Positions 1 to 64,000 of a stretch of 64,000 bases of DNA are shown piece by piece; positions within the stretch are counted from its first letter, which is position 1; each line of letters begins with the position of its first letter. The stretch covers positions 1-64,000 of the forward strand of contig JAPPGC010000065.1 in NCBI GenBank assembly GCA_028875125.1. Reading direction: 5' to 3'. Both the position numbers and the translations under genes were made by a program. Under the pieces are notes generated by a model. The model searched no databases. It was not told the DNA's origin and saw only the letters and a program-made list of their open reading frames with translations. The DNA is from Bacteroidota bacterium (lineage in GTDB: Bacteria > Bacteroidota > Rhodothermia > Rhodothermales > Bin80).

Positions 1-1800
1 AAATAGGGGATAGGGAATCTCAGTAAAAAATCCACTACAATGTCGAACTTGCGTCGTCACGATCATTGATGCGACGAACTACTTCTCGGTCCTGTCACGT
101 AGAAAGATGCCAGTTGGCCTAAGCAGGGTGCTGCCATGATAAATGCCTTCGACAAAGCTGGGCCTACATTGTATGTACTTCATGCGCAGGCTAAGAAGGT
201 AACGTGAGACTATGCATCCGAACGGTTTGGACCCCAAGTTCGGATCGATGGAGCAGGAGCACATAGCCGGTTCCGAGTTCCCAAATATCCCCAGGGGGCT
301 GGGCCATGTGACAAATGAATTTGCCGTCAGCACCAAAGGCGAGCCATCCACGATCTTCCCGGGGCCGGTCGTATTGGCGGATCCAGATGTGGCCATCACG
401 ACCAATCTTGACCCTGGAAATAGCTGGAAAAACGTCAGCCACCGGACGTTCCGGGCTGATTATGTCGTCATTATACATATCCCAGTCCGAAGGGTCAATT
501 CGCTCCCGGTAATCCTCGCGCCAGGCGCGTATGTCCGCACGCGTAACCTCGCGGTTTGGTTCTGACCAGCGGATAATCATCCGTAAGTTGAATTCATCGT
601 CCAGAACCTGTACCTCGGGTTTGCTTCCGTGTGCCAACACGATAGTGGACCCCAGCGCGTCAACTATGGCTCCAGCATCAAAGAGCGGGTACAACCAGAT
701 GGACTCGGGGCCCTCACTGACCATGCCATAGATTCTGCTGGGGAATCCGGGCAAGGTTGCGGACAAATGTTCCATCGGGATCGTGGATCTCCACGATCAA
801 CGTGTCTGGGGTGCCAAAGTCCGGGTCGCGGTTAAATGTCCGTCTGGCGTTCACGGTGTACCCGTTTTCGAGCACTCCTCCGGCATCTGACGGGTTTGGG
901 TACACCGGCTCGAGCCTGATCCTCCGAACGAATTGGCCTTGGGCCGTGAATACGGTGTAGCTCCATGGCCGGGTGTTTCCCACCCAAAGCGTGTCGCCCG
1001 CCGTGACCCACAGGATAAATGCATCGGTGAATTCACCGGGGCCTTCTCCGCGTTGGCCCATTGATCGTAGGTGACGCCCGGAAGCGTCGAATATACGAAC
1101 TTCGGCAGACGCACGATCAACCACCGCGACGGAACCATCTGACAGACGCCCCATCCCCCGGATCATAGAGAACCATTGGTTGTCGTCTTCCTCATTATCG
1201 CCGATGACCAAGACGGGTTCCTCGCTGAATGTGCACGTCGTTTCCGAACTTGCGGGCGTGCTGGTTACGATCTGCACGCTAGAGCTGTCAATGTCGATGG
1301 ATTCGGTTTCAGGTGGTGCTTGCTGGGAGCAGGCACCGAAGAGCAATGCAAGCGCGACCACAAGACTTCTTAGATACTGATTGGGCATTACCATTTTTGC
1401 TATGTCGTGCTGGGCGGCGATTAACGGCGACAGTGTCAAGAGACAACCGAATATAAAGTCGCAGGAGGCAAAAGGTTTGCCATGGGAATCTCGTCTGAGT
1501 TAGATCGGTCCGAAGAATGGCACAAACCTGGGTGGCCAATAGCAGACTACGACACTTATTGATGGCCTACCGGCATTGGTGGGGCGTGCGTTTCACGTGA
1601 CGGTGCTGCTTATTGACTAACTGAGGAACCACTATTGGAGCAAATGTGCACGGGTCAAACTAGGAATGCGATGACATTACAGCCTGATGCAATTAACATT
1701 CCCCAAAGGGTCCGATGCCCTGGAGAGTACTAAAACTTGGCACAGATACCAACCGCGCCCCGGCATCTATGAAGGCACATCGTTGCTCCGTGGTTCTGTC
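1..1800. repeat. Diverged tandem duplication, unit 1 (propeller gene plus flanks)
   Basis: DNA of roughly 1.7 kb occurs twice in tandem: once around the broken propeller gene at 191-1388 and again around the intact one at 1898-3088. The similarity extends past the genes. Bases ~100-190 match ~1795-1897 downstream of each gene, and ~1460-1560 match ~3160-3260 upstream of each gene, including a shared purine-rich 'gcaggaggcaaaagg' segment. Copies differ by many substitutions and small indels, so the duplication is old. Exact edges cannot be set by eye; the right edge given here (1800) is approximate, and the left edge may lie outside the window. Confidence 0.75.
191..1388 (-). pseudogene. Frameshifted 6-bladed beta-propeller lipoprotein (copy 1)
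   Basis: This copy encodes the same protein as the neighbouring intact gene (1898-3088), but in two frames. The N-terminal part (1388 down to ~720) starts MPNQ and carries a lipoprotein signal with the lipobox Cys at residue 20 (FGAC). It is followed by propeller strands with the 'GQRGEGPGEF' signature typical of the family. The C-terminal part continues in another frame from about 740 down to 191 (for example 'SIWLYPLF', 'IIRWSEPNREV'). Aligning the two copies around 721-743 shows one extra base here just before 'tggggaatcc', which shifts the frame. A longer open frame reaches 1439, but 1388 matches the start of the paralogue. A sequencing error could mimic this; otherwise it is a recently broken duplicate. 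The family's exact role is unknown. Confidence 0.8.
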
Positions 1801-1822
1801 GTATAGAACGATGCCAGTTGAC

Positions 1823-1848
1823 CCACATAGTAGGCTGCTACTATGTGG
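1823..1848. terminator. Perfect 11-bp hairpin downstream of propeller copy 2
   Basis: CCACATAGTAG, the loop GCTG and CTACTATGTGG form a perfect 11-bp stem with a 4-base loop, about 50 bases past the stop of the minus-strand gene at 1898. No clear T-run follows on the minus strand, so it may act as a transcript-end stabiliser rather than a classical intrinsic terminator. The equivalent position after copy 1 (~118-140) keeps only a short, degenerate stem. Confidence 0.45.
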
Positions 1849-1897
1849 AATGCCTTCGACAAGGCAGGGCCTGCATCGTTTGTACTTCATACGCAGG

Positions 1898-3088
1898 CTA
1901 GGAAGGTGACGTGAGGCTATGCATCTGAACGGTTTCGACACCAAGCTCGGACTCATGGAGCAGGAGCATATAGTCGGCTCCGAACTCCCAAATATCGCCG
2001 GGGGGCTGGGCCATGTGGCAAATGAATTTGCCATCAGCACCAAAGGCGAGCCATCCACGATTTTCCCGGGGCCGGTCGTATTGGCGGATCCAGATGCGGC
2101 CGTCACGACCGATCCTGACACTCGAGATAGATGGGAAAACGTCAGCCGCCGGACGTTCCGGGCTAATCCTGGCGTCATCATACTCATCCCAGTGTGAAGG
2201 GTCAATTCGCTCCCGGTAATCCTCGCGCCAGGCACGTATGTCCGCACGCGTAACCTCACGGTTGGGTTCTGACCAGCGGATGATCATCCGTAAGTTGAAT
2301 TCGTGGTCTAGAACCTGTACCTCGGGCTTGCTTCCGTGTGCCAGCACGATAGTAGACCCCAGCGCGTCTACTTCGTCTCGCGCACCAAAGAGCGGGTACA
2401 ACCAAATATCGGATTCGCTGACTTGGCCAAGGGTTGCGTGGGGAATCCGGGCAAGGTTGCGGAAAAATTTCCCGTCGAGATCGTGGATCTCCACGATCAT
2501 TGTATCTGTAACGCTAAAGTCCGGTTTGCGAAAAAATGTCCGCCTAGAATTCACGGTGTACCCGTTCTCGAGCACGCCTCCAGCCCTTGATGGGTTTAGG
2601 TACACCGGCTCGAGCCTGATCCTCCGTACGAATTGGCCTTGGGCCTTGAATACGGAGTAGCTCCAAGGACGGGTGTTTGCCATCCAAAGCGTGTCCCCTG
2701 CCGTGACCCACAGGATAAAGGCATCGGTGAACTCACCGGGGCCTTCTCCGCGTTGGCCCATTGATCGTAGGTGACGCCCCGAAGCGTCGAAAATGCGAAC
2801 TTCGGTAGACGCGCGATCAACCACCGCAACGGAACCATCTGACAGACGCCCCATCCCCCGGATCATAGAGAACCATTGGTTGTCGTCTTCCTCGTTATTG
2901 CCGATGACCAAGACGGGTTCCTCGCTGTATGTGCACGTCGCTTCCGAACCTGCGGGAGTACTGGTTACGATCTGCACGCTGGAACTGTCAATATCAACGG
3001 TTTCGGTTTCAGGTGGTGCTTGCTGGGAGCAGGCACCGAGGATCAAGGCAAGCGCCACGACAAGGCTTCCTAGAGAATGATTGGGCAT
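1898..3088 (-). CDS. 6-bladed beta-propeller lipoprotein (copy 2, intact)
   Basis: A 396-residue protein with a lipoprotein signal peptide (residues 1-19) and lipobox LGAC, giving an acylated Cys20; it should sit on the periplasmic or outer-membrane face. The rest is made of repeated beta-propeller strands. One is a 'DGSVAVVDRASTEVRIFDASGRHL' type blade (positions ~2700-2830 on the DNA) followed by the 'GEGPGEF' signature seen in the Bacteroidota 6-bladed propeller family (DUF5128-like). A late 'IGRDGRIWIRQYDRP' strand is also characteristic. Such proteins are common in this phylum but have no settled biochemical role. It is the intact partner of the pseudogene at 191-1388. Start 3088 is favoured because the signal peptide begins directly there. 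Confidence 0.85.
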   Translation of the reverse strand: MPNHSLGSLVVALALILGACSQQAPPETETVDIDSSSVQIVTSTPAGSEATCTYSEEPVLVIGNNEEDDNQWFSMIRGMGRLSDGSVAVVDRASTEVRIFDASGRHLRSMGQRGEGPGEFTDAFILWVTAGDTLWMANTRPWSYSVFKAQGQFVRRIRLEPVYLNPSRAGGVLENGYTVNSRRTFFRKPDFSVTDTMIVEIHDLDGKFFRNLARIPHATLGQVSESDIWLYPLFGARDEVDALGSTIVLAHGSKPEVQVLDHEFNLRMIIRWSEPNREVTRADIRAWREDYRERIDPSHWDEYDDARISPERPAADVFPSISSVRIGRDGRIWIRQYDRPRENRGWLAFGADGKFICHMAQPPGDIWEFGADYMLLLHESELGVETVQMHSLTSPS

Positions 3089-3644
3089 AATTATTCTTGT
3101 TTTCTCGTGCTGGACGGGGATTCACGGGGACAGTGGCTAACGACCACCAGATATACACCCGCAGGAGGCAAAAGGTCTTGCCATGAAAAGCTCACCTGCA
3201 TTAATGCGGGCCGAAGCACTGCACAGACTTGGCTGATCGATAGAAGACTACGACACTACCGCTCCAGTAGGATACTCCCTGCATAATTCCGCAAATTTTG
3301 CAGTTTTCGACTGGTGTGAGTGGAGCTTCGTTTTCCAAATGAATTGTTGCAAGGCAGATAGTACAATCAACAATTGTTGATGGCCTGCTGGCAATGGCTG
3401 CTGATACGTTTCGCGTGACAATTCAAGTCTATCACCTGTGGCAAAACGACTGAGACGGAAAAACTTGATTTGCTGAGAAAGACAGACTCTTCGTGAAAGG
3501 ACTAGCCAATCCATAAATTACCTCCGCCTGCGGAAATGGATTCAATCGTCGGGATAAAGTGTTTCCAGGCAGCAATTCTCACGTACACAAAGAAGCCAGA
3601 CTTCAGACTGCACGGCTGACTAAGTAAAGATTACGCGCTCATGG
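3089..3644. other. Non-coding gap upstream of propeller copy 2
   Basis: No gene is recognised in these ~550 bases. Bases ~3160-3260 and ~3374-3425 resemble the upstream region of copy 1 (~1460-1610), so this is the 5' flank of the duplicated unit, expanded by about 200 bases relative to copy 1. It presumably holds the promoter of the 1898-3088 gene, but I could not identify one with confidence. Confidence 0.5.
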
Positions 3645-3820
3645 ACCAACAGAGGACCCGCTTTTGGAGCAACTGCGTACGGGTCAAACGAGGAATGTGA
3701 CGAATAAACAGACTGATCCCATTAACATTCCCCAAAGGGTCTGCCGCGCTCGAGAGGACTCAGCGAGATACCGAAACCAACAACGCTCCGGGATCTATGA
3801 AGACACACCTCCTCAGCAGA
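3645..3820. repeat. Third copy of the propeller-gene downstream flank
   Basis: These ~175 bases align with ~1626-1795, sharing the phrases 'ttggagcaa', 'cgggtcaaac', 'aggaatg', 'attaacattccccaaagggtc' (split here) and 'tctatgaag'. At 1626-1795 the segment lies downstream of propeller copy 2. Here it lies just past the 3' end of the cell-wall hydrolase gene, with no propeller gene attached. It may be the scar of a lost third unit or an independent small repeat. Confidence 0.7.
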
Positions 3821-3876
3821 CCGTTCTCACACAGATAAGTCGGATACTGCTGAATTTCTGGAAGTTCACAGAGCCC

Positions 3877-4548
3877 CTACGGGATGCCAGAGTAAAAGCG
3901 GAATCGCTCTTCGTCCAGTTGGAATTTACGCGCAGGTATTATCGGAGTCCAATCCTGTACCCATTCAGGAGAAATCTCCGGGTCCAGCAGGGACTGTTCG
4001 CTGTAAAAGTGAAGAACGGTGCGAGGGAACGGACGCAATTGATCATCGGCATGCCGGATGTAGTAGGCCAGTGCTAAGGTTTTTTTCCAACCTGGAATCC
4101 TGAATGAACTGGGATTCAAGTCCAAACCGATGTAGAAGTTCGCCGAAGGGCGGCTTTCAATGAAAGCGCTGAACTGAAATGGATCCAGTACGCAACTCCT
4201 GTAGGAGTTGCATCCGCGATGCTCAGATTCAACTCGGTTCCGAACGACCCAGCCAACCAGTTCCTGCTCGTCACGCCTCTTGCTCTCAGAAAACATTGCC
4301 CGAGCCAACCACAAGGTTCCTGCATCAATATTCCCGGAATGGATCGGTCTAATGCTCCAAGGGTTCAGAAGCGCGGCACGCGTTTCCTCATACGATGGTG
4401 TAGCGAACGGCGAGGGTGACTCACCGGTAACGCAAACATTTCCACTGGAAGGCGGTGCAAGAACAGTCCTCCCAGGCAGCAAAAACGCTGCTACAAGTAC
4501 CAATAACGAGCACCAACTAAAAGCTTTTTTTGTGATATACATGTTCAT
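3877..4548 (-). CDS. SleB-like cell wall hydrolase, exported
   Basis: A 223-residue protein with an N-terminal signal peptide (hydrophobic segment about residues 12-30). The body resembles the SleB/CwlJ cell-wall hydrolase family: 'LARAMFSESKRRDEQELVGW' with the catalytic-type Glu, then 'VVRNRVES' and 'SCVLDPFQFSAF', which match the family's 'E...A..VV.NRV....YP.....VL....QFS' layout. Family members cleave peptidoglycan and are best known from spore cortex lysis, but non-spore-forming bacteria carry them as general wall hydrolases. It is monocistronic, reading away from pdxB. The third flank repeat lies just past its stop. Function is inferred from the motif layout only. Confidence 0.75.
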   Translation of the reverse strand: MNMYITKKAFSWCSLLVLVAAFLLPGRTVLAPPSSGNVCVTGESPSPFATPSYEETRAALLNPWSIRPIHSGNIDAGTLWLARAMFSESKRRDEQELVGWVVRNRVESEHRGCNSYRSCVLDPFQFSAFIESRPSANFYIGLDLNPSSFRIPGWKKTLALAYYIRHADDQLRPFPRTVLHFYSEQSLLDPEISPEWVQDWTPIIPARKFQLDEERFRFYSGIP

Positions 4549-4653
4549 TTACCTATGCAAATAAACCGCAATTACCACCCCAAGCCTAGCTCAGACACGG
4601 GTATGGAATACACGGTAAGTCGGCGTACTACGTAATATTTTGGATTTAGATAC

Positions 4654-5781
4654 ATGTTATTGACGGTCGCAGATGAAAATATTCCGCACGTTGGCCAAGC
4701 CTTTGGCTCCATAGGGGATGTATGTGTACTGAATGCTGAATCAATAACTGACAAGGTCTGTGCGAATGCCGATATACTGCTCGTCAGAAGTGTTACACGG
4801 GTTGACCAGTCCCTGCTTTCGCAGAGTCGGGTAAGGTTTGTGGGGTCGGCAACTGCTGGTATTGATCATATTGATAAAGCATATTTGCGTAAACAAGGTG
4901 TCCAGTTCGCGCATGCAGCAGGCTCGAACGCGGACTCGGTTGTCGAGTATGTTCTGTCTGCACTCATCCGGCTGAGTGCACTTAAGATGCGTCCGCTAGC
5001 TGGGCTTACACTGGGGATCGTGGGATGTGGAAATATAGGTAGCAGACTTGCAGTGCGAGCGCCTGCTTTTGGCCTTCATACCCTGAAAAATGATCCCCCG
5101 CTCGCCAATGCCGGCCATTCGGGGTACGTAGACCTGGAAACCATACTGACTAATTCAGACATCATTACACTGCACGTACCGGGGTCATCAGATACGTTCC
5201 ATCTCATTGAAAAGTCTGCTTTACAGTCTATGAACCCAGGGGTGTGGCTCCTTAACACGTCAAGAGGTACAGTAATTGACAGCATTGCACTCAGCGAAGT
5301 ACTTGATACGGGCAGAATTGGGGCTACAGTTCTTGATGTATGGGAGAACGAGCCCATTCCTGACTTGGAGTTACTGCAAAAAGTGACGCTGGGGACTCCT
5401 CATATAGCCGGTCACTCAATGGACGGAAGGCTTCAAGGCACAGTAATGCTCTACAGAGCAGTTACAGACTACTTTAGAATCCAGCCATCCTGGGATTTTG
5501 AGCGAATACTGCAGCAGGATCTGCCTCCTCCAATTTCAATTGACCCCGAGCCCAGTTCCACCTGGCTAAATAGGCTGGTCCGGCGTTTGTATGATATCCG
5601 GACAGACGATACCCGGATGCGGACGCTGCTCAACACGTCTCATGATCAGGTAGCCGGAAAATTCCGTCGGCTTCGGCGCAACTATCCCTCGAGGCGGGCT
5701 TTTGACAGACATCGGGTTACAGGTACCCCTTCTTCCCGCCTGCGAACCGTGCGTGACGGGCTTCGCGTTGTTTGTCAATAG
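4654..5781 (+). CDS. pdxB: Erythronate-4-phosphate dehydrogenase
   Basis: A 375-residue NAD-dependent 2-hydroxyacid dehydrogenase of the PdxB type. It oxidises 4-phospho-D-erythronate in the deoxyxylulose-5-phosphate-dependent route to pyridoxal phosphate. The N-terminal 'VADENIPHV' is characteristic of PdxB. The nucleotide-binding motif G124-x-G126-x-x-G129 (GCGNIG) is present. Catalytic residues appear as Arg in 'NTSRGTVID', Glu in 'VWENEP' and His in 'PHIAGHS'. The C-terminal ~90 residues ('FRRLRRNYPSRR') fit the PdxB-specific dimerisation domain, and the length matches the family (~375-380). Its end overlaps the end of convergent era by 7 bases, and pdxJ lies beyond era, so two enzymes of the same pathway are near neighbours on opposite strands. 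Confidence 0.93.
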   Translation: MLLTVADENIPHVGQAFGSIGDVCVLNAESITDKVCANADILLVRSVTRVDQSLLSQSRVRFVGSATAGIDHIDKAYLRKQGVQFAHAAGSNADSVVEYVLSALIRLSALKMRPLAGLTLGIVGCGNIGSRLAVRAPAFGLHTLKNDPPLANAGHSGYVDLETILTNSDIITLHVPGSSDTFHLIEKSALQSMNPGVWLLNTSRGTVIDSIALSEVLDTGRIGATVLDVWENEPIPDLELLQKVTLGTPHIAGHSMDGRLQGTVMLYRAVTDYFRIQPSWDFERILQQDLPPPISIDPEPSSTWLNRLVRRLYDIRTDDTRMRTLLNTSHDQVAGKFRRLRRNYPSRRAFDRHRVTGTPSSRLRTVRDGLRVVCQ

Positions 5782-6653
5782 CCAAAGCTACGTAGGAAGG
5801 CCTCGCGGTTGCGCCAGTTTTTTCGCACGCGGACAAACAGTTTTAAGTACACCTTTCGATTCAGGAAAAACTCTATGTCCCTGCGCGCAGCGATTCCGAT
5901 GCTCTTGAGTGCGGTGCCTCCCGAACCAATCAGAATACCCTTTTGGCTGGGTTGCTCCACAATAATATCAGCTTCGATCAAGTCCTTTTGCGCAGGGCGT
6001 TCGACAAAGTTTACAATCGTCACTGCAGCTGAATAGGGGACTTCCTGCCTGAATTTCTCAAAAACCTTTTCCCTGATAATCTCAGAAACAAAAAATCGTT
6101 CGGGATGCTCACTAAGCATTCCGGGGGGATAAAATGCCGGTCCTGGCGATAAGTGCTCCCGAACTTCGTGCATAAGTGCTGTCAATTTGGTGCCCTTTAG
6201 TGCACTGATAGGCACTATTGCCTCGAACGACCTTAAATCCATGTACGCCTCAACCATGGGCAACACGGTCTCCTGCTTCACCAAATCGATTTTATTGATT
6301 GCTAGAATAGCAGGGCGATGTACAATGCTTTCAAGACTAAGGAGATCAGGTTCAGCTGCGCGTGCATCAGCCATAAAGACGACTAGATCAGCATCTGATA
6401 CGGATTCCTTGACCTTCCGCATCATGGACCGATCCAGCCTGGTGTTCGGTTGCATGATTCCTGGTGTGTCCAGAAAAATGACCTGGCAGTCCGGTTCTGT
6501 CAGGATCCCCAGTATGCGGTGACGGGTCGTCTGCGCTTTTGGGGTAACAATAGAGAGTTTTTGTCCCAGTAGGGCGTTCAGCAACGTACTCTTACCCACA
6601 TTGGGTTTACCGATCAGAGCAACGTAGCCACTCCTGAAGTCCTCAGGAGACAT
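5775..6653 (-). CDS. era: GTPase Era, ribosome assembly factor
   Basis: A 292-residue Era GTPase. The G1 P-loop GKPNVGKS is at residues 15-22, G3 DTPG at 62-65, and G4 appears as NKID. A C-terminal KH RNA-binding domain follows ('IVEQPSQKGILIGSGGTALK', with the GxxG loop). Era binds the 3' end of 16S rRNA and is needed for 30S subunit maturation, acting in the cytoplasm and at the membrane. Its start overlaps the 3' end of upstream pdxJ by 11 bases, so translation is probably coupled. It converges on pdxB with a 7-base overlap. Confidence 0.96.
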   Translation of the reverse strand: MSPEDFRSGYVALIGKPNVGKSTLLNALLGQKLSIVTPKAQTTRHRILGILTEPDCQVIFLDTPGIMQPNTRLDRSMMRKVKESVSDADLVVFMADARAAEPDLLSLESIVHRPAILAINKIDLVKQETVLPMVEAYMDLRSFEAIVPISALKGTKLTALMHEVREHLSPGPAFYPPGMLSEHPERFFVSEIIREKVFEKFRQEVPYSAAVTIVNFVERPAQKDLIEADIIVEQPSQKGILIGSGGTALKSIGIAARRDIEFFLNRKVYLKLFVRVRKNWRNREAFLRSFGY

Positions 6654-7389
6654 TTTGCCTTTTAACCAGTTGGGCCATTTCCGTCACGGCAGCACCCAGG
6701 CCCACAAAAACCGAGCGTGCGATGATAGCAAATCCGATGGACACTTCGCGCACATGAGGCACCGAGCGTGCAAACAGGCTGTAATTGTTGTAATCCAGCC
6801 CATGCCCTGCATGAATTGTGAGGCCGCACTCGTGTCCCACATCAGCAGCCCGTGCTAATTTGTGGACCTCGTACAGCTGCTCCTCGCCGGCGGTCGCATT
6901 TGCAAAATCACCCGTGTGAAGCTCAATGGCCGAAGCCCCCGTATCACGGACTGCCTGTATCTGGTCTGGATCCGGGTCAACAAAAAGCGCAACTTCACCA
7001 ATGCCCGCCTGATGTAGTTGATCAACCGTATCCGACAGAATCGTCTGGTGCCTAATTACGTCAAGCCCGCATTCGGTGGTGATTTCCTCACGCTTCTCCG
7101 GGACAAGCGTAGCCAGATCCGGGCACGTAGCGCAGCAGATCGAAACCATTTCCTCGTTTGTAGAGAGTTCAAAATCCAGCTTTCCATGGACCGCCTGCTT
7201 AAGCCCAACCACATCATGATCCTGTATGTGTCTACGATCCTCCCGCAAATGAAACACGATCCCGTCTGCGCCGGAAGCTTCGCACAAACGCGCGGCCTCC
7301 ACAGGATCGGGGAATGCTTTACGGCGGGCATTCCGCAATGTGGCGACATGGTCGATATTAATCAATAGCCTTGTCAAGGATCCATCCAA
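6643..7389 (-). CDS. pdxJ: Pyridoxine 5'-phosphate synthase
   Basis: A 248-residue TIM-barrel enzyme that condenses 1-deoxy-D-xylulose 5-phosphate with 3-amino-2-oxopropyl phosphate to give pyridoxine 5'-phosphate. Signature segments are 'LLINIDHVATLRNAR' near the N-terminus, 'GADGIVFHLREDRRHI' (residues ~39-55), 'ELSTNEEM' with the catalytic Glu, and 'GLTIHAGHGLDYNN' near the C-terminus. The length equals the family norm. It is the first gene of the pdxJ-era pair, with an 11-base overlap into era. Together with pdxB it shows the cell uses the DXP-dependent B6 pathway rather than PdxST. Confidence 0.96.
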   Translation of the reverse strand: MDGSLTRLLINIDHVATLRNARRKAFPDPVEAARLCEASGADGIVFHLREDRRHIQDHDVVGLKQAVHGKLDFELSTNEEMVSICCATCPDLATLVPEKREEITTECGLDVIRHQTILSDTVDQLHQAGIGEVALFVDPDPDQIQAVRDTGASAIELHTGDFANATAGEEQLYEVHKLARAADVGHECGLTIHAGHGLDYNNYSLFARSVPHVREVSIGFAIIARSVFVGLGAAVTEMAQLVKRQNVS

Positions 7390-7552
7390 TGTTTGTTCTG
7401 CTCAAACGAAACACGCGGGCGATGGTTTATACAAATGTTTTCGTTGTTTATCTTGTCACCAGCATACTCAACCAAACGAGCTGTAGTGAGTTACAGTGCA
7501 GCTAGGTTTATAATTCTCTATATTAGGCCTCCTAAAACAGTTGTAGGTAGTA

Positions 7553-8008
7553 ATGGTCAATAATAACATTAAGATCGCAATACAAGCCTTGATGGCTGTC
7601 CTCATTGTGGTGCTGGGAATTTGGCTTTATCGTTCCATAACGGGGCCTTGGGCTGCCGTCGAACGTCAGCAGGCACTTACAGACATGACGCGTCAGAAGA
7701 TGACCCACGTTCGAAACGCGCTGACTCGCTTTGAGCGTGCAGAAGGAAACTTCCCCGGCACGCTTGATTCCTTGGTCATGTGGCTCCAGGCTGATTCGGT
7801 AGTTTCTGCCAACCCAGATAGCATCTTCGGGATGGGCATCCTGTTGGATTCTCTCATATACTCTCCCCGCACAGGCAGTGCGTTCGGGTACAGCCTGAAT
7901 GATACCGGCCGTGTCGCCATTTATCTATTGCAGGACCCGGATTCCGACGACCAGATCGGGTCCAACATACCAGACATCACACTTCTGAACGCCGCCAGTT
8001 GGGAATAA
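7553..8008 (+). CDS. Membrane-anchored hypothetical protein
   Basis: A 151-residue protein with one N-terminal membrane segment (about residues 8-27) and a periplasmic remainder. The segment 'MTRQKMTHVRNALTRFERAEGNFPGTLDSLVMWL' (split here) recalls the N-terminal helix plus 'G.YP..L..L' region of type II secretion pseudopilins (GspG-like), as does the late 'FGYSLNDTGRVAIYLLQDPDSDDQIGSN'-like tail (split here). It lacks a visible prepilin peptidase site (G|FTLxE), so it is not a standard pseudopilin. It precedes the LamG/T9SS-type secreted protein by ~95 bases on the same strand. No function can be assigned. Confidence 0.7.
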   Translation: MVNNNIKIAIQALMAVLIVVLGIWLYRSITGPWAAVERQQALTDMTRQKMTHVRNALTRFERAEGNFPGTLDSLVMWLQADSVVSANPDSIFGMGILLDSLIYSPRTGSAFGYSLNDTGRVAIYLLQDPDSDDQIGSNIPDITLLNAASWE

Positions 8009-8103
8009 CCCGTGCGTGGCAGGAAGGTGTTTTTCTTCCAAACTAGCTATCTCGCACTTACTTACGTGGGGGAAACGGGGTACCTGCCTCAGGACTTGAG
8101 GGC

Positions 8104-9741
8104 ATGTTTCGTCGTACAAGTTCCTTATTGTTGCTTTTGCCCGTCTGGATTCTGGTCCAGACAGCCGGTTCCGTTGCGCAGGAGCCAGATATATGGTATC
8201 CCTCAACGTACGAACCAGGAACACGAATAAACCTATTTGCCAGTTGGAGCGGTGTGTCGGCTGATGAAGGATTCGTAGCCTCATTGCCACCCGGATGGAG
8301 ACTAAATGCTGCAACCGGGGTACGCCAAGCCCATCGCCATGTGCCCCTTGACGTGGTGAGCCTTTCTAATGGCCAATACCTGCTGCAGCCTTCAGAACCA
8401 CTACGCAGAACTTACGATATTATTCTGCAGATAGATACCAGTGAGGACGAGACGTTCTGGAATTCTAGGTTCTCAATAGCTCCCGCCGTAAAGATAGGTT
8501 CGACCTTTGTACCCGACGAAGCCCATATTCGCCGGGGGGAGCTGCGTTCCAAATCTGGCACAAGTTTCGGCTATGCCTTGGCCTTTGAAGAGGATTTTAC
8601 TGCCCTTCATGTCCAGTCCCAGTCACTCGAAACATTACTTGACAGCCATACACTCGAATTCTGGATCCGGACGACTGCGCTAGATGCAGTAATTCTATCT
8701 ACCTGGGATGGAGCAACCGACAATCCCTATCCGATAGAGTTCATGATTGATCCACAGGGACGCATCAGATACTATCGCAACACGATTGGACACCACGTCA
8801 CGCTGGCTACCGAGGTTCCCGTGGCTGATGGTATCTGGCACCATATTGCCCTGATTCATGATGCCGAAACAGATTGGACGCAACTTTATGTGGATGGCGC
8901 AATAGCTGACTCATTGCTGGATCCCGCCGGTATTCATCTAAATGGTATATATCCCCTTGCTCTGGGTGGACGTGTCGGTGAGCAGGAGATCAAATTCATC
9001 GGTGAGCTTGACGAACTGCGTCTGTGGCCCGCGGCCCGAACTGCGCTGCAGATACATGCTGCAATGCAACAGGAGTCCCCCCAAGGAAGTGCACTTGCGC
9101 TTGATTTTGAATCCAGAGGGAGCTTTGGATCCTTTAGAGAGGGAAATGCAATCCGGTACCGTGTTCCAGGTGGGCCCTCATTTGGCCCGCTTGTTCATAG
9201 TTTTCGCGGGATTGCCTTTGATGAGGGAGTAACACTTACCTGGGAAGACGAGGATCCAGCCTCGGAGGCGTTTCTGATTGCGCGCTCGGAGGACGGTCTG
9301 GAGTTCGAAATTCTCACACGCATTGAGAATCCGTCCCGAAACGCTCCATGGTCCTTCACAGATTTCGAGGCTCCTAGCCGTGTGGTATTCTATCGCTTGG
9401 TTCAACAGACTCGAAACCGGCCTCCGCGGATAGTGGGAACGATCAAACTAGGTCTGGCTCCCCAAAGCGAGCCACCTCCTGCTGAAATCGTAGGGAATTA
9501 CCCGAACCCATTCAATCCTCGCACTTCAATTACTTATGAGGTTAGGGAATCTCAACATCTACGACTTTCCATAATTGACCTTACTGGGCATCTAGTTACG
9601 GTACTGGTTGACAGGCAACATGAGCCTGGTACGTTTGAATCAGCCTGGGATGCTAACGACTTGCCGAGTGGTACGTATTTCGTGCGTCTCCAGGGGTTAA
9701 ACGGGACCGTTCAGACCCGACAAATTCTGCTTACCAAATAA
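8104..9741 (+). CDS. Secreted LamG-domain protein with C-terminal sorting domain
   Basis: A 545-residue protein with a signal peptide (residues 1-26, ending VAQ). A concanavalin/LamG jelly-roll domain spans residues ~150-330, with the characteristic 'HTLEFWIRT', 'DGIWHHIALIHD' and 'LYVDGAIADS' strands and the late 'IGELDELRLWPAARTALQI' motif. A fibronectin-like segment follows at ~370-450. The last ~85 residues start with 'GNYPNPFNPRTSITYEV' and contain 'LPSGTYFVRLQG', the standard type A C-terminal sorting domain of the type IX secretion system. The protein should therefore be exported by T9SS and attached to or released from the surface. Its ligand is unknown. The gene ends 2 bases before the UPF0173 hydrolase gene. 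Confidence 0.88.
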   Translation: MFRRTSSLLLLLPVWILVQTAGSVAQEPDIWYPSTYEPGTRINLFASWSGVSADEGFVASLPPGWRLNAATGVRQAHRHVPLDVVSLSNGQYLLQPSEPLRRTYDIILQIDTSEDETFWNSRFSIAPAVKIGSTFVPDEAHIRRGELRSKSGTSFGYALAFEEDFTALHVQSQSLETLLDSHTLEFWIRTTALDAVILSTWDGATDNPYPIEFMIDPQGRIRYYRNTIGHHVTLATEVPVADGIWHHIALIHDAETDWTQLYVDGAIADSLLDPAGIHLNGIYPLALGGRVGEQEIKFIGELDELRLWPAARTALQIHAAMQQESPQGSALALDFESRGSFGSFREGNAIRYRVPGGPSFGPLVHSFRGIAFDEGVTLTWEDEDPASEAFLIARSEDGLEFEILTRIENPSRNAPWSFTDFEAPSRVVFYRLVQQTRNRPPRIVGTIKLGLAPQSEPPPAEIVGNYPNPFNPRTSITYEVRESQHLRLSIIDLTGHLVTVLVDRQHEPGTFESAWDANDLPSGTYFVRLQGLNGTVQTRQILLTK

Positions 9742-9743
9742 TC

Positions 9744-10427
9744 ATGAAAATCACCTACTTCGGACACTCCGTGCTAAAGGTTGAGACGAATGACAAGATC
9801 TTGCTCTTTGACCCTTTCATCACGGGCAATCCTGTAGCAGAGAAAATTACAACTGCCGACTCCCTGTCTCCCGATGTGATTATTTTAACGCATGCCCATT
9901 TCGATCATTGGGGGGATACGCTGGCGATCGCGGAGCGAACTGGTGCGCTAGTCGTGGGAAATCACGAAATTACCGAGTATGCATACAAGCAAGGGCATGA
10001 GAACGTACAGCCAATGAATACGGGAGGTTCGTGCACTTTCGAATGGGGGAAATTGACGCAGACGTATGCACGGCATTCGTCCTCCTTCCCGGACGGCACA
10101 TATGGGGGCAACCCGAACGGTTACCTTCTCTTCGTTGAAGGACTTTGTGTGTATAATTCGGGTGACACAAGTCCCTTTACAGAAATGGCCTGGATCGGTG
10201 AAGACCATGATATAGATTTGGCATTTCTGCCGATTGGTGACCTATTTACTATGGGGATTCAGGGAGCATTGAGAGCAGCACGCATGCTTAAACCCAATCT
10301 CACGGTCCCTGTCCACTTTGACACGTATCCACCCATTGAGGCGGATACCGATGCTTGGCAATCATCTATGAACGCGGTTAGTCTAGCTACTCGCGTACTG
10401 AAACCGGGTGAGTCTTTTGATCTTTAA
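9744..10427 (+). CDS. UPF0173 metal-dependent hydrolase (metallo-beta-lactamase fold)
   Basis: A 227-residue cytoplasmic protein of the UPF0173/UlaG-like branch of the metallo-beta-lactamase superfamily. It has the N-terminal 'ITYFGHSVLKVE', the zinc motif 'LTHAHFDHWGDT' (HxHxDH, residues ~52-60), 'NPNGYLLFVEG', 'YNSGDTS' and a late 'VPVHFDTYPP'. Length and motif order match UPF0173 (about 225 residues). The substrate is not established for the family. It is preceded by only 2 bases after the LamG gene and followed 9 bases later by the PP2C phosphatase gene, suggesting co-transcription. Confidence 0.92.
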   Translation: MKITYFGHSVLKVETNDKILLFDPFITGNPVAEKITTADSLSPDVIILTHAHFDHWGDTLAIAERTGALVVGNHEITEYAYKQGHENVQPMNTGGSCTFEWGKLTQTYARHSSSFPDGTYGGNPNGYLLFVEGLCVYNSGDTSPFTEMAWIGEDHDIDLAFLPIGDLFTMGIQGALRAARMLKPNLTVPVHFDTYPPIEADTDAWQSSMNAVSLATRVLKPGESFDL

Positions 10428-10436
10428 GCTTGGCGT

Positions 10437-12125
10437 ATGAAAAAGACAGCCCCTCGGGCTGAGGAGGCACAGCGATACGACCTGCAGGCGCTGTTCCAGA
10501 CCAGCCAGGCATTGAGCAGTTCTTCGGAGCTGTACTCTTTTCTTGGCAACCTGCTTCTGACGGCCATGGGCAGGCTGTTGGTTACTCGGGGAATCGCGCT
10601 CTTGTACGATTCGGGGGAGCGTAAATGGCATGCAGTTGTGGTAAAAGGCGTCCCCGAGATCAAGGAGGGCGACTTCCTTGAACTGCCACCGCTGACCCAG
10701 GATGCGGTAGCCTCGGGCGACTCTTTGCCTGCCGCTCTGCGGTCTCTCGGAATCCATTTGCTATTGCCCATACGCGAGGAGCACGAAGAAGTCGGTGCTA
10801 TTGCACTGGGCAGCAAGCTCATCGGAGGATACTTCGAAAAAACAGAGCTTGAATTTGTGCAGTCAATGGTGAACATGTCGGCGGCGGCTGTTCGCAATTC
10901 ACTGATTGTGGAAAAGTTGCGGCAAACGAACCTTGATTTGGACAACACCGTACAGCAGCTCAATACACTTTTCGAGCTGTCCAAAGAGTTCAATGCAACC
11001 GTAGACCGTGAGCGGGTATTGAAGATCTTTTCGTTTGCGCTCATGGGCCACATGGTTGTCCAGAACCACTTGTTTTACCTGAAGCGCCCCGAGAATACTT
11101 TCGAACTGGTATCAAGTGGACGAACCAGTTCCGACTCAATTGATCTCGAGTTTCTCTCGAGCGTTGAAGATCTCATCAGGGCGGAGCCGGGAGATATACT
11201 GGATCAGAACAATATGGCGATTGCCCTGCCAATCCAGCAGCAGGGATCAGTTCATGGAGTGCTATGCCTGGGAGCAAAAATGAACCGGGCACCCTATTAC
11301 CGCAAAGACATTGAGTTCCTCTATGCTCTAGGCAGTCTGGCAGTGACATCCATTCAAAACGCTGAATTAGTAGAAGAGCGTATTGCTAGGCAAAGGCTTG
11401 AGGAAGAACTTCGCATGGCCCGCGAGATTCAGCAAAACCTGCTGCCAGCTTCGATTCCGAAGGTTCCTGGGCTGGAAGTTGCCACGCTCGCTTTGCCGAG
11501 CCGGGAGGTAGGAGGAGACTATCTTGATATCGTGTCCATAACCAAGGACCGCACACTTTTCATGATCGCGGACGTTACCGGCAAAGGTGCACCCGCAGCA
11601 CTCCTGATGTCCAGCATCCACGCGTGCACACATGTCATGCTGCCCATGGACCTTACGCTCCAGGAAGCCATAGAACGCACCAATTCCGTCTTATATGAGA
11701 ACACTGCCGCGGATAAGTTCATAACAGCCTTTGCAGCCATTTATTACCCGGACCGGTCCCTCTCGTTTGTGAATGCCGGACACGAAGCCCCACTACTCAT
11801 TCGTGCGAACGGAGAGATTGAACACCTTAAAGATGGTGGGCCACTCCTTGGTATCCTTCCGAACGTACCATACTTTCCGGGATACATAACGCTGTCCCCC
11901 AATGATTTTATCGTGCTTTTTACTGACGGTGTAACAGAAGCCATGGGGGAAGCGATGGAAGAGTACACCGAACAGCGGCTTCTGGACCTCCTCACGGCAA
12001 ATCGCAGTTGCTCGCCAACTGCCCTTGTTGAATTGATCCAAAATGATATAGAGAACTTTACGGGGCCCGTTGCAGCGCTTAGTGACGATCGTACTCTGAT
12101 AATTCTGAAAGCAACCGAGACGTAA
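10437..12125 (+). CDS. GAF-domain PP2C/SpoIIE-type serine phosphatase
   Basis: A 562-residue cytoplasmic protein with two GAF-like sensory domains (about residues 15-160 and 180-310). A coiled linker with 'EERIARQRLEEELRMAREIQ' leads into a C-terminal SpoIIE/RsbU PP2C phosphatase domain (about 335-560). Metal-binding motifs are visible as 'REVGGDYLD', 'IADVTGKGAPAALLMSS' and 'LFTDGVTEAMG'. Such phosphatases normally dephosphorylate an anti-sigma-factor antagonist in a partner-switching circuit. No antagonist (STAS) or anti-sigma kinase gene is next to it, so its partner must lie elsewhere. It lies 9 bases after the UPF0173 gene and 54 before transaldolase. Confidence 0.9.
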   Translation: MKKTAPRAEEAQRYDLQALFQTSQALSSSSELYSFLGNLLLTAMGRLLVTRGIALLYDSGERKWHAVVVKGVPEIKEGDFLELPPLTQDAVASGDSLPAALRSLGIHLLLPIREEHEEVGAIALGSKLIGGYFEKTELEFVQSMVNMSAAAVRNSLIVEKLRQTNLDLDNTVQQLNTLFELSKEFNATVDRERVLKIFSFALMGHMVVQNHLFYLKRPENTFELVSSGRTSSDSIDLEFLSSVEDLIRAEPGDILDQNNMAIALPIQQQGSVHGVLCLGAKMNRAPYYRKDIEFLYALGSLAVTSIQNAELVEERIARQRLEEELRMAREIQQNLLPASIPKVPGLEVATLALPSREVGGDYLDIVSITKDRTLFMIADVTGKGAPAALLMSSIHACTHVMLPMDLTLQEAIERTNSVLYENTAADKFITAFAAIYYPDRSLSFVNAGHEAPLLIRANGEIEHLKDGGPLLGILPNVPYFPGYITLSPNDFIVLFTDGVTEAMGEAMEEYTEQRLLDLLTANRSCSPTALVELIQNDIENFTGPVAALSDDRTLIILKATET

Positions 12126-12179
12126 ACGGCAAGCTCTTGAAGTTCACCGTGCCTTGAACACAAACCAGACCGACATCAA

Positions 12180-12854
12180 ATGAAGTTTTTTATTGACACA
12201 GCAGATCTAGACGAAATTCAGGAAGCCAGTGAAATGGGAGTCCTGAACGGGGTTACAACCAACCCGTCCCTGATGAAAATTGCTGCCGAACGCGCCGGAC
12301 AGTCACTTGATTTTCATGAACACATAGCCCGGATCTGTGACATGGTTCCTGGTGATGTCTCCGCCGAAGTCACCGCGGTTGACTTTGACGGGATCATGGC
12401 GCAGGGACGCGCACTGGCAGCTATCCGGGATAATGTTGTGGTTAAGGTCCCCCTGATCCTGGATGGAATCAAGGCCATTAATGCACTTGCCCAGGAGGGT
12501 ATTCGGTCCAACTGCACACTTTGTTTCTCTCCCACGCAGGCACTCCTGGCCGCTAAAGCCGGTGCAGCGTATATCAGTCCTTTCCTGGGGCGTGTAGATG
12601 ACATTTCCTCAGAGGGCATGAACCTGCTGCAGGAGATCATCCACATATACGAGAATTATGGCTACACTACCGAAGTACTTGCTGCCTCTATTCGCCATCC
12701 CATGCACGTCCTGCAGTCTGCCCTCCTGGGGGCGCATGTAGCCACGATGCCGCTGGGGGTGATCAAGAAGCTGCTCAAGCATCCGCTAACAGATATTGGG
12801 CTTGCAAAATTCCTGGGGGACTGGGACACTTTCAAACAGAATCAGGCGGGCTAA
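12180..12854 (+). CDS. tal: Transaldolase (TalC/FSA-like short form)
   Basis: A 224-residue short-form transaldolase family protein. The Schiff-base lysine is K89 in 'VVVKVPLI', and 'TTNPSL' at residues 26-31 is the family hallmark. Two positions separate transaldolases from fructose-6-phosphate aldolases. Here Glu63 ('SAEV') stands where E. coli FsaA has Gln, and Phe ('ISPFLGRVDD') stands where FsaA has Tyr131. Both favour genuine transaldolase activity in the pentose phosphate pathway. The assignment of specificity is inferred from these residues. It is followed 9 bases later by the beta-CASP gene. Confidence 0.9.
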   Translation: MKFFIDTADLDEIQEASEMGVLNGVTTNPSLMKIAAERAGQSLDFHEHIARICDMVPGDVSAEVTAVDFDGIMAQGRALAAIRDNVVVKVPLILDGIKAINALAQEGIRSNCTLCFSPTQALLAAKAGAAYISPFLGRVDDISSEGMNLLQEIIHIYENYGYTTEVLAASIRHPMHVLQSALLGAHVATMPLGVIKKLLKHPLTDIGLAKFLGDWDTFKQNQAG

Positions 12855-12863
12855 GCCCACATC

Positions 12864-14231
12864 ATGATTGACTTTATTTCACTCGGCAACGCCAACGACA
12901 TAGGTGCAAGCTGTCATTACCTCGGCATTAACGGCACCGGAGTTGTTTTGGATGTCGGTGCAGACCCGAATGAGGACGGCCCCGCTACATTGCCAGATTT
13001 TGTCCCGATAATTAATCGCGAAATTGATCATGTCTTTGTCACGCATGCACACCACGATCATATCGGAAGCCTCCCCGCTCTGAACGAAAAGTGGCCTATG
13101 GCAAGGTTACACCTCACGCCTGCCACACGAACGTTAACAACCTCCATGCTGTATGCATCTGCTCGGCTTCAGCAACGGAAGTTTGACGAAGGCTCATCCC
13201 CTTTCCGCGCACTGTTTGACGAAGAGGACCTTGAGGATGTTTTTGATGCATTCCGGGCGCATCCGTACGACGAATGGTTTGACTTGCAGCCAGGGCATAT
13301 ACGTACGAAGTTCTATTACTCTGGCCACCTGCTGGGTGCTACCGGTGTGCTTCTGGCTACTGAAGATGGTCGCCGCATATTCTACACCAGTGATACCTGT
13401 GTGCATAACCAGACGATTATTCCGGGTGGGAGCTATCCCTCAGAACCCGTAGATATACTCATCATGGAATCGACCCTGGGTGCTGATCCCGTGGCAGAGA
13501 CCATCACGCGGGGGCAAGAGGAGATACGTTTTGGTGAGCGGCTTGCTGCAGTCCTGAAGCGGGGCGGAACGGTACTCCTACCTGTTTTTATGTTAGGGCG
13601 AGCACAGGAAATACTGGCACTCCTTGGGGACTATAAGCGTCGAGAGATCATTGATCCGGAGACACCCATTTACAGTGCAGGCGGATTACGCGAAGTTTCG
13701 CGTATCTATGACGATTGTGCCGATGCTACACCACGCATCGATTCGGATTTCATGGTTTATGGGGTAGAGCAGAGACAGTTTCCCCGAAGTCATAAGGCAC
13801 GACGTAGAGCTTTAAACCAGCCCGGGATTCATGTTTTGGCCAGCGGCATGATGATTGAGCATACGCTGTCACATAAGGTTGCTGTGGAGCTTCTCGAAGA
13901 TGAAAAGCACGCTATCTTTTTCGTTGGATTTGCGAAAGAGGATCTGCCTGCGGGGAAGCTTCTTCATGCTGCGCAAAGTGGGGCGGAGGGTGTTCTGCTA
14001 AGTCGTGACCGTGGCATGCAGAGAATAGTGTGTGAGGTAGATCGCTTCCGGTTCAGCGGGCATGCAAATCGACAGGATCTGGCCAAGCTTGCCATGGAGT
14101 TCCAGCCGAAAACAATAATTCTGGTTCACGGAGAAACCAAGGCTCGGCAATGGCTCGCAGGAACCATTCGTGAGAAATGCCCCAAAGCACGCGTGCTGAC
14201 ACCTGGCCAAGGCGAATTGTTCACTATCTGA
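12864..14231 (+). CDS. Beta-CASP metallo-hydrolase with RNA-specificity domain
   Basis: A 455-residue metallo-beta-lactamase fold protein of the beta-CASP (CPSF/YSH1-like) group. The zinc motif is 'THAHHDHIGSLPAL' (HxHxDH, residues ~60-65). Further metal ligands appear in 'YSGHLLGATGV' and 'YTSDT', with the beta-CASP cap in between. The C-terminal RMMBL region carries 'FRFSGHANRQDL' and 'ILVHGE'. Members process or degrade RNA as endo- or 5' exonucleases. This bacterial type is usually annotated only as MBL-fold exonuclease, and its RNA substrate is unknown. It closes the plus-strand run and converges on the MoxR gene with a 19-base gap. Confidence 0.88.
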   Translation: MIDFISLGNANDIGASCHYLGINGTGVVLDVGADPNEDGPATLPDFVPIINREIDHVFVTHAHHDHIGSLPALNEKWPMARLHLTPATRTLTTSMLYASARLQQRKFDEGSSPFRALFDEEDLEDVFDAFRAHPYDEWFDLQPGHIRTKFYYSGHLLGATGVLLATEDGRRIFYTSDTCVHNQTIIPGGSYPSEPVDILIMESTLGADPVAETITRGQEEIRFGERLAAVLKRGGTVLLPVFMLGRAQEILALLGDYKRREIIDPETPIYSAGGLREVSRIYDDCADATPRIDSDFMVYGVEQRQFPRSHKARRRALNQPGIHVLASGMMIEHTLSHKVAVELLEDEKHAIFFVGFAKEDLPAGKLLHAAQSGAEGVLLSRDRGMQRIVCEVDRFRFSGHANRQDLAKLAMEFQPKTIILVHGETKARQWLAGTIREKCPKARVLTPGQGELFTI

Positions 14232-14250
14232 TCCGGCGTGACCTCCCAGA

Positions 14251-15267
14251 TTACGAAAGTCCACTTTTGGGTTCGGGGACGTCGTCCAAGAGTTGGTCAA
14301 TGACCCGCTCGACCGTTATGCCTTCGCTCTCCGCATAAAAATTTGTTAGTACGCGGTGGCGGAGGACTGGATAGGCAAGAGCATGGATGTCTTCAATGGC
14401 CACATTGTATCTGCCGCGTAAGGCCGCGCGTACCTTGCCGCCGAGCAGCAGGTACTGTGTAGCGCGCAAACCCGCACCCCAACTCACCCAATTGGAAACA
14501 AATTCTAGTGTTCCATTCCTTCCAGGTCTTGTACTGCGAACGAGATCCACAGCGAACTGCGCGACGTTTTTGGGAACGAACACCTTGCGAATCTCACATT
14601 GAAATGACAGAATATCAGTCCCAGACAACACAGTGTCCAAGGATGCCAGTTCCCGTGTAGTTGTTTCCAGAGCTACCTGCAACTCGTCTTCGGCAGACAG
14701 ATAATCAATCACAATATTGAACATGAATCGATCCAACTGCGCTTCTGGCAATGGGTATGTGCCCTCAAGTTCAATGGGGTTCTGCGTGGCAAGCACAAAA
14801 AAGGGCTTTTCCAACGTATATCTTTCGCCGGCGGCGGTAACCTGATATTCCTGCATTGCCTCCAGCAGTGCCGCCTGTGTCTTGGGGGGCGTGCGGTTGA
14901 TCTCGTCTGCAAGGATAATATTGGCAAAGATCGGTCCTTTAACAAACTCAATCGTTCGTCGTCCAGTCGTGCGATCCTCATCCAGCATGTCCATTCCTGT
15001 AATATCCGCCGGCATGAGATCCGGCGTGAACTGAATGCGTCTGTAGGACAAATCCAGCAGCTCTCCGAGCGACTTGATGAGAAGCGTTTTTGCAAGCCCC
15101 GGGACCCCGGTCAACAGGCAGTGTCCTCCTGAGAAAAGTGCAATGAGCACCTGTTCAATCACATCATCCTGCCCGACTATGCGCCGGCGTACCTGCGACA
15201 TTATTTGGGATCTGCCTTCACGTAAAAGCTCAAGCGCAGGCTTTTCCATTTCTTCTATAGCAGTCAA
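14251..15267 (-). CDS. MoxR family AAA+ ATPase
   Basis: A 338-residue MoxR-type AAA+ ATPase. Walker A is 'GVPGLAKT' (residues ~55-62), Walker B 'IILADEINRTPPKTQAALLE', sensor 1 'VLATQNPIELEGTYPLPEAQ', and the C-terminal lid ends '...DIHALAYPVLRHRV'. MoxR proteins act as chaperones that assemble or activate metal- or cofactor-containing complexes, usually with vWA-domain partners. It sits 75 bases downstream of the DUF4159 gene and is the last gene of the minus-strand run. The usual DUF58/vWA partner genes are not present because the adjacent gene is convergent. Confidence 0.93.
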   Translation of the reverse strand: MTAIEEMEKPALELLREGRSQIMSQVRRRIVGQDDVIEQVLIALFSGGHCLLTGVPGLAKTLLIKSLGELLDLSYRRIQFTPDLMPADITGMDMLDEDRTTGRRTIEFVKGPIFANIILADEINRTPPKTQAALLEAMQEYQVTAAGERYTLEKPFFVLATQNPIELEGTYPLPEAQLDRFMFNIVIDYLSAEDELQVALETTTRELASLDTVLSGTDILSFQCEIRKVFVPKNVAQFAVDLVRSTRPGRNGTLEFVSNWVSWGAGLRATQYLLLGGKVRAALRGRYNVAIEDIHALAYPVLRHRVLTNFYAESEGITVERVIDQLLDDVPEPKSGLS

Positions 15268-15342
15268 AACAATTAGAGTCTAAGTGATGCCATCATACCG
15301 GCTAAGGAATAAAATGTGGCTAGTTGCCCGTGTACATACTGA

Positions 15343-16080
15343 TCAGTGTGTGAGCGCGTACATCACAAAGTTGATACCCATTTGAAAGCTGATGGTGGAT
15401 GCGTTCTCGAAATCCCGGTCAGGGTATTCCCAACCATCTCCAATATCCTGGTTATGGTTCGCCAGTGCCATGAGACGACCATTGTCGTCAAAGTATCCCA
15501 TGTACCGATCCGCGCTTATAGATCCAAAGTACCCACTCACCAGTGACGGGGCGGCAACCGGATCAACATCAAAGTATATGCTCCATATCGGATGACTGGC
15601 CGGAAGCTCAATCGGCTCGCGATTCGGGAGCACACGTTGCATTTGTTCATAGAGATTATACCACTCATAGTCTCCCCGAAAATCATCAAAAAGCAGGAAG
15701 CCCCCTCTATTCAGGTACTCGCTCAGTTGCTCAACCTCTTCATCAGTCATCTGCCAGTACCCAGGCTCGCAGAGATATAGAATTGGGTGTTCAAAGATCG
15801 CTGGGTCCATGAGATCCAGCACCAGATACGGCTCTTCGACATGAATAGAGGTGGTGCGCTCGAGTGCGATGTAAAAGTTCTGCTCAGCGACCGGGTAGTC
15901 ATGTGCCCACATTACTCCGCCGCCTCGCCCCCATCCCCGGCCGCGCTCACTCATTCCTGGTGTATCAAATCGCACGCGTACAAACCGGAAGCCGTAGTCG
16001 GCCTGTGCCAGGGCTTCTGTACCGCACAAGACCAGAACCATCGTAACGATGATGGTTTGTGTGCATCTACTCATCGCCAT
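15343..16080 (-). CDS. DUF4159 domain-containing exported protein
   Basis: A 245-residue protein with a signal peptide ('VLVLCGTEALAQA', residues ~10-27). Its body fits DUF4159: 'FRFVRVRFDTP', the conserved 'HDYPVAEQNF', 'PILYLCEPGYWQMTDEE', 'LSEYLNRGGFLLFDDFRG' and 'HPIWSIYFDV'. The fold resembles a glutamine-amidotransferase-like or flavodoxin-like domain, but no catalytic activity is known. The gene overlaps the end of the TPR-peptidase gene by 14 bases, so the two are translationally coupled. DUF4159 genes often accompany MoxR/vWA clusters, as here. Confidence 0.85.
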   Translation of the reverse strand: MAMSRCTQTIIVTMVLVLCGTEALAQADYGFRFVRVRFDTPGMSERGRGWGRGGGVMWAHDYPVAEQNFYIALERTTSIHVEEPYLVLDLMDPAIFEHPILYLCEPGYWQMTDEEVEQLSEYLNRGGFLLFDDFRGDYEWYNLYEQMQRVLPNREPIELPASHPIWSIYFDVDPVAAPSLVSGYFGSISADRYMGYFDDNGRLMALANHNQDIGDGWEYPDRDFENASTISFQMGINFVMYALTH

Positions 16081-18643
16081 CGACTATTTTCAATAGTAGT
16101 CTTTGTGCCTCGCGGTAACCCGGTGCAATTTCAAGTGACTGAAGCACTGCTCGTTTTGCTTCGGTCATTTGTCGGTTGTGATACAGACTGTTCGCAAGTG
16201 CGAACTGTGCCTCGGCGCGATTTACCGGATTGAGCGCCAATATTGCCCGCCGCATTTCTACAACCTGTGCATGTTGGCCCAGATCGGCGTACAGTTTAGC
16301 CAATTGTCCGAGAACGTTTGCGTCATAGGGTTGTGTGTAGCGCGATCGCGTCAGGTAGCTCATGGCCTGGGTTGTATCCGTACGCTGTAGCAAGATACCT
16401 GCCAACTCTACCGCCTGTGTATCTCCATAGGGATAACCTGCCAGGTGATTCCGCAGGACCTGGGCCAGTTCAGTGATCTGTCCCCGCCGCCGGTACACTT
16501 CAGCCAAACCGTCATAGGGGTTGCCAGGACCGGTGTAGTCCGAATAGATTTCCAGGGCCATACGGTACGCAGACTCGGCGTCGTCGAGTCTGCCCGCTTC
16601 GAGGGCTTCCTCCCCCTCGGTCAATAGACCATAGAAGGAGTGTTCGCCTCTGCCGGCCAGATACTCGCGCAGGTTTCCACCGTGGAGTTCTTCGGTCAGC
16701 ATATCCGGCCATCCTTGAAGTACAGGATCCAGCCGATCTCTTTCCCGATCCAGGTGTGCCCTAAATGCTTTATCTAACGCCTCACGCGATATGCCTATTG
16801 CGTATTGGATCGCTGTCGACTCTGGTTGCCCACTGGCAAGCGACTTCAGCAAGTCCATGATTACGTTAAATCCATATTCGGCGACGACAAACTCAATGAC
16901 GCGATAAGCGTGATAGTAACTCAAAAGGACCTGCCCCTGGAATGTCGGACGTGTGAATCCACGGTCAATCTCCTCCAGGCTGTGTAGTCGGCCCTGATCA
17001 TACGCGGTAAAGAACTGGAGCTCCAGATCACGTTTCCAGGCCGGGTTCGCACGCACTTCCTCATAGACTGACAAGCCTTCGGTCAACCATCTTGGAATCT
17101 GATAATTGCTCAGTCCGACGGTCATTGTGTGTGCCAACTCGTGCCAGAGCGTGCGAGCCCAGTTATACGGTGATTCTGATATTGCAGCAGGTGTATTAAT
17201 AGCCACAACATCTCCAAAACACACACCTAGCAGGCCAATGTGTGGTACTCCTGCTACTCGAACTGCAAAGTCGTCCGCATCATTATAGGCCTCCAGCAGG
17301 ATTCGGTCCTCGGGTTCGTACCCGTAGTAGCTCTGCAGAACTTCGTAAGCCTTTTCGGCTTCGCGCAACATGATGGGACCCAATACATGCCGTTCATCCT
17401 CGTGAATGCGAAGGGTGAAATGCTGACTCGTCAGTGTTGCGAATTCATCCAATGCATCCAATAGGCTTAGAGTATTGGCTGCGTACAGGTTAAAGGCATC
17501 CCGATCATAGCTGCGCTCCATGTACGTGCGCGCTGATTCCACTTCTCCCAGGCGCATGAGTGCAGTTGCGTAGGCTGCGTTCGCAGCAGCATCGTCGGGA
17601 TGGGCCTCGACTGCTTTTTGGGCATATGTGGCGGCATCAGGATATCGGAACCGCAATGCTAAATCCTCGCTAATAATGCGATAGAAGGATGTGGGACGGG
17701 TAGTAAGCTCGAGCACAGCGGTTTCTGCCTGACTCACAGACTCAATCGCTCCCTGCATATGTTGCGCGGCAGCATAATGTGCCCATGCCTCTATACTACC
17801 CGGGTTTTGATCCAGTGCCTGGCGCGCGACGGTTACAGCTTCAGCGAAATCCCCATCCAATAAGTGCAGTTTGGCCTTAAGTGCCAACGCCGGCGCAAAA
17901 CCGTCTGTGATCCGCAGTGCCTGTTCAGCAAGCTCCTCCTTCTGAGCATACGATCCTGTAACCACAGCCAGTTGCACGTATATTTCAGCGCGTCTCGGGT
18001 TTATAACTAGAGCTCGTTCGTAGAGGTCTTTCGCGAATGCTTCGTCATGAGTGATCCTGTACAGGTCTCCATACCACAGTATGACTTGCACGTTATCCGC
18101 ATCTAGGCGAAGCGCCGTTGAGAATGCTTCATTGGCCTCGTGGTGATCTCCGAGGCGCATCGCAGCCCGTGCTCCAATTGCAAGGCCCACGGCGGTTGTG
18201 AACCCTCCCTGTCTCAGCCTAGCGTTGATCACCGAATACAAGCGTTGGGCCTGACGTGAATTACCACGCTGGCGGTACAATTCCGCGAGCTCCAGACCTG
18301 CGAGCCAGTAGTCGTTCTTGGATTGGATCGCTGCTAAATAGGCCGCTTCAGCTTCAGTCCAACTCCCTGTGACGGTGTGTAGCCGGCCAATGGCATAGTT
18401 CATGTACGCCGGCTGAGACGTATTGCGGAGCATTTGCTGCGCCCGGCGAAGTCCCGCTTCATAGGCCCCGGTTTGGAGGTACGTCTCGAAGTAGCCCTCA
18501 ATATTGATACCGTACAGGCTATCCGAGAAGGCGGCACGCGCCTCTCCGTAACTCCCTTCATTCAACAGCGTGTTGGCGTTCTGGGCTTGTGTTACCAACG
18601 GAGACAAGCCCAAAAGAACAATCAGGAAGCCGGTACCTCGCAT
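16067..18643 (-). CDS. TPR protein with embedded gluzincin (peptidase MA-like) domain
   Basis: An 858-residue exported protein with signal peptide residues 1-20 (ending TQAQ). It has an N-terminal array of tetratricopeptide repeats (~25-400), a zinc metallopeptidase segment, and further TPRs at the C-terminus (~650-850). The peptidase part has H501-ELA-H505 followed by E522 in 'PRWLTEGLSVYEE', the HExxH...E arrangement of gluzincin/peptidase MA-like proteins. Its role is unknown; the repeats suggest a periplasmic scaffold carrying a protease. It lies 5 bases after the amidohydrolase gene and overlaps the DUF4159 gene by 14 bases, so the three form one transcription unit leading to MoxR. Confidence 0.88.
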   Translation of the reverse strand: MRGTGFLIVLLGLSPLVTQAQNANTLLNEGSYGEARAAFSDSLYGINIEGYFETYLQTGAYEAGLRRAQQMLRNTSQPAYMNYAIGRLHTVTGSWTEAEAAYLAAIQSKNDYWLAGLELAELYRQRGNSRQAQRLYSVINARLRQGGFTTAVGLAIGARAAMRLGDHHEANEAFSTALRLDADNVQVILWYGDLYRITHDEAFAKDLYERALVINPRRAEIYVQLAVVTGSYAQKEELAEQALRITDGFAPALALKAKLHLLDGDFAEAVTVARQALDQNPGSIEAWAHYAAAQHMQGAIESVSQAETAVLELTTRPTSFYRIISEDLALRFRYPDAATYAQKAVEAHPDDAAANAAYATALMRLGEVESARTYMERSYDRDAFNLYAANTLSLLDALDEFATLTSQHFTLRIHEDERHVLGPIMLREAEKAYEVLQSYYGYEPEDRILLEAYNDADDFAVRVAGVPHIGLLGVCFGDVVAINTPAAISESPYNWARTLWHELAHTMTVGLSNYQIPRWLTEGLSVYEEVRANPAWKRDLELQFFTAYDQGRLHSLEEIDRGFTRPTFQGQVLLSYYHAYRVIEFVVAEYGFNVIMDLLKSLASGQPESTAIQYAIGISREALDKAFRAHLDRERDRLDPVLQGWPDMLTEELHGGNLREYLAGRGEHSFYGLLTEGEEALEAGRLDDAESAYRMALEIYSDYTGPGNPYDGLAEVYRRRGQITELAQVLRNHLAGYPYGDTQAVELAGILLQRTDTTQAMSYLTRSRYTQPYDANVLGQLAKLYADLGQHAQVVEMRRAILALNPVNRAEAQFALANSLYHNRQMTEAKRAVLQSLEIAPGYREAQRLLLKIVDGDE

Positions 18644-18648
18644 GAAAA

Positions 18649-19965
18649 TCAGTTAGAGCTACGATGGGCTTCTTCAATGCTTTCCAGGTGGTCGTCCAGC
18701 AATGTACGGTCGTACCAGTTACCACGCACCATAACCCCGGACAGCTCCTGCAAGTGCGCCAAGTCCTCAAGAGGATTGCCATCCATTAACAAGAGGTCCG
18801 CCCGTGCTCCCTCGCTGATGGTTCCAAATGTGTCTTCATTTGCAAAATATTCACCTACAGCCTGTGTACCCGAATGAAGGATCGCGTAGTTGGACATTCC
18901 CGCATCCACCATACGTTCAAGTTCGCGACGCAAAGAGAATCCGGGTACACTAAAGAGTTGTGGGGAATCAGTGCCCATAAGGATGCGAACATCCGCCTCG
19001 TGCAGTGCGCGCAATACGCGCATACGGGTATGAATCAAGTCCAAAGCCGCAGCTCTGTCATACTGGGGATTATTCTGTCGTCGCTCAACTGAACGAAACC
19101 AGTTTTCCACAATCGCTGGCGGCATATACTTCAATTCGTCGTACGCCCGCAGGTCTTCCAGATCAATGACACCAAACAGGACTTCCCAGAGTGCCATGGT
19201 CGGCACGATCCAGCCGCCCTTTTCTTTGGTAAGCGCAATAGCCTCTTCCAGTACTTCGGCCTCTGGGCGGTCCTGTGCACGGATATATTCTACATAGCCG
19301 TCTATATGATCGTAGGTTTCCTGTCCCATATTCAGTGCGTGCATCAGTCCCACATCGGCAGGAACATGACCGCCAAAACGAATCCCCTCTTCGGCTGCTG
19401 TACGCGCCATGGCATCAAATTCGTCTTTCGACATACCAGTAAGCACTTTCAGCAGATCCCAGCCTTCTTGCACTTGCTCGTGCACCATTGCGACGGCCTG
19501 CTCTGGTGAGTTTACAGAGTTGCCGTTAAAACTGGGGCCGGCCAAATAGAGTGTAGGTGCGATAAGCTCGCTATTGTTTGCGCGCTGCTTCAGTTCCAGC
19601 TGTCCAGGGGCACCAAGCATTCCCCGGACGGTCGTAATTCCGTTGGCTACATACAGAAAAAGCACATCTTCAGTGTACTGTTCAGGCTGATCCGGTCGTG
19701 GAATGTGACCATGCATTTCTGCAAGGCCCGGCATGAGAAACTTGCCAGTACCATCAATCACTTGTGCCCCGAGTGGCACCTCAACATCTGATCCGACAGA
19801 CACAATGCGATCTCCTTCAATAAGGACTGTGTGCGCTTCCAGCATCCGATCGCTGTCCATAGGAAGCACGGTCACATTGGTAAATGCGGTGATTTCCTGT
19901 GCGTGTACTAGGCCGCAGGTAAACAGCCCAACGGCAACAAACAAAAAGCCTATTTGCGTTTTCAT
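18649..19965 (-). CDS. Exported imidazolonepropionase-like amidohydrolase
   Basis: A ~438-residue amidohydrolase with a signal peptide ending 'LVHAQ'. The metal-dependent hydrolase features are 'MPGLAEMHGHIPR' (HxH), 'LLKVLTG' with the likely bridging Lys, 'GGHVPAD', 'YDHIDGYVEY' and the catalytic Asp in 'ILMGTDSP'. It belongs to the imidazolonepropionase/prolidase-like branch, whose exported members act on small cyclic amides or peptides; the substrate is unknown. I place the start at 19965, directly at the signal peptide; an upstream ATG at 19986 would add 7 residues. It heads the operon continuing to the TPR-peptidase and DUF4159 genes. Confidence 0.9.
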   Translation of the reverse strand: MKTQIGFLFVAVGLFTCGLVHAQEITAFTNVTVLPMDSDRMLEAHTVLIEGDRIVSVGSDVEVPLGAQVIDGTGKFLMPGLAEMHGHIPRPDQPEQYTEDVLFLYVANGITTVRGMLGAPGQLELKQRANNSELIAPTLYLAGPSFNGNSVNSPEQAVAMVHEQVQEGWDLLKVLTGMSKDEFDAMARTAAEEGIRFGGHVPADVGLMHALNMGQETYDHIDGYVEYIRAQDRPEAEVLEEAIALTKEKGGWIVPTMALWEVLFGVIDLEDLRAYDELKYMPPAIVENWFRSVERRQNNPQYDRAAALDLIHTRMRVLRALHEADVRILMGTDSPQLFSVPGFSLRRELERMVDAGMSNYAILHSGTQAVGEYFANEDTFGTISEGARADLLLMDGNPLEDLAHLQELSGVMVRGNWYDRTLLDDHLESIEEAHRSSN

Positions 19966-20212
19966 GTCTCTGAGGGGATAATGCATCGCTGACTATCGAA
20001 TTGTCAAGTGGTTGTGCGGAAATTAAATATAGGTCAGATTAATGTGTTTCAGGAGGGGCTTCGGTAGGAATTCAGCCGTACTTCGGATTACATGGCCTAT
20101 TCTTGATGTCTTGGAGGTCCTTATAGACTCTGAGCTTGTTTCAGCGAATGTTTGGTTATATCGGGCCAGTCCAGTGTAATCTGTATGTTCAGATGAAACG
20201 AAACTCATTCTT

Positions 20213-21406
20213 ATGCTAGGAATTCTGATTGGGCCGCTCCTCACAAAGTGTAGCGCAGAAAAAGCTACCCGACTCCGAGAATGGCGACCAGAACTGGTTT
20301 GCGCCAGCCGTCTGCGGATAATCCAGTTAGTGCTGACCGTCTTCTTCATCACGGTGCTGCCCAGTGGCACTCTAGTCGGGCAGCCTCGTGCAGTTGAGAC
20401 TGAAATAGCATTCACCGAAATACTTCGCGTGGGTGAGGAAACGGACGAAAACGCCTACCTATTCGGTCTAATCATGGGTTTAGCTGTGGATTCCAAGGGT
20501 AGGATCCTAGTTGCTGACCTACGACCACCTTCGGTAGCAGTTTTCTCTGTGGACGGAGAACGGCTCGGTTCCGTCGGTGGGGTGGGTGAGGGTCCAGGAG
20601 AATATGTCTCTGTGGACGATGTGGATGTGGGCCCATCCGACTCAATCTACGTTATGGATAGCAGGAAAGGTATCTTGCATGTGTACGACCCAACAGACTT
20701 CACGTACGTGCGCCATACTCGATTCCCGTACGACGAAGACTGGGGAAGCGTCACATCAGCCGTAGGGGTGTCCGATCATGGCCCTATCATGCGGTACAAC
20801 ACGGTGATAATTCCCGATAACGTAGGGAAGCCCCGACACAGTTACGCTGTTCTTACGTCTTGGACGGGTGAGCGTATCCGTGAACTTGCCCGCCTGCCGA
20901 ACTTAGGTCTGTATGCTGGTCTCACTTCTGATGGCCAGCCATCCGCGCAGGTAATCAAGTATGCCCCTAGCTCGGTGTTCAGATTGAGTGCTAGTCAGCT
21001 TTTCTACTCGGGTTTGAATGCGGAAATTGACATCTTGGTGACGTCACTGGCCGGTGATTCGGTAAAAAGTATCCGGTGGCCTCACGATCCTGTGCCCTTG
21101 ACGCGCAACGATATCCCCTCGGGGTTAGACGCAGAAGCTCGCAAGTTGTACCCTGAGTTCAAGCCCGCGTATAGGTCTTTCGTAATCGATGATCAGGATA
21201 ACATCTGGATCAAGGACTACGTTGAGGCCCCCGCCACGGAAGCACGGTGGCAAGTGCTTGATTCTGAAGGCAGGCTGATCGGTCAGGTACTACTTCCAAG
21301 GACCCTGGGATTGTACGTCATTGATACCGCCAAAGCACTGGCTTACGGTGCCTTGCGTGGTGATTCCGGTGAGTATTTGCTGGTGGTGTACTCGGTCGAT
21401 TTTTAA
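20213..21406 (+). CDS. 6-bladed beta-propeller protein (third locus)
   Basis: A 397-residue propeller protein of the same family as those at 191, 1898, 26614 and 57751. A hydrophobic segment at residues ~36-54 may be an uncleaved anchor or a signal peptide following a misplaced start; the real start may be downstream of 20213. The blades include 'IMGLAVDSKGRILVADLRPP', then the hallmark 'GVGEGPGEY', 'VGPSDSIYVMD' and the late 'FVIDDQDNIWIKDY'. It has no lipobox, unlike the copies at 191/1898 and 57751. It stands alone, followed by about 1 kb of apparently decayed DNA. Function is unknown. Confidence 0.82.
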   Translation: MLGILIGPLLTKCSAEKATRLREWRPELVCASRLRIIQLVLTVFFITVLPSGTLVGQPRAVETEIAFTEILRVGEETDENAYLFGLIMGLAVDSKGRILVADLRPPSVAVFSVDGERLGSVGGVGEGPGEYVSVDDVDVGPSDSIYVMDSRKGILHVYDPTDFTYVRHTRFPYDEDWGSVTSAVGVSDHGPIMRYNTVIIPDNVGKPRHSYAVLTSWTGERIRELARLPNLGLYAGLTSDGQPSAQVIKYAPSSVFRLSASQLFYSGLNAEIDILVTSLAGDSVKSIRWPHDPVPLTRNDIPSGLDAEARKLYPEFKPAYRSFVIDDQDNIWIKDYVEAPATEARWQVLDSEGRLIGQVLLPRTLGLYVIDTAKALAYGALRGDSGEYLLVVYSVDF

Positions 21407-21487
21407 CGTAGCACCACGAAGATGGGCCACAGAAACTATTGAGGCCCAGGGCCACTGGTGGGTTTGAATAACTGGCTCCCTGCATAA

Positions 21488-21898
21488 TTTCACACGTTTA
21501 GTAGACTGGGAAAGTTGTATGTAAAACTTTGTTTACCAATCGAGACCAGGGGCTCAGTTGTAAATGCTAGAACAACGGTGGGCTACAGTGACGACTTCAA
21601 AGAACCTGACGTAGAGGAGTATATGCTTGTAGGTATACAGGTCCAGCGTCCCATTGGTCGAGCTATTCACCCCGTCCTCTTTCAATAGAAAAACGAGCAC
21701 TACGTAGTTGTAATTAATCGGCAAGAAATTCTTGGCACATCTACTGCATTTGGCGTTTTTGGTGTATATGATGTGACAACCGGAGACCATCAGCATTCTG
21801 TGCCCTTACCTGAACATGGTCCTACTGCTATTAAAGGTGGGAGAGTATATCAGACACACGATTCGACGGTGGTCGTGTGGAATACAAAGGGCTTATAG
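21488..21898 (+). pseudogene. Possible propeller-like gene remnant with an in-frame stop
   Basis: Reading plus in the frame of 21488, there are about 136 codons interrupted by a single stop (TAG at ~21686). The part after that stop, containing 'FGVFGVYDVTTGDHQHSVPL', 'TAIKGGRVYQTHDS' and 'TVVVWNTKGL', looks like one or two beta-propeller blades with a proper C-terminal stop at 21896-21898. No start region or signal peptide is visible. I read it as the eroded 3' end of another propeller-type gene downstream of the intact one. The evidence is only the look of the translation. Confidence 0.35.
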
Positions 21899-22410
21899 CC
21901 AAAAATGTACGTTGAATAGGAAACTGCAGGAGTCTGTCAATCACAGGTCCAAATTCCGTCCGTAGTGGCGACCGCGAGATAACCAATCATTTCAAAATTC
22001 GCAGACAGGCCCTTTAGCTTTGAGTACCAGCATTTCTTGTGAATACGTGTACTATTGCGGATTCTGCCATGTGAACGTAGGCGACGAAGACCTGAGTAGG
22101 AGTGGTTGGAGAGTTTACGGGAGTATTCAGACCCACGCAAGTGGCACCTTTTGAAATCAATCTGCTGATGGCGGTGCTTGGATTGATATTGTAGTAGGCT
22201 CACAGGCTGAGGGCAACATTTCCAAGTTAAGCCCGTGTACGGAATTCAAGATTGGTGGAGCCCCAAACTAATCCTTCCGCACGAATTGCGGTAAAACCAA
22301 TTTGAACGAGTCGAACCGTGATCTACGACAGGTTGATATCTAGTGTTTGGCCGAGAATTAAATTGTGTTTTCTGGAAAAAACGAATTAGCTGTTTTCGCT
22401 GGGATCCCGC
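21899..22410. other. Decayed or non-coding stretch before nadE
   Basis: About 510 bases without a convincing gene. Open frames on both strands are short, and none shows recognisable motifs. One plus frame (~21977-22270) gives two open runs separated by a single stop, but its composition is not clearly protein-like. The promoter for nadE is probably in the last ~100 bases; I could not place it. Confidence 0.4.
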
Positions 22411-24039
22411 ATGAAGTTGGCATTAGCACAAATAAACACGACCGTTGGCGATTTACGCGGGAACGCAAACAAGGTGTCGGATTATTGCCGAAAAGCGCGG
22501 GAGCTAGGTGCAAGCCTTGTGGTTTTTCCCGAACTTACGCTCACAGGATATCCTCCACTGGATTTGTTGGAATCCGGGGATTTTGTAGCGCGTGAACAGA
22601 AGACACGGGAAGGCCTTGTTCAGACGCTTCCGGCTAATCTGGGTGTACTTCTAGGGGGGCTGGCCCGTAACTCGGGACATGGCAAACCGCTCCACAATGC
22701 GGCATACCTGTACGAGAATGGTGATTGTGCGGGTGTATGCCACAAGCAGCTATTGCCGGATTATGATGTGTTTGATGAGCTGCGACATTTTGCTCCAGGT
22801 GCAGATCCCACGGTGCTACGCTGGCGGAGTTTTAAGCTGGGTGTACATATTTGTGAGGATTTGTGGAACGTACGAGAGTCCGGCCGCCGGTCTTACACAC
22901 ATGATCCTATCGCCACGCTGGCCGGTCAAACCCCTGATCTTTTTATAAATCTCTGTGCCTCTCCATTTGCCATCGATAAGCATCTTGATCGGTATGCGCT
23001 CATGGAGACCGTCTGGCAACGGTATGGTCGCCCCTATGTCTTCACCAATCTGGTTGGCGCCAATACAGGTCTGATCTTTGACGGACGAAGCTGCGTAATC
23101 CAGGGTGGTCGGGTACTGGAAGCTGCTCCCTTTGAAGAAACCTTGCTCATTTGGGATTCCGGCCTTCCGTCAGGCACAGAACCAGCCCCTGTATCCCCAA
23201 TCCAGCAGGTACTGGAAGCACTGAAGCTGGGAATTCTGGATTATGTTGAAAAAACTGACGTTTTCGAGCGGGTATTTGTTGGGTTGAGCGGAGGCATAGA
23301 CTCTGCAGTGACAGCTGCGCTAGCGGTACAGGCTCTTGGACCAAAGCGTGTGGTTGGTGTGGCTATGCCTTCTGAGTACTCTTCGAGTGGATCACTGGAA
23401 GATGCAAGTCAGCTGGCCTCAAACTTGGGAATTGAGTTGCATACAATTCCGATTCACACGGTCATTGATGCCTTCAACAACGCGTTGAAAGATCAGTTTT
23501 CGGGCATGGGCGCAGGTGTTGCCGAAGAAAATATCCAGGCCCGCACACGGGGGACCCTGCTCATGGCCTTCGCCAATAAATTCAATGGAATGGTGCTCGC
23601 GACTGGCAATAAGAGCGAACTGGCCACAGGATATGCAACCCTTTATGGTGATATGAGCGGAGGACTTGCCGTTCTCGGAGATCTCTATAAGACCGAGGTT
23701 TACGAGTTGGCCAGATTACTGAACGCGTCTGATGAGCTTGTCCCGGAATCCTCGATCACCAAACCACCGTCCGCCGAATTGCGACCAAACCAAGTGGACC
23801 AGGATTCTTTGCCTCCGTACGATGTTCTTGACGAGATTCTCAAAGGCTACATTGAGAGGCGGCTAAGTGCCGACGAAATAGTTTCACGTACCGGGTACGA
23901 AAGAACGCTGGTTGAGTCAATCACGCTCATGGTGGACCGAACCGAGTACAAACGAAAGCAGGCCGCACCGGTGCTCCGCCTCCGCAGAAAAGCTTTTGGG
24001 AGCGGGCGAAAGGAGCCCATAGTTGCTCGCCGAACCTGA
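22411..24039 (+). CDS. nadE: Glutamine-dependent NAD+ synthetase
   Basis: A 542-residue two-domain enzyme that makes NAD+ from nicotinate adenine dinucleotide, ATP and glutamine-derived ammonia. The N-terminal nitrilase-type glutaminase (residues 1-~250) shows the Glu-Lys-Cys triad in 'FPELTLTGYPPLD', 'CHKQLLPDYDVFDE' and 'GVHICEDLWN'. The C-terminal synthetase (~265-540) has the ATP pyrophosphatase loop 'GLSGGIDSA' near residue 291, 'TGNKSELATGYATLYGDMSGG', and 'ITKPPSAELRPNQVDQDSLP' (20 residues). Length is normal for the glutamine-dependent form. The gene stands alone between decayed regions. Confidence 0.96.
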   Translation: MKLALAQINTTVGDLRGNANKVSDYCRKARELGASLVVFPELTLTGYPPLDLLESGDFVAREQKTREGLVQTLPANLGVLLGGLARNSGHGKPLHNAAYLYENGDCAGVCHKQLLPDYDVFDELRHFAPGADPTVLRWRSFKLGVHICEDLWNVRESGRRSYTHDPIATLAGQTPDLFINLCASPFAIDKHLDRYALMETVWQRYGRPYVFTNLVGANTGLIFDGRSCVIQGGRVLEAAPFEETLLIWDSGLPSGTEPAPVSPIQQVLEALKLGILDYVEKTDVFERVFVGLSGGIDSAVTAALAVQALGPKRVVGVAMPSEYSSSGSLEDASQLASNLGIELHTIPIHTVIDAFNNALKDQFSGMGAGVAEENIQARTRGTLLMAFANKFNGMVLATGNKSELATGYATLYGDMSGGLAVLGDLYKTEVYELARLLNASDELVPESSITKPPSAELRPNQVDQDSLPPYDVLDEILKGYIERRLSADEIVSRTGYERTLVESITLMVDRTEYKRKQAAPVLRLRRKAFGSGRKEPIVARRT

Positions 24040-24830
24040 AACTGAGTATTCTGAATTTGATTGCTCATGTTATGCATCATCACACAGACGCACTGCCCTG
24101 TCCTCACTGTACCATCTAGAAGGAAACGGCATGATCGTTTATCGTCTACCAAATCATGGGCCGGGCATTGTGATGTAATGATCGCGAATGGTTTTCATTA
24201 CATGGGATTTTTGTACTGAATCCTTTGAGGCACCGCGCTAAGCTAATTATCAGTTCTCCGGGTATAGTTGCCCGCACGTATACAACAAGCACTTAGAAAC
24301 AAACGATTGTTACCACCGCCAAATGACCACCACGGAGGACTAGATGGCAATTACTGTCAATATGTAAAAACACAAACATGGTGTGACCGTGATCAGGGGG
24401 AGGTTGCGGGATTGGCTAGTGTTGAGGTTGATTGGAATCAAGCATTGACACTTTCTGGAGTTGAATACAAGTTTTCCTGATAGCACGGGGTTTCCGCAGT
24501 AAACCATTTCCAACTTTATGACAACAGAGGTAACATTGCGTGGAGCGATCTTTCATGGGTTTAGTAGATTCAATCTGCTCATGATAACAGCACTTTTTGT
24601 TTCATTTGGCAACGAAGATAGACTTAGGGAGGCGTAATTTTCCACCCAGCGGCAGAGAACATTCCAGAAGAAAGCTCTTCTAGTTTGGTACTGAACGAAA
24701 AAATGAAGCCACCGACCTTGCCACTTGTTCCGATATGAAGCCGATGCCAAAAATCAAGTTGCTATTCGTGCTTTAGAGGGGGAGAGGTATGAGATGTTTG
24801 GTGCGTATTCCAACCAAGTGAGCCACTGTA
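24040..24830. other. Gene-poor stretch, nothing recognised
   Basis: About 790 bases after nadE. Only short open frames occur (for example 24268-24480 on the plus strand and 24553-24750 on the minus strand), and neither has recognisable motifs. Because an IstB relic follows directly, this may be eroded insertion-sequence or host DNA, but I cannot show that. Confidence 0.45.
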
Positions 24831-25060
24831 TGTACGCGAGACTGGTTGCATTACGTTGTGGATCCGCCGCCAGCACAATGTCATCATCATCGGCCCCACC
24901 GGAGTTGGCAAAAGCTATGTCGCGTGTGCCCTGGCACATAAGGCTTGCCTGGAAAACTTCTGAACGCGGTACTACCGTCTCTCCCGACTCATGGAAGCCC
25001 TGCAAACATAGTGAGGATCCAAAATACGCCGACTTTTCTCCTCTGTACTCGTTTAGCTGG
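24830..25060 (+). pseudogene. istB: Relic of IS21-family ATPase gene istB
   Basis: On the plus strand from ~24860 the translation reads 'RRQHNVIIIGPTGVGKSYVA' and continues 'CALAHKACLENF', a stop, then 'TRYYRLSRLMEALQT' and further stops. This is the Walker A region and following helix of IstB, the AAA+ helper of IS21-family transposition. IstB is normally ~250 residues; only ~60-70 codons around the P-loop survive, broken by at least one internal stop (~24955). No istA transposase or terminal inverted repeats are evident. It marks past insertion-sequence activity right next to the thioredoxin/propeller/peptide cassette. Confidence 0.8.
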
Positions 25061-25213
25061 CACAGTTCCTCGCTATTTGTGAAGTACATTACTAGGACCA
25101 AGCCTTCTTGAAAGTCTCGAGTAAAAGGCCGCGGACAATACCGATACAGGTATTCCGACGGGCAAATCCACCGGCCCGTTGCATGGTTCACTTCGCCCGG
25201 AATACTCACACGG

Positions 25214-25319
25214 TCCTGCGAGCTAGTGCCAGCAATCTCTGATCGGCCTGAAAATCACTCGCTGTCTTGAATGGCACGTCGCACGATCTCATCCAATTCA
25301 GTTGTCGTAAGTACGCCTT
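25214..25319. repeat. Direct repeat A at the 3' end of the DsbA-like gene
   Basis: About 105 bases, covering the last ~65 bases of the DsbA-like gene and ~40 bases beyond its stop, recur at 28408-28513 in the same orientation with roughly a dozen differences. Shared stretches include 'agcaatctctgatcggcctga', split here, and 'ggcacgtcgcacgatctcat'. The two copies bracket a ~3.1-kb segment containing the DsbA-like, propeller and Cys-rich peptide genes. Confidence 0.85.
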
Positions 25320-25926
25320 GGAAGAGTTTTCTTTCTACGATCAAAGTGGGGATGGCAGTGATTGCCAGAGATTCTCCCAATTGTATGTCGTCATCTATCT
25401 TTTCTGAGGGAACACGCTGTTCTACGCACTCCCGAAAACGAGGCAGATCTGGCATCCCAACAACCCGTGCTAAACCTATCCAATCCAGACTTGCGGACAA
25501 ACCCTGTTGTTCAAACAGTGCTTTATGATACACCTCAAATCGCCCTTGGGAATGGGCACATTCAGCCGCGACAGCAGATTGGTAGGCCGTGGTATGAAAT
25601 GAAAGGGGAAAATGTCTATGAACAATTGCTACCTCAGCCGGATATTTTTGGCGGATCTCATCCAAGGTCGGCCGAACTCTACTACAGAAAGAGCACTCAT
25701 AGTCATAGAATTCTACGATCTTGACCTTCGCCGTGCTTGACCCCAGAATTATACCATTCTCGGACGCTTGCCGCCAAGCATCGACATCAAGCTGCCGTAT
25801 TGGACTTGGGCTCGGCTCGGTCAGGTCATCCGGCGAAAAGAATTCCCGGCGTAATAGTATAGCCGTAATGGTTACAGCACATACTACCAGAACGGTAGTA
25901 AACACGTTTGAAAACGTATATTTCAT
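25255..25926 (-). CDS. DsbA-family thiol:disulfide oxidoreductase, membrane-anchored
   Basis: A 223-residue protein with an N-terminal membrane segment (about residues 8-26) that anchors or exports it, then a thioredoxin-fold DsbA/DsbG-like domain (Thioredoxin_4 type). The active site is C78-S-F-C81 within 'KIVEFYDYECSFCSRVRPTL'. The alpha-helical insert ('HFPLSFHTTAYQSAVAAECA') and the cis-proline loop 'AITAIPTLIVE' are present. It should form, isomerise or reduce disulfides in the periplasm. It lies in an accessory cassette with a propeller protein and a small 8-cysteine exported peptide, an attractive substrate by context. No Dsb partner (DsbB/VKOR/DsbD) is nearby. Confidence 0.88.
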   Translation of the reverse strand: MKYTFSNVFTTVLVVCAVTITAILLRREFFSPDDLTEPSPSPIRQLDVDAWRQASENGIILGSSTAKVKIVEFYDYECSFCSRVRPTLDEIRQKYPAEVAIVHRHFPLSFHTTAYQSAVAAECAHSQGRFEVYHKALFEQQGLSASLDWIGLARVVGMPDLPRFRECVEQRVPSEKIDDDIQLGESLAITAIPTLIVERKLFQGVLTTTELDEIVRRAIQDSE

Positions 25927-26613
25927 ATGGTTAAACTCTCTAACACAAGTCCAATCTGGAGATTATACTCTTTGCCACTCATCCAACACTTCCTTGAGTA
26001 CTTGTCTAATCTAAACGTCACGGTTGGCATCCATTATTGAATTTCCACGAGTTTATAGGCTTCAGCTTCCGTTAACCGATGCAACATTTTTCGCGTCGGA
26101 AACTCCCCCAAGAGACACGGAACAGCAACAAGTCTGACGAAAGTCTGACAATGCGAGACGGTCTCACTCTCGGCGACCCATGTTGAACGGGATCACTTGC
26201 ACGTACTGACCAAGGCTTTGTGGAAACCCTGACAGGGCCGGAAGAAAGTGAAACGATGAATCCACTGCATCCACCAAGCCCTGAGGGCCAAGATCAACGC
26301 CCTGGAGAAGCCGCAATACCTCCACCCAAAATCTTCCACCCGTCCCCGTATATCTGGTCGCAGAAAAACCCATGAACACCATCCTGGGAAATCCGCTCGC
26401 AACCCTCATAGGTCACGTGACATCTGTGATACTCAACACCATCGTGAAGCAAATCACAAGATTGCCAAGTACTCAAATACTATTATCGCTTCCCCGTGAA
26501 TGTCGCAAGGGAGTCAGTCCCAAGTAGCCCACCAACGCAGTGACCCTTCAAGTCGACTGAAGTTCACAATTTCGCAGATTAGTTGCATCGCCCGTTGATC
26601 CTATCGGAGGCCG
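25927..26613. other. Gap between DsbA-like and propeller genes, no gene recognised
   Basis: About 690 bases. The minus strand shows overlapping short frames in all three phases around 26164-26476 (up to 81 codons) with no motif I know. The region is GC-richer than its surroundings and might be a degraded gene, possibly of mobile origin. The promoter for the DsbA-like gene should lie in 25930-26050; none was clearly identified. Confidence 0.4.
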
Positions 26614-27810
26614 TTACCTCGTGATCGAATACACGACAACGTATGGACCGGAAGTATCAGAATAAAAGCTACCATAAGCACGCCCTCCTTTTATAACCTT
26701 TAGCAGCAGATTTGTGGATAACTCCATTTCGCCAAGTAACCTTCCAATTGGGTCTATGATCAGCCATTTAGCAAACTCAGCCTCAATATTTGGATATTTT
26801 CTTATCCAGATGTGACCTTGATCATCAACGACAAGCGCATCATAAGCAGGCTTGGTTTCAGGTAATAACTCGGACCCCAGAATAAATCTACGATTACTCC
26901 TTAATGTACGAGAAGATGAAACCATAGACTCAATTTCTTTTCGAGTGACGGGTACAGCTTCATGCTCCACTCTGATAGTTCGTACTGTCTCGCCGTTATC
27001 TGAAATGATCGAGATGTCAATCGTATCATTCCACCCAGTGTAAAGCAATCCGTCACGAAAAACAAAAAAAGGCTCTCTTCCAAAGGGAAGTGACATTACA
27101 CTAATTGACGAGCTTTCATCATTAGAAGATGTTCTAACCAGATTCTCTCTGGCAGGCAATTTCGCAATGGATGCCACTGCGACGGAACCTTGACGATCCA
27201 TCAGATTCACAACATCGAATCTTGACTCTCCGGGGTCAAATCCTCCTTTTGGATTTCCAGGAGAACGGTATCTTGGCGTGTATCTAAAAAGGTTTCCTTT
27301 TTTTGAAACGCCAAGCAATCTGGAAGGATGGGTAGGACTATCGGGATTAGCCATGCTTAGACTGTAAGCATATTGCAGCGTTCTTGGTTCAAAGACCGAC
27401 AGACGACCCGAACCCACGTCATAAACATAAATCGAATCTTGCGGACCAACGACCACGCCAGTGCTGCTTCTAAACTCTCCCGGCCCGTCCCCCTCTGAAC
27501 CTACGAAGCCAATAAAGTCTCCGTCATCTGAGAACGCCATGACTGGCACCTCGCCATTTCCACCAACAAAAAGTTGATCAAGACTATTCACCGCTATCGC
27601 TGCGTACTTATGGTTCTTGAACAGAATCATGTCCCCCCTAGCTTCATCTCCAACTCTAAATATCTCCGTGAGCTTGTACGGAGTCGTATTACTCTGTGCA
27701 CCAGCCTTGTTATGAAGACACAAAACGAAAAGAACGCATAGCAGAAAGGGCAAAGGGCCCGGGGATCGCTTTGCAAAACGACCCCCGGATCCCGATACGT
27801 GTCGTCTCAT
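26614..27810 (-). CDS. 6-bladed beta-propeller protein (cassette copy)
   Basis: A ~398-residue exported protein. The signal peptide is basic at first ('GGRFAKRSPGPL'), then hydrophobic, ending 'NKAGAQ' near residue 39. Propeller strands follow, with 'KYAAIAVNSLDQLFVGGNG', the hallmark 'GSEGDGPGEF', 'VGPQDSIYVYDVGSGRLSVF' (20 residues), and the late 'LVVDDQGHIWIRKYPN'. It has no lipobox. I prefer the ATG at 27810; the open frame reaches 27867. It lies between the DsbA-like gene and the Cys-rich peptide gene, all on the minus strand, with the peptide gene 70 bases upstream, so peptide and propeller may share a transcript. Codon composition is more A+T-rich than in the housekeeping genes around it. 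Confidence 0.85.
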   Translation of the reverse strand: MRRHVSGSGGRFAKRSPGPLPFLLCVLFVLCLHNKAGAQSNTTPYKLTEIFRVGDEARGDMILFKNHKYAAIAVNSLDQLFVGGNGEVPVMAFSDDGDFIGFVGSEGDGPGEFRSSTGVVVGPQDSIYVYDVGSGRLSVFEPRTLQYAYSLSMANPDSPTHPSRLLGVSKKGNLFRYTPRYRSPGNPKGGFDPGESRFDVVNLMDRQGSVAVASIAKLPARENLVRTSSNDESSSISVMSLPFGREPFFVFRDGLLYTGWNDTIDISIISDNGETVRTIRVEHEAVPVTRKEIESMVSSSRTLRSNRRFILGSELLPETKPAYDALVVDDQGHIWIRKYPNIEAEFAKWLIIDPIGRLLGEMELSTNLLLKVIKGGRAYGSFYSDTSGPYVVVYSITR

Positions 27811-27880
27811 AGGGGGAAATTGATTCAATGAATGAAAAAGAATGAAATCAGGAACGACGTAGAACAATATGTGACCTCAA

Positions 27881-28114
27881 TCAAGGATCAAGAGTGCAAT
27901 CCCCAAAAAGCTTCACGAATAATGAACAGTCTTTTGCCTTACAACCGTCGTCATCAGCATAGCACACATCTCCGCAACAGCTATGAGTACCGCTATTACA
28001 GCAAGCCTGGCCCGCGGCAGAACTTAGCGATGTGGCAGGAGGGGGAGCCGAAAAGGCCATCAACCCGAGGACAATGACCACGATGGCCAAAGTGTTTACG
28101 AACAGCGTCTTCAC
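27881..28114 (-). CDS. Small exported 8-cysteine peptide
   Basis: With a GTG start at 28114, the product is 77 residues: MKTLF, then a hydrophobic signal segment (about residues 5-23), then a mature region of ~45-50 residues rich in Cys, Gly and Asp. Eight cysteines are seen in the pattern CC-x5-CC-x3-C-x6-C-x3-C-x8-C. An open frame continues upstream to 28201, but its extra residues hide the signal peptide. An AGG lies just upstream of the GTG. No family is recognised; it lacks the NVEALA motif of Bacteroides peptides found beside similar propeller genes. The even, clustered cysteines suggest a disulfide-stabilised or metal-binding secreted peptide. It is the first gene of a likely peptide-propeller-DsbA series. 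Confidence 0.65.
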   Translation of the reverse strand: MKTLFVNTLAIVVIVLGLMAFSAPPPATSLSSAAGQACCNSGTHSCCGDVCYADDDGCKAKDCSLFVKLFGDCTLDP

Positions 28115-28207
28115 CTTTAAACCTATATAGTTTGGTGAATTGGGAATACCTTTCGGAGGCAAAGGTCTAACTGAACCGCCCCTGAACGCCACAACATACA
28201 AAATAAT

Positions 28208-28397
28208 ACGAAATAAATACGAATCGACAGATCCTGACCCTCAAGGACGAAATTTTATGGAGCGTTGTTACGAAATAAACACGAATTGAAAAATCCCGGC
28301 CCTAAAAGGCCGAAGATTTTACAGAGCGTTAATACGAAATAAACACGGATTGACAGATCCCAGCCCTAAAGGACGAAATTTTATGGAGCGTTCGATA
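28208..28397. repeat. Three tandem repeats of ~63 bp
   Basis: Three consecutive units begin at about 28208, 28270 and 28334. Each opens with 'acgaaataaa' and 'acga' or 'acgg', has a middle 'gatcc..(a/g)ccct..aagg(a/c)c' and ends 'a(a/g)attttat(g)gagcgtt'-like. Units 1 and 3 are closest; unit 2 carries a small palindrome GGCC-CTAAAA-GGCC. They lie directly upstream of the Cys-rich peptide gene on its 5' side and next to direct repeat B. Too few, too long and too diverged for CRISPR; they could be regulatory iterons or insertion debris. Confidence 0.85.
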
Positions 28398-28407
28398 TAA
28401 TTTCATT

Positions 28408-28513
28408 GTCCGGCGAGTTGTAGCTAGCAATCTCTGATCGGCCTGAGAATCACTCGCTGCCTTGAAGGCACGTCGCACGATCTCATCCAATTTAACTGTC
28501 GTATGTACGCCTA
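28408..28513 (-). pseudogene. Duplicated 3'-terminal fragment of the DsbA-like gene (direct repeat B)
   Basis: This ~105-base segment matches 25214-25319. On the minus strand it encodes 'TVKLDEIVRRAFKAASDSQA', compared with 'TTELDEIVRRAIQDSE' and a stop in the intact gene; small indels have destroyed the normal stop. Homology ends abruptly at ~28513, so only the tail of the gene is present. Same orientation as the intact copy. It is either the remains of a second whole cassette or a recombination/insertion scar. Confidence 0.85.
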
Positions 28514-28775
28514 GCGGAAGTGGCATCGTAGTCAGAAGGCGTATTGTTCGTTCTTGATATTAGAGGTGCCTTTGGTAGGACAATTGTACAAGTTGTCTAA
28601 TCGGAATATGCACGGTATTCGCTAACGCTATTTAGATACAGGTGATGAGGGCCTTGCATTGTGCCCATACCCAGCCCGGGGGGAACATGATTCTTGCGTT
28701 CAGATGCTAGCCTTAGTTTGCAGCCCCTTTTGCTTACTTAATAAATGAGATCACGTACTCGAGGTATGTGACAAC

Positions 28776-29207
28776 CTAACAATTCATCACCAGCCAGCGA
28801 AGAGCCAGGCTGTATCCCTCAATACCCAGGCCTGATATTTGTCCTGCACAGACTGGTGCCAAATAAGAAAAGTGTCGGAAGGACTCTCGTGCATGGATGT
28901 TACTGATGTGCACCTCCACGACAGGGAGATCAATAGCCGTGATGGCATCCCGTAAAGCAATGGACGTGTGCGTATAGGCTCCCGGATTTAAAACGACCCC
29001 TGACATTCCTGATTCGTGTGCCTGATGGAGGCGATCAATCAGATCACCCTCGTGGTTGCTCTGGTAAAACGAGAGTTGAACATCGGGAAAGCTGCGCTGC
29101 AGCTTGACTTCGAGTTCCTCGAGTGTGGTGTGGCCATACTTCTCGGGTTCCCGCGCACCCAACAAGTTCAGGTTAGGTCCATTCAGGACAAGAATCGTGT
29201 GTTTCAT
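28776..29207 (-). CDS. aroQ: 3-dehydroquinate dehydratase, type II
   Basis: A 143-residue type II dehydroquinase of the shikimate pathway, dehydrating 3-dehydroquinate to 3-dehydroshikimate. Signature segments are 'VLNGPNLNLLGAREPEKYG' (with the catalytic Tyr in EPEKYG), 'FYQSNHEGDLIDRLH', 'LNPGAYTHTSIALRDAI' and 'EVHISNIHARESFR' with the catalytic His. Length is typical. It is the last gene of a tight minus-strand operon; only 6 bases separate it from the MBL hydrolase gene. Confidence 0.96.
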   Translation of the reverse strand: MKHTILVLNGPNLNLLGAREPEKYGHTTLEELEVKLQRSFPDVQLSFYQSNHEGDLIDRLHQAHESGMSGVVLNPGAYTHTSIALRDAITAIDLPVVEVHISNIHARESFRHFSYLAPVCAGQISGLGIEGYSLALRWLVMNC

Positions 29208-29213
29208 TGATCG

Positions 29214-29990
29214 TTAAGTTGTCTCAAGTACCATGCCATCATACCCCAACATCATGCTTTCTGTCAGCTGGCTACTCTCCCGCGCATGAAGTACCTGGTG
29301 TGACATGTGAACAAATACCGTTTGTTTCGCGCGGATCCTCTCAGCAACGTTTTTGGCCTCGCTGATCGAAAAATGGCGTGGATGCCTTGTCGGGCGTAAT
29401 GCATTCAGAACCAGCAGGTCAAGGTCTTCCAGATTCCAGTACTCGGTCTCCGGAATGTGGCTCACATCCGTTAAATATGCAAAGTTACCAATCCTATAAC
29501 CGTTGATGGGCATTTGGCCATGCAGGATTTCAATAGGCGTGACGTTGACGGTATCCGGCTTGTCGTAGCGGCTCTTGACGCTGAACGGCGTGTCCGCCGG
29601 ATACAATCTCAGTGTGCCCGGGTAAGCCTTACGCTTACCCCATGTATAAGGGAAGATACTTTGCAAAACATTCGCACTCTCAGGATGGGCAAAACATGGA
29701 ATTGGTGCCTTGCAGTCAAAAAAGTACGGTCGCAGATCGTCCACTCCCATTATGTGATCGAAATGATGATGCGTCCACAGGACTGCGTCAATATGCCGCA
29801 CATTTGCACCAAGCATCTGCTGCCGAAAATCCGGCCCCGTATCAATGACAATGCTCAAGTTCCCAGACTCGATATGGCATGCAGTACGCAGCCTGGTATC
29901 TCGGGGATCTGTGGATCTACATGTTTCGCAGGCACAGCCGATCATGGGGATTCCCACGGATGTACCCGTGCCCAATAATGTGATGCGCAT
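29214..29990 (-). CDS. PhnP-like metallo-beta-lactamase fold hydrolase
   Basis: A 258-residue metallo-hydrolase. It opens 'ITLLGTGTSVGIPMIGCACE', with the Cys cluster (C..C..C) of PhnP-like proteins followed by 'TDPRDTRLRTA'. The active-site motif is 'WTHHHFDHIMGVDDLRPY' (HxHxDH). Later ligands occur in 'LTDVSHIPE' and 'FVHMSHQ'. PhnP itself is a cyclic phosphodiesterase in phosphonate use. This lineage, widespread in Bacteroidota without other phn genes, is usually annotated only as MBL-fold hydrolase, so the substrate is open. It lies in an operon with 6-base gaps on both sides. Confidence 0.9.
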   Translation of the reverse strand: MRITLLGTGTSVGIPMIGCACETCRSTDPRDTRLRTACHIESGNLSIVIDTGPDFRQQMLGANVRHIDAVLWTHHHFDHIMGVDDLRPYFFDCKAPIPCFAHPESANVLQSIFPYTWGKRKAYPGTLRLYPADTPFSVKSRYDKPDTVNVTPIEILHGQMPINGYRIGNFAYLTDVSHIPETEYWNLEDLDLLVLNALRPTRHPRHFSISEAKNVAERIRAKQTVFVHMSHQVLHARESSQLTESMMLGYDGMVLETT

Positions 29991-29996
29991 GCATCT

Positions 29997-30269
29997 TTAC
30001 TCGGATGAGTGCTGCCGAATAACGGACTCCACACGCCTGCGCATTGCTTTGCGCATAGATATCTCTGCGAGCGGTGTATCCCGAAGGATACGCGCCAGCA
30101 CGCCAAGGTGTGCTTCTGTTGGGTGGAGTCGATTCAATATTATGAGTTCTTTTCCGTCAAGTGTGCAGCGACCACCGCGAAAGGGTCCTCGGTCCCATCG
30201 GACGACGTAACCGATTGCCTTTGCCGCCCCTTCCATTGCACGCAGTACAGCAGTATCCTTCTTGGTCAT
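29997..30269 (-). CDS. Small conserved-looking hypothetical protein (90 aa)
   Basis: A 90-residue basic, soluble protein with no signal or membrane segment. The middle 'RWDRGPFRGGRCTLDGKELI' followed by 'LNRLHPTEAHLGVLARIL' looks folded rather than random. I do not recognise the family. It is packed tightly between the MBL hydrolase gene (6 bases) and the outer-membrane-like gene (2 bases) in the rng-aroQ operon, which supports it being real. Confidence 0.75.
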   Translation of the reverse strand: MTKKDTAVLRAMEGAAKAIGYVVRWDRGPFRGGRCTLDGKELIILNRLHPTEAHLGVLARILRDTPLAEISMRKAMRRRVESVIRQHSSE

Positions 30270-30271
30270 AG

Positions 30272-30988
30272 CTAAAAATTGAGTTCTACGGAGATCATAT
30301 GTATGGCACTGGTGTAATCATATGCCTCGTCCACAACGGAGGAAAGAACCCTTGATCCATTCACGTTCCATACCTGATAACGAAATATATAACTGATCGT
30401 GAGTCCCATGCTGGAAAAAATTTCGTTAACCTCCAGTCGAGCTTCTGCATCTGCAGCCCAGGAAAGGCCGAGTGCATCAGTGAGTTCGGTACTGGTGAAG
30501 CCGGCGAGCGGCATTGCCCGCAGCTTGATTCCGGTGCGACTACCTATTTGATGCTCAAGCACCCCACCTGCCCCCAGCAGGATTGCCTGCGTACCGAGTG
30601 GGGCAATGTCATCGTCGCCACTTGTTCGCAGCCATGCCGCCAAGGCCCCTATCGGGACGGCCAGGATTGTGTTGTTCAGCCTTTTGAGTGTAAATGATGG
30701 GAGTAGCCAGCCAATCCCGGACAGATTTATCAAGGTATGTTTGTCGTCAAAGCGTGTGAAAAGCCCCGTCGCTCGCAGTTGTGGACCGGTATAGGATAGT
30801 CCGAATGCTGGTCCCTGGTAGCTAATCCCTCCCGCGATATCCGCATCACCTGTATATCTGTGGTCAATTATGCCGACGCTGAGCCCTGCAGAGTGCATGC
30901 TAGACTCGAAAAAATCTTCCTGCGCCACGACATCAGCAGATACAAGCGTAATGAACACTGCCAGAAGTGGAGACTTGTTCATCCACAT
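30272..30988 (-). CDS. Exported, probably outer-membrane beta-barrel hypothetical protein
   Basis: A 238-residue protein with a signal peptide (to about residue 22, 'ADVVAQ'). Alternating short beta-strands with Gly and aromatic residues follow ('YQGPAFGLSYTGPQLRATGL', 'YIFRYQVWNVNGSR'), and the protein ends 'AIHMISVELNF', with a terminal Phe typical of outer-membrane barrels. No family name is recognised. It lies 2 bases before the 90-aa gene and 3 bases after rng, so it is co-transcribed with a ribonuclease gene. Confidence 0.75.
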   Translation of the reverse strand: MWMNKSPLLAVFITLVSADVVAQEDFFESSMHSAGLSVGIIDHRYTGDADIAGGISYQGPAFGLSYTGPQLRATGLFTRFDDKHTLINLSGIGWLLPSFTLKRLNNTILAVPIGALAAWLRTSGDDDIAPLGTQAILLGAGGVLEHQIGSRTGIKLRAMPLAGFTSTELTDALGLSWAADAEARLEVNEIFSSMGLTISYIFRYQVWNVNGSRVLSSVVDEAYDYTSAIHMISVELNF

Positions 30989-30991
30989 GCG

Positions 30992-32707
30992 TCAGGTTTT
31001 GTTGGCTGACCGCTGAGGTTGTTGTTTCCGCCGGGCCTGTCCATTGGTGTTGGGTTTCCCCTTGGCCTTTGGTGCAGTTTTAGGCTTCTCGGATGCGTCC
31101 CGGTCCGATGCTGCCTTTATCCGAACCATCCGGGGACTGAGGTCAGTGATATCGTGTCCACTATTCGCGTCCAGGAACCTGAATTCGTCCGGACGCAGCG
31201 ACTTTTTTCCAACCACTCTAATGCGGCGCTTATACTGACGCTGCCACCGAGACTTTCTGGTGCGACGCCATGAACCTTTTTCCAGCCAGGCTGCAGTGAA
31301 TGGGTGTACATGCAGGTGCAAGTCTCCGCCATCATGCTTACCCAGCCAGCGCTCAATGTTTTTTGCAATCTTATCTGGGTCGGGCGGAGGCGCAAGATCA
31401 ACACGTGATTTGTTCGTGAGTCTATGTGTGGCAGTTACACTTACCCGCTTGCGCTCGCGGGTAATCTGAACGATTCCATAGTCGCTCATGGGAAGACTGT
31501 TTGACGTCACTCTGTCTGTGGCTAGCCGTTCCGCAAGTAACTCATCCACTTGTTTCCGGTTGCTTTCATGTCTCAGATCAATAAAATCGACCACGATCAG
31601 TCCGCTCAGATCACGTAATCGAATCTGGCGAGCAATTACCTCGACTGCTTCCAGATTTACCCGCAGCGCTGTTTTTTCCGCATTCTGTTTCCCCCGGGTT
31701 CGTCCGGAGTTCACATCAATCACATGCATAGCCTCGGTGGCTTCAATAATCACCGAACCGCCCGAAGGTAATTGCACCTTGGTCTCGAAGAGCTCATTGA
31801 TCTGATCCTGGATTTGCGCTGCTGCAAACACCGGTTTTTTGCCTTTATGTTGCTTAACCACATTGACCATATGGGGGGCGACGGCCATAATGTATCCGCG
31901 GATAGCACGGTACATCCGATGGTTGTCAACCAGTATCCGGGAGAAATCATCAGAAAACAAATCCCGAATTATTGATGAAGCCAGCCCTACATCCTCGTAT
32001 AGCTTCAACGGTGGTTTTGGGTGTCTTTGTAACCCCTTTTCGACCTTGTGCCACCGATCCAGGAGCAGCTGGAGGTCCGTTTCCAGTACGTCTTCTTTCC
32101 TGCCTTCGGCAACGGTTCGGGCGATCAAGCCAAACCCGGACGGGCGTAATCTTCTCACGATTGAACGCAGACGATAGCGCTCTTTTCTATCTTCGATCCT
32201 TCTGGATACGGCTGCGTAGTTCGCAAATGGAATCAGTACAAGAAAACGTCCTGCCAGAGAGATATCGGTGGAGAGTCGGGAACTCTTGCTATGATAGGGT
32301 TCCTTGGTAACCGTAACGAGAATAGGTTGTTTGGTGCTTAGCAGGCTCGGGTCTCCCCATCGGCGACGCGACGAATGTCCACTTCTTGCGGGCTCCTTTT
32401 CCTCCTTTGGAGTCCATGTTTTCATGAAGTCTGCTACCCGTGGGCTACGCTCCTTCACAAAAGCCAGTTGCTGCTCCAGATTTGCTGAAAGGTCGGAAAA
32501 GTGCAAAAAACCATGCAGATTCTCTCCTATATCAACAAAAGCGGCTTGAAGATTGGAACGAATCGTGTCGACATGCCCCAGGAAAATATCGCCTACCGTT
32601 CGCTCACTATCTGGACTTTCAATGTAAAACTCCACCAGCTGCCCCTCATCAACGATGGCTATTCTCGTTTCTTCGGGCGTGGTGTTAATAACAATTTCTT
32701 TGGTCAT
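30992..32707 (-). CDS. rng: Ribonuclease G/E family endoribonuclease
   Basis: A 571-residue Rne/Rng-type endoribonuclease for rRNA processing and mRNA decay. The N-terminal S1 RNA-binding domain (residues ~35-170) includes 'VGDIFLGHVDTIRSNLQAAF' and 'LHGFLHFSDL'. The catalytic core has the Mg-binding 'AMHVIDVNSGRTRG' and 'LIVVDFIDL'. A C-terminal basic, low-complexity tail rich in Lys, Pro and Ala (~530-571) may contact RNA. There is no RNase E-type scaffold. It is the first gene of the operon leading through the barrel protein and MBL hydrolase to aroQ. Confidence 0.95.
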   Translation of the reverse strand: MTKEIVINTTPEETRIAIVDEGQLVEFYIESPDSERTVGDIFLGHVDTIRSNLQAAFVDIGENLHGFLHFSDLSANLEQQLAFVKERSPRVADFMKTWTPKEEKEPARSGHSSRRRWGDPSLLSTKQPILVTVTKEPYHSKSSRLSTDISLAGRFLVLIPFANYAAVSRRIEDRKERYRLRSIVRRLRPSGFGLIARTVAEGRKEDVLETDLQLLLDRWHKVEKGLQRHPKPPLKLYEDVGLASSIIRDLFSDDFSRILVDNHRMYRAIRGYIMAVAPHMVNVVKQHKGKKPVFAAAQIQDQINELFETKVQLPSGGSVIIEATEAMHVIDVNSGRTRGKQNAEKTALRVNLEAVEVIARQIRLRDLSGLIVVDFIDLRHESNRKQVDELLAERLATDRVTSNSLPMSDYGIVQITRERKRVSVTATHRLTNKSRVDLAPPPDPDKIAKNIERWLGKHDGGDLHLHVHPFTAAWLEKGSWRRTRKSRWQRQYKRRIRVVGKKSLRPDEFRFLDANSGHDITDLSPRMVRIKAASDRDASEKPKTAPKAKGKPNTNGQARRKQQPQRSANKT

Positions 32708-33564
32708 ATAAGTACATATTGATTGCGCTTGTCGCGCATTCCCGCAAAACAGGAAGGAATTTTAGTAGAGTTGAGGACTTCACAGCCCACCGGATGTCGA
32801 TCGTACCTGCAGGGCGGTGTGTCAGGGGTGCAAATGCATAACAAATTCCCTTCCCAACGGAAATATGTTCCAATTGATCCCCCAAGAGCCTGCATTACAG
32901 CAAAAAATGCGGTGAATCTGCGGAATCAGCCGTTTTTGCGACGCGTTCCTCAGATGCAACCCGCCAAAGGTCAGGATTCTAGTGGAATCTTGTGCCGAGG
33001 CTAAGTGGCCGCAGAAAAGGAGGAAAACCGATCAAGAACCCCGGCAGAACCAATAGGTCAATGGTCAATAAATACTCGACATCCAGGCGGGATCCACTGG
33101 ATGCAGGAGAAGCGGGTCTAAGATTCAGCTGGATTATTCAGTTGCCGTCAACCCATTTTAATTGACGCCATTTAGCATTTGAGGCCGTGATTTGTCGGGA
33201 TCACAATGTGCCGAACGAAAAACGACTGCGCTTTTCGGCTTGAAGTTGTCGCGACTGATGGTTGCCCGCTGACGAAAGGCTTCCGCGAGCAAAATTGTGA
33301 TTTCAACTGAAAACTGGATACGCAATAACCGTGTGTTCGGTTAGAAGTGCAGGTACCTTAACGACTCGAGAACCAGGGATAAGCGAAAATGAAGACGAAA
33401 CATTCCAGGCACAAAAATGAGTTTCACGCCGGGCCCTCGATTATAGGGTGACCGCAAAAAAAAACTCCCGCTGAGCAGAAGTTATGCAGTAGATTTTGTG
33501 GCACATCACGCGCGGTTCTCCGTTGAACGCCCCCATGCCTACGGGCTGCACATAAATCGCACTT
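32708..33564. other. 857-bp intergenic region between rng and gltA
   Basis: This divergent gap should hold the promoters of the rng operon and citrate synthase. No coding region with convincing features was found; the longest open frame (32723-33004, plus) has no motif and overlaps the rng 5' region. I looked for RNase P, SRP, tmRNA and tRNA signatures and saw none. A 6-bp inverted repeat CGTCAA...TTGACG occurs at 33146-33167, and an A-run at ~33463-33471. The length is unusual for this otherwise compact part. Confidence 0.5.
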
Positions 33565-34707
33565 ATGAATTCATCTAAAATAGCCCCAACCGGCGGAGAT
33601 CGTCATGCAAAAGGATTGGCGGGCGTTATTGCTCTAAACTCTTCTATCTGCTTCTTGGATGGTCGCAAAGGAATCCTAGTCTACCGTGGTTACCGGATAG
33701 AGGATCTGGCAACGAACAGCACCTTTGAGGATGTTGCGCATCTCCTGTGGCATGGTCACCTTCCCAATGAAGCCGAGCGGAAGGTATTGTGCGACCAGTT
33801 GACCGGCTTGCGCGATGTGCCGGAAGCGGTGCTTGACATGCTTCGTGGGTTGCCTTCTGGGAATAATCCTACGGGTGCGCTGCGAACAGCAGTTTCAATG
33901 CTGGCGCATTATGATCCCGAAGCCGATGACATGTCTCCCGAAGCCAATTATCGCAAAACTCTTCGTCTGACCGCTCGGATTCCTGTCCTGATTGCAGCCC
34001 TCGCTCGCTTGAAGCGTGGCGAAGCTCCGGTTGCTCCACGCACCACTGGCAACACCGCCAGGAATTTTCTGTATATGCTCAACGGTGAAGAGCCAGGTCC
34101 CCGTGCAGTGGAGGCTCTGGACGCAGCGCTGGTACTACATGCGGAACATGGGTTGAATGCATCAACCTTTACTGCACGCGTCATCGGAGCCACGCTCAGC
34201 GACATTTACTCCGCCATCACAGGTGGGATTGGGGCACTCAAAGGAGCTCTGCACGGAGGGGCGAACACGCGCGTTATGCGTATGCTGCTTGAGCTCCACA
34301 AGAGCGGTGAAGATCCTGAAGCATTCGTACGTCGTAAACTTGCGGCAAAAGAGCGCATTATGGGATTTGGGCATCGTGTATACAAGACTCTGGATCCACG
34401 AGCAAATGTTCTCCGGCAAATGCTTATGGAGCTTGGCCGCGAGCGGGATGCCATGCATTGGGTAGATCTATGCTATACCTTGACGCAGGTTGTTGAAGAG
34501 GAAAAAGGCATCAACGCCAATGTAGATTTTTATAGTGCACCGATATACTACCTGTTAGGCATTGATGCGGATTTCTTTACATCACTTTTCGTAATGGGTC
34601 GTATCACTGGCTGGACTGCGCACGTGCTGGAACAATGGGAAGATAATCGTTTGATTCGACCTCGCGCGGCTTATACAGGCCCGATGGGTCTCACGGTAAA
34701 TCAGTGA
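33565..34707 (+). CDS. gltA: Citrate synthase
   Basis: A 380-residue citrate synthase that condenses oxaloacetate and acetyl-CoA. Catalytic residues are visible: His in 'GALHGGANTRVM', His in 'GFGHRVYKTLDPRA' and Asp in 'NVDFYSAPIYYLLGI'. The N-terminus has 'DGRKGILVYRGYRIEDLA' and the C-terminus 'GWTAHVLEQWEDNRLIRPRA' (20 residues). The short length fits the dimeric Gram-positive/archaeal-like form rather than the ~430-residue NADH-regulated form. It lies 84 bases upstream of sdhC on the same strand, so TCA-cycle genes are clustered. Confidence 0.95.
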   Translation: MNSSKIAPTGGDRHAKGLAGVIALNSSICFLDGRKGILVYRGYRIEDLATNSTFEDVAHLLWHGHLPNEAERKVLCDQLTGLRDVPEAVLDMLRGLPSGNNPTGALRTAVSMLAHYDPEADDMSPEANYRKTLRLTARIPVLIAALARLKRGEAPVAPRTTGNTARNFLYMLNGEEPGPRAVEALDAALVLHAEHGLNASTFTARVIGATLSDIYSAITGGIGALKGALHGGANTRVMRMLLELHKSGEDPEAFVRRKLAAKERIMGFGHRVYKTLDPRANVLRQMLMELGRERDAMHWVDLCYTLTQVVEEEKGINANVDFYSAPIYYLLGIDADFFTSLFVMGRITGWTAHVLEQWEDNRLIRPRAAYTGPMGLTVNQ

Positions 34708-34791
34708 TCTGGTCTATGTGCAGGGAAAAATGGTCGGTGACATTGCAGGATTTCCATCACAATCAATCAGGTAGTTTACCTTGTCAATAAC

Positions 34792-35496
34792 ATGTCTCGT
34801 CCGGATGTCACGTTGGTTTCGGCTCTCATGTCTCCAGTCGGCCGCAAGGTATTGACTGGGGTTACTGGAATTGGCTTGGTTGCGTTCGTGATTGTTCATA
34901 TGATCGGCAACCTGTCTTACCTGTCACCGGACCCACAGGCCTATAACGCCTACGCGCACAAGCTGATGAGCTTGGGCTGGCTACTCTACACCGTGGAGAT
35001 CGGCCTCGCGCTTTGTTTTCTTTTACATGCCATTGTGGGCGTTTCCATTCAGGTGCGTCGACGTCAAGCCCGCCCGGTCGGCTACAAGGCATACAAAAGT
35101 TCAGGCAGCCCGAGTCGATCAGGGTACAGTGCACGCTCCATGATCTTCACAGGGATAATTCTGCTTGGATTCCTGATTCTGCACTTGAATTCTTTCAAAT
35201 TTGGACCGGGCGAAGCAGAAGGCTATACGGCTATACTGCAAAGTGGTGAGGAAGTACGCGATCTACGACGTCTTATGACTGAAAAATTCCGGGAGCCACT
35301 CTATGCGTTCGGATACCCTGTTGTGATGGTTCTTCTCGGGATGCACATGCGACATGGTGTGTGGAGTGCACTGCAGTCATTGGGGATGATGAGCCGGCGC
35401 TTGTCACCATATATTTACGCCTTCGCGGCCTTGTTGGGTGCGCTCGTGGCCATTGGTTTTCTGGTCGTTCCGCTTTATATCTATTTCTCGGGATGA
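34792..35496 (+). CDS. sdhC: Succinate dehydrogenase cytochrome b subunit
   Basis: A 234-residue membrane subunit of succinate:quinone oxidoreductase, of the single-polypeptide b558 type with about five transmembrane helices. Heme-ligand-type histidines occur within helices: '[13 protein letters not shown]', '[13 protein letters not shown]', '[15 protein letters not shown]' and '[15 protein letters not shown]'. This arrangement fits the di-heme enzyme that transfers electrons to menaquinone, as in Bacillus and Bacteroidota. Its stop overlaps the sdhA start as ATGA, so the two are translationally coupled. Confidence 0.93.
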
Positions 35497-37448
35497 GTGA
35501 CGAGGTAACTAATTCTATGTCAGAGTTATCACACAGCCCGCGCTTGGACGCGAAAGTGCCTGCAGGGCGTCTTCAGGAAAAGTGGGACGCATACAAGGAT
35601 GCGGTTTCCCTAGTCAATCCAGCCAATAAGCGTTCGCATAATATTCTTGTGGTGGGTTCAGGTCTTGCAGGCGCTTCCGCTGCGGCAACGCTTGCGGGAC
35701 TGGGATACAATGTCAAGTGTTTCTGCATTCAGGACTCGGCACGTAGAGCCCACTCCATTGCGGCCCAGGGGGGCATTAACGCCGCCAAGAACTATCCGAA
35801 CGATGGAGATACCATTTGGCGACTATTCTACGATACCATAAAAGGCGGAGACTACCGCTCGCGAGAGGCGAATGTATATCGTCTCGCACAGGTTTCAAAC
35901 AATATCATTGATCAGGCCGTTGCTCAGGGTGTTCCATTTGCACGCGAGTACGGAGGTGTATTAGCCAATCGCTCCTTCGGTGGTGCGCAAGTGTCACGAA
36001 CCTTCTATGCAAGAGGTCAAACCGGACAACAGCTGCTTCTAGGTGCTTATCAGGCGCTCAGTCATCAGATCGCTGCCGGGCGTGTAACCATGCTGCCCCG
36101 CAGAGAAATGCTTGATCTGGTTGTGGCAAATGATCGTGCACGAGGTATTATTACACGCAATCTGGTCACAGGCGAGCTTGAGCGTCATGCGGGTGATGCA
36201 GTACTGCTTTGTACAGGGGGATACGGCAATGCCTACTACCTGTCAACAAATGCCAAAAACTCCAATGTGACCGCCGCTTGGCGTTGTTACAAGCGCGGTG
36301 CATTCTTCGCCAACCCCTGCTACACGCAAATCCATCCAACCTGTATCCCCGTTTCCGGGGATTACCAGTCCAAGCTCACACTGATGAGTGAGAGTTTGCG
36401 TAACGATGGCCGCGTGTGGGTCCCCAAAGATCCGACAGATACGCGTGCACCGGAAGCAATCCCTGAGGATGCAAGAGACTATTATTTGGAGCGTCGTTAT
36501 CCGAGCTTCGGCAATCTTGTACCAAGGGACGTAGCTTCGCGTGCAGCGAAAAAAGAATGTGATGCTGGACGAGGTGTCGGCGAGACCCGACTGGCGGTCT
36601 ATCTAGACTTTGACGCTGCAATCCGGCGTCTGGGTTCCTCAACAATTCAAGACCGCTACGGGAATCTGTTTGAAATGTACGAGCGCATCACCGGGGACGA
36701 TCCTTACAGAACGCCGATGCGGATCTATCCTGCCGTTCACTACACAATGGGGGGACTCTGGGTGGATTATGAACTTCAGAGTACTATTCCAGGCCTCTTT
36801 GTACTTGGAGAGGCCAATTTCAGCGATCATGGTGCCAATCGTCTTGGAGCCAGTGCTTTGATGCAGGGACTGGCGGATGGATACTTTGTTATTCCGTACA
36901 CATTGGGGGCGTATATGGCCGGCATACGCCAGTCAGAAAGCATCTCCGAATCGCACGAAGCATTTACTGCTACCGAAGAAGAAGCCGGCGCGCGTATTGA
37001 CAGACTTCTTAATAATAAGGGGGACAAGTCGCCCACGCAATTTCATCGGGAACTGGGTCAACTCCTTTGGAATCATGTAGGCATGGCACGTGATCATGCC
37101 GGCCTGGAAGAAGCGGTCAGTTCTATAGAAAGCCTGAGAGATGAATTTTGGGAGCGGATCCGCGTACCCGGCTCTGCTGACCGGTTCAACAAGAATTTGG
37201 AATTTGCAGGCCGTATAGCCGACTTCATCGAACTTGGATCACTTATGGCCCAGGATGCCCTTCGTCGTGAAGAATCCTGCGGAGGACATTTCCGTGAAGA
37301 ATATCAGAACTCCGAGGGGGAAGCTGTACGCAATGATGAAAATTTTGCTGACGTAGCGGCCTGGGAGCACACCGATCGTCGTCCTGTTTTGCACCTCGAA
37401 AAATTATCCTTCGAGAATGTGCACCCAACCACACGTAGCTACAAGTAG
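35493..37448 (+). CDS. sdhA: Succinate dehydrogenase flavoprotein subunit
   Basis: A 651-residue FAD-containing catalytic subunit that oxidises succinate to fumarate. The FAD-binding motif is '[20 protein letters not shown]' (20 residues). The covalent FAD attachment His is in '[20 protein letters not shown]' (20 residues). Other active-site segments are '[20 protein letters not shown]', '[10 protein letters not shown]' and '[20 protein letters not shown]' (20 residues). I set the start at 35493 because it forms an ATGA overlap with the sdhC stop; the open frame runs upstream to 35361, but that is in sdhC. It is followed 4 bases later by sdhB. Confidence 0.96.
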
Positions 37449-37452
37449 TGCG

Positions 37453-38208
37453 ATGGCAAAAAACATGACCATAAACCTGCGTATTTGGAGGCAAAAGAGC
37501 CCCGAGACCCCAGGTAAGCTGGTTGACTATACAGTCAGTAATGCGAGCGAGCATATGTCCTTTCTGGAGTTGCTTGATGTGCTCAACGAGCAGCTTATTG
37601 CCAGCGAGGATGATCCTGTGGAGTTCGACAGTGATTGTCGTGAAGGTATCTGCGGATCGTGTGGGGTAATGGTCGCGGGAATTGCTCACGGCCCCCAACA
37701 GCGCACAGCGGTGTGCCAGTTGCATATGCGGAGCTTCAAGGACGGGGACACGATTACGGTGGAGCCGTTCCGTGCTCGGGCATTTCCGATCGTCCGGGAC
37801 CTTGTAGTTGATCGGAGTGCGTTTGACCGTATCATTGCTGCCCATGGGTACGTTTCTGTGAAAACCGGATCCGCACCTGATGCCAATGCCATTCCAATCT
37901 CAAAGGATGCTGCAGAGGAAGCCATGGATTTTGCGGCCTGTATTGGTTGCGGTGCGTGCGTCGCAGCATGTCCTAACGGCAGTGCTTCTCTCTTTACAGC
38001 AGCAAAAATTGAACATCTGGCACTGCTTCCTCAAGGGCAGGTGGAGGCTTCACAACGTGCTGTGGCTATGGTGGATCAGATGGAGGCAGAGGGATTCGGG
38101 GACTGTTCCAATTATGCCGAATGTGAGGCGGTGTGCCCAAAAGGGATTTCCGTGTCCGGGATTGCGAGTATGCGGCGGGCTTACATGAAGGGGGTCTTTT
38201 CAAAATAG
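37453..38208 (+). CDS. sdhB: Succinate dehydrogenase iron-sulfur subunit
   Basis: A 251-residue subunit carrying electrons from SdhA to SdhC. The N-terminal [2Fe-2S] ferredoxin domain has '[15 protein letters not shown]' and a later Cys in 'TAVCQLHM'. The C-terminal domain has '[15 protein letters not shown]' and '[16 protein letters not shown]' for the [4Fe-4S]/[3Fe-4S] clusters. The ATG at 37453 is favoured: the frame is open to 37417, but those residues overlap sdhA. It completes the sdhCAB operon. Confidence 0.96.
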
Positions 38209-38253
38209 ACATTTTCCCCGCGTTCCTGACCACCTTTTTCCCGGTCCCATAGG

Positions 38254-39519
38254 ATGCATCCCGTGGTTGTAGATATTTTGTTGCTGGTCACCTCGATCTA
38301 TGCCATTGTACGGTCAAGTGACTTACTCGTAGATCAGGCCAGTCGGATTGGAAATAAACTCCGGTTAGGGGATTACTTTATTGGCAGTTTTCTGGTTGGG
38401 ATCGGCACCTCTCTTCCAGAACTGTTTACCTCGGTTGCTGCCGTAAATTCGGGTACTCCGACCTTGGTAGCCCCGACCATCTTCGGGACGATAATTGCCA
38501 ACTTGGGAGCAGGTTTTGGGTTGGGCGTACTGGCACTCTACTTTTTTGTACCGAAGGAAAACGGGTTCCACTTGTTCACCAAAAAGCATGCATTGTCTCA
38601 TGGCTATCTGACTTTCGACGCGAAAAACACTTTTCCTGTTTTTTTTGCTGGCGCATCGGTGATCTTGGCAGTGTTCGTTTGTTGGGATAATGTCTTCAGC
38701 CGTACAGATGCTTTGCTGTTTTTTGGCTGCTATGCAGCCTTCATGTTTACGGAACTCAATAGCAGCCGCCGTCAGCGTATCAGTAGTGCGGAGTCAGCCA
38801 TGCAGGAGCATGGCGAACAATCTTCTTCTTCGCGCAGCTCGCGCGGAGATGCATGGCTGAAAATTAGCCTATCCTTTCTGGTGTTTGCCTTGGTTTTTCT
38901 TCCCCCCATCTGGTCGAAGCTACAGGAGATGTCAAGGGATGCAGGAGATATTGCTCGCTTCTGCTTCATCGGCGGGTTGGGGTTGCTGTTCATTCTTCGG
39001 GCCTTGAGTTATATATCATGGGGACAGTCCAGATCAGCATCTTCTAATACTCCAGCAGCAAGAACCACCCCGGTGCCATCATGGGTTTCAGGTATTCTGC
39101 TTGTCCTGAGCATCGCAGTACTTTATTTCAGTGGAGTAATCGTGGTGCACGCACTTCAGGCGCTTGACCAGGACTGGGGGATTGATTCAGGAATTCTCGC
39201 TGCAAGTGCGCTGGCAATTGGTACATCCCTTCCTGACATAGTTGTTGCTTTGAACGTTGTCCGGCGTGGTCGGCACAAACTCTTGGTCGGTCACATTTTT
39301 CAGTCAAACGTGTTCGATGTCTTCCTGATTATGGCCATTTGCGGCTTCGTTACTCCCCTTACGGAGGTTGCATCGGGACCCGCCATTATTTCTATCTTGG
39401 CGTCCGTAGTGCTGACCCTGCCGTTATTATGGACGCTGCGCTCCAAGCGGCTAACGCTGTCCGGAGGCATAGGCCTATTTTTGGGATTCATGATCTTCCT
39501 TCGTCTGCTATTTAGCTAG
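38254..39519 (+). CDS. Sodium/calcium exchanger family membrane protein
   Basis: A 421-residue integral membrane antiporter of the CaCA (YrbG-like) family, exporting Ca2+ in exchange for Na+ or H+. The two inverted alpha-repeats are clear: 'GIGTSLPELFTSVAAVNSGT' (residues ~49-68) and 'AIGTSLPDIVVALNVV' (~323-338), each with the ion-binding acidic residue after GTSLP. About ten membrane helices flank a polar central loop rich in Ser and Arg (~170-200). It lies 45 bases after sdhB on the same strand, possibly by readthrough. Confidence 0.92.
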   Translation: MHPVVVDILLLVTSIYAIVRSSDLLVDQASRIGNKLRLGDYFIGSFLVGIGTSLPELFTSVAAVNSGTPTLVAPTIFGTIIANLGAGFGLGVLALYFFVPKENGFHLFTKKHALSHGYLTFDAKNTFPVFFAGASVILAVFVCWDNVFSRTDALLFFGCYAAFMFTELNSSRRQRISSAESAMQEHGEQSSSSRSSRGDAWLKISLSFLVFALVFLPPIWSKLQEMSRDAGDIARFCFIGGLGLLFILRALSYISWGQSRSASSNTPAARTTPVPSWVSGILLVLSIAVLYFSGVIVVHALQALDQDWGIDSGILAASALAIGTSLPDIVVALNVVRRGRHKLLVGHIFQSNVFDVFLIMAICGFVTPLTEVASGPAIISILASVVLTLPLLWTLRSKRLTLSGGIGLFLGFMIFLRLLFS

Positions 39520-39901
39520 GTAGGAATTCGGTCCAATAATCCAGTACTTGCTTCTTGATCACATTTGACGCTCCTTGATCTCCGCGAGGCGATCAGAGGG
39601 GAGATTCATCAAGTCGTGCTGGCGTAATGAGTAGGGGTTGTCTACCTAAACCCCCACAAATAACGACACCTCACGTTTCCCGCACAGAGATATCACGAAT
39701 CTGGAGTCGTCGAATACGATTGTAATGCGGGAGTGTCATCACACAAAATGTCAATGGTAGGCTGTATCGCTGCAGTAGAGCCTTGGTTTCCAAGTAGTTG
39801 AGAGAACTCTTTTGAATACCTCTACTAATCCATGTAGCTTCGATAGTTTCATCTGCCTACATTAAGGTAACAGCATATAATTATTGCCCATAGTTTGTGT
39901 A
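39520..39901. other. Intergenic region upstream of the DNA methyltransferase
   Basis: About 380 bases with no gene. A hairpin GGGGTT...AACCCC lies at 39634-39654, and a looser ATCTCC...GGAGAT pair at ~39580-39606. Neither is followed by a convincing T-run. The segment before the ATG at 39902 is A+T-rich ('agcatataattattgcc') and could hold the promoter. Confidence 0.4.
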
Positions 39902-42883
39902 ATGGCAGGTAGGCGAACCGCTGAAAAAATGTTTGTACAGGCGTTCGGTCAGGCACTACGGCGGTCAAGCGCACACTGGTCTGCAAGACCTGAATGCGTG
40001 AGAATAGAAGAACCCAATCTGTTACACACAAACAAAACTACTCAATTAAACCCCGCCATTCTGATTGATGACGGAATATTTCCACCAATTATCATTGAAT
40101 GCTCATTCAATGCACGGGCTGCAGATCGGGATGCAGTTGCACGACTCGGGCTGGAGACAACAAAAGACCGAACCCGGATCGTTACCACCATTGCCCTCTG
40201 CATCCGTAAAAAATTTCAAAAGGATCACATTCCCAGTATCGCGGACCTCCTTTGGGAAGGAGCCCCGATTATGTACGCGGTCCATCAACTCAAGGGGGGT
40301 GCTCGACGAATCCCTGGCCGCCGCGTGGAACAGCGCCGATGGCCTCAAGACGGATTTATTAGGGGCAATGTATTTGACTTTTCGTCATTCTTGTCTCGGA
40401 TAAGATTACCGCAAGAAGAGATAGATGCTGTTGGCGAACGTGTAGCTCAACTCGTGGAGGACGCAGCACGTGGACTGGAAGCAGCACTGTCGCACGTGGG
40501 GCAGCAAGAGGTTGCAGGGCATCTGTATCAACACTCACCGCTCGGGGGACTTCGTACTGTAACATTATTGTGGTTGAATGCACTTTTAACACAGCAGAGA
40601 CTCGCTAGGCAGGGTATAGAAGAAGTCCCTCTCATAAGCTTCATGAGTAAATCGCTTCCGAACGTGATTGAACAGGCAGACGTATGGCGCATCATTAACA
40701 GACACCGCCAGAATTCTGTATTTAAGCCCGCGATTGAAGCACTCCAGCTAGCCGTAGAATTCAATCCTGAAGAAACTCCACAAGTGCTTGCTAAGCTGAT
40801 TGAAGCTACTCAGGAGATTGAGACGGCACGATTGGGACTGCATATCAATATTGGTGCTGAGCTATTCCCAAAACTGGGTGAAGACCGGAAAGAGGCGGCC
40901 GCTTTTTATACACAACCAGCCACGGCCGAGCTACTGGCTGATCTCACTATTGACCAATCACTGCTCACCGAAGAGGAATGGGGAGATTCAGACCTTTTCA
41001 GAAAGCACTATCTGAGCGATTTGTCCTGTGGTACCGGCACGCTTCTTCGTGCAGGCTATCATCGTGTGTCAACACTTCACGAGCATGCCGGCGGCAACTT
41101 CGAAAGCCTCCGCAGACTACACACAGCGGCCGTGGAGGGTGGTATCATCGGTACAGATGTGAACCCGATTGCCGCCCATCTTACAATGTCCTCACTATCT
41201 GCGATGGGGTATGGTGATCCGTACGGAAACACGCAGATCGGATGGGTTAGCGTCGGAGGAGAAAAAGGACAAACAGGGTCCCTGGAATATTTTGCGACAC
41301 AGCGAGTGGTTGATCTGTTCAGTGTGGGGGCAGGGAAATTCGCGGACAATGGCGCTAAAAATGCTGTCTACGTCCAGGATGCTTCAATCGACTGGACTCT
41401 TATGAATCCACCCTATTCCCGGATCTGGGGAGGCTTAAGTGCTTTCGATATTGGAGGTTTGTCGGAAGTTGAACGAAAAGCCTGTCAAAGACGCTGGAAG
41501 AGCCTGGTAAAGAATGAAGCAGTGAATAATCGGGCAGGGTTAGTTGCATCTTTTCTTGCCTTGGCCCGCCAGAAATGCAAACCGGGAGGGCGGGTCGGTT
41601 TTGTGCTGCCGCTGTCTGCGGCCTTCGCGGAATCATGGGCCGTCACGCGGCGCATGATTGAGCAGGAGTTTGAAGATATCCTGGCCATAACTGTTGCAGA
41701 TCGTCGGGATTCGGGAAAACAGTCGCTTTCTGCCGACACAGGCATGGAAGAAATGCTTTTTGTAGGTACTAAGCGGAGCACACATGATAGCAAAGGAAGA
41801 CTTTCGGTGGCGAACGTGTACTGCGTAACGTTGCGTCAGCCCGTTCTACGTATTGGGGAAGCCGGCGTGATTGCTCGCTCAATTCAATCGGCACTCAAGC
41901 AAATCAAAGCTTCATCAATCACTTATTCTATCAGGGTGGGTGATGATGAGGCGGGACAAATATGCACCTTTACAACCAAGGCAGACGGAGCTCCCTGGAA
42001 CCCGTTGGGGGTTTTGCATGCCAGCCTTGCATTGACGGCCAATGCGCTTTTGGAAGGGGTCATTCGCTTTGACGAGTGTGTTGCATCAATCGGTGTGCCG
42101 ATGTCTACAATCGGAGATCTATTCAAGGTTGGACCCACACACGACCTGATAGGACACCTGTCAGGGAGGGACCCGCGTGGGGCTTTCGAGTTCGTTCCGG
42201 TCGTCAGTCCGATAGATGCAATTGGTCCAGACCGCGCACTCTGGAAGGCCGATAGCCACACTCAGAAATATATGACCGTATCGCTCACACACAAGGGAAT
42301 GTCTCCCGCCGGGGTTGGATCGGATGCGAAACGGGAAGCGATGCGGGAATTTCGAAGCACGCTGTTCTATGCACGAAACATGCGCTGGACCTCTCAGGCA
42401 TTGTTGTCTGCGGTAACAACTTATCCAGGTATGGGTGGGTCAACCTGGACCTCGTTGCAACACGATGACCAACACGTGCTCAAGGCTTTTTCTCTGTGGG
42501 CCAATTCTACACTGGGTTTCCTGGTACACTGGACACAGGGCCAACGGACGCACAGCGGACGATCCAGAACACAGGTAAAAGCCTTGGCAAGTATACCCTG
42601 CCCAAGACTCGATCAGATACCGAAACCCCGATTACAGCAAGCGGCAGCTGCATTTGATGAATATTCCACACAGAGTTTACTCCCGGCCTGTCAGTCCCAT
42701 ACGGACGAAGTACGCAAGAAGATAGACCATGCGGTCCTCAAGATGCTTGATCTGACGGGAAACAATATTCCCGAAACCGTAACCACATTACGATGGCTCT
42801 GGTGCAATGAACCATCTGTACATGGTCACAATCGAGAAGCGCTCGCTCTCTTGGAACCAACATTATCACGCCAGCAACCCTGA
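39902..42883 (+). CDS. Large N6-adenine DNA methyltransferase, type IIG-like
   Basis: A 993-residue class I SAM-dependent DNA methylase. SAM-binding and catalytic elements are 'AAFYTQPATAELLADL' (~333), 'LSCGTGTLLRAGYH' (~374), 'IIGTDVNPIAAHL' (motif II-like) and the amino-methylase motif IV N502-P-P-Y505. The C-terminal ~250 residues resemble target-recognition regions. The N-terminus (~40-115) has 'LNPAILIDDGIFPPIIIECS' (20 residues), a strand-acidic pattern reminiscent of PD-(D/E)xK nucleases, but the expected Lys is absent. It may be a type IIG restriction-methylation fusion, a solitary methylase or part of a defence system; no restriction, helicase or specificity gene is adjacent. The ATG at 39902 is chosen; an upstream in-frame start at 39884 is possible. 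Confidence 0.85.
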   Translation: MAGRRTAEKMFVQAFGQALRRSSAHWSARPECVRIEEPNLLHTNKTTQLNPAILIDDGIFPPIIIECSFNARAADRDAVARLGLETTKDRTRIVTTIALCIRKKFQKDHIPSIADLLWEGAPIMYAVHQLKGGARRIPGRRVEQRRWPQDGFIRGNVFDFSSFLSRIRLPQEEIDAVGERVAQLVEDAARGLEAALSHVGQQEVAGHLYQHSPLGGLRTVTLLWLNALLTQQRLARQGIEEVPLISFMSKSLPNVIEQADVWRIINRHRQNSVFKPAIEALQLAVEFNPEETPQVLAKLIEATQEIETARLGLHINIGAELFPKLGEDRKEAAAFYTQPATAELLADLTIDQSLLTEEEWGDSDLFRKHYLSDLSCGTGTLLRAGYHRVSTLHEHAGGNFESLRRLHTAAVEGGIIGTDVNPIAAHLTMSSLSAMGYGDPYGNTQIGWVSVGGEKGQTGSLEYFATQRVVDLFSVGAGKFADNGAKNAVYVQDASIDWTLMNPPYSRIWGGLSAFDIGGLSEVERKACQRRWKSLVKNEAVNNRAGLVASFLALARQKCKPGGRVGFVLPLSAAFAESWAVTRRMIEQEFEDILAITVADRRDSGKQSLSADTGMEEMLFVGTKRSTHDSKGRLSVANVYCVTLRQPVLRIGEAGVIARSIQSALKQIKASSITYSIRVGDDEAGQICTFTTKADGAPWNPLGVLHASLALTANALLEGVIRFDECVASIGVPMSTIGDLFKVGPTHDLIGHLSGRDPRGAFEFVPVVSPIDAIGPDRALWKADSHTQKYMTVSLTHKGMSPAGVGSDAKREAMREFRSTLFYARNMRWTSQALLSAVTTYPGMGGSTWTSLQHDDQHVLKAFSLWANSTLGFLVHWTQGQRTHSGRSRTQVKALASIPCPRLDQIPKPRLQQAAAAFDEYSTQSLLPACQSHTDEVRKKIDHAVLKMLDLTGNNIPETVTTLRWLWCNEPSVHGHNREALALLEPTLSRQQP

Positions 42884-42897
42884 TTGGCCACAGAGAC

Positions 42898-45642
42898 TCA
42901 GGAATCAATCGAAAGTCTCTGCCCAGGATAAATCCGGCTGGAGCGCAAATTGTTGATATTCCGAATACTTTGCACGGTTGTACCGTAACGCTGAGCAATC
43001 CTTGTCAGGTTCTCTCCTCTTTTAACGGTGTGCACAATGCGTGTACTATTGCCACCGATCGAAAGCTTTTGCCCTGGATAAATCCGCGTAGAACGCAGAT
43101 TATTGGAATTCATGATGTGCCGAACGGTGGTGCCGTAACGTTCGGCAATCAGCCCCAGGTTTTCGCCCCGCCTGACGGTATGTGTAGTAGCATGTGCACT
43201 GGTTCCTCCGATCAAGAGTTTTTGTCCAGAATAAATCGTGTTGGAACGCAAATTGTTGGCACTCCTGATGTTTTGTACCGTCGTGCCGTAGCGTTGGGCA
43301 AGCATTCCCAGGTTTTCGCCCCGCCGAACGGTGTGTGTAATACGTCCGCTGGGAATCTTTAGCCGCTGGCCACGACCGATCCTCGTTCCATTAAGTCCAT
43401 TGGCCTGTTGGATGGCACTGACCGTGGTTCCATACTGAGAAGCTAGTTTCGACAGTGTGTCTCCCCGGCGCACGGTATGTGTTATGCTTGACTGTGTGTC
43501 CCCCGGTGAGCTGGAATTCTGGACTGTTTGGTTCGACGAGGGGTTATTTTCGCTAGGGTGGGTTCTGGCATTGCTTGCAAGCTTGACGGGTGTCTGGCGC
43601 ACTGTTTCGGCCATTGTCACATCAAACTCAATTGGCCTGATGTCCCGTTTGCCCCACGCCACCAGTCTTGCACTATTACCCTCAAGCTTAGCTATACCGC
43701 GGCCGGACATCCCCGGTATGACAAGCCGGTCATTCGGATGAATCCGCGTACGGTTCCCAAGACCGTTGGCATTCTGGATCGCTCGGACAGTCACACCATA
43801 TCGCCTGGCGATCCTGCCTAGATTTTCTCCCCTCCGTACGCGATGCTCCCCCGGCATTGCCTTCTCCTCATCCGGGAGTTTCTCGAAGGCGTCTGCAAAT
43901 CTTGCAAATGTATTAGCCGGAATACGCAGCGTGTATGGTGTGCGGTCAGGAGGCAATATTCCACGCCGAAGCTCTGGATTCAATCCCTGGATGTGCTCAG
44001 TTGTTGTGCCTACCATACGCGCGATCGTTTCCAGTTTCAACATCCCTCTAACCGTTACTTCATCGTAAGTGAACTCAGGTCCATTCGAAACTGCTGGCAG
44101 CCCGAACTCTGCAGGATTGGACATAATCAGCGCAAACGCAATAAACTGCGGTACATAACCTCGTGTCTCGCGAGGCAGGTGCCTCCGAATCTGCCAGTAT
44201 GATGGCGGGTTTTTGCGCGTACCACCCGCCCGCGAAATAGCCCGCAGTACGCATTTGGGACTGCAGTTATAACCGGCAAGTGCCACGTGCCAATCTTTTC
44301 CATAGTAATCGTAGAGATCCTTCAGATGGCGAGCTGCCGCACGGGTAGCCTTAACAGGGTCCATGCGTTCGTCAACGAATTCGTCAATACGCAAGCCCTC
44401 AGCACGCCCCGTGCTGGCAATGAACTGCCACATTCCAACAGCACTTGCAGTGCTTCGTGCACGCGGATTCAACGCGCTCTCGCCTACTGCAAGGTACTTG
44501 AGCTCGTCCGGCACACCCTCCTCCGCGAAAACCTGCTCAATCATCGGGAAGTATGTATCTGCCAGATCCAACATCCGGATTAGCATGTCTCGCCGGTCCT
44601 CCATAAGCCAAGCGACTGAACCCTCGACGAACTGGTTTTGGGTCATCGGTATTGTCGTGGCTACGGGCTTTACCCTAGGCAGACCTACTCGCGCAACCAT
44701 GGGGGCTTCCATACGTGGCTGCCCTTCAAACATGACGTCCCGAAGAGCATAGATCCCCCTATATTCCTGCGGCTCATTCAGACCTGTATCGGGGCCTGTC
44801 TCGTGCTCGTGAACGATCGTTCTGTAGAGTTCCTGGAATTGGGGTTGAACCACGAAATCAGACTGATTGGACAGCACCAGAAGGTCATTCATAACCTGAT
44901 TCATGTAGCGTTCGGCAGAATACAAATCCCCGTCTGCCAGCGACCGAATAGTGCGGGATTGTAAGCGATATGCTCGACTGACACGACAAGTAATCTGGTC
45001 CTCAGTCAGCGAACTCCGTGGATTCCCGCAGTCTTGGGATAGGGCATATTGGTCAAATCCTCGCGGAATAACCGGTTCCTGCGTCGTACTTACACGGTTA
45101 ACGACCTGGGTTCGCGCAGGGTACTTTGTCGTGGCTGGAGGAGTTACCTCGGATAATATTGTGATTTCATCCTCTGTAATTTCCCTCGGAGGCCGTGTAC
45201 CAAACATGGTACTTCGGCGTGCAAGGACGGACCTGTACTCGGGGAATTTATCCAGATCAGCACCATAGTATTCCTCATGTTCATGGACGATCGTTCTGTA
45301 AAGCTCCCGGAATTGGGGTTGACTCACAAAACCGGGCTGATCAGACAACACCACAAGCTCATTCATTGCCTCGGCCATATAGTCCTCCAGGGAGCGGGTA
45401 TTTCCCACCGCCTGCGCCTGAATAATACGTGACTGGAGCAGGTATGCCCGACTGACGCGATACATGATCTGAGTATCTGTCAACTGGGACCACGGATACC
45501 CCACCTTCTGGGATATGAAATGCCAGTCATATCCACGCAAATCCTCCACCGGAGCCGGTTCGGGAGGCATTAACTCCTGTGCTTTGCTTGTCTCGACCGA
45601 GGCTGTTGCAGCAATGAGCAGGATAAAAAGTAGCTTTTTCAT
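42898..45642 (-). CDS. LysM-repeat lytic transglycosylase (MltD-like)
   Basis: A 914-residue exported murein transglycosylase. It has a signal peptide (residues 1-21). Two copies of a ~125-residue helical domain follow (~30-155 and ~195-320), both with 'RVSRAY.LQSR' and 'QPQF.ELYRTIVHEHE'. The SLT catalytic domain (~365-510) has E388 in 'VGESALNPRARS', 'GMWQFIASTGR' and 'ALAGYN'. Next comes a degenerate LysM (~550-600) and five canonical LysM repeats, each with 'HTVRRGENLG..A.RYGTTV'-like sequence, to the C-terminus. It cleaves peptidoglycan glycan strands. MltD of enterobacteria is ~450 residues with two LysM. Convergent with the methyltransferase gene (14-base gap). Confidence 0.93.
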   Translation of the reverse strand: MKKLLFILLIAATASVETSKAQELMPPEPAPVEDLRGYDWHFISQKVGYPWSQLTDTQIMYRVSRAYLLQSRIIQAQAVGNTRSLEDYMAEAMNELVVLSDQPGFVSQPQFRELYRTIVHEHEEYYGADLDKFPEYRSVLARRSTMFGTRPPREITEDEITILSEVTPPATTKYPARTQVVNRVSTTQEPVIPRGFDQYALSQDCGNPRSSLTEDQITCRVSRAYRLQSRTIRSLADGDLYSAERYMNQVMNDLLVLSNQSDFVVQPQFQELYRTIVHEHETGPDTGLNEPQEYRGIYALRDVMFEGQPRMEAPMVARVGLPRVKPVATTIPMTQNQFVEGSVAWLMEDRRDMLIRMLDLADTYFPMIEQVFAEEGVPDELKYLAVGESALNPRARSTASAVGMWQFIASTGRAEGLRIDEFVDERMDPVKATRAAARHLKDLYDYYGKDWHVALAGYNCSPKCVLRAISRAGGTRKNPPSYWQIRRHLPRETRGYVPQFIAFALIMSNPAEFGLPAVSNGPEFTYDEVTVRGMLKLETIARMVGTTTEHIQGLNPELRRGILPPDRTPYTLRIPANTFARFADAFEKLPDEEKAMPGEHRVRRGENLGRIARRYGVTVRAIQNANGLGNRTRIHPNDRLVIPGMSGRGIAKLEGNSARLVAWGKRDIRPIEFDVTMAETVRQTPVKLASNARTHPSENNPSSNQTVQNSSSPGDTQSSITHTVRRGDTLSKLASQYGTTVSAIQQANGLNGTRIGRGQRLKIPSGRITHTVRRGENLGMLAQRYGTTVQNIRSANNLRSNTIYSGQKLLIGGTSAHATTHTVRRGENLGLIAERYGTTVRHIMNSNNLRSTRIYPGQKLSIGGNSTRIVHTVKRGENLTRIAQRYGTTVQSIRNINNLRSSRIYPGQRLSIDS

Positions 45643-45848
45643 CGTCTCGTCGTCAAAAAGTCAACTACCTGTACGAAAAACTCACTTGCCTTACTTAAAG
45701 TTTCCTCTTACATATTTGCCCTTAGATGCCTAAATAACAGGGCATTAAGCAAGATAACCTCTTAATGTACAAAAAACACATCTGTTCCGTTCCGGCCGTA
45801 ATCTTCGAAAAAGGGCCCGACTGGAGACGAAAAATTTGCGATTTGCAA

Positions 45849-47393
45849 TCAGAGGGGGATATTTCCGTGCTTTTTGCGCGGATTATTCAGCACCTTGTTC
45901 CTGAGCACCCGGAGGCCCGTAATGATGCGATCCCGTGTTTCCCGGGGATGAATGACCTCGTCTATATAGCCGTGCCCTGCAGCAACGTATGGGTTGGCAA
46001 AACGCTCCCTATAGTCACGGGAAAACTCCTCTTCCAACGCAGCTGCATTTTCGGCACCTTGCAGCGCTGCACGATGGAGGATTCTGACGGCCCCCTTTGA
46101 TCCCATAACAGCAATCTCAGCACTAGGCCATGCGAAGTTCATATCCCCACGGATATGTTTGGAACTCATTACGTCATACGCACCCCCATAAGCTTTCCGG
46201 GTTATGACCGTGAGTTTGGGGACGGTGGCCTCACAGAAAGCGTACAGTAATTTGGCTCCGTGTCGAATGATCCCATTCCATTCCTGATCTGTTCCGGGCA
46301 GAAAGCCGGGAACATCCTCAAGTGTGACCAGGGGCACGTTGAATGCATCACATAATCGAACAAATCGGGCCCCTTTTACAGAAGCGTCAATATCAAGAAC
46401 TCCGGCTAGATGGGCAGGTTGGTTGGCGACAATCCCCACTGAATGTCCACCCATGCGGGCAAAGCCGCATATCAGGTTGCGCGCAAACCGATCATGAACC
46501 GGAAAAAATGTTTCCCGGTCCACCAACAAATGTATGACATCGTGCATATCGTACGGCTTGTTGGGGTTTTCAGGGATCAACGTATCCAGATCACCCGCAC
46601 TGCCATTAGGTGACTGGTGAGAAGTAAGGATTTCCGGTTGTTCTTCACAATTCTGAGGTAAGTAACTAAGGACAGTTCTGATAGCCTCCAGACAAACGAC
46701 ATCGTTAGGATAGGCTGCGTGAACGACACCGCTGCGCTCAGCGTGCATTGCTGCGCCTCCGAGATCTTCCGCAGTCACTTCCTCTTGTGTTACCGAATGC
46801 ACGACATCAGGGCCTGTGACGAACATGTAACTGGTGCCCTCCACCATAAAAGTGAGATCCGTGATGGCCGGGCTATATACAGCGCCACCAGCGCACGGTC
46901 CCATGATTGCGGAAATCTGCGGCACTACCCCAGACAGCAGGGTGTTGTTCAGAAAGATGTCCGCATAGCCGCCCAGAGAGACTACGCCCTCCTGGATCCG
47001 CGCTCCTCCTGAATCACTTAATCCAATCACGGGGGCCCCATTCTGCAGCGCTAAATCAAGTAGCTGGACAATTTTGGAAGCATGTGCACGACCTAGCGAT
47101 CCCCCAAAAACAGTAAAATCTTGTGCGTACACGTAAACCAACCTTCCGTGAACCGTACCATAACCGGTCACCACGCCATCTCCGTACGGCCGATTATCCG
47201 CGAGACCAAATTCGGAGAATTGGTGCCTGACCAATTGGCCCATTTCTACGAATGAGTCCTCATCCAGGAGAACGGTGATCCGTTCGCGTGCAGTTAGCTT
47301 TCCCCGGTCGTGCTGCCGGTCGATCCGTGATTGTCCACCTCCCAGCGTTGCTTCCGTGCGACGGCGTTCCAGGTCCGAAGAACGATCAGTCAT
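45849..47393 (-). CDS. pccB: Acyl-CoA carboxylase beta subunit (propionyl-CoA carboxylase type)
   Basis: A 514-residue carboxyltransferase subunit of a biotin-dependent acyl-CoA carboxylase. The two crotonase-fold halves carry oxyanion loops '[20 protein letters not shown]' (20 residues) and '[16 protein letters not shown]'. '[20 protein letters not shown]' (20 residues) and 'NPNGSAGD'-like linker segments match propionyl/methylmalonyl-type proteins. It probably carboxylates propionyl-CoA (branched-chain and odd-chain catabolism) and needs a biotinylated alpha subunit, not encoded here. Its start overlaps the stop of the upstream amidohydrolase gene by 4 bases; mltD follows 206 bases downstream. 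Confidence 0.93.
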
Positions 47394-49090
47394 TGGCTGG
47401 AACTGCTTGATCTACGTACTACACGACCAGGCATCGCGCCGGTGTGCTTACCATTGTTCAGCACCTGGGTGCCATTCACAAATACATAACGCATACCAGT
47501 GGCAAGTTGATGAGGCGCCTCGAATGTAGCATGATCTTGGATCGTTGATGGATCAAAGACTGCAATGTCTCCAAAATAACCTCTTTGAATCAATCCCCTG
47601 CGGTCAATTGACAACACAGATGCGGGCAATGATGTCATACGTCGCACGGCTTCCTCAAGCATAAGGACCTGTTCTTCGCGAACATATTTTGCCAATAGGC
47701 GGGCGAATGAGCCGTACGCGCGCGGGTGAACCATATTGTTCAGCGAGACTCCTTCTGGTGCCAGGGATGCTGCATCCGAATCAATCGCAACCCAGGGCTG
47801 CCGAAGTTTAAGGTGTACATTGGACTCATCCATAAGAAAATAGACGGCTCCTACTCTGCTAGTGTCCTCTATGACAAGATCCATTGCCGCTGCTGGTACG
47901 GAGGTCCCCCGCAAATCAGCAACCTCGGTCAGTCGCATGCCCATATACTGACGCAGGGCCTTATTCCTGAATCCAATTAGCATCACATTTTCAGGTCCTG
48001 CCTCCAGCATCAGATTTTCCCAATCATCTGACGGAGTCATCATCTCTGTTTCCATTCGGGCCCTTACGGTCGGGTCCTGGAGTCGTGCACGCCATGCCAT
48101 CATGCCACCGGCCCGGACATTAGGCGGCATCGCCGCATCAAGCCCGGTCGCTCCCGCCACATAGGTGTAGACGTCAGCGGTAATCTCAAGGCCCTCTGAG
48201 CGGACTTCATTCACGCGCTCAATCACGGTTTCCATTTTGTGCCAGTTGTTGCGTCCAGCCGCCTTCAGGTGATAAATGTGTCCGCGCACACCTGCATCAC
48301 GTGCAATCTGGATCAACTCCTCTACGGACTCCAGAAGGCGACCACCCTCACTTCGTAAGTGAGACGTATATACGCCGTTAAATTCCCCGGCTGCTGACGC
48401 GAGTGCAGTCAGTTCGGCTGTACTTGCAAAGACACCTGGCACATAGATTAATGAGGAACCTACGCCAAGTGCGCCCTCGGCCATGGCCTCCCGCACCAGA
48501 TCCTGCATGCGTACGAGCTCCTCGGCGGTTGGTGCACGATCATCCTCGCCAATCACATGCTGACGCACCGTAGCGGCACCGATTAGTGAAGCTACATTGG
48601 TGGAAACCCCCTCCGATTCAAGGAATGATAGATATTCATCCAGCGTGGTCCATGGAATCTGTCTGCCACCCAGGAGCGTGGCGGCTTCTTCTTCTGATCC
48701 AACTTGTGCGACAAACAAGTCCCACATTTCTTCTTTCATACGCGCGTTCAGTGGCCCATTGGATTCGCCCTCCCCAAATACCTCCAGTGTAACACCTTGG
48801 CTGAGGTCGCTCAGCGAACGTCCATCGATGATCAGGCTTTCTGTCGCCCAACTCAGCATGTTAATGAATCCGGGAGCTACGGCCAAGCCTTCCGCATTTA
48901 CCTCTTCAGCACCACGCGTATCCGCTAGGTTTCCGACCGCTGCAATCGTATCCGCAATAAGGGCAACATCCGCAATGTAAGGAGCTGTTCCTGTACCATC
49001 GTAAATGGTCCCCCCACGTATGATGAAGTCATAGTCTGCCCCGCGTGTGCATCCACAAATCAACAGAAAAAGCACTGGCAAGTATCGCAT
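47390..49090 (-). CDS. N-acyl-D-amino-acid deacylase-like amidohydrolase lipoprotein
   Basis: A 566-residue amidohydrolase of the D-aminoacylase/dihydroorotase-like group. The N-terminal lipoprotein signal ends with a lipobox Cys at residue 14 (ICGC). Family features are '[19 protein letters not shown]', '[12 protein letters not shown]' (where D-aminoacylases usually have 'PGFIDxHxH'; here the HxH is replaced), '[12 protein letters not shown]', '[10 protein letters not shown]' and '[12 protein letters not shown]'. The missing metal-binding HxH suggests a one-metal site or altered activity. Likely substrates are N-acylated D-amino acids or related amides. It lies 6 bases after the peptidase gene and overlaps pccB by 4 bases. 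Confidence 0.87.
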
Positions 49091-49096
49091 CAGTCG

Positions 49097-51418
49097 CTAT
49101 CCCGTCGGTCGTGCGACCCGGACACGTTCCCGCCCAAATTCATATTCTTTCGGGGGCGGAACTCCCAGCAGATGCTCTACAAAGTAGTCCCAGCGGCGAC
49201 GCATCCAATAGGTTCTTCCTTGGCCAAACCCATGTGACCCGTTCGGGAAAATGACAAGATCAAAATCCTTGTTTGCAGCTACTAGTGCTTCCACGAGCAG
49301 CAGCGTATTGGAGGCAGGAACATTGTCATCCATGAGCCCATGTGCGAGCAGAAGCTTACCCTCCAGACTATCCGCCAGGAGAATGTTGGACTGGTTGTCG
49401 TAGTTTGTCGTTCCATCCGGGTTCACCTCCAGCAGCCCCTGCCATTTCTCGCCCCAATCATCTTCATAGTTCCGATTGTCGTGATTACCAGCCCCGCTGA
49501 CCGCCACCTTATAGAAATCGGGATAACGCAGTATGGCACCAGTCGAGGCAAATCCACCTCCCGAGTGTCCCCATATCCCCACACGTTCCAGATCCATCCA
49601 TGGATTTTGTGCACCGAGTTGACGAATCGTTGTAATCTGATCGGGTATGCCATTATCCCCCATATTTCCGTAGTAGGCATCATGGAAGGATTTTGAGCGG
49701 CCTGGTGTCCCCATCGCGTCTACCTCAACAACGATGAATCCCAGTTCCGCCAGCGCTTGCTTATCTCCGCGGGCCGGCGTAAAACTTCTTGTCCCGACAC
49801 TGCCACTCTGAGGCCCGGGATAAAGGTAATTAAGCACCGGGTAACGCCTGGATGGGTCAAAATTACTCGGTTTATACAGTAAGCCATGAAGATTCGTCTC
49901 ATTATCACGCGCCTTCACTGAGAATGACTCTGGCGGTTGCCAACCGGTCGCAAGAAGTTCGGATATATCCGCTTCGCCTAAATTCACTGCTATGCTGCCG
50001 TCAAGATTGCGAACGGCATGCTTCTGAGGCACATCCGGGCGAGACCATGTATCCAGAATGTAATTTCCTCCGGGGGAGAAAGATACGCTGTGATTAGCCT
50101 CTTCAGGGGTCAGTAATCCTGGCTGACCGCCGTCCATACTGACCCGATACAAATACTGGAAGTATGGATCAGGACCGTCCCGACCTGATCCTGTGAAATA
50201 CAACATGCGTGCGTCCAGGTCTGTACGACGCACCTGGCGTACAATCCAGTCTCCGTCTGTTATCTGGTGCTTGAGTTCACCAGTACTGAGATCGTACAGG
50301 TACAGGTGCCCCCAGTTTGATCGCTCCGAGTACCAGAGTACTTCATCGGTATCAAAAAACACCTTCCAGTTCTCCGCATTCACGCCGGACTCATAGTAGG
50401 TCTCCACCCTTTCGTGAAGTACTTCCCGCACGGCTCCGGTTTCTGGATCGGCCACTCTCAGCCAGGCGTCTCTATGATCTCTTGATGAAGACACAAAGGC
50501 CAGTTGCCCGCTGTCATCGCTCTATCGCACGTCCATGAAGGTGCCATCCCAATCTGCTATATGATCCGTAGTGGTTCCACGGTGATAATCCGGTGCCATA
50601 TCCAATCGTACAGTTCGGGGTTCATCCACATGTATGACGACTCTGTGAATCATGAACACCACACTGTCTTGCGGCAGCGGATACTTCCACGCATCCAACT
50701 CTGAGCGTCCTATTTCGGTGGAGACCATGTACATTTCGCCGACACCTCGACCGTCATGCTGAAAAGTTGCGATCTTTTTTGAATCCGGTGACCAGAGCAG
50801 GACCGGGCGCTCGTTCCTGACCCAACCCGCGTTATTGATCGCGTAGCCAAAATCCTTTTCGCCATCAAAGGTAAGCTGCCTTTCCTCGTCAGTATCGATG
50901 GTTCGGATCCAAAGGTTGTTGTCTTTTCGAAAGGCCTCAAAATTACCATCAGGAGAAATTGCTGCTGTTCGCCGGGCACTCTCACTGTCTGTTCCCTCAA
51001 CCGATTCGCAAGTATAGGTAATCACGCTGCACGCGATATTACCATTTCTCTGAGGAGATAAGAGTCGATCTGTTTCACCGTCATACGAAACGCGCGAAAA
51101 GTTTACTTCTGCGCCGGATATTCCAAGATGGAGGTTAATTGCTTCGGTCATGCGCGCCTCATCAAACAATGGACGGTGCTCACCGTGGGCAGGATCTACT
51201 AACATATATACCTCGTCCTCCGGCATTCTCTGAAAGTACCAGAAACGATCATCCTCCAGCCAGTTTGGCTGTATGCTCGTGTGGTAAACCATGCCTCGGG
51301 TTGTTGTCCCAAGTGTAGCCTCTGCACGGGAGTAGTTCTCCTCAGTGACGGTAATCTGAGCGTCAACCTGTGCCACGAAAAACAGAAACAAAAACAAAGT
51401 TGGAAGCTTTACTCGCAT
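49097..51418 (-). pseudogene. Dipeptidyl-peptidase IV (S9) gene interrupted by one amber stop
   Basis: A 774-codon frame encodes an exported DPP-IV/S9 prolyl oligopeptidase-like protein with signal peptide residues 1-20. It has an N-terminal beta-propeller and a C-terminal alpha/beta hydrolase domain. Ser is in 'GIWGHSGGGFAS', Asp in 'HGLMDDNVP' and His in 'NGSHGFGQG'. A single TAG at 50522-50524 interrupts it at codon 299; both sides are in the same frame, and the context 'DVR-stop-SDDSGQLAFVS' suggests a Trp (TGG) changed by one base. The gene is otherwise perfect, so the break is recent, a sequencing error, or suppressed. Without the stop it would cleave X-Pro/X-Ala dipeptides in the periplasm. 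It begins the peptidase-deacylase-pccB run. Confidence 0.88.
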
Positions 51419-51525
51419 TGGATCATTGAATTGATATGATTAACCACCCCGGCAAACTATAGGGATTGTACCCAAACTATAGTATGCAAACCGGGATCCA
51501 CCCATAACTTAAAGCAATTGGTCTC

Positions 51526-52317
51526 GTGAAACATTATTTGTTGCTGCTATCACTATTTCTACCTGGCCTGGTCTTGGCGCAGGCTGACCCCAACCCCGCG
51601 ATGGAGGACTTCAACATGGAAGCCTCTGACCCGCAGGCTATTGAGATAGCCGATCAGGTCATGATCAGCATGGGCGGGCGCACCGCATGGGATAACGCCC
51701 GATACCTGAGCTGGACCGTTTTCGGTGACGATCATGTATGGGACAAGTGGACAGGACGGTTTCGGTGGCAAGGAGACAGTACCGTCGTACTTATGAATAT
51801 CCATACAATGGAAGGACGGGCGTTCACTAATGGTGACGAAGTCATGGATGCAGATGAACTGCTCAAAGGTGCCCACAGAGATTGGATAAATGCCGGTTAT
51901 TGGCTTCTTATGCCCTATAAGCTCAAGGATTCGGGGGTCACGCTGGGCTACAAAGGGGATGGTCGGACGGCTGACGGCAGGGAGGCGCACATTCTTACCC
52001 TCGGATTTGAGGAGGTGGGTCTAACCCCACAAAATGGTTACGATGTCTACGTCGATAAAGAAAGCGGCCTCGTAACTCAGTGGTCCTTTTATAGGAATGC
52101 CGATCAGGAAGAACCTTCCTTCACCACAACCTGGGGCGGATATGAGCATTACGGTGGCATAATGCTTGCCAATACCCGTGCCGTACCTGGAGACGAGCCA
52201 AACGCCCGGATTCTCTCGAATTTGGGTGTTTATATGGAACTGCCTGATGCGGTCTTTGAAGATTCAGGCTGGATTTCTTTGGCTTCTTTAGGGACGTCGG
52301 AAGAATCTGCTTACTGA
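51526..52317 (+). CDS. Exported LolA/DUF6503-like protein
   Basis: A 263-residue protein with a signal peptide (residues 1-18, 'LVLAQ'). The mature part has the feel of the LolA-like/DUF6503 group found in Bacteroidota: 'ADQVMISMGGRTAWDNARYL' (20 residues) at the start, then alternating strands such as 'WTGRFRWQGDSTVVLMNIHT' (20 residues) and 'GYDVYVDKESGLVTQWSFYR' (20 residues). No catalytic residues are evident. It may bind lipid or hydrophobic ligand in the periplasm. Divergent from the DPP-IV gene, and convergent with glgP with a 7-base overlap of the ends. Confidence 0.75.
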   Translation: MKHYLLLLSLFLPGLVLAQADPNPAMEDFNMEASDPQAIEIADQVMISMGGRTAWDNARYLSWTVFGDDHVWDKWTGRFRWQGDSTVVLMNIHTMEGRAFTNGDEVMDADELLKGAHRDWINAGYWLLMPYKLKDSGVTLGYKGDGRTADGREAHILTLGFEEVGLTPQNGYDVYVDKESGLVTQWSFYRNADQEEPSFTTTWGGYEHYGGIMLANTRAVPGDEPNARILSNLGVYMELPDAVFEDSGWISLASLGTSEESAY

Positions 52318-54884
52318 GCCCAGGCCACCAATCCTGAGCGCTGCATCGAAACTTGGTCCTTGTGTTTGGGCAGGACGCGCACAGTGTATCCTGCCGAGCC
52401 ACTGTTCGTGCAGGTTACATTTGTAGCCTCGTATAGGTGAGACGTTCCGTCTTTGACCTCTGTCAGAACCATGGGGGTGATGGTTGCATCCACGATTTCC
52501 CCCTTGGCAGTGACGCGTCCCAGGTATAGTTGCACCTCAACATCATCGGGCAACAAATCTCCCAGCTTCACGCATGCCCTAATGGTAAATGGCATGCCCA
52601 CCTTTTGACTTCCCTGCGGGGAATCGTCAGTCACGCACACCTGGACCCTTTGCCAAGCCTCCTGGATCTTCTGCTGCCACTTAGACAGTACACGCGCTCT
52701 TTCCAAATCCTCGGATTGTAGCGCTTTCGCGCGTGCCGCGGCGGTCAGGTAAATTTTTTCTGTGTATTCCTGAACCATTCGGTGCGTATTAAAGGAATTG
52801 TTGTACGTCGCAATTGAGCGCTTCATTCGGGCGATCCATTCTCGGGGTGGCCCTTCAGGGGAACGATCATAGAACAGCGGCACTATCTCGTATTCCAGTT
52901 GATCATACAATTGGGCAGCTTCCCGCTCATCCTGATAGGCATGATTCTCCATGACTGCACCATTACCTATGGACCAACCAATTGATGCATCAAATCCCTC
53001 ATCCCACCATCCGTCCAATATGCTGAGATTGAGACCACCATTAGCGGCAGCCTTCATCCCGCTAGTCCCACTTGCCTCTCTGGGGCGCCGGGGAGTATTT
53101 AGCCACAAATCCACGCCCTGCACCAGACACCGCGCAATTGCCATACCATAGTCCTCGAGAAAGACAATATGGTTGCGCAGAGACTCTGTGTTGGAAGCAT
53201 CAACAATCTGCTGAATCAATTCTTTACCTGGAAGGTCACGGGGATGTGCTTTGCCCGCAAAGATGATCTGAACCGGCTGTGATTCATTCGTCAGAATTCG
53301 TACGAGCCGATCGTAGTCCTGAAGTAGAAGGGTTGCGCGTTTGTAGGTGGCGAACCGACGTGCGAACCCTATCGTGAGTGTGTTCGGATCAAGTATTTTT
53401 GCCGCTCGGTCTATTTCCTTTGTCGAGGCGCCCAATCGGTGTAGCCTGGACTGCAGCGACATGCGGGACTGCTGAACAAGTTGCTCCCGTTGAATTACGT
53501 GGGTTTGCCAAAGTATTTCGTCCGGGATCTGCTCCGCCTGTTTCCATTGAGAAAGGCTTATCGCCTGTTCGCGCCATTGTGGGCCTACATACCGGTCAAG
53601 GTGCTGTTTCATTGCACCCGAGATCCACGAAGAAGTGTGGATCGCGTTGGTTACATGATTGATTGGCACTTCGTTTTCCGGCAGCGCAGGCCAAAGATTA
53701 TGCCACATGGCGCGACTTACCTCCCCATGCAGCCTGGCCACACCATTACATGCATCACTCATCCGTAGTGCAAGCTTGGTCATGCCGAAGAATTCGTTGT
53801 CGTTGTCTGGATGTTCACGGCCGAGGGCCAGAAATTCCCGGCGATCAAGGCCTAATGCATCTTTGGCATAAGACACTAGGTAGCGATCCATGAGCTCTGG
53901 CGGAAAACGATCATGTCCCGCCTCCACCGGAGTGTGTGTCGTGAAAACCACGTTTGCAGCCGCAGCAACGCCGGCTTCCTTGAAAGGCAGATGATGGTCT
54001 ACCATCAGCTTCCTGGTGTGCTCTAGCGTCAAAAATGCTGAGTGTCCTTCGTTTAGGTGATAAACTTGGGGCCTTAGGTTCAGCAGTTGCAAGGCTCTGT
54101 ATCCGCCAATACCCAGGATAATTTCCTGTCTGATACGGAGCTCATTGCCACCTCCATACAGGTAATCTGTCAGATTTCGATCTTCGCTATGCTCGTTGGC
54201 GTCAAAATTAGTATCCAACAGATACAAGGGCACGCGTCCCACCTGCAGACGCCAGATACGTGCATACACTCTACGTCCCCCTATTTCAGCGTGTACCTGT
54301 AGTGGTACCCCGTTCGTGTCACGTTCCAGCGTCGATGGCAGACTAGTAAAATCAATTTCACGATAGGACTCCTGTTGCCAGCCGTTTTCATCCAGAGATT
54401 GAATGAAGTATCCCTGTTGATACATGAGGCCAACTCCGACGAGGGGAACTCCAAGATCGCTGGCACTCTTGAGGTGATCGCCTGCCAATACCCCGAGTCC
54501 TCCAGCAAAAAGTGACATGCACTCGGTCACGCCAAATTCAGCAGAAAAGTAGGCTGCTAGTAGTTTATCATTTTTATGGACGCGGGAGTACCATGTTGAG
54601 TCCTCCTGCATGTATGCATCAAAGGATGCGCATACTTCATTCAGACGTTTGACAAAGCCTTCATCCTCCGCAAGTTCTTCTAACCGGGCCGCTGAAGTTT
54701 GGGTCAACATTCTAACCGGGTTGTGACCGGAAGAGTGCCACAGGTCCGCGCCGAGCCCCCGAAAAAGCTCTACCGTATTTTCGTCCCAAGCCCAACGAAC
54801 ATTGTATGCTAGTTCCCGCAGCCTTTCGAGGGAAGGAGGAAGAGACGGGGTGATAGTTAGCGTACGAACTGGTTTGGGAATCAT
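52311..54884 (-). CDS. glgP: Alpha-glucan phosphorylase
   Basis: An 857-residue glycogen/alpha-glucan phosphorylase of the alternative (TIGR02094-type) family, releasing glucose 1-phosphate. Key features are 'YFSAEFGVTECMSLFAGGLG' (20 residues) and 'VFTTHTPVEAGHDRFPPELM' (20 residues). 'IGFARRFATYKRATLLL' follows, as does the PLP-binding Lys in 'SGTSGMKAAANGGLNLSILD' (20 residues), near residue 610. An N-terminal extension (~1-95) with DUF3417-like helices is typical. It stands alone and links to storage-glucan use alongside transaldolase. Convergent, with a 7-base overlap, with the exported protein gene at 51526-52317. Confidence 0.94.
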   Translation of the reverse strand: MIPKPVRTLTITPSLPPSLERLRELAYNVRWAWDENTVELFRGLGADLWHSSGHNPVRMLTQTSAARLEELAEDEGFVKRLNEVCASFDAYMQEDSTWYSRVHKNDKLLAAYFSAEFGVTECMSLFAGGLGVLAGDHLKSASDLGVPLVGVGLMYQQGYFIQSLDENGWQQESYREIDFTSLPSTLERDTNGVPLQVHAEIGGRRVYARIWRLQVGRVPLYLLDTNFDANEHSEDRNLTDYLYGGGNELRIRQEIILGIGGYRALQLLNLRPQVYHLNEGHSAFLTLEHTRKLMVDHHLPFKEAGVAAAANVVFTTHTPVEAGHDRFPPELMDRYLVSYAKDALGLDRREFLALGREHPDNDNEFFGMTKLALRMSDACNGVARLHGEVSRAMWHNLWPALPENEVPINHVTNAIHTSSWISGAMKQHLDRYVGPQWREQAISLSQWKQAEQIPDEILWQTHVIQREQLVQQSRMSLQSRLHRLGASTKEIDRAAKILDPNTLTIGFARRFATYKRATLLLQDYDRLVRILTNESQPVQIIFAGKAHPRDLPGKELIQQIVDASNTESLRNHIVFLEDYGMAIARCLVQGVDLWLNTPRRPREASGTSGMKAAANGGLNLSILDGWWDEGFDASIGWSIGNGAVMENHAYQDEREAAQLYDQLEYEIVPLFYDRSPEGPPREWIARMKRSIATYNNSFNTHRMVQEYTEKIYLTAAARAKALQSEDLERARVLSKWQQKIQEAWQRVQVCVTDDSPQGSQKVGMPFTIRACVKLGDLLPDDVEVQLYLGRVTAKGEIVDATITPMVLTEVKDGTSHLYEATNVTCTNSGSAGYTVRVLPKHKDQVSMQRSGLVAWAQ

Positions 54885-55009
54885 TTTCGTTTCCGGTAGC
54901 GTGTCACGGGTTTAGCGCAGGACGCAGTGAGTAACCTTATTTTAGTGCGTTGAAAGATATAACCAGACGAAACAGTTGTAACCTCAGAATCTAATTGGAT
55001 TCAAGTTTT

Positions 55010-56059
55010 ATGCCTGAGCGCGCGCTTATACTTGCAAACGGACTTTTTGATAGCGTTTTCGCAAAAACGACACACGGGCTTCTACGCGGTCCCAGCCGGT
55101 ATACCATTCTGGGAGTGATTGATCCTGATTACGCCGGTCAGGATGCCGGTCATATTCTTGACGGATGCCATCGGAATATTCCTGTTTTCCATACCGTCGC
55201 AGAAGCCCTAAAGCTCACCTCCGCTCGTCCAACTCATTGTGTGGTCGGTGTCGCAACGGCCGGGGGAATGCTTCCGGGTGCTCTCCGCAAGGAGCTGCTT
55301 ACCGCCGCCTCTGCCGGGCTTACATTGGTAAACGGGCTTCATTATCTACTCTCGGATGACCCGGAGATTGTTGACCGAGCCACAGCCGGCATTATTGATC
55401 TGCGAAAGCCCAGACGCGCGTCGGAATTTAGATTCTGGACGGGTGAGATACTATCGATTCCCACTCCACGTGTTGCTGTTCTGGGTATGGACTGCGCGAT
55501 TGGCAAACGTACGACGGCCATGCTCCTGCGTGCAGCGCTCCGAGCGCAGGGCATCAATGCCGAAATGATCTACACAGGACAGACTGGCTGGTTACAGGGG
55601 CTTCGGCATGGCTTTATTTTTGATTCGACGCTGAACGATTTTGTGTCCGGCGAACTGGAAGGTGCAATCCTGGCGTGCGCCAGGGAATTGGAACCAGATG
55701 TTATTCTCCTCGAGGGGCAGTCGGGGCTGCGTAACCCGGCTGGTCCGGCTGGGGCTGAATTTATTTGTTCAGCGCGAGCAGCCGGGGTCATCTTGCAGCA
55801 CGCACCTGCGCGAAGTCATTTTGAAGATTTCGAGCACCTTGATTGTCCTCTGCCTCCGTTGGATCAAGAGATTGAACTGATTCGCCTACTGGGCTCCCAG
55901 GTGTGGGCAATTTCTCTGTTCACCCGTGGACTTGATGACGCGGAATCCTCACGGATTGCGGCGGAGCTTGAAGCGTGTCACAGATTGCCTGTGGTACGAC
56001 CTCTGGAGGATGGGGTGGGGCGTTTGGCGGAAACGGTCCAGGAAAAACAGTTCTCATGA
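55010..56059 (+). CDS. dgcN: DUF1611 family protein, DgcN-type D-glutamate N-acetyltransferase
   Basis: A 349-residue DUF1611/DgcN-type protein. The N-terminal Rossmann-like domain (~1-130) has 'RALILANGLFDSVFAKTTHG' (20 residues) and 'HCVVGVATAGGMLP'. The C-terminal P-loop domain has 'VLGMDCAIGKRTTAMLL' (GKR-T Walker A), 'IYTGQTGWLQGLRHG' and 'ILLEGQSGLRNPAG'. DgcN is reported to acetylate D-glutamate as the first step of D-Glu use, followed by DgcA. The ATG at 55010 is preferred over a TTG at 54995. Its stop overlaps the next start as ATGA, so expression is coupled. Family assignment is strong; substrate follows the dgcN-dgcA pairing. Confidence 0.88.
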   Translation: MPERALILANGLFDSVFAKTTHGLLRGPSRYTILGVIDPDYAGQDAGHILDGCHRNIPVFHTVAEALKLTSARPTHCVVGVATAGGMLPGALRKELLTAASAGLTLVNGLHYLLSDDPEIVDRATAGIIDLRKPRRASEFRFWTGEILSIPTPRVAVLGMDCAIGKRTTAMLLRAALRAQGINAEMIYTGQTGWLQGLRHGFIFDSTLNDFVSGELEGAILACARELEPDVILLEGQSGLRNPAGPAGAEFICSARAAGVILQHAPARSHFEDFEHLDCPLPPLDQEIELIRLLGSQVWAISLFTRGLDDAESSRIAAELEACHRLPVVRPLEDGVGRLAETVQEKQFS

Positions 56060-57111
56060 TCATTACCGGTGTAGAAACTTGGACTGATCAATTACCCTTG
56101 ACGCGGCCATACGTGATTGCAACGCGAGTGGTCAGTTCGGTCGACCTACATTTTGTCCGACTGGAAAATAATCTGGGTGCTTTCGGTCTTGGATGCGCTG
56201 CTCCCACTGCTGAAAATGCGGAAGCGTGTCTTGGTGCGCTGGACGCCTGTGCACGTGAAATTCTGAAAGGGAGTGATCCCCGACCGCTGAGAGCTCTGAT
56301 CCGCCGATTGCGAAAGGAGTGTGTTCAGTATCCCTCTGCCATGGCAGCCATGGATATGGCACTATACGATCTATTGGCACGGACCGTGGGGATTCCCGTA
56401 GCTGCTATGCTCGGACAGTGTGTGAAAGCCCTACCCACCTCCATTACGATTGGTATCCTGCCATTGGAAGAGACCCTAAGCGAAGCGCGTGAATATCTTG
56501 GGCGCGGATTCAGATGTCTCAAAGTCAAACTCGGATTGAATTATGAAGAGGATATTGACCGCCTGCGAGCACTGCGGGAGCTCTGTTCGGCGGATATACG
56601 AATTCGTGTTGATGCCAATCAGGGCTATACCATTGAACAGGCCAGACAACTTGCGCATGAATCGCATGCATTGAATCTTGAACTTATTGAACAGCCTCTT
56701 GGCAGGGGAAAAGAAGGGCATCTGCTCGGGTTATCAAGAGAAGCCCAAAAACTGATGGCAGCTGACGAGAGTTTGCATGGACCCGAGGATGCTCTTAGGT
56801 TGGCCGCTGATATGCCATTTGGTATTTGGAATATCAAACTCATGAAATGTGGGGGTATTACTGGTGCGCTGGGAATCTCAGATATAGCGGAGCTGGCAGG
56901 TATCGACCTGATGTGGGGTTGCATGGATGAGAGCGCAATCAGTATTGCAGCCGCACTGCACACCGCTTATGCTTGTCCTCAGACGCGCTACCTGGATCTG
57001 GATGGGAGCTTTGATCTTTCCCGGGATACTGCGGTGGGTGGATTTATTTTGTCGGATGGATATATGCATCTCCTGGAAACCCCAGGTTTCGGTGCGAATC
57101 TTGCCGACTGA
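56056..57111 (+). CDS. dgcA: Enolase-superfamily epimerase, DgcA-type N-acetyl-D-glutamate racemase
   Basis: A 351-residue member of the muconate-lactonising/dipeptide-epimerase subgroup of the enolase superfamily. Catalytic and metal residues are visible: 'KVKLG' (KxK, acid/base Lys), Asp in 'RVDANQGYT', Glu in 'ELIEQPLG', Asp in 'AADESLHG' and Lys in 'NIKLMKCGG'. Sequence alone would also allow L-Ala-D/L-Glu epimerase. Pairing with dgcN by an ATGA overlap favours N-acetyl-D-glutamate to N-acetyl-L-glutamate conversion. The start at 56056 is chosen for the overlap; the frame is open upstream to 55975. Confidence 0.88.
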   Translation: MIITGVETWTDQLPLTRPYVIATRVVSSVDLHFVRLENNLGAFGLGCAAPTAENAEACLGALDACAREILKGSDPRPLRALIRRLRKECVQYPSAMAAMDMALYDLLARTVGIPVAAMLGQCVKALPTSITIGILPLEETLSEAREYLGRGFRCLKVKLGLNYEEDIDRLRALRELCSADIRIRVDANQGYTIEQARQLAHESHALNLELIEQPLGRGKEGHLLGLSREAQKLMAADESLHGPEDALRLAADMPFGIWNIKLMKCGGITGALGISDIAELAGIDLMWGCMDESAISIAAALHTAYACPQTRYLDLDGSFDLSRDTAVGGFILSDGYMHLLETPGFGANLAD

Positions 57112-57120
57112 CCGCCATTG

Positions 57121-57258
57121 TCAAAAATGGGACATCGGTGAATGCAGGTGTTCGGGACGAAACCAGTCTGTCATATTTTCGGATACATGTAGTAGATCCG
57201 CTTCAAGCTCGATAACATCTTCGTAGGGACACCATACTCCATGGTGTGGCTTAGCGGT
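57121..57258 (-). pseudogene. Possible C-terminal remnant of an unidentified protein
   Basis: On the minus strand, 43 codons are open between two stops and give 'KPHHGVWCPYEDVIELEADL' followed by 'LHVSENMTDWFRPEHLHSPM', a composition that looks like a real protein tail. No start is available, and the frame upstream is broken. The family was not recognised. It suggests a deleted gene between dgcA and the propeller gene. Confidence 0.3.
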
Positions 57259-57750
57259 TCAATCGTCTATTGAGTAATTGCCCAAACGATCTTTCTGGAT
57301 TTTGCGACAATACTGCGCAAGTCCCAGAATCAAACATATGGTGCAGGCCATTACAGATGGTTTTTAGGGGATGTCGCGTGTGGACTTGCGGGGACTGTCG
57401 GAGGCATTTTGAGCGGACCTTGACGGTCTTGGCCACAGGTAGAGTGTGCACGTTTGGTGAGCTTGCTACATATTACCCCCCCGCAGGCTGTACTGGAAAA
57501 AAGGACCGAAGTCGTTTAAGAGGGGTAAGCCTAGTCTTGTTAGGGATTCAGCCCTCTCAGAGAACAGGTCCCTTAACGGAGATTTCAGCATACTTCGCAG
57601 TATCTGAGTCTTTGCGCCGCTCAGGAATACAGCGGAATCAATGGTCTGGTTTTTGAGGTAAGTGCACTAATTCCGTCTGCGGTGTGCAAACCGGACGCAG
57701 AAAGCCTTAGTACTTTTCAAATTTATATTGAAACCCAACTTTGAGATTTA
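57259..57750. other. Decayed or non-coding DNA before the propeller lipoprotein
   Basis: About 490 bases. The longest frame (57270-57656, plus, 128 codons) is Cys/Arg-rich without recognisable domain order and is doubtful as a gene. Translations on both strands are short and interrupted. The promoter of the 57751 gene probably lies in the last ~100 bases. Confidence 0.4.
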
Positions 57751-58857
57751 ATGAGAACGATCTTAATACCGCTTCTGGAGCTTGGCATCGTTGCCTGTCT
57801 TGTGCTCGCGGGGTTGCTCACCGGATGTACATCCCGTTTCAATGACCCGTCGGAGGAGGTAGTTTTTGCGTCTGAATTGGTACCATTCGAGGATTTGTTT
57901 GCGTTGGAGGATACGCTTGTGCTGGATCCTTCCGTGATTCTGGGACACATGTGGTTCATGGATGTTGATACTGACGGTAGCATCCTCGTCACGGACATCC
58001 AATCAGATCTGGCCAACCTGTTCGCTCCTACGGGGGAGCATCAGATGAGCTTCAGTATGGATACATGCTATCCAAGCGACTCTGGGCATAGTCTGTGGGC
58101 TTCGCGTTTTGCCGACGATGACCGCATCATATTGACGACAAGTGAAGGTGCTATTGTGGTTTTCGACCGATCAGGGGACTGCCTTGCAGCCAAACAGAAG
58201 AATGCAACAATCGCGTCTTTTTGCACTCGAGGCGATTCTATTTATGCATTCCGGGGGCCACGGATTAATTCAACATCCATCATGGATGTCCACTCGCTGG
58301 ACCTGGGATCAAGCCGAGAGATCGTTTTGGAACCCCCGGAATTACCCCGACTCAATTCAAGCTACCGTGGCATCTCGGGAAGAGACATTGCGTGCTTTAG
58401 TGGCAGCCCATGGTACAAGTACCACGGGGACATGGATGCCAGAGCTGTATATGGTAACTCCAGGATGGCCAAGGCTCGGCCCGATTTCTTCGTCAAACGA
58501 GATCAGGATCTACCTGCCGGACTAGGCTTCCGCGAGGAGCGGGAAGTAATGGATGTCTATCCGCTTCTGAACGGGCTGTATGCCGTGGATGAGGACATTC
58601 GAATGGGGGTATTCTCGCCCATTGACGAGTCCTATCGCTTGGAGAACGTAACGGGCAGAGTGGTTTCTGGCATGAGCATTGTGAGCAACAGCAGCCAGTT
58701 CAAGGCGGTGAGCACCACACCTTACAGGACCCCCAAAACTGCTGGGAATGGCTATCTGTACTTCTTGGGCGAGCATGTACCGATGGAGAATGGAGAAGTA
58801 GGCAATCGGGCGTTGATACGATACCGGTTCATACCTCCAAAGGCGGTCAATGACTGA
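57751..58857 (+). CDS. 6-bladed beta-propeller lipoprotein (fifth locus)
   Basis: A 368-residue lipoprotein with lipobox LTGC (Cys26). The body is a diverged member of the propeller family: 'WFMDVDTDGSILVTDIQSDL' (20 residues) is a typical first blade. 'RIILTTSEGAIVVFDRSGDC' (20 residues) and 'LLNGLYAVDEDIRMGVFSPI' (20 residues) continue the pattern. The 'GxGPGE' signature of the other four copies is not obvious, so this is the most distant paralogue. It should lie in the periplasm or at the outer membrane. Preceded by decayed DNA and followed by a 500-base gap. Function is unknown. Confidence 0.8.
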   Translation: MRTILIPLLELGIVACLVLAGLLTGCTSRFNDPSEEVVFASELVPFEDLFALEDTLVLDPSVILGHMWFMDVDTDGSILVTDIQSDLANLFAPTGEHQMSFSMDTCYPSDSGHSLWASRFADDDRIILTTSEGAIVVFDRSGDCLAAKQKNATIASFCTRGDSIYAFRGPRINSTSIMDVHSLDLGSSREIVLEPPELPRLNSSYRGISGRDIACFSGSPWYKYHGDMDARAVYGNSRMAKARPDFFVKRDQDLPAGLGFREEREVMDVYPLLNGLYAVDEDIRMGVFSPIDESYRLENVTGRVVSGMSIVSNSSQFKAVSTTPYRTPKTAGNGYLYFLGEHVPMENGEVGNRALIRYRFIPPKAVND

Positions 58858-59316
58858 CCAACTTCGCCGTATCTCTGGATAGTTTTGCTGTTTGGCCTCA
58901 CCGCCCCGACAAAAAGGTGGCGATTTTGTGAGGAGCCATGGCCTTTTCAATGAATCAGATGAAAGTGCTCCAACCTTGGTCTCAGCGATCGGACATATCT
59001 TGTCCGATCTTGACGATCTGTTCCGAATTACCTGATGAACGAGGCGGACACTTCACACAAAGCATTGGTTCTCACTCGGAAAAGCCAGTATGAATACGCC
59101 GCCGGTTATCCGGTGCTTGCACGTATTTGTCTTACCCCGTGTTGCTTCCACCGGATGCAGATGCGCTGACTCCATATGGAATGTGTTTCCCAACCGTTCT
59201 GAGGTGGAGTACAGGCGTCATGAATCTGGGGTATTTCGCGTGAGCAGACGCACAAATTCCCCGTGCGCCTTTACGGTTCGGAATTTGCCCTGAATACACA
59301 ACTCCTAAACATAAAA
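58858..59316. other. Intergenic region with a possible hairpin
   Basis: About 460 bases without a convincing gene. At 58896-58933, CCTCACCGCC...GGTGGCG...GTGAGG can fold as a nested hairpin just past the propeller stop, with a TTTT inside the outer stem; it may act as a transcript terminator. The remainder shows only short frames on both strands. Confidence 0.4.
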
Positions 59317-59349
59317 CCCAACTTCGCCATCTGGTTTGACAAAGTTGGG
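59317..59349 (-). terminator. Intrinsic terminator of the choice-of-anchor-B gene
   Basis: An 8-bp stem CCCAACTT / AAGTTGGG with a ~17-base loop lies 8 bases past the stop of the minus-strand gene at 59358. On the minus strand it is followed by TTTTAT. Position, stem and T-run fit a factor-independent terminator, although the loop is long. Confidence 0.65.
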
Positions 59350-59357
59350 CGAAGTAC

Positions 59358-61655
59358 CTAAATATCCACGTTCCGCTTTTTGAGAATGAACAGACCCTCG
59401 TTGCCACTCGTAACGATCAGTGTACCGCTCTTGAAATAAGGAAAGTTACTCCAGGATGAGGACCCTGGACCTGGCTCAAAAAACCCAATCTCCGTTGGAG
59501 ATTCTGGATTTGTGATATCAAGAATACGCAGACCTGCACCATAGTTGGACTGATACATCAGATTGTCCTTGATGTACAGGTTGTGATCCGTGTCTGGCGT
59601 ACTCGCAATGTATTCAGTTACCAGTACCGGGTCGTCCAAGTCGGAGACATCCCAGACAAGCGTCCGCGTGCCTTCTACCAGTCCTCTTGGTTCATCCCCC
59701 TCATCATTCATGTAGAAGTACCTGTGATCCTCGGTTAGCCACCCTTGATGTGTGTAGGCCACATTAGGATAGGAAGCTACAGAAATAGCTATCGGGTTCT
59801 CCTTGTCCGTCACATCCGCAATGCTTAGGGCCGTTTCGTTGGATCCAAGGCAAATCTCTCGACCGTTATAGGCTAAATCTGGACCAGCATACGTCACACA
59901 TTGTGCATCATGAGAGTAGCCCGTATTGCGCCTGCCGGTATTGGAGTCAGCAAAACAACCGGCAAAGGACACATTGGGGGGATCACGCAAGTCAAGCATG
60001 TGCAACCCGCCTCCACAGGTTTCCCCTCCTCCGCTGGCACCAACCACGAAGCCAAATCCCGTTTCTTCGTTAATCACAATGTTGTGTGCACTTGCAATCC
60101 CCGCGTAGAGTGCCGTTTCTGTGAACGTTACCGGCTCACTCTCAACCTTGCGCAACTGGTTCAGGTCAAGTACCTGCACACCATGTTGTCCAGCACCATC
60201 GGCGACTACATAGGCGTGGTCGGCATAAACCTTGATGTCTCTCCACACATTTGCGACGGAGCCTGCTGTCATCGGCAGATCTCCCACATATCGTGGCATT
60301 TCAGGATTGGATACATCTACGAAAGAGGTGCCGTCATTCCGCCCCACCAGTGCATATTCCTGGCCGGTTTGAGGGTCGGTCCATCCCCAGATATCATTCA
60401 GTCTGGACCCCCGGCCCCCTCCCATTTGAGGCAGCGGCAGGAATGATGTAAGATCAACATCCTGGCACGACCATCTTGATGCTTTGCCTTCTGCACAGCG
60501 CACTTCTTCTCCGGTGATCGCTTCGTAACCTTTGACTTCGTTGATGAGGGTAGCCACTGCCGACCATTCACCTTCGCTCCGATTCATAAGTATAGCCCCT
60601 CCTGCTCTGGAGTCCATGCGAACAGCGCCCACGGCAGCGTGATCTCCATTAAGTGCCAGACTGCTGCCAAACGCTGCGCGACCAATCTCATCGTCAGGCA
60701 TCAGCTTCATTGCCCCTGTCCAGCCCTCTTCACCGGACATAAATCGGTACACAACGCCTCGACCTCGTCCACTACGACTGTCTCCAACCCAGATTTCACC
60801 GTCGCTGGCTGCTAGGGAAGCTCCGAACTGAGAACCCCGTTGTGCATCAAAAGGGGTAAGTTGAGCGCGCATGCGCAGTTGACTGGATTCAGGATCCCAT
60901 TCGTACTCTAGGACCATGCCCTGCACGGGGGCGGATACGTACACCCGCCCTTTATGCACCATAACTGCACTACCCATTCGGCTTCGTTCGGTCAGAAAAT
61001 CAGGTGCTAACTTGCTGATCTGCGACCAACCTTCTGATCCGTGCAAAAATGCATATGCCGCCCCCATGTTCTCCGTTTGCCCAGATGAGCCAACGACCGC
61101 GAGATTATCCTCAATTGCCACGACAGATCCAAAACCATCCCCCGGATTGATGTCCTCAACTGGCAGCATGCCGGTTTCCGAAAATGTACCATCAGGGTTT
61201 TTTGCGAAAACATAAACTGCCCCGGTCGACTCTGATCGCCCTTGTGCTCCGATTAAAACCACATCCCCATCCACCGCGATTGAAGTCCCAAATTCGTCTC
61301 CAGGCGATGCGTCTGATGCAGTAAGGCGAGCAACCTGTTGCCACATGTCATCATATTTGAATACGTAGACGGCCCCGCGAGCTTCATCTGCGTCAATGGC
61401 TCCGATCAATAAAGTCTCTCCGTCAGCTACAATCGTGCGGCCAAACCGCTCTAGCTCTTCATTTACGGACAATATGGTTGGCGCTCCTTCAAGGTTGTCC
61501 AGAGTGTAGATATACACCTCCCCAGGAAACGCCATATTACCGGTTTCCCCGACAAATACATGTTGCTCTGTCATCGCCAGCGCTCCGCCGAAAGCTTGGG
61601 CTTGTGCGCCGGTCGTGATCAACAGGCCGGCAGCAAGAAGAAAAAGTTGTTTCAT
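59358..61655 (-). CDS. Exported choice-of-anchor-B family protein with FG-GAP-like repeats
   Basis: A 765-residue exported protein with a signal peptide (residues 1-19, 'TGAQAQ'). The N-terminal half (~20-370) consists of about seven FG-GAP-like repeats of ~50 residues, each with 'GDEFGTSIAVDGDVVLIGA'-like sequence. The C-terminal half (~385-765) is the choice-of-anchor-B domain with LVIVD-type repeats: 'LNDIWGWTDPQTGQEYALVG' (20 residues), 'GTSFVDVSNPEMPRYVGDLP' (20 residues), 'YSHDAQCVTYAGPDLAYNGR' (20 residues) and 'YTHQGWLTEDHRYFYMNDEG' (20 residues). Such proteins are surface beta-propellers with unknown ligands. It ends in an ordinary strand rather than a sorting domain. An intrinsic terminator follows. 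Confidence 0.9.
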   Translation of the reverse strand: MKQLFLLAAGLLITTGAQAQAFGGALAMTEQHVFVGETGNMAFPGEVYIYTLDNLEGAPTILSVNEELERFGRTIVADGETLLIGAIDADEARGAVYVFKYDDMWQQVARLTASDASPGDEFGTSIAVDGDVVLIGAQGRSESTGAVYVFAKNPDGTFSETGMLPVEDINPGDGFGSVVAIEDNLAVVGSSGQTENMGAAYAFLHGSEGWSQISKLAPDFLTERSRMGSAVMVHKGRVYVSAPVQGMVLEYEWDPESSQLRMRAQLTPFDAQRGSQFGASLAASDGEIWVGDSRSGRGRGVVYRFMSGEEGWTGAMKLMPDDEIGRAAFGSSLALNGDHAAVGAVRMDSRAGGAILMNRSEGEWSAVATLINEVKGYEAITGEEVRCAEGKASRWSCQDVDLTSFLPLPQMGGGRGSRLNDIWGWTDPQTGQEYALVGRNDGTSFVDVSNPEMPRYVGDLPMTAGSVANVWRDIKVYADHAYVVADGAGQHGVQVLDLNQLRKVESEPVTFTETALYAGIASAHNIVINEETGFGFVVGASGGGETCGGGLHMLDLRDPPNVSFAGCFADSNTGRRNTGYSHDAQCVTYAGPDLAYNGREICLGSNETALSIADVTDKENPIAISVASYPNVAYTHQGWLTEDHRYFYMNDEGDEPRGLVEGTRTLVWDVSDLDDPVLVTEYIASTPDTDHNLYIKDNLMYQSNYGAGLRILDITNPESPTEIGFFEPGPGSSSWSNFPYFKSGTLIVTSGNEGLFILKKRNVDI

Positions 61656-61744
61656 TGATTTAGTCGGTTTTTCCCAGAATACCTAATATACTCCACATTC
61701 TGCACACATTCGGGCATGAAAACAGGAACAAGGATTGTCCGCCT

Positions 61745-62146
61745 TTGTTGGCGGGGGCATCTGGATTGTATGTGCCTGTGGTAAATATTTTCGAACCAGA
61801 TCGGGAGGCTGTGGACCGAAAATGGCCCGCCCTAAAAGCTTGGCTTGACAAGGCGCTTGGCTGTGGGGATGACCTTGAAGGGGTTCTTTTCCTGGTCGGC
61901 TTACAGGAATTGCGCCAGGAGTTTGCACCAGACTTGGATAAAGCTTCTAAACAGCGTATTATCAATGAAGGCACATACAGCGTACTGGAAAGTCTTGGGT
62001 GCTTTGAGCGGATCGGCCAGGAAACAGATGGCTACTGGATCTGGGAACCTCACGAAGACTTCCCCGACAACCTGAGTTCTTCTCAACAAGAGTTACTGCT
62101 GCGTGCAGGTATTCTCAGCTATTTTGACCGTTACTTGAATCCATGA
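61745..62146 (+). CDS. Small hypothetical protein upstream of PPIase and lysS
   Basis: A soluble protein of up to 133 residues, starting at a TTG (61745) or at a nearby GTG (~61772). No signal or membrane segment. The sequence 'KWPALKAWLDKALGCGDDLE' (20 residues) and 'LFLVGLQELRQEFAPDLDKA' (20 residues) is helical, and 'GYWIWEPHEDFPDNLSSSQQ' (20 residues) precedes the end. The family was not recognised. Its stop overlaps the PPIase start as ATGA, so it belongs to that operon, supporting a real gene. Confidence 0.72.
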   Translation: MLAGASGLYVPVVNIFEPDREAVDRKWPALKAWLDKALGCGDDLEGVLFLVGLQELRQEFAPDLDKASKQRIINEGTYSVLESLGCFERIGQETDGYWIWEPHEDFPDNLSSSQQELLLRAGILSYFDRYLNP

Positions 62147-62886
62147 GACCCGTTGAATTTTTTTTCTGCCTCACCCTGTTACTGATAACCGTGATGACTA
62201 CCAGTGGATGCGCGAGGAAGGCCAACTCCGGCCTGTCGGCAACAAATTTTTTCGAGATATCCACTCCCATGGGAGCGATGATCATTGAACTCTACGATGA
62301 CACACCGGTCCACAGAGATAACTTCAAAAAACTCGCGGCCGAGGGTTTTTTTGACGGTACTACCTTTCATCGTGTGATCGGTGGATTTATGATTCAGGGT
62401 GGAGACCCAAACTCGAAGGATGATAATCCGAACAATGACGGCATGGGAGATCCTGGTTACACCATTCCTGCCGAAATAGTCCCTGGACGCTATCATAAAC
62501 GCGGGGCGCTCGCAACAGCACGGGCAGGCGACAATATGAATCCCGATAGGGAGTCCAACGGCAGTCAGTTTTATATCGTGCATGGGAGTATTTATCCAGG
62601 AGAATTCCTGGATCAGGTACAGAATCGGTTGCAGCAAATGATCCCTGACTCAACATTTGAATACTCGAGTGAGGCAAGAGCCACCTATACAACCGAGGGC
62701 GGTGCGCCAATGCTGGACGGGATGTATACTGTTTTTGGTGAGCTGGTTGAGGGCTATGATGTACTGGATCGGATTACGCGGGTACTGACTCCCTCTAAAG
62801 CCGGTCAACGCGGAAACCCTAACGGTGACAGACCTATGGTAGACATTACTATGCAGGTCCGTCCACTAACAGACTATGCAGAGTAG
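62143..62886 (+). CDS. Cyclophilin-type peptidyl-prolyl isomerase, lipoprotein
   Basis: A 247-residue cyclophilin (PPIase) with a lipoprotein signal, lipobox TSGC and acylated Cys23. It therefore acts in the periplasm on proline bonds of folding proteins. Conserved cyclophilin segments are 'GTTFHRVIGGFMIQGGDP' (with the active-site Arg), 'ESNGSQFYIVHG' and 'YTVFGELVEGYDVLDRI'. An insertion between ~150 and 200 ('NRLQQMIPDSTFEYSSEA') is longer than in minimal cyclophilins, as often seen in Bacteroidota. Coupled with the preceding gene by ATGA and overlapping lysS by 11 bases. Confidence 0.93.
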   Translation: MRPVEFFFCLTLLLITVMTTSGCARKANSGLSATNFFEISTPMGAMIIELYDDTPVHRDNFKKLAAEGFFDGTTFHRVIGGFMIQGGDPNSKDDNPNNDGMGDPGYTIPAEIVPGRYHKRGALATARAGDNMNPDRESNGSQFYIVHGSIYPGEFLDQVQNRLQQMIPDSTFEYSSEARATYTTEGGAPMLDGMYTVFGELVEGYDVLDRITRVLTPSKAGQRGNPNGDRPMVDITMQVRPLTDYAE

Positions 62887-64000
62887 CTCCTCATCTTCCG
62901 GGCGCCAACTTACGGATCAGGAGCAAATACGCCGGAAGTCCAGAGAGGCGTTAGAAGCTCAGGGGGTCAATCCGTACCCGTACGCATGGCCTGTCACGGA
63001 TCATGTGGTTCCCGTTCTGGAAGAATTTGACGAAGCGGCTCCCCAGGAAACGGTTTCCATGGCAGGCCGGCTGATGAGTCGGCGGATCATGGGAAAAACA
63101 TCCTTTTTCGATTTCCAGGATGCGACGGGGCGCATGCAGGCATATGTTCGCAGAGATGACCTGCCAGAAGGATTCTATAACAAAGTCTTCAAGCGCCATA
63201 TTGATATCGGTGATATCGTCGGCATTGAAGGGAAGGTCTTTCGTACGCGAATGGGCGAGATCACGGTTCATGTTTCAAAGCTGGAACTTCTTGCCAAAGC
63301 GCTACGCCCCCTTCCAATTATCAAGGAACAGGAGGGCCTTGTCTTCAATGAGGTCACCGAGAAGGAATTTCGCTACAGACGGCGCTATGTGGACCTGGTC
63401 ATTAACCCACATGTGCGCGAAGTTTTTGTGAAACGTGCCCGTATGGTAACAGCCATCCGGGAATTTTTGGACGGCAAGGGATTCATTGAGGTGGAGACTC
63501 CGGTTCTTCAACCGGTCTATGGCGGAGCGTCTGCACGGCCGTTCAAGACGCACCATAATGCGCTTGATATGCCGCTCTACATGCGCATTGCCGATGAGCT
63601 GTATCTAAAAAGATGCATAGCCGGTGGTTTTGACGGTGTATATGAGATTGCCAAAGATTTTCGGAATGAGGGCCTGAGTCGCTTCCACAATCCTGAGTTC
63701 ACAATGCTGGAGCTCTACGTGGCCTTCAAGGACTATGTGTGGATGCAGGACCTAGTGGAGGAGATGCTGGAGTCTGTCGCGTGTGTACTTCATGGCCAAC
63801 CCCGCGTGCAGTATGGTGAGGAAGCGATTTCATTTGAGCGACCATGGCCCCGGATTTCTTTTTTTGACGCGATAGCGCAACGTACGGGTCATGATCTGTA
63901 CGGGCAAGGCCGGGATGTCCTTCTCCAGGTGGCCCAATCTCTGAACATAGAGACCTCAACCTCTATGGGCAATGGCAAGCTGCTGGATGAGATTTTCAGT
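62876..64000 (+). CDS. lysS: Lysyl-tRNA synthetase, class II (truncated by window end)
   Basis: The frame opened by the ATG at 62876 stays open for 375 codons to the end of the window; LysS is about 500 residues, so the C-terminal quarter lies outside. The N-terminal OB-fold anticodon-binding domain includes 'VSMAGRLMSRRIMGKTSFFD' (20 residues) and 'FQDATGRMQAYV'. The class II core shows motif 1 around 'IREFLDGKGFIEVETPVLQP' (20 residues), then 'LYMRIADELYLKR' and motif 2 'YEIAKDFRNEGLSRFHNPEF' (20 residues). It charges tRNA-Lys. The start overlaps the PPIase gene by 11 bases. Confidence 0.95.
   Translation, partial: MQSSSSSSGRQLTDQEQIRRKSREALEAQGVNPYPYAWPVTDHVVPVLEEFDEAAPQETVSMAGRLMSRRIMGKTSFFDFQDATGRMQAYVRRDDLPEGFYNKVFKRHIDIGDIVGIEGKVFRTRMGEITVHVSKLELLAKALRPLPIIKEQEGLVFNEVTEKEFRYRRRYVDLVINPHVREVFVKRARMVTAIREFLDGKGFIEVETPVLQPVYGGASARPFKTHHNALDMPLYMRIADELYLKRCIAGGFDGVYEIAKDFRNEGLSRFHNPEFTMLELYVAFKDYVWMQDLVEEMLESVACVLHGQPRVQYGEEAISFERPWPRISFFDAIAQRTGHDLYGQGRDVLLQVAQSLNIETSTSMGNGKLLDEIFS

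What the first reader, a model, noticed from the sequence alone, without database searches (positions are those of the whole stretch)
25214..28513. Thioredoxin / propeller / Cys-rich peptide cassette bracketed by direct repeats
Three minus-strand genes lie between two same-orientation ~105-bp direct repeats: a DsbA-like oxidoreductase (CSFC), an exported beta-propeller protein and a small exported 8-cysteine peptide. A propeller protein plus an oxidoreductase beside a disulfide-rich peptide suggests a dedicated export or maturation module for that peptide. Repeats and a nearby IstB relic suggest the segment has moved or been duplicated. Seen directly: genes, repeats and order. Inferred: that they act together.
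Basis: partly seen in the sequence, partly recalled or inferred. Interest (0 to 1): 0.75.

Follow-up and report, generated by a model that had tools for sequence, protein, structure and literature searches.

The report
Cysteine-rich peptide, propeller and DsbA cassette
A Rhodothermales genome carries a small gene cassette for an exported cysteine-rich peptide, a six-bladed propeller protein and a disulfide-forming enzyme; the same trio recurs in distant relatives, so it is a real, apparently undescribed peptide system whose function has not been tested.

Summary
A profile of the 8-Cys peptide finds 21 relatives at 19 loci in 15 of 245 genomes of the class. Beside them: a propeller at 15 loci (11 by HMM, 4 by weaker profile and gene-order evidence), a DsbA-like gene at 14, both at 12. 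Usual order: peptide, propeller, membrane-anchored DsbA. All three genes are about 60% identical to the nearest cassette with pN/pS about 0.3, so the peptide is a conserved gene. The genome has 30 propeller matches; of 20 loci checked only this one has such a peptide upstream. A Longimicrobiales chromosome has a similar trio in another order. In one Bacteroidota genome all six NVEALA (PF14055) peptides sit directly upstream of a propeller; 'NVEALA' occurs in no held paper. The ~105-bp repeats are not element ends: they are the 3' end of dsbA, the outer copy a decayed duplicate. The IstB relic is real. Best reading: an exported disulfide-rich peptide with a dedicated oxidoreductase and a cognate propeller. 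Joint inheritance is shown; oxidation, binding and role are inferred.

The parts
27881..28114 (-). Exported Cys-rich peptide, 77 aa, 8 Cys, conserved hydrophobic leader (GTG start inferred; longest ORF reaches 28201)
   Evidence: 61% identity and pN/pS 0.30 against G003; single copy in own genome
26614..27813 (-). Exported six-bladed beta-propeller protein (ATG start at 27813 inferred; longest ORF reaches 27867)
   Evidence: PF17170 E=4e-6; AlphaFold2 pLDDT 87 and NHL-propeller matches in the PDB
25255..25926 (-). Membrane-anchored DsbA-like thiol oxidoreductase (CSFC)
   Evidence: PF13462 E=8e-18, PF01323 E=2e-12; conserved TM and CxxC in alignment A2
28408..28512 (-). Relic of a second dsbA 3' end (outer copy of the direct repeat)
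   Evidence: 87.7% identical to 25213-25318; frameshifted coding remnant
25213..25318 (-). Inner copy of the direct repeat = 3' end and flank of the intact dsbA-like gene
24868..25017 (+). IstB (IS21 helper ATPase) relic, interrupted by stops
   Evidence: PF01695 E=1.6e-13 on the first 50 codons, one stop masked
28204..28392 (.). Three tandem copies of a ~63-bp unit between the dsbA relic and the peptide gene, found nowhere else in the genome

Best explanation
A three-gene cassette for making and handling an exported disulfide-rich peptide. Shown: the peptide, a propeller and a membrane-anchored DsbA-like protein are inherited together, mostly in the order peptide-propeller-dsbA, across families of the class, with a similar trio in Longimicrobiales; the peptide is under purifying selection with its cysteines conserved. 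Inferred: the leader sends the peptide through Sec; the DsbA-like protein, held at the outer face of the inner membrane, oxidises its cysteines to disulfides; the propeller, exported by its own signal peptide, binds that peptide as a cognate partner (folding or carrier protein, immunity protein, or receptor). The mature peptide most likely acts outside the cell, as a bacteriocin-like effector (about 0.35) or a signal or surface ligand (about 0.25); the rest is open. The cassette duplicates in tandem, decays, and seems to be relocated near IS elements.
For: 21 peptide relatives at 19 loci; propeller beside 15, DsbA-like beside 14, both at 12, in five families. Equal divergence of the three genes and pN/pS about 0.3; correlated distances over seven trios. 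All 8 Cys kept between window and G003. Own genome: 30 propeller matches, but of 20 loci checked only this one has a Cys-rich exported ORF upstream. Two Longimicrobiales copies of peptide-dsbA-propeller. Precedent for a dedicated thiol oxidoreductase needed for a Cys-containing peptide toxin: bacteroidetocins (PMC6671954).
Against: No biochemical evidence of oxidation or binding. DsbA is absent at some peptide-propeller loci (G071, two G014 loci) and the propeller at others (G032, G042, G128). The G072 DsbA-like protein has CPFS, without the second active-site Cys. Peptide-linked propellers are not one clade. The peptide model is of low confidence, so disulfide pattern and binding are unpredicted. 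Correlated distances partly reflect species kinship.
Confidence: 0.5

Rival explanations
1. Toxin-immunity pair: the peptide is a bacteriocin-like killer of relatives, the propeller is its specific immunity protein, and dsbA only matures the toxin.
For: One propeller directly behind each peptide; conserved leader with variable core in tandem sets of G300 and in NVEALA; patchy distribution, duplication and decay; a C39 peptidase domain near the G131 cassette.
Against: No immunity was found for the nearest tested peptide toxins, bacteroidetocins. G032 and G042 have peptides without a propeller nearby. The same propeller family is widespread without peptides. No activity data.
Confidence: 0.25
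2. Structural or regulatory subunit: the small Cys-rich protein is a fixed part or ligand of the propeller at the cell surface (nutrient capture or envelope sensing), with the thioredoxin-fold protein keeping its thiols in the right state.
For: Bacteroides surface propellers such as BtuG bind ligands (PDB matches 8bai, 8bmx); thioredoxin-NHL propeller pairing exists in one chain in plant SOQ1 (7djj among hits).
Against: Peptide cores vary more than a fixed subunit would suggest in G424 and G300; no TonB-type transporter was recognised beside the window cassette.
Confidence: 0.2
3. Coincidence: three unrelated genes left beside each other in a repeat- and IS-rich stretch, the peptide ORF being spurious.
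For: The propeller family is large in this genome and the region holds relics and repeats.
Against: Conserved trio in several families and beyond the phylum; purifying selection on the peptide.
Confidence: 0.03

Closest known systems
NVEALA peptides (Pfam PF14055) with TolB_like / DUF4221 / DUF5128 propellers in Bacteroidota
   Same: Small exported peptide with conserved N-terminal leader and variable Cys-containing core, directly upstream of a propeller, 6 of 6 in G424; one cluster also has a signal peptidase S26 and a CxxC lipoprotein
   Different: Leader motif and peptide profile differ (no PF14055 match); no membrane-anchored DsbA seen in G424; propellers from other Pfam families
Bacteroidetocins (class IIa-like peptide toxins of Bacteroidetes; PMC6671954)
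   Same: Cys-containing exported peptide with a locus-encoded thiol oxidoreductase whose deletion attenuates activity
   Different: Double-glycine leader and C39 ABC exporter, four Cys, no propeller; here a Sec-type leader, eight Cys and a propeller
DsbA-like thioredoxin proteins (PF13462/PF01323; nearest solved chain 3gyk)
   Same: DsbA fold by sequence and CxxC active site
   Different: Own subfamily with an N-terminal TM anchor (LVxCALxITALVVRRE consensus) that travels with the peptide
NHL-type six-bladed propellers (TRIM/Brat NHL, Bacteroides BF0058 4raa, plant SOQ1)
   Same: Six-bladed NHL fold by model and profile; SOQ1 joins a thioredoxin-like and an NHL domain
   Different: Secreted single-domain bacterial protein, low sequence identity, no known ligand

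Membership tests
PF17170-type six-bladed propeller | Match to PF17170 above its curated cut-off | tested here: met
   26.7 bits against 22.9, partial match of 74 of 321 positions; fold supported by model
DsbA-like thioredoxin (PF13462/PF01323) | Family match and CxxC active site | tested here: met
   65.6 and 48 bits, over both cut-offs; CSFC
DsbA-like thioredoxin (PF13462/PF01323) | Thiol oxidase activity in vivo | not testable with these tools
   Needs a bench test
NVEALA (PF14055) | Match to the PF14055 profile | tested here: not met
   No match in the window peptide, in 13 family members or above cut-off in 21 related genomes
NVEALA (PF14055) | Peptide gene directly upstream of a propeller (feature seen here, not a published definition) | tested here: met
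   G424 6 of 6; window family 15 of 19 loci
Bacteroidetocin | Double-glycine leader with C39 ABC exporter at the locus | tested here: not met
   Sec-type leader by eye; no such exporter recognised beside the window cassette
Bacteroidetocin | Antibacterial activity of the peptide | not testable with these tools
   Needs a bench test
IS-borne composite element | Free-standing terminal repeats bracketing the cassette | tested here: not met
   The repeats are dsbA 3'-end sequence, one copy being the gene itself

The most novel reading that the evidence does not exclude
Exported peptide-propeller pairs form one undescribed class across Bacteroidota and Gemmatimonadota: conserved leader, variable Cys-rich core, one cognate propeller per peptide, often a dedicated thioredoxin-fold enzyme. 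NVEALA and this Rhodothermia family would be two branches, and the propeller would be a new kind of peptide receptor or immunity protein.
Probability: 0.35. Interest if true: 0.82.

Novelty: new variant of a known kind. Interest (0 to 1): 0.62.

Why it matters
Bacteroidota genomes hold many propellers of unknown function (30 matches in this genome alone). A conserved peptide partner turns one subset of them into a testable question: which peptide does each propeller bind? It also offers a family of disulfide-rich secreted peptides with their own oxidoreductase, and gives the unstudied NVEALA family a context.

Tried and rejected
AlphaFold2 on the peptide: pLDDT 62, pTM 0.28, unusable. PF14055 in the order: nothing over the cut-off. 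Single-sequence peptide search: most hits above E=1e-3 were noise, so a profile was used. The genome-contig scan with the DsbA alignment returned mainly generic DsbA proteins; useful were G003 (JAJECV01), G011 (OX638318) and one Longimicrobiales record. Chryseobacterium and Pedobacter DsbA loci: no peptide. PADLOC and phage collections: nothing. First pN/pS script timed out. The idea that the repeats are element ends was rejected. The idea that peptide-linked propellers form one clade was not borne out. An A1 hit in G050:C21 was discarded as a likely chance frame. G192 is not counted among the 15 loci with a propeller: the ORF after its peptide looked propeller-like by eye but no HMM match was found. 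G490: peptide-like hit with neither partner recognised.

Full report
What is in the window. On the minus strand lie, in transcription order, a 77-aa peptide gene (28114-27881, GTG start inferred), an exported propeller (27813-26614) and a DsbA-like gene (25926-25255). The longer ORFs listed for the peptide (to 28201) and the propeller (to 27867) are upstream extensions. The genome is a 3.3-Mb, 129-contig assembly, 98% complete.

The repeats. The two ~105-bp copies (25213-25318 and 28408-28512; 87.7%) are real, but the inner one is the last 21 codons (stop included) and 3' flank of dsbA, and the outer one a frameshifted relic of the same stretch. G006 has a frameshifted dsbA upstream of its decayed peptide, and a propeller C-terminal relic downstream of its propeller. 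The simplest account is tandem duplication followed by decay. The IstB relic is confirmed (PF01695 E=1.6e-13). In G003 the cassette lies at the other end of the same rne-gltA-sdh gene block, again beside an IstB-like fragment (by eye), with dsbA in the opposite orientation; other cassettes have transposase-like ORFs nearby (G011, G014, named by eye). So the segment has duplicated, and probably moved.

Conserved adjacency. A profile of the peptide (A1, then A3) finds, at E<=1e-3, 21 peptides at 19 loci in 15 of 245 genomes of the class. A propeller stands directly beside 15 of the loci: 11 by HMM (G000, G003 twice, G006, G014 three times, G026 as a fragment, G071, G072, G131), and four in one genus (G041 twice, G050, G061) whose propellers the HMM misses and which rest on a GEGPE-type motif, gene order and a weak profile-profile match (hhalign E=4e-4, probability 35%). 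A DsbA-like gene lies within 4 kb at 14 loci (frameshifted or partial in G006, G014 and one G041 copy), both at 12, in families f1, f3, f12, f14 and f16. No propeller was found at G032 and G042 (two peptides plus dsbA) and G128; G192 is unconfirmed. No DsbA: G071, G128, G192 and two of the three G014 loci. G061:C22 is a further peptide-propeller locus found only at E=0.008 with A1. Beyond the class, a Longimicrobiales chromosome has two copies of a peptide-dsbA-propeller trio (weak peptide E=0.036, but clear context and a 91% identical second copy), and G300, same phylum, has tandem peptide-propeller pairs.

The peptide is a real gene. Window against G003: peptide, propeller and DsbA are 61, 60 and 58% identical with pN/pS 0.30, 0.35 and 0.32; all 8 Cys are kept. 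Across seven complete trios the distance matrices correlate (peptide-propeller r=0.87, 1 of 5040 permutations; propeller-dsbA 0.80, 14; peptide-dsbA 0.61, 165). This shows joint inheritance, not binding, since species relatedness is not removed.

Specificity. The genome has 30 matches to the propeller; in the 20 loci examined only the window's has a Cys-rich exported ORF directly upstream. Peptide-linked propellers are spread over several lineages, and an unlinked 58% paralogue is nested among linked ones. The peptide, not one propeller lineage, is the constant.

The parallel. In G424 each of six PF14055 (NVEALA) peptides is directly followed, on the same strand, by a propeller of TolB_like, DUF4221 or DUF5128 type, all six by Pfam. 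One of these clusters adds a peptidase S26 (E=1.8e-29) and a lipoprotein with a CxxC motif by eye. The window family is not NVEALA by profile. No held paper contains the word NVEALA; the hits for the text PF14055 were Plasmodium papers, judged from titles.

How it may work. Shown: co-inheritance, DsbA-family and propeller-family membership, selection on the peptide. By eye: export signals. Inferred from family knowledge: Sec export, disulfide formation by the DsbA-like protein, peptide binding by the propeller. Bacteroidetocins give the nearest tested precedent: deletion of the thiol oxidoreductase gene attenuates the toxin (PMC6671954). The propeller's likely mature N-terminus (AGA-Q) fits the Bacteroidetes Q-rule (PMC10653852, abstract). 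Whether the peptide is a toxin, a signal or a subunit is open.

Noticed in passing
window 28204-28392: Three tandem copies of a ~63-bp unit between the dsbA relic and the peptide gene; a genome search found them only here. Role unknown.
   Followed up: partly
window 191-1439 and 1898-3088: Two near-identical propeller ORFs in tandem, the first split by an apparent frameshift; neither checked for a peptide.
   Followed up: no
window 20213-21406: A second propeller of the same family 5 kb from the cassette, on the other strand, without a Cys-rich exported ORF upstream.
   Followed up: partly
L222 3504-4157 (G072): The DsbA-like protein after this peptide-propeller pair has CPFS in place of CxxC, so it may not be an oxidase of the usual kind.
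   Followed up: no
L214 5219-9356 (G131): Cassette with extra genes: C39 peptidase domain and AraC-type regulator upstream, MauE/DoxX protein downstream of dsbA. An AraC-type gene also precedes the peptide in G026 and, by eye, in G128.
   Followed up: partly
L212 13201-17653 (G424): NVEALA cluster with its own signal peptidase S26 and a CxxC lipoprotein behind a peptide-propeller pair.
   Followed up: partly
L231 3407-8938 (G300): Three tandem peptides with almost identical leaders and different cores, followed by propeller ORFs.
   Followed up: partly
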